Part shown: piece by piece, positions 1 through 20,617 of the stretch | How the letters are laid out: each line of letters opens with the position of its first letter | How positions within the stretch are numbered: the first letter of the stretch is position 1 | Origin: a virus | Direction: 5' to 3' (one strand) | Length of the DNA: 20,617 bases | IMG/VR virus record: IMGVR_UViG_3300017962_000162 | Span: 1-20,617 of that record | Notes under the pieces: generated by a model | The model's input: the letters and a program-made list of their open reading frames with translations, nothing else | Database searches by the model: none | Told to the model about the DNA's origin: nothing | Made by a program: the position numbers and the translations under genes

Positions 1-2
1 CT

Positions 3-389
3 TTGAGTTCCGACAGGATATCATCAACCATAGGTAACCTAGAGGCGTTTGACTCTGGGGTCAGCCTTGACGCATTCCACATAGTGGGCACCATATTCAA
101 CAAGACCGGCAACCAGATCTCTGCCAGGGTGGACGGCTCCAACGCATTCACTCCGGTCAACGACTACGACAATGCCATCAACCAGAACCAGGACATAAGG
201 GTAATGAGGAACAGGTCCAATGAGAGGTTTGATGGCCAGGTGGCGGAATTCTTCGTGGTGGGCGCACTGCCGGGCACGGGCGGTACGGACATAACCGACT
301 TCCAGAAGGCTGAAGGATACCTGGCCCACAAGTGGGGTTTGACGGCGAATCTGCCCAGTGACCACCCGTTCAAGAACGTATCTCCGTAA
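3..389 (+). CDS. LamG-like virion/tail-fibre protein, C-terminal part
   Basis: The reading frame is already open at the left edge and the first in-window codon is TTG, so this is the C-terminal end of a longer protein. The visible 128 residues are rich in beta-strand-like sequence. They end in a segment reading KAEGYLAHKWGL followed by LPSDHPF. To my knowledge this tail is typical of concanavalin/LamG-type domains in marine phage and bacterial surface proteins, which bind glycans. The next gene begins 19 bases downstream, behind a late-promoter-like box, and encodes a fibre-like protein, so a role in the virion or adsorption apparatus is likely. The family call rests on this terminal motif only, and the upstream domains cannot be seen. 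Confidence 0.7.
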   Translation: MSSDRISSTIGNLEAFDSGVSLDAFHIVGTIFNKTGNQISARVDGSNAFTPVNDYDNAINQNQDIRVMRNRSNERFDGQVAEFFVVGALPGTGGTDITDFQKAEGYLAHKWGLTANLPSDHPFKNVSP

Positions 390-390
390 C

Positions 391-398
391 CATAAATA
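391..398 (+). promoter_or_regulatory. late-promoter-like box (CATAAATA)
   Basis: CATAAATA closely matches the T4 late promoter consensus TATAAATA. It lies in the short gap between two structural genes, with 10 bases between the box and the ATG at 409. No Shine-Dalgarno sequence is visible in that gap. If transcription starts about 6 bases after the box, the leader would be only a few bases long. Assignment is by motif and position only. Confidence 0.5.
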
Positions 399-408
399 CC
401 AGTAAATT

Positions 409-2607
409 ATGGCTAAACAGACGATAGATCTAGGTACACAGGGAGGTGCGGACGGCACAGGTGACAGCATCAGGACCGCGGGTGCCAAGATAAATTCAAA
501 CTTCACGGAACTTTACGCCACAAGTGCTGTACAGTCGCACATTGGCATGGCACAGAACGAGATCACGTCAACACAGTCAAACGCTGACATTGTGCTGAAG
601 CCAGCGGGCACGGGTGTTGTGAATTTCCCTGCCATCAACTTCAATGACAACAACATCGAGACCACTAGGACCAACGACGACATCAAACTTGTGCCAGCGG
701 GCATCGGTTCTGTCATAATCGACGGATTCTCAATCAAGGACAACAATCTAAATGTCACGCAATCTAACGCCAACTTGGAACTCAAACCCAACGGCTCTGG
801 TTCCGTGGCGATGAATCAGATAACCATTGACTCAACAATCAACATCAATGACAACGAGATAAAAGTCACCACGTCAAACGCTGACCTTGTGCTCACTGCC
901 AACGGTACAGGAAGCATCAAAGCGGTCAAGGTGGACATAGACGGTGGGGAGATCGACAACACAGTGATAGGTGGCGCCACTCCGGCCGCGGCCACGTTCA
1001 CTACCTTGACATTCTCACCTGTGGCACAGGGGTCACTGAGCACCACTGGACTACAGATAACCGACAACAAAATTACAACCACGCAATCAAACGACAATCT
1101 CGAGCTCGACGCCAACGGGGTTGGCTACGTAAGCCTCAATGGACTGCTCTTGCCACACGTGGACGGTGGCACGGGTCAGGTTCTCAGGACAAATGGAAGC
1201 GGTCAGTTGGGCTGGTTCACATCTCCTATCCTGTTGGGGGCATCCGACATACAGGACAACCAGACCAACATATCTTTTTCCACAAAGAACGACATAGACC
1301 ACGTGACAGCATCAGGTGATCATCACAGGGTTGAGTCAAGCACCGCTGTTCTAGACAGTTTCGTTACTTCTAAATATGACAGTGCCTGGTACCTTGCCGT
1401 GAACAAGGACGAGAACAGTTCAGAATTCGAGGTGGTCAAGCATTCTGTGGTGCACAACAATACCAACGCATTCATAATAAGTTCGGCGAGTGCTCAGACA
1501 GGAACCAACAACCACATAGTGGCAGATGCAGATGTGAACAGCGGAAACGTGAGATTGCTAGGAACCGGCAGTTCGTCCTTCAACTCCATGACCTACTACA
1601 GGATCGGCTTGGGAGATGATGACTCCACAGGCTACACAGGAGAACAGGAGGCCGCCGTTGTGATAAACACCGACGTTGATTCCGCTTCAGAGGTCATCGA
1701 CTCATGGGCACATGCCAATTACAGGGGTGCCAAATACTACATTTCAGTCAACAATGACTCAAAGACGGAACTGATGAACATAGAGGCAGTGGTCGTGCAT
1801 GACGGAACAAACGCATTCATATCATCTTACGGCATCGTCAACACAGGCAACAATGACCTGTTGACACTGACGGCGGCGATCAACGGAGCCAATGTCGAAC
1901 TGAGTGCCAGTGGGTTGGAGACAAACCTTAGGGTACACGCATACAGAATTTTACTTGCAGACAACGAAGCGGACAGATCAGGAACCAACGTGAACGTTAT
2001 AGGAAATGTCACAGTTTCGAGTGCCACAACTGATATTGACACCTTCGACTCTGGAAGTTACCAAGGGGCACATTACATTGTGGTAGGCTACAACGCCACT
2101 GAGGGTGCGGCATCCATATGTGAAGCCGCTGTTGTCACTGATGGTTCTAACGCATTCATAACACAATACGCACAGACCAGTACCAAGGGCACTGACCAGA
2201 TAACGCTGTCAGCGGCACACGATGGTTCAAGCACTGTTACTGTGTCGGCAACATCAACGTCAGGTGGTTCAACAACAGTGAACGCTTACAGAGTGAACAT
2301 GGCCAAACCATCTGGTACAGCAACAGCCACGGCCACACTGGATACTGTGAGTGCCACAACATACAGAGGTGCCAAATACAACGTGCAGGTGGTGGACACG
2401 GCGGGTGGAAACTACGAGTGCTTCGAGGTGAACGTGGTGCACGACGGTTCGACTGCATACACCTCAACGTTCGGCAACGTGGGCAACAACATAGACTTGA
2501 TCACAGTGTCCGCGGACATAAACGCAGGAAATTTGAGATTGAGGGGCACAATAAATAACACTAACGACCACACAGTGACAGTGGTCAGGAGGGTGATAGA
2601 AGCATAA
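409..2607 (+). CDS. repeat-built tail-fibre/adhesin-like virion protein
   Basis: This 732-residue protein has three regions. The N-terminal 40 residues carry a pattern (DGTGDSIRTAGAKINSNF) shared with the next gene and loosely with the gene at 6121, so it may be a common attachment segment. Residues 49-243 hold five copies of a ~25-residue repeat of the form DNxIxxxxSNADLxLxxxGTGSV, starting at 49, 80, 111, 148 and 219. Residues 316-732 hold four ~88-residue modules starting near 316, 431, 544 and 645, each with a YRGAKYxxxV strand and a VVHDGTNAF-type strand. The short repeated strands suggest a trimeric beta-structured fibre. The stop TAA overlaps the next ATG by one base, so the pair is probably co-translated. 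No signal peptide or catalytic motif is visible. The fibre role is inferred from repeat architecture and neighbours. Confidence 0.75.
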   Translation: MAKQTIDLGTQGGADGTGDSIRTAGAKINSNFTELYATSAVQSHIGMAQNEITSTQSNADIVLKPAGTGVVNFPAINFNDNNIETTRTNDDIKLVPAGIGSVIIDGFSIKDNNLNVTQSNANLELKPNGSGSVAMNQITIDSTININDNEIKVTTSNADLVLTANGTGSIKAVKVDIDGGEIDNTVIGGATPAAATFTTLTFSPVAQGSLSTTGLQITDNKITTTQSNDNLELDANGVGYVSLNGLLLPHVDGGTGQVLRTNGSGQLGWFTSPILLGASDIQDNQTNISFSTKNDIDHVTASGDHHRVESSTAVLDSFVTSKYDSAWYLAVNKDENSSEFEVVKHSVVHNNTNAFIISSASAQTGTNNHIVADADVNSGNVRLLGTGSSSFNSMTYYRIGLGDDDSTGYTGEQEAAVVINTDVDSASEVIDSWAHANYRGAKYYISVNNDSKTELMNIEAVVVHDGTNAFISSYGIVNTGNNDLLTLTAAINGANVELSASGLETNLRVHAYRILLADNEADRSGTNVNVIGNVTVSSATTDIDTFDSGSYQGAHYIVVGYNATEGAASICEAAVVTDGSNAFITQYAQTSTKGTDQITLSAAHDGSSTVTVSATSTSGGSTTVNAYRVNMAKPSGTATATATLDTVSATTYRGAKYNVQVVDTAGGNYECFEVNVVHDGSTAYTSTFGNVGNNIDLITVSADINAGNLRLRGTINNTNDHTVTVVRRVIEA
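553..1137 (+). repeat. five in-frame copies of a ~25-residue coding repeat
   Basis: These bases encode the five N-terminal repeats of the 409-2607 protein. The unit is D-N-x-[IL]-x(4)-[ST]-N-[AD]-[DN]-[LI]-x-L, followed by a G-[TS]-G-[SV] turn. Copies one to three are 31 residues apart. The fourth follows after 37 residues and the fifth after 71. The neighbouring gene repeats this layout almost exactly (2748-3320). Confidence 0.75.
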
Positions 2608-3755
2608 TGGCACAACAGACTTTGAACATTGGATCTACGGCGAATGACGGAACAGGTGATCTATTGCGTGTGGCAATGGACAAGGTCAATGACAACTTTG
2701 ATGAGATATATGCATCTCCGTTGTTCAACGAAGACATAACAATCAGCGGAAACGAGATCAGGGCCAATAGATCTAACGATGATCTGGTGTTCGCACCATC
2801 TGGCACGGGTTCAATATTATTTCCGGGCATCAGGATCAATGACAACAACATCGAAGCGGTGCGATCAAATGATGACATCAACATTATTCCTAGTGGGACA
2901 GGCTCTGTTACCATAGGTTCTATATCGATAAAAGACAACACCATATCCACCAATGCCACGAATGCCGATTTAGAATTATCTCCCAGTGGTAGCGGTATAG
3001 TAACCGCACCAGAGATCACAGTTGACTCAAACATCAACATCAAGGACAACGAGATCAAGACCACAGTGTCCAACTCAGACCTTGTGTTAAATGCTTCAGG
3101 CACTGGATCTGTCAAGATCACAAAGGCCAACATAGACGGCGGCACGATAGACAACACAGTGATAGGTGGTACCACTGCTGTGGCAGGCACTTTCACCACG
3201 ATCACAGCAAACACTTCCGCAGTGATAGACGGAGTTACAATAACAGACAACACCATTTCTACAAACGCATCAAACGCCAATCTTGAACTTTCGGGCAATG
3301 GAACAGGCACTGTAACGATCAGTGGATTCTCTTTCCCAACTTCCGATGGTTCCACAGGGCAGTTCATCAAGACGGACGGTGCAGGAAACCTGGGATTCGC
3401 CACGGCTGGTGCAACATTGAATCACAGCGACATAGCGGACGCCACCACGACAGTGGCCAGTTCAGCAACATCTGTACTGAACACTTTTCCACTTGCCACA
3501 TATAGAAGTGCCAAATATTTTATATCAATCACTGACACAACAAACAGCAGATTTGAATTTGTTGAAGCCAACGTGATACACGATGGAACGACCGCCTACA
3601 TATCATCATATGGTTCGACATCAAACTATGCAGGTGCGCCCACACTGGCTGATCTCACTGTGGATGTGAGTGGCAGTGATGTAAGACTTCTTGGAACAAA
3701 CATATCTGACGACTCTTGTGTGTTCAAGTTCCAGAGAACAGCAATAGACGTATAA
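2607..3755 (+). CDS. paralogous repeat-built fibre-like virion protein
   Basis: This 382-residue protein is a shorter paralogue of the preceding gene. It has the same N-terminal pattern (NDGTGDLLRVAMDKVNDNF), then five copies of the same ~25-residue repeat starting at residues 48, 79, 110, 147 and 214. It also shares an IDGGxIDNTVIGG linker after the fourth repeat. Only one C-terminal module follows (about 292-382, YRSAKYFISI and VIHDGTTAY), against four in its neighbour. The ATG shares its first base with the upstream stop codon, implying translational coupling. The gene probably arose by tandem duplication followed by gain or loss of C-terminal modules. No Shine-Dalgarno sequence is needed or clear. 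Virion function is inferred. Confidence 0.75.
   Translation: MAQQTLNIGSTANDGTGDLLRVAMDKVNDNFDEIYASPLFNEDITISGNEIRANRSNDDLVFAPSGTGSILFPGIRINDNNIEAVRSNDDINIIPSGTGSVTIGSISIKDNTISTNATNADLELSPSGSGIVTAPEITVDSNINIKDNEIKTTVSNSDLVLNASGTGSVKITKANIDGGTIDNTVIGGTTAVAGTFTTITANTSAVIDGVTITDNTISTNASNANLELSGNGTGTVTISGFSFPTSDGSTGQFIKTDGAGNLGFATAGATLNHSDIADATTTVASSATSVLNTFPLATYRSAKYFISITDTTNSRFEFVEANVIHDGTTAYISSYGSTSNYAGAPTLADLTVDVSGSDVRLLGTNISDDSCVFKFQRTAIDV
2748..3320 (+). repeat. five in-frame copies of the ~25-residue repeat, second gene
   Basis: These bases encode five copies of the same DNxIxxxxSNADLxL...GTGS unit found in the upstream gene. Spacing between copies is 31, 31, 37 and 67 residues, nearly identical to the upstream gene (31, 31, 37, 71). 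This indicates duplication of the whole array as a block rather than independent repeat growth. Confidence 0.7.
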
Positions 3756-3766
3756 CACAGAAAACA

Positions 3767-3913
3767 ATGAAAAGAAATGACCATAGGCGCAGGCCTAGAT
3801 CTGCACAATCTGAAATAGCACGACTGCGGGAAAAACTACGCAACGAGCGTGATCCAATCGAAAGAGAGAACATAAAACAGCACATCGAACACTGGACCAG
3901 AGCCAATAAATAG
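3767..3913 (+). CDS. small arginine-rich protein, unknown function
   Basis: A 48-residue protein, starting MKRNDHRRRPRS, strongly basic at the N-terminus and then mixed-charge helical (ARLREKLRNERDPIERENIKQHIEHW). I chose the ATG at 3767. A TTG-type start 51 bases upstream would overlap the previous gene and add nothing recognisable. The gene sits alone between two large structural genes and ends in a TAG inside the late-promoter-like box of the next gene. I do not recognise the family. The charge pattern would suit a nucleic-acid- or protein-binding helix. The similar small gene at 6697 also lies between structural genes. Confidence 0.55.
   Translation: MKRNDHRRRPRSAQSEIARLREKLRNERDPIERENIKQHIEHWTRANK
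3905..3912 (+). promoter_or_regulatory. late-promoter-like box (AATAAATA) plus Shine-Dalgarno
   Basis: AATAAATA resembles the T4 late promoter consensus. It overlaps the last codons of the small gene ending at 3913. It is followed by AAGGAG at 3920-3925, six bases before the ATG at 3932. This is one of the few genes here with both a promoter-like box and a clear ribosome binding site. Confidence 0.5.
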
Positions 3914-3931
3914 CATTGTAAGGAGTATTTT

Positions 3932-6118
3932 ATGGCAACGCCGGTGTGGACGACCACAGCAGGTAAATTAGCGACATTCGCCGAGGACAGTTCGTATTCA
4001 CTACAACTGGAAGCGAACACCAGCGACTCTACAGCCATAACTTACTCAGTGATAGCAGGTAGCCTGCCCTCAGGAATGAGGGTCACATCAACAGGACTAC
4101 TCACAGGAACTCCGGCCTCGGTTGCCAAGAGAACTCTTTACACCTTCGTCGTGCGAGCCACGTCGGGTTCCACTATCACGGACAGGACATTTTCAATTGA
4201 TGTGGAGGGACAGGACGCACCTGTGTTCACCACCGCATCAGGACAACTACAACTGGACGACTCGACCAGGGTTGGACTGTACTGGGTTTTGGATGGCGAA
4301 TATGTCAACTTCCAGTTCACAGCCACTGACGTAGACACTAGGACAGGACAATCACTCAAATTCGAGATAATTTCAGGAATACTGCCTCCAGGACTCACAC
4401 TGAGCGAGTCAGGACTTCTGTCGGGTATATGCCAATTGACAGATGACTATTTCGAGGATTCCACAAGACAGATAGCGATGACCTTCCCGATAACCGTAAG
4501 GGTCAGTGACAGCACCAGTGTAACCACACAACAAAATTCAATTTATGTGTATTCGGCCGCTTACTGGAACGTGAACAATCCAAACATCACCATAGACATG
4601 ACGGAGATAAACAATTTTCCAATCACAATGGACCATACTTCTCAGCGTAGACCTGTGTTCCTGACAGACTCAAACCTCGGCACGTTCAGGCACGACAACC
4701 AACACGTGATAAAGATAGACATAGACGACCAAGATTCCACAGGCAACGATTTCGTCTACTCATTACAGAGTGGTACGCTTCCGCCAGGATTGACCATTGA
4801 CTCAAACTCGGGAGAGATACATGGTTACCTGCCTAGGCAGGGTGAAGTCACCAAGGACTACTCTTTCACCGTGCGGGCAACACGTACCATGGACACAGGA
4901 CAGTTAGTGTACAGTGACCAACTGTTCACTATGACAGTGCTTGGAGACATAGACATAGGTGTGACGTTCACCACTCCTGCCAACGTGGGCACTTTGACTG
5001 CAGACATTCCTAGCACATTGGCCATAGAAGCAACCGCAGATGAACCAAACAGGGTGTTGTCGTTCTCAGTGACCGGCGGTTCTTTACCAACTGGAATAAC
5101 ACTGTCGCCATTGGGCAATCTTGTTGGAACAATAGATCCCAGTGACTTTACAGATTCTACGAGATCATTCACATTCACAGTGACGGTCAGTGACCAATAC
5201 CAAGAGTCGGCGGCCACCAAGGAATTCACTCTGACCATCAACATACCTTACACGACAATAGAGTACGGCAACCTGATGGGACACGCCACGTCGTTCATAG
5301 ACCAGAACATTTTCTACAACATCGCCCAGGACCCAAACATCAACTCACCGGAAGAGATATATCGTCCAGAGGACAGTAATTTTGGCATGAAGTTAGTGCC
5401 AGAGATGTTGATGATGGCAGGAGTAGAAGCACAAACTTTGACAACTTTCCAAAATCAAATGGAATTGAATCACGCTCCTATAAATCTTTACTTCGGACAA
5501 CTTAAAACAGCGGTGGCCAAGCAGAACGGTACGGTACTTTACGAAGTGATCTACATAGACATGAAAGATCCGTTTGTCAACAACGACGGTGTTGAGACAG
5601 GCGCGACAACAATCAGACCAAACGCGGTGGAAAACATGCGAGACAGGATCAAGTCTCTGGGACACGATGAGTGGACCTTCTTGCCCTTGTGGATGAAGAC
5701 ACAGCAGGCAGGATCAAAAGGACCTTTGGGATATGTGAAGGCAGTGCCGATTTTGTATTGTAAGCCAGGCGCATCTGCAAAGTTGATGAAAAGGATAAAG
5801 GACCTGAATTTAAAATTTAAAAACATAGAATTCATAATTGACAGATACACCGTCACAAAGAGCAAGGTTTCACCAACAACTTTCACTGGAGATGGGTCAA
5901 CGATGTCATTTGAACTTGACGAAATTGTACACGAAGAAGATATTTTGGTAAAAGTTAATTCCACAGTGCAGGTTCACAAGACCGATTTCCATCTCACGCA
6001 CGACACAGGCGCTGTCAAAACCACGATAGTGTTCAACTTGACTGCACCATCTCTCGGAGATGTTATAAGGGTGGAGAGAACGAACGATAAATATCTAAGA
6101 TTTAAGGATATTACATAA
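3932..6118 (+). CDS. large structural protein with four putative-Ig repeats
   Basis: A 728-residue protein with a good Shine-Dalgarno sequence (AAGGAG, six bases before ATG). Four copies of the pattern YSVxxGxLPxGxxxxxxGxLxG lie at about residues 38-62, 144-168, 276-300 and 377-402. This is the signature of the He_PIG (putative Ig) family of cadherin/Ig-like beta-sandwich domains, common in phage and bacterial surface proteins. From about residue 440 the sequence changes to a different domain of about 290 residues. That domain ends with a segment (FTGDGSTMSFELDE, then ILVKVNSTVQV) resembling C-terminal beta domains of other phage structural proteins. No signal peptide or enzyme motif is visible. 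A tail, neck or fibre role is inferred from context. Confidence 0.75.
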   Translation: MATPVWTTTAGKLATFAEDSSYSLQLEANTSDSTAITYSVIAGSLPSGMRVTSTGLLTGTPASVAKRTLYTFVVRATSGSTITDRTFSIDVEGQDAPVFTTASGQLQLDDSTRVGLYWVLDGEYVNFQFTATDVDTRTGQSLKFEIISGILPPGLTLSESGLLSGICQLTDDYFEDSTRQIAMTFPITVRVSDSTSVTTQQNSIYVYSAAYWNVNNPNITIDMTEINNFPITMDHTSQRRPVFLTDSNLGTFRHDNQHVIKIDIDDQDSTGNDFVYSLQSGTLPPGLTIDSNSGEIHGYLPRQGEVTKDYSFTVRATRTMDTGQLVYSDQLFTMTVLGDIDIGVTFTTPANVGTLTADIPSTLAIEATADEPNRVLSFSVTGGSLPTGITLSPLGNLVGTIDPSDFTDSTRSFTFTVTVSDQYQESAATKEFTLTINIPYTTIEYGNLMGHATSFIDQNIFYNIAQDPNINSPEEIYRPEDSNFGMKLVPEMLMMAGVEAQTLTTFQNQMELNHAPINLYFGQLKTAVAKQNGTVLYEVIYIDMKDPFVNNDGVETGATTIRPNAVENMRDRIKSLGHDEWTFLPLWMKTQQAGSKGPLGYVKAVPILYCKPGASAKLMKRIKDLNLKFKNIEFIIDRYTVTKSKVSPTTFTGDGSTMSFELDEIVHEEDILVKVNSTVQVHKTDFHLTHDTGAVKTTIVFNLTAPSLGDVIRVERTNDKYLRFKDIT

Positions 6119-6120
6119 AA

Positions 6121-6684
6121 ATGGCAAGTAAAATAATACCAGGAAACATAGACGGCACTTACCCGATTGCGGGTCAGGACAACAGCAGTCAGGGTTTCAG
6201 AACAAACTTCACGGCGATCAAGAACAATTTCACTGAGGCAAAGTCAGAGATCGAAGACATACAGAGCAACAAGGCCAGTCTTAATGCCACCAACGATTTT
6301 TCTGGAAACATCATCAGTGATGGAGAATTGAAAGACAACAGCGAAACTGTACACGCCCATGGCACACTGGCAGGTACCATAACGTTGAATCACGAAAATG
6401 GCCATTACCAGACACTGACCACGAGCGGTTCGATAACACTGGCGTTCTCAAATTTACCAGCAACTAATAAACTGGGGCGTATCATACTTGACGTAAACGT
6501 CACATCAACCTCACACACGATTACCATCCCGAGCGCCGTACTGGTTTCGGGCAATGTATCAGGTGGTGACGGAAGTTCTGACACGATCACAGTGCCTACG
6601 TCGGGCAGGTACCTTTACGAATTCATGACACCAGATGCGGGCACAACTGTTCTCATGCATCAACTAGGAAACAACTACATCTAA
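6121..6684 (+). CDS. virion structural protein, fibre-associated
   Basis: A 187-residue protein starting two bases after the preceding stop, with no clear Shine-Dalgarno sequence, so probably coupled to its upstream neighbour. The N-terminus (residues 7-36) reads GNIDGTYPIAGQ, then QGFRTNFTAIKNNF. This resembles the N-terminal pattern of the two repeat proteins at 409 and 2607 and may be a shared docking segment. The middle (about 85-160) is beta-rich and low in charge, with ITLAFSNLP and HTITIPSAV. The C-terminus (GRYLYEFMTPDAGTTVLMHQ) looks like a phage beta-domain cap. Structural function is inferred from composition and position at the end of the fibre-like cluster. Confidence 0.65.
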   Translation: MASKIIPGNIDGTYPIAGQDNSSQGFRTNFTAIKNNFTEAKSEIEDIQSNKASLNATNDFSGNIISDGELKDNSETVHAHGTLAGTITLNHENGHYQTLTTSGSITLAFSNLPATNKLGRIILDVNVTSTSHTITIPSAVLVSGNVSGGDGSSDTITVPTSGRYLYEFMTPDAGTTVLMHQLGNNYI

Positions 6685-6685
6685 T

Positions 6686-6692
6686 AGGAGGT
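6686..6692 (+). promoter_or_regulatory. strong Shine-Dalgarno deciding the start of the 84-codon gene
   Basis: AGGAGGT lies four bases upstream of the ATG at 6697 but only one base from the in-frame GTG at 6694. The ATG is therefore the better start. Confidence 0.65.
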
Positions 6693-6696
6693 AGTG

Positions 6697-6948
6697 ATGT
6701 ACTTTCATCCATTACAAGAAGAAATAGGAAATATGTCTGACGAGGACATTTCTAAAAGGATCAAGGAACTGTCCAGGAAAGTGGCCATAGCAAGGCGTGG
6801 CAGGAATCCTGAGATGCTTTACAATCTGCAGATGGCATTGAAAACTTATCAGGACGCAATAAGACAGAGACGTGTAGAGGAATGGCACAAGAACAACAAG
6901 AAGTTAAGGAATGAGCCAGACCACGGTGACCTCATAAACATGGAATAG
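6697..6948 (+). CDS. small charged helical protein, unknown function
   Basis: An 83-residue protein. It is helical-looking and highly charged (SKRIKELSRKVAIARRGRNPEM, then YQDAIRQRRVEEWHKNNKK) with no membrane segment or cysteines. The ATG at 6697 was preferred over the GTG one codon earlier because of the Shine-Dalgarno spacing. The gene closes the structural block and precedes a set of unassigned genes. The family is not recognised. It resembles the 48-residue gene at 3767 in charge pattern and position, but I see no convincing residue-level alignment. Confidence 0.6.
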   Translation: MYFHPLQEEIGNMSDEDISKRIKELSRKVAIARRGRNPEMLYNLQMALKTYQDAIRQRRVEEWHKNNKKLRNEPDHGDLINME

Positions 6949-6960
6949 TAAATATTCCTG

Positions 6961-7596
6961 ATGCCAAACAATTTCACTTGGAAGACAAAATTCAAATCAA
7001 TAATAATAGTAGACAACGAACTGTTCCCCAACGAGTACAGCGTGGAGATATCACTGACACCACACACGGCAAGCCTTAAGGAACAGACCGAGTACTTCGA
7101 CAGGTTGAAGAATCTGTTCGAACAGGTGTTAGCCAACACTATCACTGCGTGGCGAGATGAACCGTTGTACCAAACTTTGAAGGCCAGCAGTAAAAACAGA
7201 TTCATTGAATTACCAAGACCACCCTATGACCAGATAATGGCGGCGGTGTGTTTCTGTAAGTCAAACTCTATCCTGGAAAGCAACATGGTCATCAACTGGG
7301 TAAAACTGAATTCGTGGCAGGGTGATGGTATTACCTACACGGTTGACAAAGACAGCAAAGAGCTTATACTTTTAGATAGGCCTGACTGGTTCTCGGCGAA
7401 ATACAGCAAGTTTGATCCGTGGTGGTTGAGGCCTGACACGGCAACATATGACAGAGAATCAGACAAGGGAATATACACAGGACATTTCAGTTGGAACAGC
7501 CAACAGATTACCATTGACAAACAGCACCATGAACATGCTAAAATATTTGAATTCAATCCAAAGGTGCTAGATGGCGGAAAAGACAAAGACAAATAA
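6961..7596 (+). CDS. conserved-looking phage protein, unknown function
   Basis: A 211-residue soluble-looking protein, rich in aromatic residues, with many tryptophans in the second half (PDWFSAKYSKFDPWWLRPDTATYD). The start ATG follows an AGTAAATATTCCTG leader, which includes a weak late-promoter-like AGTAAATA six bases before ATG and no Shine-Dalgarno sequence. The last 26 bases overlap the next gene, so the two are probably co-expressed and may act together. No catalytic motif, signal peptide or transmembrane segment is evident. Nearby structural genes make a minor virion or assembly role possible, but I do not recognise the protein. Confidence 0.65.
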   Translation: MPNNFTWKTKFKSIIIVDNELFPNEYSVEISLTPHTASLKEQTEYFDRLKNLFEQVLANTITAWRDEPLYQTLKASSKNRFIELPRPPYDQIMAAVCFCKSNSILESNMVINWVKLNSWQGDGITYTVDKDSKELILLDRPDWFSAKYSKFDPWWLRPDTATYDRESDKGIYTGHFSWNSQQITIDKQHHEHAKIFEFNPKVLDGGKDKDK

Positions 7597-8092
7597 TCAT
7601 GGTGATGTGACGTACTCGGAAGAGGACGCCATCGAACTGCTGTACACTGATCCAGAATTCAATATATCTAAACTGTTTTTCCAAGACACAGCAAAATACA
7701 ACCAAGCATTGAAGCAAACAGGTTTGGACCTGCCCGAGATATCGACCACACCCGACAGAGGCCCTGTCGCAGAGTTTGACAACAACAACATCAACAACTG
7801 GCACATGCCAGAGAAATACTACAAAATCAACGTACTGGAATGGTTACTGGAGAGGTGTCAGAATGACGAAGAGAGATTTCGTGTGCAATTGGAGTACTCA
7901 CTGTTTGAAAAGAAGAATTTTGTCAAAGTCCTTCAGTTCCTTATCTATTTCGTTGACACGCTGAGAGAGAACAATGTGGTATGGGGAGTTGGCAGGGGCA
8001 GTTCGGTGGCCAGTTTCTGCTTGTTCCTGATAGGAGTACACAAGATCAATCCATTGCTGTACAATTTGAACATCACCGAATTTTTAAGATAA
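7571..8092 (+). CDS. protein ending in a DnaE-like GRGS segment
   Basis: A 173-residue protein. The first ~130 residues are acidic to neutral and unrecognised. The last ~38 contain VWGVGRGSSVASF followed by LIGVHKINPLLYNL and a final ITEFLR. This matches the conserved stretch of bacterial DNA polymerase III alpha subunits (DnaE) of the form GRGSsagSLvaY..gIt.idPl.y.LlFeRFL. In DnaE the catalytic aspartates follow shortly after this segment, but here the protein ends at that point. It cannot be a polymerase on its own. It overlaps the upstream gene by 26 bases, and the next gene starts five bases after its stop. The match is from memory of the motif. Function is unknown. Confidence 0.65.
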   Translation: MAEKTKTNNHGDVTYSEEDAIELLYTDPEFNISKLFFQDTAKYNQALKQTGLDLPEISTTPDRGPVAEFDNNNINNWHMPEKYYKINVLEWLLERCQNDEERFRVQLEYSLFEKKNFVKVLQFLIYFVDTLRENNVVWGVGRGSSVASFCLFLIGVHKINPLLYNLNITEFLR

Positions 8093-8096
8093 TTTT

Positions 8097-9083
8097 ATGA
8101 AACTTTCAGTAAAATCACATCTCAAAATAGATGAAGTGTTTTTAAAGAACTTATGGAATGAAAGAATCGATGTGGAATTACACAAGGACACCATCATTGA
8201 CGATGGTTGGTACGAGGTCAACTTTCCCTACACTGGAAATAAAAACGAAATAACAGATATTAAGATCAATGATGAAAGTATAGGACACTTGCTACACACA
8301 GGATATTACGTTGACGGAAATGGTGAGTGTTATCAACCAGCATCTGCCATGTGGGATGAAGGTGGAGTTTTTAAGATCTGGATACATACCAAGATAGGTA
8401 TCATGTTTGAAAGATTAATGAACGAAATAGCAAATGGTAAATTTGGTTCGAAACTTTTTGATGATTATATGCTCACCGTTGACAAACCCGTTACGCTTAA
8501 AAAACAATGGCCCGAAAGTATAAGAACATTTTTTGAGCATGGAGATGGTCCACATTGGTGGGATAAGAATAAAGACACAGTACCTTATAAGGTAATCAAC
8601 AATGTGAAAATTAATAAAGACGATATATTAAGAGAGACGCAAAAAATATGTGTACACGCAAATAAGATTTTCAATGGCAAGGTTACTATAAATTCTGTAA
8701 GGAAAAGTTGTCAACCCGAACTACCTTTTTATAAGTTAGACAGTGAAGCGTGTCCGAATCTAAAAAAACTCATAGACACTATAGGCTTTACTAATATTCT
8801 AACCATAGATACACAGATTCTCGAACCAAATAGTTTTCTCCGTATGCACAAAGATGATATCTATGAAGAAGATGTTTTACCATACATCAGAAATTGTAAA
8901 AAATTCTACTGGACTTTAACCGACCATACTGAATGTTATTTCAAGATAGGAAAAAGTGGACTGTTACCATTAGACAAGCCAACTTTGATTAACAACGTAG
9001 AACACGTCCATTCCATGGTCAGCGAAAGAAACGATTATAGGACTATTCTTTCTATATACGGCGAATTGCCAGATGATAAGTAA
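8097..9083 (+). CDS. 2-oxoglutarate/Fe(II) oxygenase-like protein (Asp/Asn hydroxylase type)
   Basis: A 328-residue protein. The C-terminal ~110 residues carry the likely iron ligands His251-x-Asp253 (FLRMHKDD) and a distal His (H303 or H305 in EHVHSMVSERNDYRTILSIYG). Arg315 is in the position expected to bind 2-oxoglutarate. This order and spacing fit aspartyl/asparaginyl beta-hydroxylase-like double-stranded beta-helix enzymes. The N-terminal ~200 residues are unrecognised and may bind the substrate. Codon and base use are clearly more A+T-rich than in the flanking genes, which suggests separate acquisition. A shorter protein with the same motif set is encoded at 17778. The substrate cannot be read from the sequence. 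Confidence 0.55.
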   Translation: MKLSVKSHLKIDEVFLKNLWNERIDVELHKDTIIDDGWYEVNFPYTGNKNEITDIKINDESIGHLLHTGYYVDGNGECYQPASAMWDEGGVFKIWIHTKIGIMFERLMNEIANGKFGSKLFDDYMLTVDKPVTLKKQWPESIRTFFEHGDGPHWWDKNKDTVPYKVINNVKINKDDILRETQKICVHANKIFNGKVTINSVRKSCQPELPFYKLDSEACPNLKKLIDTIGFTNILTIDTQILEPNSFLRMHKDDIYEEDVLPYIRNCKKFYWTLTDHTECYFKIGKSGLLPLDKPTLINNVEHVHSMVSERNDYRTILSIYGELPDDK

Positions 9084-9104
9084 TCAATATAGGAGCATAT
9101 TATT

Positions 9105-9581
9105 ATGGTAGCAAGACCCACAAGAAAAAGAATGTACAGGACCATGCAGGGCAAAATGGTGGATATAGAGAAATTACGAGCGGCCAATGAATCAACAAGA
9201 GCAGTTGGTAATATGAACGTGAACGCCAGGGGCGACGTTTTAGGTCCCAGCGGACAGATCGTCACAAAGAAAGAAAACGTGATGAAAAAATATTACGAGC
9301 AACCAAAGGGCATGGTAGACGACACGCCTGCAAGGGCGAAACCAACACCGGCACGTAGGACACCACCTACTGCCCAGGCAGATCAACAAGTAAAAGTAAT
9401 CCGTCAGCCAGAAGTACAAGTGATGACCCCAATGGCACCTTCGGCGGAACCACAGCAAGAAGCCAAAAAAATAGTAACACCAGAGGTTAACCCTGAATCA
9501 AAACAAGTGGAAACTTTCAAACCAAAGACCACGACAACTGCCAAATCAGGTATTGACGCGGCACTTGACGGCTTAGAATAA
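9105..9581 (+). CDS. conserved-looking phage protein with disordered Pro/Gln-rich tail
   Basis: A 158-residue protein with a clear Shine-Dalgarno sequence (AGGAG at 9091-9095, nine bases before ATG). Residues 1-65 look ordered and basic (RTMQGKMVDIEKLRAANEST, then NVNARGDVLGPSGQIVTKKENVM). From about residue 70 the sequence becomes low-complexity, rich in Pro, Thr, Ala, Gln and Lys, and is probably disordered. It precedes the co-chaperonin gene, whose sigma70-like promoter overlaps this gene's last codons. I believe N-termini of this kind occur in marine T4-like phages, but I cannot name a function. Confidence 0.6.
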   Translation: MVARPTRKRMYRTMQGKMVDIEKLRAANESTRAVGNMNVNARGDVLGPSGQIVTKKENVMKKYYEQPKGMVDDTPARAKPTPARRTPPTAQADQQVKVIRQPEVQVMTPMAPSAEPQQEAKKIVTPEVNPESKQVETFKPKTTTTAKSGIDAALDGLE

Positions 9582-9593
9582 ATTCAGTATAAT
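9565..9593 (+). promoter_or_regulatory. sigma70-type promoter for the co-chaperonin gene
   Basis: TTGACG (9565-9570) and TATAAT (9588-9593) are separated by 17 bases, a near-perfect bacterial housekeeping promoter. Only eight bases separate the -10 box from the ATG at 9602, so the predicted start of transcription falls at or within two bases of the ATG. The transcript would be leaderless or nearly so. The -35 box lies inside the end of the upstream gene. Confidence 0.7.
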
Positions 9594-9601
9594 ACTTCTA
9601 C

Positions 9602-10045
9602 ATGGGACAGATAGAAGACTTACAATCAAAAGGATTTGGATCACACGGTGGAAAGCAGTACGCTGTTGACTATGACATCACACCACTCAAGAAAAGGGTG
9701 TTGGTCTCAGACATGCAATTTGGTGCAACAAAGACCAAGGGCGGAATCATACTAATGGACGACGATGGAACAGAGGCAGGAATACATCCTAGATGGGCCA
9801 AAGTTTATGCAATCGGCGATCAACAGGACGACGTCAAAGTGGGTGAATGGGTGCTAGTCGCACACGGCAGATGGTCAAGGGCACTAAAGGTCAAGAAGGA
9901 CGGCAATGAGTTAGAAGTGAGGATGATAGATGAAAACGATATCCTTCTAGTTTCTAATGATGAACCAGATTTCAACAACAGGCAGGCCGGCTACATCAAC
10001 ACGGGCGGTATGCGACAGATGACCTCACTGCCGGGTAATGACTAA
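9602..10045 (+). CDS. GroES-family co-chaperonin (T4 gp31-like)
   Basis: A 147-residue protein with a GroES-type beta-barrel core. ITPLKKRVLV is followed by a mobile-loop-like segment (ATKTKGGIIL), VYAIGDQQDDVKVGEWVLV and a closing strand region ending EVRMIDENDILLV. These match the order of conserved blocks in GroES. Extra N-terminal (about 28 residues) and C-terminal (about 25 residues) extensions make it longer than GroES (about 97 residues) or T4 gp31 (111). In T4, gp31 replaces GroES on host GroEL so that the large capsid protein can fold, and a similar job is likely here. It is driven by a strong sigma70-like promoter and overlaps the next gene by eight bases. Confidence 0.85.
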   Translation: MGQIEDLQSKGFGSHGGKQYAVDYDITPLKKRVLVSDMQFGATKTKGGIILMDDDGTEAGIHPRWAKVYAIGDQQDDVKVGEWVLVAHGRWSRALKVKKDGNELEVRMIDENDILLVSNDEPDFNNRQAGYINTGGMRQMTSLPGND

Positions 10046-10283
10046 ACTACACACCTGTTACGTCTGCAACAAACAATTCTACAACGCAATATACTGGTAT
10101 GACAGCCTGCACGACACAAAATATGACAAACGTATCATTAGACCATTCTGTGGTCCACCTTGTGCAAACCGGTACAGGGAGATATCAGATGTCAACGAAT
10201 ATCCATTACGTAGGCCTATACCGCATGGACCGGAATGGCAGATAATAGACAACATAGACTTTATAGATTATGAAACCGATTGA
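10038..10283 (+). CDS. small zinc-finger-like protein
   Basis: An 81-residue protein with CYVCNKQF near the N-terminus and CGPPCANRY about 30 residues later. The CxxC...CxxxC arrangement is typical of a single structural zinc site. The rest is charged and contains several tyrosines and prolines. The start overlaps the co-chaperonin gene by eight bases and the end overlaps the next gene by 14 bases, so the three form a tight unit. A nucleic-acid- or protein-binding adaptor is plausible. I do not recognise a named family. Confidence 0.65.
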   Translation: MTKLHTCYVCNKQFYNAIYWYDSLHDTKYDKRIIRPFCGPPCANRYREISDVNEYPLRRPIPHGPEWQIIDNIDFIDYETD

Positions 10284-10641
10284 TGTTGAGATAAAGAAAC
10301 TTGTGACCATGGCTGACATAGGCCTAGGAGTTGAACGGCCGTTGAACAAAGAGAAGAGAAACTGGATCAAAGGCCTCACAAAGAACAAGAAACAAAAGCC
10401 TATACTAGTTGCACCCATAAAAGATTCTGGATACTTCATATTGTTAGATGGTTGGCACAGGGTACAGGCATTGAAGAAGCAACGTAAGAAGACTGCGATA
10501 GCAATCAAATTACCAGTCGCACAAGGTTTACAACTGGCCAAGGCAAACAAGATCCTCAGAGATGTTGATAGGGATAGCAAATTCCGGTTGAAAGTGTCTG
10601 GCCTTATAAACGATTGGGCACAATCACAAATTGACAAATAA
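10270..10641 (+). CDS. ParB/sulfiredoxin-fold nuclease-like protein
   Basis: A 123-residue protein. The central part reads KPILVAPI, then YFILLDGWHRVQALKKQRKKTAIAIKLP. This matches the ParB N-terminal/sulfiredoxin fold, in which a strand-turn motif [DN]Gx(H)R marks the active or nucleotide-binding site. The fold occurs in CTP-dependent ParB proteins, in nucleases and in phage host-takeover proteins. Length corresponds to the core domain alone, with no helix-turn-helix region. It overlaps the zinc-finger-like gene by 14 bases. The -35 box of the next gene's promoter lies in its last codons. Whether it cleaves DNA, binds nucleotides or modifies protein cannot be told. Confidence 0.65.
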   Translation: MKPIDVEIKKLVTMADIGLGVERPLNKEKRNWIKGLTKNKKQKPILVAPIKDSGYFILLDGWHRVQALKKQRKKTAIAIKLPVAQGLQLAKANKILRDVDRDSKFRLKVSGLINDWAQSQIDK

Positions 10642-10658
10642 CACGTCTGTGTTATAAT
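10631..10658 (+). promoter_or_regulatory. sigma70-type promoter for the UV endonuclease gene
   Basis: A consensus TTGACA (10631-10636) and a consensus TATAAT (10653-10658) are separated by 16 bases. Six bases lie between the -10 box and the ATG at 10665, so transcription should begin at about the ATG itself. No Shine-Dalgarno sequence is possible in this arrangement. Confidence 0.75.
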
Positions 10659-10664
10659 AACTGT

Positions 10665-11702
10665 ATGCGTATAGGTTTCTGTTGCAAATGGCTCAATGAT
10701 CCTTCCGAATTTGGTGGTATGAAAGTGAACGCCAAGGATAGAGATCTCAATGGCCGTTCAACCACGATGCGTTGGTTGAGAGAACACAAGGACGAGGCAG
10801 AACAGAGGCAGTGGGACATCATGAACCACAACGCCACGGCGGCACGTAGACTGATAGAACGTGTGGGCACACTCCCAAAGGAACGTAGGCAGGTGAGGCT
10901 AGGTAGCGAGATGCTACAAGGCTACACAGAAAAGGACTGGAAGAGTTGGTGGCAACAGCCACATATCCAACAACATTGTGAGAGCATATTCGCACCGGTT
11001 GGCGAGATGTCTAGGAGGCTTGACGTCAAGGTCAGTTTCCATCCAGGACAGTTCTGTGTGTTGTCCAGCGCCACTCCAGACATAGTAGAGAGGAGCATAG
11101 AAGAATTCGAATACCACGCGGACATGGCACGTTGGATGGGATTCGGCAAAAGTTTCCAAGACGGTTGCAAGATAAACGTACACATCTCTGGCCGACAAGG
11201 ACCAGATGGCATCAGAAGAGCACTACCAAGATTGTCGCAAGAAGCAAGGAACCTGATAACGATAGAGAATGACGAGATGGGTTGGGGATTGGACGCCAGC
11301 CTCGAACTGGAGAAGGATCTCGCTCTCGTGATGGACATCCACCACCACTGGATAAGAGATGAAGAATACATCGAGGCAACAGACGACAGGGTAAAACGTG
11401 TGATAGATTCGTGGCGTGGACAACGTCCAACGATGCATTATTCCTATTCAAGAGACGAACATCTGGCAGTTGCAGGACTAGGAGATAAAACACACACGGA
11501 GATGCATGACATCAAGATGTTGTTGGAACGTGGTTGCAAGAAACAGAAACTGAGGGCACACTCGGACCTATTACCAAATCGTAAGGTAAATGACTGGGCA
11601 CTGAGTTTCTCAGAGAACTTCGACATACAAGTGGAGGCCAAAGGTAAGAACATGGCCTCGGAACAATTATATAGACAAGCGAAGGAAAATTCTGTAATAT
11701 AG
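10665..11702 (+). CDS. uvsE: UV damage endonuclease (UvdE/UvsE family)
   Basis: A 345-residue protein, the usual size for a UvsE enzyme. It starts with the family's MRIGFCCKW-type strand. It then shows the TIM-barrel metal-site motifs: SFHPGQF with His126, His151, NVHISG with His173, the ENDE block with Glu201, and the DIHHH cluster at 224-228. The C-terminal VEAKGKNMASEQL matches the expected final Glu/Lys-containing strand. These enzymes nick DNA 5' to UV photoproducts such as cyclobutane dimers using divalent metal. The gene probably protects phage DNA in sunlit water, in place of T4 DenV. A strong sigma70-like promoter directly precedes it, suggesting early expression by host polymerase. 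Confidence 0.9.
   Translation: MRIGFCCKWLNDPSEFGGMKVNAKDRDLNGRSTTMRWLREHKDEAEQRQWDIMNHNATAARRLIERVGTLPKERRQVRLGSEMLQGYTEKDWKSWWQQPHIQQHCESIFAPVGEMSRRLDVKVSFHPGQFCVLSSATPDIVERSIEEFEYHADMARWMGFGKSFQDGCKINVHISGRQGPDGIRRALPRLSQEARNLITIENDEMGWGLDASLELEKDLALVMDIHHHWIRDEEYIEATDDRVKRVIDSWRGQRPTMHYSYSRDEHLAVAGLGDKTHTEMHDIKMLLERGCKKQKLRAHSDLLPNRKVNDWALSFSENFDIQVEAKGKNMASEQLYRQAKENSVI
11673..11700 (+). promoter_or_regulatory. possible weak sigma70-like promoter for the 72-codon gene
   Basis: TAGACA (11673-11678) and TAATAT (11695-11700) are spaced by 16 bases, with seven bases to the ATG at 11708. This copies the geometry of the two stronger promoters at 9565 and 10631, but the boxes match the consensus less well. 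Confidence 0.35.
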
Positions 11703-11707
11703 TATTG

Positions 11708-11926
11708 ATGAAGCAATACAATCTTACTGTGAACGTGGGCGACATTATCGAAGTGGGAAGGTTCAGAAACGTTGCCACAAAAATTAAAAACATCAAGTTG
11801 GACGAAAACGGACAACCTGTTATAATAACAAGCAAGGGTGCTAAAAAATTATTGAGCTGTAGACTAGCAAAACTACATCCTGGTAGCAAGACACCAAAAC
11901 AAATACTAATGGAAAAACGTAAATGA
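11708..11926 (+). CDS. small basic protein upstream of the clamp loader
   Basis: A 72-residue protein. I chose the ATG at 11708 over the TTG one codon earlier. The sequence is beta-rich then basic (VNVGDIIEVGRFRNVATKIKNIKLDENGQPVIITSKG, ending KTPKQILMEKRK), like a small barrel that binds nucleic acid. The stop overlaps the clamp-loader ATG in an ATGA arrangement, so translation is probably coupled. I do not recognise the family. Position suggests a replication-linked or regulatory role. Confidence 0.6.
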   Translation: MKQYNLTVNVGDIIEVGRFRNVATKIKNIKLDENGQPVIITSKGAKKLLSCRLAKLHPGSKTPKQILMEKRK

Positions 11927-12849
11927 AAGAACTCTGGGTAGAGAAGTATAGACCAAAAACACTCAAGGAATATGTTGTGCGTGACGAGGCACAGAGACAG
12001 CAGATACAGAGCTGGATCAATGACAAAGCCATACCACACCTGTTGTTGTCAGGTGCTCCAGGCGTGGGCAAGACCACACTGGCCAAGGTGCTGTTCTCGG
12101 AACTGGACGTCAGCAGTTATGACATCCTAGAGATAAACGCATCCAGGGAGAACTCAGTGGACACTGTGAGAGAGAAAATAAATTCATTCGTACAAATAAT
12201 GCCTTTCGGTGCATACAAATATGTTTTGCTTGACGAGGCAGATTACATGTCGCCCAATGGACAAGCCGCTTTAAGGGGAGTCATGGAGATGTATCACACA
12301 TCGGCGAGATTCATATTGACTTGCAACTATCCCAACAGGGTGATCCCAGCACTGCATTCAAGATGCCAAGGGTTCCACATGGAAACCATAGACAAGACTG
12401 AATTCACGGCGAGAGCGTGTGAGATATTGATACAGGAAGGAGTCACTCCTGACATAGAAGTACTGGACACGTATGTTAAGGCCAGTTATCCGGATCTGAG
12501 GAAGTGCATCAACATGCTACAACAGAACTGCAGGGATGGCCGACTAATGCCACCAGCAACGGGAGACTCAGGACAACAGGACTACAGACTACAGATGGTT
12601 GATCTGTTCAAGCAGGGCAAGATTCAAGAAGCAAGGAAACTTGTATGTGCCCAGGCGAGACCCGAGGAGTGTGAAGAGATATACAGATGGTTGTATGACA
12701 ACTTGGAAATCATATCCAAAGATGAGGACGCACAGGACAAAGCGGTGCTAATTATCAAGCAGGGATTGGTGGATCACTCATTCGTAGCAGATCCTGAGAT
12801 CAATCTAGCAAGTGTGATGATCAAACTGGCGAGGTTATCAAATGGGTAG
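11923..12849 (+). CDS. 44: sliding clamp loader ATPase subunit (T4 gp44-like)
   Basis: A 308-residue AAA+ protein, close to T4 gp44 (319). It opens with WVEKYRPKTLKEYV, the hallmark of clamp-loader/RFC subunits. It has Walker A GAPGVGKT (residues 44-51), Walker B LLDEAD with a DEAD box (104-107), sensor 1 in TCNYPNR and the SRC arginine-finger motif (146-148). The C-terminal half has the helical lid and collar expected for this family. It opens the sliding clamp with ATP and loads it on primer-template DNA at the phage replication fork. It overlaps the upstream gene by four bases and the next gene by eight. The clamp and polymerase genes are not in this window. Confidence 0.93.
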   Translation: MKELWVEKYRPKTLKEYVVRDEAQRQQIQSWINDKAIPHLLLSGAPGVGKTTLAKVLFSELDVSSYDILEINASRENSVDTVREKINSFVQIMPFGAYKYVLLDEADYMSPNGQAALRGVMEMYHTSARFILTCNYPNRVIPALHSRCQGFHMETIDKTEFTARACEILIQEGVTPDIEVLDTYVKASYPDLRKCINMLQQNCRDGRLMPPATGDSGQQDYRLQMVDLFKQGKIQEARKLVCAQARPEECEEIYRWLYDNLEIISKDEDAQDKAVLIIKQGLVDHSFVADPEINLASVMIKLARLSNG

Positions 12850-13117
12850 TAAACACAACAAAAAAAGATTCTTCTGCGTGAAATACGTAATAAAACCGGA
12901 CAAGAAGTTTGACGAGTTTGTCGAACTGTCCAAGAAAAAGATAGGACCAGGCAAGATGAGGGAATACACCGTGGTGTTGGATCTCATCAACAAGGAAATC
13001 ATCAAGAATGAGCTACCGGGTATTCCATTAGCACAACGTGATCAAATACCCTACGAAAGAATCGAACAGCACTACCGACAGTGGTACGCAGAAGCCATTG
13101 ATAATTTCATCAAATAA
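12842..13117 (+). CDS. small protein in the gp62 position, unknown function
   Basis: A 91-residue protein whose ATG overlaps the end of the clamp-loader gene by eight bases. It is lysine-rich with a beta-like core (FFCVKYVIKPDKKFDEFVELSKKKIG, then YTVVLDLINKEIIKNELPG) and a helical end (YERIEQHYRQWYAEAIDNFIK). In T4 the next gene would be 62, the clamp-loader small subunit of 187 residues. This product is only half that size and I see no gp62 or RegA signature. It may be a reduced small subunit or an unrelated replication accessory protein. The start is supported by the overlap. Confidence 0.65.
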   Translation: MGSKHNKKRFFCVKYVIKPDKKFDEFVELSKKKIGPGKMREYTVVLDLINKEIIKNELPGIPLAQRDQIPYERIEQHYRQWYAEAIDNFIK

Positions 13118-13124
13118 TTGACAA

Positions 13125-13132
13125 CATAAGTA
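13125..13132 (+). promoter_or_regulatory. late-promoter-like box (CATAAGTA)
   Basis: CATAAGTA is followed by TTGCT and the ATG at 13138. The 15-base string ATAAGTATTGCTATG recurs with one change (G for C) before the gene at 17778. No Shine-Dalgarno sequence lies between box and start. Confidence 0.45.
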
Positions 13133-13137
13133 TTGCT

Positions 13138-13998
13138 ATGAAAGTAGTACCCAGCGTCGAGTTCAATATTACCAATGTGTGTAATTTGGCGTGTACAGGT
13201 TGCAACAGATTCAATCACATGAATCTCACAGGATACGAGGACTAGAAAAAACACAGAGAGGCATACAAAAACTTTTCCAAACACGTCGAGATCAGCGAGG
13301 TGCACGTCCTTGGTGGTGAACCACTTATGCATCCAATGATCAACGAGATACTAGACGACGTGAGGTCTTGGTTCCCTGAACAACAATTACGGATAGTCAC
13401 TAATGGACTCCTTGTACACAAGATCAAAGGATTTTTGGACGCTGTGAAAAGAAATAACGTGTCAATGAATATCTACATTCACAACAGAGAATGGAGGATT
13501 CCAGTATACGAAAAATTATGTGAGGCCACAAAAGAAAAAATTAGACTAAAGTGGCGTAGGAACCACCCCGGATGGGAACTTGCCGACTTTGAATTCAATG
13601 GCTGTATGCACACGTTCAATCTAGCCGAACACTTCACACAAAACACCCTCGGTGAACCTGTAAGAGACATATTGCAACCATACGAAAGTGATCGTGAAAA
13701 GGCATTTAAGGCCTGCGCGACTCCTTGTCCTACGCTGAATGGTGGCAAGTTTTACAAGTGCCCAATAAGCCATGCGTTGCCCGACGTGATAAGACAGAAA
13801 AACAACATCAATTACACGCAAGATCAAAAAGACCTTATAGACACATTCCCATTCGTGCCTTGCGATTCTGTGCAATCGTTCCCTGACGAAAAATTTCACG
13901 CACTAGTAAACGAAAGTATCAAACAGTGTTCCTTGTGTCCCGAAAAACAGCAATACCACAAGATAGGAAAAATGGATATTAGTCCAAATTACTTCTAG
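13138..13998 (+). pseudogene. radical SAM enzyme gene interrupted by in-frame TAG
   Basis: The frame from the ATG at 13138 encodes EFNITNVCNLACTGC. This is the radical SAM CX3CX2C motif (Cys15, 19, 22) that binds the [4Fe-4S] cluster and SAM. A TAG at codon 36 (13243-13245) breaks the frame. The same frame continues open for 250 codons, beginning with a conserved LGGEP motif (SAM-binding GGE). It ends with a cysteine-rich part (CATPCPTLNGGKFYKCPI, then CSLCPEK) like a SPASM/twitch auxiliary-cluster region. The whole frame is 286 codons. A single G-to-A change of TGG (Trp) would give this TAG. The gene may be dead, read through, or a sequencing error. A fragment starting at the GTG at 13300 would lack the cluster motif. 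The substrate is unknown. Confidence 0.7.
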
Positions 13999-14212
13999 AG
14001 TACATCCTCCGCAGGTAAGCCAGTCTCCTAGCCTTCCACAACTTCAACAGCACACGGCGCCTACGCCTGTCCTTCTGCTTCCTTATCCTCAGCCATTCTT
14101 GATTTAAGGTGTACAATTTGACACGCTTGTCGTAGATACGTTTTTTCCTCATCTCCTTCCATAATTTCCGTTGGAATAAAGGCCGTAGTTGTAGGCTTTG
14201 ATATGATAGCAT
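13979..14212 (-). CDS. possible small basic protein, minus strand
   Basis: A 77-residue minus-strand frame, very rich in Arg, Lys and Leu (RIRKQKDRRRRRVLLKLW, ending RRMYSRSNLD). It starts at an ATG four bases after an AGGAG on the minus strand. Its last 20 bases overlap the end of the radical-SAM gene in a convergent arrangement. An amphipathic basic helix is likely. Another minus-strand frame covers the same DNA, so the call is uncertain. No family is recognised. Confidence 0.4.
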   Translation of the reverse strand: MLSYQSLQLRPLFQRKLWKEMRKKRIYDKRVKLYTLNQEWLRIRKQKDRRRRRVLLKLWKARRLAYLRRMYSRSNLD

Positions 14213-14347
14213 AATGCTCCTGTAGGTTGTTGTATTGATTTTTGATTCTGTTTTGATATGGAATCATGTACAAATACTTACAATCATTTTTCCAAATTTT
14301 GTATGCATATTTTACAACGCAGATATTTCGGATAAATAACACTTGCT
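14213..14347. other. A+T-rich intergenic stretch
   Basis: Together with the uncertain minus-strand gene beside it, this is the only long stretch (13999-14347) without a well-supported gene. It is richer in A+T than its surroundings, ends in the late-promoter-like box at 14332-14338, and contains part of a second minus-strand frame without a Shine-Dalgarno sequence. I see no hairpin terminator, tRNA or direct repeat in it. Confidence 0.5.
14332..14338 (+). promoter_or_regulatory. late-promoter-like box (ATAAATA)
   Basis: An ATAAATA core lies nine bases before the ATG at 14348, with no Shine-Dalgarno sequence in the gap. It marks the start of the downstream group of overlapping late-type genes running to the M15 peptidase. 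Confidence 0.5.
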
Positions 14348-14830
14348 ATGCATGATGTTCTAGACATAATCAGAAACGTACAGTCATTATACGCGGTGGG
14401 TCCGACACTAGGAATATTGAAGGACTTCGAACGTGTGATAGATGAACTGGACGTGTACGTGTTTGCCAATTGGGAAGAGGGCGAGTTGCTGTCTGGTCCG
14501 GTTGATTCGAGACACTTTGTCACTTGCAGTTTCATGTGGCCAGCGGACAAGATGCCTGACCCTGCAGGAGGAAAGCGATTGCTAGACAGAGGTTGTAAGG
14601 TAACTTACAAGAGAGACGAATTACTAAAACCTAGAAAGATCAAATCTCCAGAAGACTATAGGCCTGGCACCACAAAAGGCAAGATTGATGCCCATGACAT
14701 CTGGGTAGTGGAAATACGAATGCCAAAAGAACTGATTGGTAATTTCAAACACGGAAAAGACGAGATAGAAAACCAAGATGCCACAGACGAGGCATCTGGA
14801 GAATTAAGTAATCTAAATGACATTTCTTAA
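14348..14830 (+). CDS. conserved T4-like marine phage protein, unknown function
   Basis: A 160-residue soluble protein with distinctive blocks: LKDFERVIDELDVYVFANWEEGELLSGP, then a CSFMWPADKMPDPAGGKRLLDRGCKV segment, and RPGTTKGKIDAHDIWVVEIRMP. I recall proteins with this pattern as conserved unknowns in T4-like cyanophages, but I have not checked this. The tail is acidic and probably flexible. It follows a late-promoter-like box and overlaps the next gene by 14 bases. This places it in a transcription unit with the next gene and the peptidase, consistent with a virion or assembly role. No enzyme motif is visible. Confidence 0.7.
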   Translation: MHDVLDIIRNVQSLYAVGPTLGILKDFERVIDELDVYVFANWEEGELLSGPVDSRHFVTCSFMWPADKMPDPAGGKRLLDRGCKVTYKRDELLKPRKIKSPEDYRPGTTKGKIDAHDIWVVEIRMPKELIGNFKHGKDEIENQDATDEASGELSNLNDIS

Positions 14831-15557
14831 AGAAGGATTAAAAGCGGGTGACCTCGAGGGAGTAGTCCACAAAAGATTCACTGTGGATCAATTCAAAAGC
14901 AAGATGGGAGATGATAAGAATATCATGGTCCTAGCATTCTCTGTGGACGGACAGGCTCCGGCAAAAGACCTGGAGCGTTTCGCGGAGACAGGATACAAGG
15001 AAGTGCTGGACGCGGATTGTACACCTGGCACAATGGCTGACGGAAAGCACAGGGTATTCGTTGAGTTTGCAAGAACAGAGCAAGTGGACCAACACATCAG
15101 AAAATTTTTAGATGATCTCAAGAAACTCACAAACATTGAAATTTTTGAGTTCTCATATCACAAAGATCCAACAGTGTTTGAAGCATCGTCAAAAAATCTT
15201 TCAGATATACTGCCGAGAACACCTATTGCATACTCACAGAAGATACAAGGTTTGAGGCTCGGAGAAATGAAAACTTTCTTTGACAAGTTCCAGATGATGG
15301 AATTCAAACTGGACAACAATATTGTGGAGATAAAGAAGCAGAATGCGGACACACTGAAGTTCGAACTACACGCGTTCGGTCCAACAAATCTCATAATGAA
15401 CGAAGTCAAGGCATTTAGGCTGGACGAGTCAGCAATCAGTGAGTGTTTGTTCCTAACCAAATACTTCGGACCATATCATATTACCAAAACCACAGAAGAC
15501 AGATTCATTTTCAGCAAGGATGGTGAGTCATGTCTAGTAAGTAAGAGTGGATGGTAA
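14817..15557 (+). CDS. late-type phage protein, unknown function
   Basis: A 246-residue protein with alternating helix- and strand-like segments and no cysteine-rich, membrane or catalytic pattern. The first half includes NIMVLAFSVDGQAPAKDLERF and a HRVFVEFART strand. The second half repeats a strand-turn style (MMEFKLDNNIVEIKKQ, FELHAFGPTNLIMNEV). The ATG lies 14 bases inside the upstream gene, and the stop overlaps the peptidase ATG by seven bases. The three genes are thus translationally linked. The family is not recognised. The operon context suggests a structural or assembly protein expressed late. Confidence 0.65.
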   Translation: MTFLKEGLKAGDLEGVVHKRFTVDQFKSKMGDDKNIMVLAFSVDGQAPAKDLERFAETGYKEVLDADCTPGTMADGKHRVFVEFARTEQVDQHIRKFLDDLKKLTNIEIFEFSYHKDPTVFEASSKNLSDILPRTPIAYSQKIQGLRLGEMKTFFDKFQMMEFKLDNNIVEIKKQNADTLKFELHAFGPTNLIMNEVKAFRLDESAISECLFLTKYFGPYHITKTTEDRFIFSKDGESCLVSKSGW

Positions 15558-16015
15558 GATTAAGTCAAAATTTCACGTTACAAGAATTCACAAAGAGTCA
15601 GACTGCCCTGAGGCAGGGCATAGACAACACACCAGGTGAAGAACATCTGGCAAACGCAAAAGAACTTTTTGAAAACGTGGTGCAGAAGGTGAGAGACAAT
15701 TTTGGAGTCACTGTGATCAATAGTGGATACCGAGGACCAGCACTCAATGAAGCAGTTGGTGGATCATCAAAATCACAACACTGCAAAGGTGAGGCCGTTG
15801 ACATAGAATGTCCGGGGACACCAAACTACGATGTCGCAAAATTCATAGAAGACAACCTAGACTTTGACCAACTTATCCTGGAGTTCTACACACCAGGCAT
15901 ACCTGACTCAGGTTGGGTACACGTTTCTTACAAGACGGAAGGCAATCGCAAGAGTGTGCTGACTGCGATGAAAGAAGATGGCAAGACAGTCTACAAACCA
16001 GGCCTCATACAGTAA
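15551..16015 (+). CDS. M15-type peptidase, likely endolysin
   Basis: A 154-residue protein. The N-terminus reads LSQNFTLQEFTKS, the characteristic opening of the peptidase M15A family. Zinc-site residues are in SQHCKGEAVDI (His77 and Asp84) and WVHVSY (His124). An INSGYRGPALNEAVGG loop lies before them. Such enzymes cut peptide cross-links in peptidoglycan, so this is a good candidate for the phage endolysin or a virion-associated wall hydrolase. There is no signal peptide or membrane anchor, so release would need a holin not seen here. It overlaps the upstream gene by seven bases. The next gene's ATG lies 38 bases inside it. Confidence 0.82.
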   Translation: MVRLSQNFTLQEFTKSQTALRQGIDNTPGEEHLANAKELFENVVQKVRDNFGVTVINSGYRGPALNEAVGGSSKSQHCKGEAVDIECPGTPNYDVAKFIEDNLDFDQLILEFYTPGIPDSGWVHVSYKTEGNRKSVLTAMKEDGKTVYKPGLIQ

Positions 16016-16598
16016 CCCTGTAATCAGATTAGAGAAAGAACTCGCAGACTTTACTGGCGCACCCTACGTGGTGGCTACAGATTGTTGCACACACGCCCTT
16101 GAACTCTGTCTCAGATACGACAATGTAAAGAAGTTATCAAGCACCTGTTACACGTACCTAAGTGTTCCCATGACTTTCGTAAAACTCGGAATAGATTACC
16201 AATTGAAAGAGGAACACTGGATAGGTGAGTACAATCTAAAAGGCACACGAATATGGGACAGTGCAAGACTACTGCACCCAAAGATGTATAGAAGGGGGCA
16301 ACTCCAGTGTGTCAGTTTCGGAAACGGAAAACCCTTAGACAACAAAAGGGGTGGTGCCATATTGTGTGGGACTGACAAAGATTACGAGGTGTTGAAGAGC
16401 ATGAGTTACGACGGCAGGGATCCACTAGTGGAAAAATGGCATATGCAAAAAGAATTTCGATTGGGGTTCCATTACAACATGCCTTATGAACACGCTGAAA
16501 GTTTATTGCTACTTCTAGATCAGTACAAGAAAAAAGACAGTCACTTGCCTAAGATTGTGGAATATCCAGACTGCAGGAAAATCAGCATTAAGAATTGA
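15978..16598 (+). CDS. compact DegT/DnrJ-type PLP aminotransferase
   Basis: A 206-residue protein about half the size of usual DegT/DnrJ/EryC1/StrS enzymes (near 370-400). Landmarks appear in family order: NPVIRLEKELADFTGAPYVV, the phosphate-binding stretch ATDCCTHAL, IWDSAR with Asp94 (binds the pyridine nitrogen), VSFGNGKPLDNKRGG with Lys118 as the PLP lysine, and LGFHYNMPYEHAESL matching the family's GyNyRM block. The C-terminal small domain is missing and several loops are shortened. These enzymes usually add an amino group to nucleotide-linked keto sugars. The ATG at 15978 lies inside the peptidase gene. An alternative start could be a non-ATG codon nearer 16010. It converges with the minus-strand gene, overlapping by 11 bases. 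Confidence 0.7.
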   Translation: MARQSTNQASYSNPVIRLEKELADFTGAPYVVATDCCTHALELCLRYDNVKKLSSTCYTYLSVPMTFVKLGIDYQLKEEHWIGEYNLKGTRIWDSARLLHPKMYRRGQLQCVSFGNGKPLDNKRGGAILCGTDKDYEVLKSMSYDGRDPLVEKWHMQKEFRLGFHYNMPYEHAESLLLLLDQYKKKDSHLPKIVEYPDCRKISIKN

Positions 16599-17730
16599 GA
16601 CTCTTGTAGATCTGCGTTATCAGATTGTCATCGCCAAAACACTCGTGCATTATCTCAAGATTTTGTTTCCTATTACGTGAATGCCTTTTTGTCCAGAACA
16701 CTTCGAAGTTATGCTGGGCAGATGCTGACAGGTGTCCACGGAGATTGTTGTCGTTGATTATATTCCGGCAGAACAACTTCAAGGCATCTAACCTGTCTTG
16801 CAAGTTATCAGATGTAAACCATCTGGAATAAAATGCATCGCCTGGCAGTTGATAACCATCGGCTATCAATTTAGAGTACATTTCTTGACTACCTAGGAAT
16901 ACTATCGGAATACCTAGTAAAATAGGACGATAGGTCTTTTCGGACAGATCGGATATTCCTTGATGGCTACTTTCCAACACTATCTCACAGAAACACTCTT
17001 CGTATGCTGGAAACATAGGCGCACCTACCAGTCCAAGATTGTTTGCTGGGGTCACGAGTGCGTTTAATCCGTTTATAAAATGTTCGTCTTTTGTTGCGTT
17101 TTTGATGTCATCTATTAAATTAGAGTTCTGTGGAGTGACCTCTATCGTTTCGTCGTCGACTACTTTACTGCCAACCATTACAATACTGTTGTTCAACAAC
17201 TGATTTTCCATAAGATAGTCATACACTGATTTTCTAAATTCGTTCTTCAAGACAGTTGCAAAAAGAAAATCCTTTGACGTGGTTGTCCTGTTGCGTTGCA
17301 ATTCAAAAGCCAGTGACTCAAACACAGGATCATTGAGATTCTGTTCAATCTCATTTCTTATGTGGATCTTTAAGTTACTATAATCTGATGGAACGGCCAA
17401 GTTAGATATGACGTGGAAATTCCTATGTTCCCCTAAACTGTTCAATTGTTCAAAAAAATCAATAGACCATCTGAACATATCACGAGAATAGAAAACGATG
17501 TGTGTAAGGTCTAATGCTATCACAGATTCCTTGAATCTTTGCCACTCCGATTTGTTTTTGTACAAATCTAGCAACTGTTCTTCAAACACTAAAATGGGAA
17601 GGCTTGTCTGTTCGAGGTGTTTTATTGATTTATTCTTTATTATGAACCCAGACTCGTAGTAGAATTGATCCACGAGCCAATCTGGTAAATCTAGACCTAT
17701 GATGTAGTTGGTTTTTATGAATTCAGACAT
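16588..17730 (-). CDS. glycosyltransferase-like protein, minus strand
   Basis: A 380-residue protein and the only large minus-strand gene. The C-terminal half contains CFCEIVLESS followed by LSEKTYRPILLGIPIVFLGSQ and IADGYQL (about residues 246-294). This pattern (hydrophobic strand, then sEKtyrPi..G.P.v..Gs) is typical of phage and giant-virus proteins related to glycosyltransferase family 10-like enzymes. In those the EKTyrP block helps bind the sugar nucleotide. The N-terminal half is unrecognised and may bind the acceptor. The gene is more A+T-rich than its + strand neighbours. It lies between a DegT-type aminotransferase and a hydroxylase, consistent with a glycan-modifying role. The family call rests on one motif. 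Confidence 0.6.
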   Translation of the reverse strand: MSEFIKTNYIIGLDLPDWLVDQFYYESGFIIKNKSIKHLEQTSLPILVFEEQLLDLYKNKSEWQRFKESVIALDLTHIVFYSRDMFRWSIDFFEQLNSLGEHRNFHVISNLAVPSDYSNLKIHIRNEIEQNLNDPVFESLAFELQRNRTTTSKDFLFATVLKNEFRKSVYDYLMENQLLNNSIVMVGSKVVDDETIEVTPQNSNLIDDIKNATKDEHFINGLNALVTPANNLGLVGAPMFPAYEECFCEIVLESSHQGISDLSEKTYRPILLGIPIVFLGSQEMYSKLIADGYQLPGDAFYSRWFTSDNLQDRLDALKLFCRNIINDNNLRGHLSASAQHNFEVFWTKRHSRNRKQNLEIMHECFGDDNLITQIYKSLNS

Positions 17731-17764
17731 TGTTTCAATAATTATCTGGTGAATTTTTGGTGTC

Positions 17765-17772
17765 TATAAGTA
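17765..17772 (+). promoter_or_regulatory. late-promoter-like box (TATAAGTA)
   Basis: TATAAGTA matches T4 late promoters well and lies five bases before the ATG at 17778, with no Shine-Dalgarno sequence. The gap to the divergent minus-strand gene is only 47 bases. On that strand ATAATTATTG (17736-17745) lies five bases before its ATG, so one short region may serve both directions. Confidence 0.5.
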
Positions 17773-17777
17773 TTGGT

Positions 17778-18299
17778 ATGCATAAAAAAATCCATCTAGA
17801 CATCGATTACAAAAAATTTTTATCGCAAGAAATACCCGAAGGTTCAACGTGCATAGCACATCAGGTTGTGGAACTGAAGGATATACACGATAAGTTTTCG
17901 GGTGGTTTTCCAAAAACCTATCAATTAGCCAACACAACGATACATCAAAAATTTTGGAACGATAACGAATGTGACTTCAACGAGCTGGGGGACAAGTTGG
18001 GCATAGAGCCTGTGACTGTCAGCACCATAATGCAACCGCCAGGCAACGTGATTCCCCTACACAGGGATACCTTCTTCAAGATTAAGACCAAATATCCAGA
18101 CAACAATAGGACCATAGTGAGGTGCAATATATTCCTTGAGGACTGGAAGGCAGGACACTTCCTACAGTTCGATAATGAGGTGGACACTCACTGGAAACAG
18201 GGCGAAGGACACATGTGGGACAGTGAAGTTCTGCACATAGGTGCCAACGCAGGCATGGAGGACAAGTACACCTTACAAGTCAGCGGCTTCCTAAAATAA
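17778..18299 (+). CDS. 2-oxoglutarate/Fe(II) oxygenase-like protein
   Basis: A 173-residue protein. I chose the ATG at 17778 rather than the in-frame TTG seven codons upstream because the promoter-like box occupies that stretch. The probable iron ligands are His95-x-Asp97 (IPLHRDTF) and His153 (WDSEVLHIGANAG). The closing EDKYTLQVSGF strand is where a 2-oxoglutarate-binding residue is expected. The set fits aspartyl/asparaginyl beta-hydroxylase-like or related cupin-fold dioxygenases. Length matches a bare catalytic domain. It is followed after one base by the aminotransferase gene, so the two are probably co-transcribed. It shares the motif order with the larger protein at 8097, but similarity is weak outside the motifs. 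Confidence 0.65.
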   Translation: MHKKIHLDIDYKKFLSQEIPEGSTCIAHQVVELKDIHDKFSGGFPKTYQLANTTIHQKFWNDNECDFNELGDKLGIEPVTVSTIMQPPGNVIPLHRDTFFKIKTKYPDNNRTIVRCNIFLEDWKAGHFLQFDNEVDTHWKQGEGHMWDSEVLHIGANAGMEDKYTLQVSGFLK

Positions 18300-18300
18300 C

Positions 18301-19239
18301 ATGACCACGAGGTACACGAATCTTCCAGATAACAAAGACAAACCCTTCGGAGGTGCCTACAGTGTTCATGACCCGGAAACGTGCCGGACAAGGGACGAGG
18401 CGGTCAAAGAATACATAGACAATAATGCAAAGTTAGACAACGAAGCAATCAAGAGCAAATACGTGCAGACATACAAGAAATGGATGTTCGCCACACACCC
18501 AAAAATCAAAGGTTGGGAGGACTACAACGAATTGTGTTTTACACAGGGCACGACGGAATCTTTCGCACAGTTCTATTTGCGTTTCAGGGAGTCAAAGAGA
18601 TTGAGATTGGCCAAGGGAGAGTATTTCTACAATCAGATGATGAAAGGACTCTGGTACAAAGGAAAATTTGCATGGCTTGGTGAGGACGAAATAAGATCCA
18701 ATGACGTTGTGTTGATAAGTGTGCCTTTCTCAGACACAGGTGCGGTTCCAGACTATCTGGAAAAGTTATTGACCGAGTGCGACAACAATGATGTGCCGGT
18801 CATGCTTGATCTTGCTTATATCAATTTATCTGTTGATCTGGAAATAGATCTTACACACAGGTGTATAGAATATGTTGTGTCATCTCTGTCAAAGGTCTTC
18901 CCGGTTGAGTTACACAGGATCGGTATACGTATGCAGAGGACGAAATTCGAAGATCAACTGTACGTGGTAAACGGAAAAAATCACAACTACATCAATGTAT
19001 TGAGTGCATATGTTGGAACTAAACTCATGGAAAAATATCCAGCCAATTACATATACAACAAATATAGACAGAAGCAGTTGGACATGTGCGACAAATTAAA
19101 TCTGGAAGCATCACCATGCGTGTACTTTGGCATAGACAAACAGAGACAGTTCTCGGAATACAATCGTGGAACAGAATCTAATAGACTGTGTTTTACTAGA
19201 ATATGGGACGGAAGGATGAAGGATGACAATGAATACTAA
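18301..19239 (+). CDS. class-I-fold PLP aminotransferase
   Basis: A 312-residue protein, somewhat short for the family (about 350-400). Key sites appear in order: TQGTTESF (81-88, the PLP phosphate-binding turn), VPVMLDLAY with Asp170 and Tyr173 (cofactor ring contacts), SSLSKVF with Lys198 as the PLP-binding lysine, and Arg206 exactly eight residues later. This is the same spacing as Lys258 and Arg266 in aspartate aminotransferase. The N-terminal substrate region and C-terminal domain are reduced. The start is one base after the hydroxylase stop. The amidinotransferase start lies 17 bases inside its end. The pairing suggests that it makes an amine which the amidinotransferase then converts to a guanidino group. 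The substrate is unknown. Confidence 0.78.
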   Translation: MTTRYTNLPDNKDKPFGGAYSVHDPETCRTRDEAVKEYIDNNAKLDNEAIKSKYVQTYKKWMFATHPKIKGWEDYNELCFTQGTTESFAQFYLRFRESKRLRLAKGEYFYNQMMKGLWYKGKFAWLGEDEIRSNDVVLISVPFSDTGAVPDYLEKLLTECDNNDVPVMLDLAYINLSVDLEIDLTHRCIEYVVSSLSKVFPVELHRIGIRMQRTKFEDQLYVVNGKNHNYINVLSAYVGTKLMEKYPANYIYNKYRQKQLDMCDKLNLEASPCVYFGIDKQRQFSEYNRGTESNRLCFTRIWDGRMKDDNEY

Positions 19240-20294
19240 AACAATAGTAAGCAGTCACAACGACTGGGATCCGTTAGAAGAATGTTTTGTGGGAGTGGCA
19301 CGAATGCACGTTTCCCACACTCGATAAAAGCACACATTCTTTTTGTTTCACAACAGAAAAGTATGAAGACATAAAAGACCTAGAAGGTCCTATGGATAAA
19401 AAGATCATTGAAGAAGCCAACGAAGATCTTGATATGTTTGCTGACACTCTTAAAAAATTGGGAGTAAAAGTGAGAAGGCCCACGCCACAAGATCACAGCA
19501 AGACCTTTGGTACACCGGAGTGGACCACTACCGGATACCAGACATACAGTTGCAGGGATCTGCTGTTGCCATTGGATAATCTTATAATAGACTGTGCATC
19601 TCCGTTGAGGAGCAGGTATTTCGAGACAAGGGCATACAGGGATTTCTTATATGAAGTGATGCAGAACGGAACTGAATGGATATCAGCGCCAAAACCCATA
19701 CTACAAGACAACATATATCAAATGGAGAAGTTGGAGGATCCATCCACACGCAATCTAGAAATCGTGTTTGATGCGCCAAACGTGGTGAGGCTCGGAAATG
19801 ATCTACTATTCCAGGTCAGTAATTCCGGAACTGAACTAGGTGCCCAGTGGTTGAAAACAATTTTAGAACCAAGGGGTTACAGGATACACATGGCCGAGAA
19901 GTTCTACGCCTTTGCACATTTTGACAGCACTGTGTTACCATTACGCCCTGGGTTGGTACTGTTCAACGGTGACAGATTGAACCCAACACGTTATCCAAAA
20001 ATATTTGAAAAATGGGAAAAGATATTCATCCCGGGCGACAAGATAATAGATGTAGGTTGCTCACTGCCTAATGGTGTCACTACAACTTCACCCTACATAG
20101 GTCTGAACTTCTTCAGCGTGAATGAGGAGTTGGTTATCTGTGACCAGAACCAGACACATCTCAGAAAGATGTTAGATCAACACGGCATAGAAACAATAGG
20201 CCTTCAAATGCGCCACGCAAGGGCGATGTCGGGCGGCTTCCATTGTGTCACACTGGACACAAAACGCAAAGGCCCTAGGCAAGATTACTTTTAA
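19223..20294 (+). pseudogene. amidinotransferase gene with a frameshift near its 5' end
   Basis: From the ATG at 19223 the frame encodes VSSHNDWDPLEECFVG, the conserved N-terminus of glycine/inosamine amidinotransferases. It then runs into a stop at 19325-19327. The +1 frame takes over at about 19301-19307 and continues to 20294 with the rest of the enzyme. The catalytic set is intact: Asp in FDAPNVVRLGNDLLF (19770), His in HFDSTVLP (19917) and the nucleophile Cys in SGGFHCVTLD (20244). These align with Asp254, His303 and Cys407 of human AGAT. The two parts joined make about 356 residues, normal for the family. Such enzymes move an amidino group from arginine to an amine. Whether the frameshift is a mutation, a recoding site or a sequence error is open. 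Confidence 0.82.
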
Positions 20295-20296
20295 TC

Positions 20297-20304
20297 AATA
20301 AATA
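20297..20304 (+). promoter_or_regulatory. late-promoter-like box (AATAAATA)
   Basis: AATAAATA begins three bases after the amidinotransferase stop and lies eight bases before the ATG at 20313. No Shine-Dalgarno sequence is visible. It restarts late transcription after the cargo block. Confidence 0.5.
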
Positions 20305-20312
20305 CGTACATT

Positions 20313-20617
20313 ATGTTTTCACAGATAAAAATGCTGATGACCTTGATTATGGTGATAGGACTAGCCGGAGGTGCGGCCTACATCTACAAACTCAAGGCCG
20401 ACAACGCCACGTTGAAAGCAAACCAAATCGAACTTGAAAAGGGCATCGAATCACAGGCCAAGTTGTTAGAACAACAGAAGGTGGATTTCGAGGCCATAAT
20501 GGAGAGCAACAAGAAGCTCAACGCCTTGGTGATGACCTTCAAGAAGGACCTAGAGGACCTGGACAAGAGATTCAACAAGGGCAAGAGAGACATCGGCAAA
20601 CTGGCCATAGACAGGAC
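20313..20617 (+). CDS. membrane-anchored coiled-coil protein, spanin-like (partial)
   Basis: The gene runs off the right edge after 101 codons. Residues 7-26 form one hydrophobic membrane segment (MLMTLIMVIGLAGGAAYIY). It is followed by a long charged heptad-like helix (KLKADNATLKANQIELEKG, later KKLNALVMTFKKDLEDLDKRF). A short cytoplasmic N-terminus, one membrane span and an extended periplasmic coiled coil are the layout of inner-membrane spanins (Rz type), which disrupt the outer membrane at lysis. The lysis link is supported by the M15 peptidase about 4 kb upstream, with the cargo block between. A virion protein with the same layout cannot be excluded. The C-terminus is not visible. Confidence 0.6.
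   Translation, partial: MFSQIKMLMTLIMVIGLAGGAAYIYKLKADNATLKANQIELEKGIESQAKLLEQQKVDFEAIMESNKKLNALVMTFKKDLEDLDKRFNKGKRDIGKLAIDR

Follow-up and report, generated by a model that had tools for sequence, protein, structure and literature searches.

We propose that three neighbouring genes of a T4-like phage, which encode a 2OG-Fe(II) oxygenase (OXY), a PLP enzyme (AT) and an amidinotransferase (AmT), may provide the consecutive steps of a single pathway carried by the phage. The pathway would build a guanidino group, with a sugar or glycoconjugate as its most likely bearer, and we rate the chance of this reading at slightly better than even. The genes lie on the IMG/VR viral record IMGVR_UViG_3300017962_000162, which was analysed over its 20,617 bases and is called the window here. 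The proposal is built on the identity of the genes, the conservation of their catalytic residues, purifying selection, and the co-occurrence of the genes in phages and in a few bacterial genomes.

Genomic setting and recurrence of the cassette

The T4-like origin of the window is indicated by a clamp loader gene (PHROG 168, E 7e-78), and baseplate/tail-fibre connectors, an endolysin and an Rz-like spanin were also found in the PHROG scan. The cassette is carried by a group of uncultured T4-like viruses of bacteria that are probably marine. The region is bounded on the left by the endolysin (M15 peptidase; 15551-16015, plus strand; Pfam PF08291, E 2e-20; PHROG 894 endolysin, E 5e-44) and on the right by the spanin (20313-20615, plus strand; PHROG 739, E 1.4e-7), which runs off the contig, and between them lie, in this order, a short DegT gene, a glycosyltransferase-like gene on the minus strand, OXY, AT and AmT. 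The original prediction of a PLP reading frame with an oxygenase one base upstream was borne out: AT occupies 18301-19239 and OXY ends at 18299, with the single base 18300 between them. The T4-type late promoter TATAAATA has no match in the window. TAA, TAG and TGA are all used as stops in the window, which rules out an alternative genetic code. Elsewhere in the window, a short protein (7571-8092) resembles part of the DNA polymerase III alpha domain (PF07733, E 7e-10), which is unusual for a T4-like phage, and a homologue of the UV-endonuclease UvdE is encoded at 10665-11702 (PF03851, E 8.5e-29).

Using an alignment-based search of viral contigs, 73 AT loci were obtained, or 74 with the window. 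AT is accompanied by AmT in 70 of the 74 viral loci and by OXY in 68, and when the loci are clustered at 80% AT identity, AmT and OXY are each found in 16 of the 18 clusters. The loci without AmT are L033, which is cut by the contig end, and L051, L079 and L080, which have no AmT near AT. The orders seen include OXY-AT-AmT, S370-OXY-AT-AmT, OXY-AT-S370-AmT, OXY on the opposite strand, and S370-AT-AT-AmT-OXY (S370 is a partner gene discussed below), and the cassette is surrounded by several different genomic contexts. Because order, strand and context vary, a functional link is favoured over inherited synteny, and the recurrence in varied orders, phage lineages and bacteria makes it well supported, from comparison of the loci, that these genes act together. 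The earlier reading of the genes as a three-gene pathway is therefore supported by recurrence in viral loci, where often four or five genes are present, and the recurrence of the gene order, which had been put forward as a check, was found, as was that of the AT-AmT pair, whose absence from related genomes would have counted against the pathway. Compared with the relatives L007 and L011, the OXY, AT and AmT genes of the window show pS of 0.53-0.86 and pN of 0.055-0.11, and this low pN relative to pS, together with the presence of the gene set in dozens of contigs, excludes chance as an explanation for all three genes. In some loci, a 217-aa gene that by eye resembles GIY-YIG homing endonucleases lies between the endolysin and OXY (L006:217-870, L008:2641-3294, L009:1345-1998), and this gene might help the mobility of the cassette.

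All of the enzymes belong to known superfamilies, and no description of the AT family, the cassette or phage guanidino glycans was found in the literature searched. A global-ocean survey of AMGs reported the creatine-pathway gene GAMT in viruses (PMC11360552).

Features of the three enzymes

OXY (17778-18299, plus strand) is a 2OG-Fe(II) oxygenase of 173 aa when read from the ATG at 17778, as judged from Pfam, the Fe triad and selection. An alternative upstream start is the TTG at 17757, and the relatives begin with MHKK or MHRK. The enzyme is related to aspartyl/asparaginyl hydroxylases, and its match to Pfam Asp_Arg_Hydrox (PF05118; E 0.0078, 16.5 bits) falls below the family cut-off of 22.6. 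The H-x-D...H metal triad of 2OG-Fe(II) oxygenases is present as H102-x-D104...H160 (numbered from 17757) and is invariant in 20 relatives, bacterial ones included. Against L007, pN of OXY is 0.083 and pS is 0.84.

AT (312 aa; 18301-19239, plus strand) was identified as a fold-type-I PLP enzyme of aminotransferase-like character from its Pfam match, an AF2 model, invariant residues and recurrence. The Pfam scan gave a match to Aminotran_1_2 (E 1.9e-4) and none to DegT, the best profile match is HisC (E 0.004), and the sequence is otherwise nearly unrecognisable. The fold neighbours of the AF2 model, which is of modest quality (pLDDT 66.7), are fold-type-I PLP enzymes (RohP, Plu4, MppP, C-S lyases, CobC and HisC), and K198, D170 and G83 are invariant in 30 viral and 18 bacterial rows, so that the fold, PLP lysine and Asp of class I/II enzymes are all present. 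Like HisC, RohP/MppP and CobC, AT has the predicted fold, the PLP lysine, the Asp of the D-x-A-Y motif and a phosphate-binding GTT; unlike them, it is short (~310 aa) and forms a family of its own. Judged from sequence and model, AT is a distinct HisC/RohP-like family and not a DegT/StsC-type sugar aminotransferase. Second, divergent AT-family genes occur in the same phages (L071:5084-5998, L011:3-500 and L051:2-535); the first two show 27-29% identity, and one of the three stands in tandem with the main AT. AT, S370 and the L071 paralogue gave no tblastn match in cultured phages.

This family relationship bears on the nature of the product. The product could be a free metabolite of guanidino or modified amino-acid type, arginine being one possible source. 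An amino acid would then be the substrate of AT, which might be an oxidase or decarboxylase like RohP, MppP or CobC, and the nearby glycosyltransferases would be unrelated to the cassette. The top structural matches of the AT model are indeed the PLP arginine oxidases RohP (Z 19.9) and MppP (19.3), AmT requires arginine anyway, and R295, which is invariant among the viral rows, occupies a position at which enzymes of this kind bind carboxylate or phosphate. However, RohP, MppP, C-S lyases and CobC lie within ~1.5 Z of one another at 7-10% identity to AT, in a model with pLDDT of only 67, and because these neighbours are so close together the fold names no substrate. Carbohydrate-type partners also recur too often for such a metabolite, which we therefore consider unlikely. 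The placement of AT in the HisC/RohP branch, outside the usual sugar-aminotransferase family, does weigh against a sugar, since an amino-acid-like or phosphorylated substrate fits at least as well.

The main open frame of AmT (335 aa; 19287-20294, plus strand) encodes a StrB1-like amidinotransferase. Its best solved match in phmmer is StrB1 (1bwd; E 1.8e-77 over 326 residues), the intact AmT of L007 matches StrB1 over the whole length (E 1.6e-88), and the PHROG match is to family 25854 of unknown function (E 1.2e-30). Residues D91, R110, D162, H211, D213 and C320 correspond to StrB1 D108, R127, D179, H227, D229 and C332, which we take to be the catalytic Asp/His/Cys and arginine-binding positions and whose letters agree with the 1bwd sequence. 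All six fall in the open 335-aa part, so that the AmT of the window combines full-length homology to StrB1/AGAT amidinotransferases with their catalytic and arginine-binding residues. Loss of the PLP or amidino sites had been named in advance as evidence against the pathway, and both sites are kept. Strong purifying selection acts on the main frame, with pN near 0.1 and pS near 0.8. In the tree, the viral AmTs fall apart from the StrB1/AGAT group, in groups of their own. At the catalytic position equivalent to StrB1 Asp179, Glu replaces Asp in 44 of 75 aligned AmT sequences, a difference that splits the viral enzymes.

The gene had been described as one amidinotransferase gene overlapping AT by 17 bases, and this description needs correction. 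The ATG at 19223 does overlap the end of AT, but AmT is not one frame from there: the frame ends in a stop at 19327 after MTMNTKTIVSSHNDWDPLEECFVGVARMHVSHTR. This 5' fragment (19223-19327, plus strand) corresponds, by translation against intact relatives, to the first ~26 codons. All 12 close relatives inspected have the intact reading ...DPLEECFVGTATNARFPTMDRSTHSF... in a single frame that includes the N-terminal strand, a frame that is broken in the window. Aligned with L002-L013, the window lacks two single bases within 19300-19317 (plus strand), one in an A run at ~19301 and one in a C run at ~19315, and the five residues NARFP between the two gap sites are still spelled in the third frame. 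A programmed frameshift is ruled out because the relatives are unbroken, two separate bases are missing and NARFP is kept in the third frame. A search for a near-identical genome copy with two exact DNA patterns gave no match. The break is either a sequencing or assembly error or a recent loss, and the AmT of the window would need the intact reading to work. The glycosyltransferase, the carbohydrate-cluster gene and the spanin/endolysin context had likewise been overlooked.

The cassette of the window may be decaying and the pathway dead here, with the intact relatives unaffected, a possibility that we hold doubtful. In addition to the two bases missing in AmT, the window has no S370 homologue, and a radical SAM gene upstream is interrupted by an in-frame TAG (13243-13245). 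However, AT and OXY are intact, what is left of AmT shows low pN and no stop over 335 codons, and the two missing bases each fall in a short homopolymer, as sequencing errors do. The radical SAM gene itself (13140-13998) has an intact CxxxCxxC motif (NVCNLACTGC), and its TAG, which is Trp in the relative L073, marks either a second damaged gene of the window or a sequencing error.

Partner genes, bacterial copies and the predicted product

The genes that accompany the cassette are largely of carbohydrate type. S370 (~370 aa) is present in 62 of the 74 loci, and two scanned members match TIGR04324 (2OG-Fe oxygenase) and TIGR04323 in one chain; these 'sporadic carbohydrate cluster' (SpoChoClust) families are fused in the phage protein, which scores below the TIGR04324 cut-off. 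In the nearest relatives of the window, S370 lies between AT and AmT. The first metal motif of S370 is H-x-G in 13 of 13 aligned members (L007:6189-7301 and its homologues) in place of the usual H-x-D/E. H-x-G is also found in 2OG halogenases, and the motif suggests that S370 might be a halogenase or have a changed metal site.

Glycosyltransferases of a GT4 cluster are found in 34 loci and those of a GT15 cluster in 8, and at least one of them is present in 42 of the 74 loci. A modelled GT4 member (pLDDT 87) has GT-B glycosyltransferases as its top fold matches. The window gene divergent from OXY (16588-17730, minus strand) scores 42 bits against the cassette-associated GT4 HMM, appears to be a distant member of this family and is a putative GT-B glycosyltransferase, and it has no close relatives in viral contigs. 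Some loci also contain sugar epimerases or dehydratases, and in L051 a UDP-sugar dehydrogenase adjoins AT. The short DegT/DnrJ/EryC1-type aminotransferase of the window (206 aa; 15978-16598, plus strand; Pfam PF01041, E 5.6e-10) is a possible accessory gene, and ~200-aa homologues adjoin the amidinotransferases of phage S-SCSM2R and contig L082. This ~200-aa version, with its SF...K motif kept, recurs by phage amidinotransferases (window 15978-16598, L034:3227-3814, L082:10495-11094). L082, a Chloroflexi MAG contig, has an island in which an amidinotransferase is accompanied by two GT4-type genes, a pair of short S370-like oxygenases and a short DegT; genes resembling carbamoyltransferases and halogenases were also noted there by eye.

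From these partner genes, a sugar or glycoconjugate is the best inference for the target. First, OXY, together with the second 2OG enzyme (S370) in loci that have one, would oxidise a carbon of the acceptor, and AT would convert the resulting carbonyl to an amine in a PLP-dependent reaction. Second, AmT would transfer the amidino group of arginine to this amine with release of ornithine, and the GT-B glycosyltransferase would attach the product to a carrier; candidates are virion proteins, glycans of the host surface and small molecules. We infer the order of the reactions, the acceptor, the carrier and the benefit to the phage. Against a sugar target, GT4 and GT15 are missing from 32 of the 74 loci, for which short contigs are part of the reason, and in the window AmT is broken and the carbohydrate-cluster gene of close relatives is missing downstream of AT.

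A peptide pattern found no close AT relatives in GTDB genomes. The AT HMM matched 19 of 369 Bdellovibrionota genomes (~16 of them strongly) and one of 395 Bacteroidota, this one being a known contig that may be viral; it matched none of 398 Pseudomonadota, an empty result that alone has little weight. AT and AmT are found together in three Bdellovibrionota genomes. In the MAG contig L081, which by eye also carries a uvrC-like gene, OXY, AmT and AT stand side by side with a GT4-type gene, and in the tree the AmT of this contig falls in with one of the viral AmT groups. In L145 and L146, AT and AmT are divergent and 110 bases apart, and after them come a radical SAM/SPASM gene and an Asp/Arg hydroxylase; the L146 copy is on a 917-kb contig. 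Membership of the L145 hydroxylase in the OXY subfamily is unsupported (3 bits). In the Bacteroidetes MAG contig L132, AT lies between a GT4-like gene and a 2OG oxygenase, followed by a hexapeptide transferase. Most Bdellovibrionota AT genes have radical SAM/SPASM genes around them but neither AmT nor a clear sugar context, which is a further point against a sugar. In the chromosomes of L149, L151, L152 and L147, AT-family genes stand in repeated radical SAM/SPASM clusters, sometimes with two AT paralogues within ~12 kb, and these clusters represent unexplained bacterial secondary metabolism.

The radical SAM/SPASM group includes many peptide-modifying enzymes, and the target of the cassette could be a protein or peptide (a virion protein or a RiPP-like precursor), with OXY hydroxylating a side chain that AT, AmT and the glycosyltransferase then elaborate. 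The similarity of OXY to aspartyl/asparaginyl hydroxylases, the clustering of bacterial AT genes with radical SAM/SPASM proteins, and the tail-fibre-like genes close to the cassette in the window and adjoining L128 are in line with such a role, but neither a gene for a precursor peptide nor a peptide-binding domain was recognised and the SpoChoClust partner points to carbohydrate, so that we give it a low probability. Still further down we place hypermodification of phage DNA bases against restriction, which seems very improbable. T4-like phages often glycosylate their bases, and sets of oxygenase and PLP enzymes are known in base hypermodification. However, in the loci that we examined, no gene for a base-hydroxymethylase, a nucleotide kinase or base modification was recognised within the cassette or next to it, and the bacterial copies are found in chromosomes that lack phage DNA genes.

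Relation to known systems and implications

The original prediction compared the cassette with streptomycin biosynthesis, and the comparison stands for one enzyme. AmT resembles StrB1 (L-arginine:inosamine-phosphate amidinotransferase, 1bwd; relatives AGAT, SxtG and HsvA), its best solved match, in similarity along the length and in the six active-site positions. However, the viral AmTs are outside the StrB1 group, and AT is not the DegT/StsC-type aminotransferase that is paired with the amidinotransferase in streptidine-type systems; the short DegT at 15978-16598 is a separate gene. Aminocyclitol genes of the streptomycin pathway, inositol dehydrogenase included, were absent among the window proteins scanned, the contig being a fragment and the neighbours in relatives scanned in part. 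On this sequence evidence, the parallel would hold for the reaction type of AmT and fail for the family of AT and for pathway membership.

Two systems of cultured phages resemble the cassette in their setting. In Synechococcus phage S-SCSM2R (PQ898602), OXY directly precedes the amidinotransferase within a run of glycosyltransferases, and a short DegT and a radical SAM gene are present as well, but there is no AT-family gene in the stretch read and AmT identity is only ~35%. The Campylobacter phages CP220 and CPt10 have amidinotransferases in swappable radical SAM clusters (PMC2853527). Like the cassette, these are enzyme islands of large T4-like phages, with glycosyltransferase-like genes (CP220) or a small class I/II PLP gene (WX1, CPt10) nearby; unlike it, they have radical SAM enzymes and not 2OG oxygenases. 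An HMM search did not place the PLP gene of the Campylobacter phages in the AT family.

In conclusion, we tentatively suggest that T4-like phages carry and exchange an undescribed module shared with Bdellovibrionota (2OG oxygenase, new PLP family, amidinotransferase and glycosyltransferase), the product of which would be a guanidino-sugar coating virions or host surfaces that could, for instance, prevent superinfection or alter charge and recognition; this wider picture is possible, and we hold it with clearly less confidence than the pathway itself. To the best of our knowledge, multi-step biosynthesis of unusual functional groups is rare in phages. If the pathway is true, the combination of oxidation, PLP chemistry and amidino transfer in one cassette would add a new guanidinylation pathway to those known from actinobacterial antibiotics, and the cassette would define an uncharacterised PLP family. 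Single-gene labels such as 'glycine amidinotransferase' on phage amidinotransferases of this kind probably miss the pathway. The intact four-gene relatives L007, L011 and L013 are concrete targets in the search for a positively charged decoration that may be made in infection.
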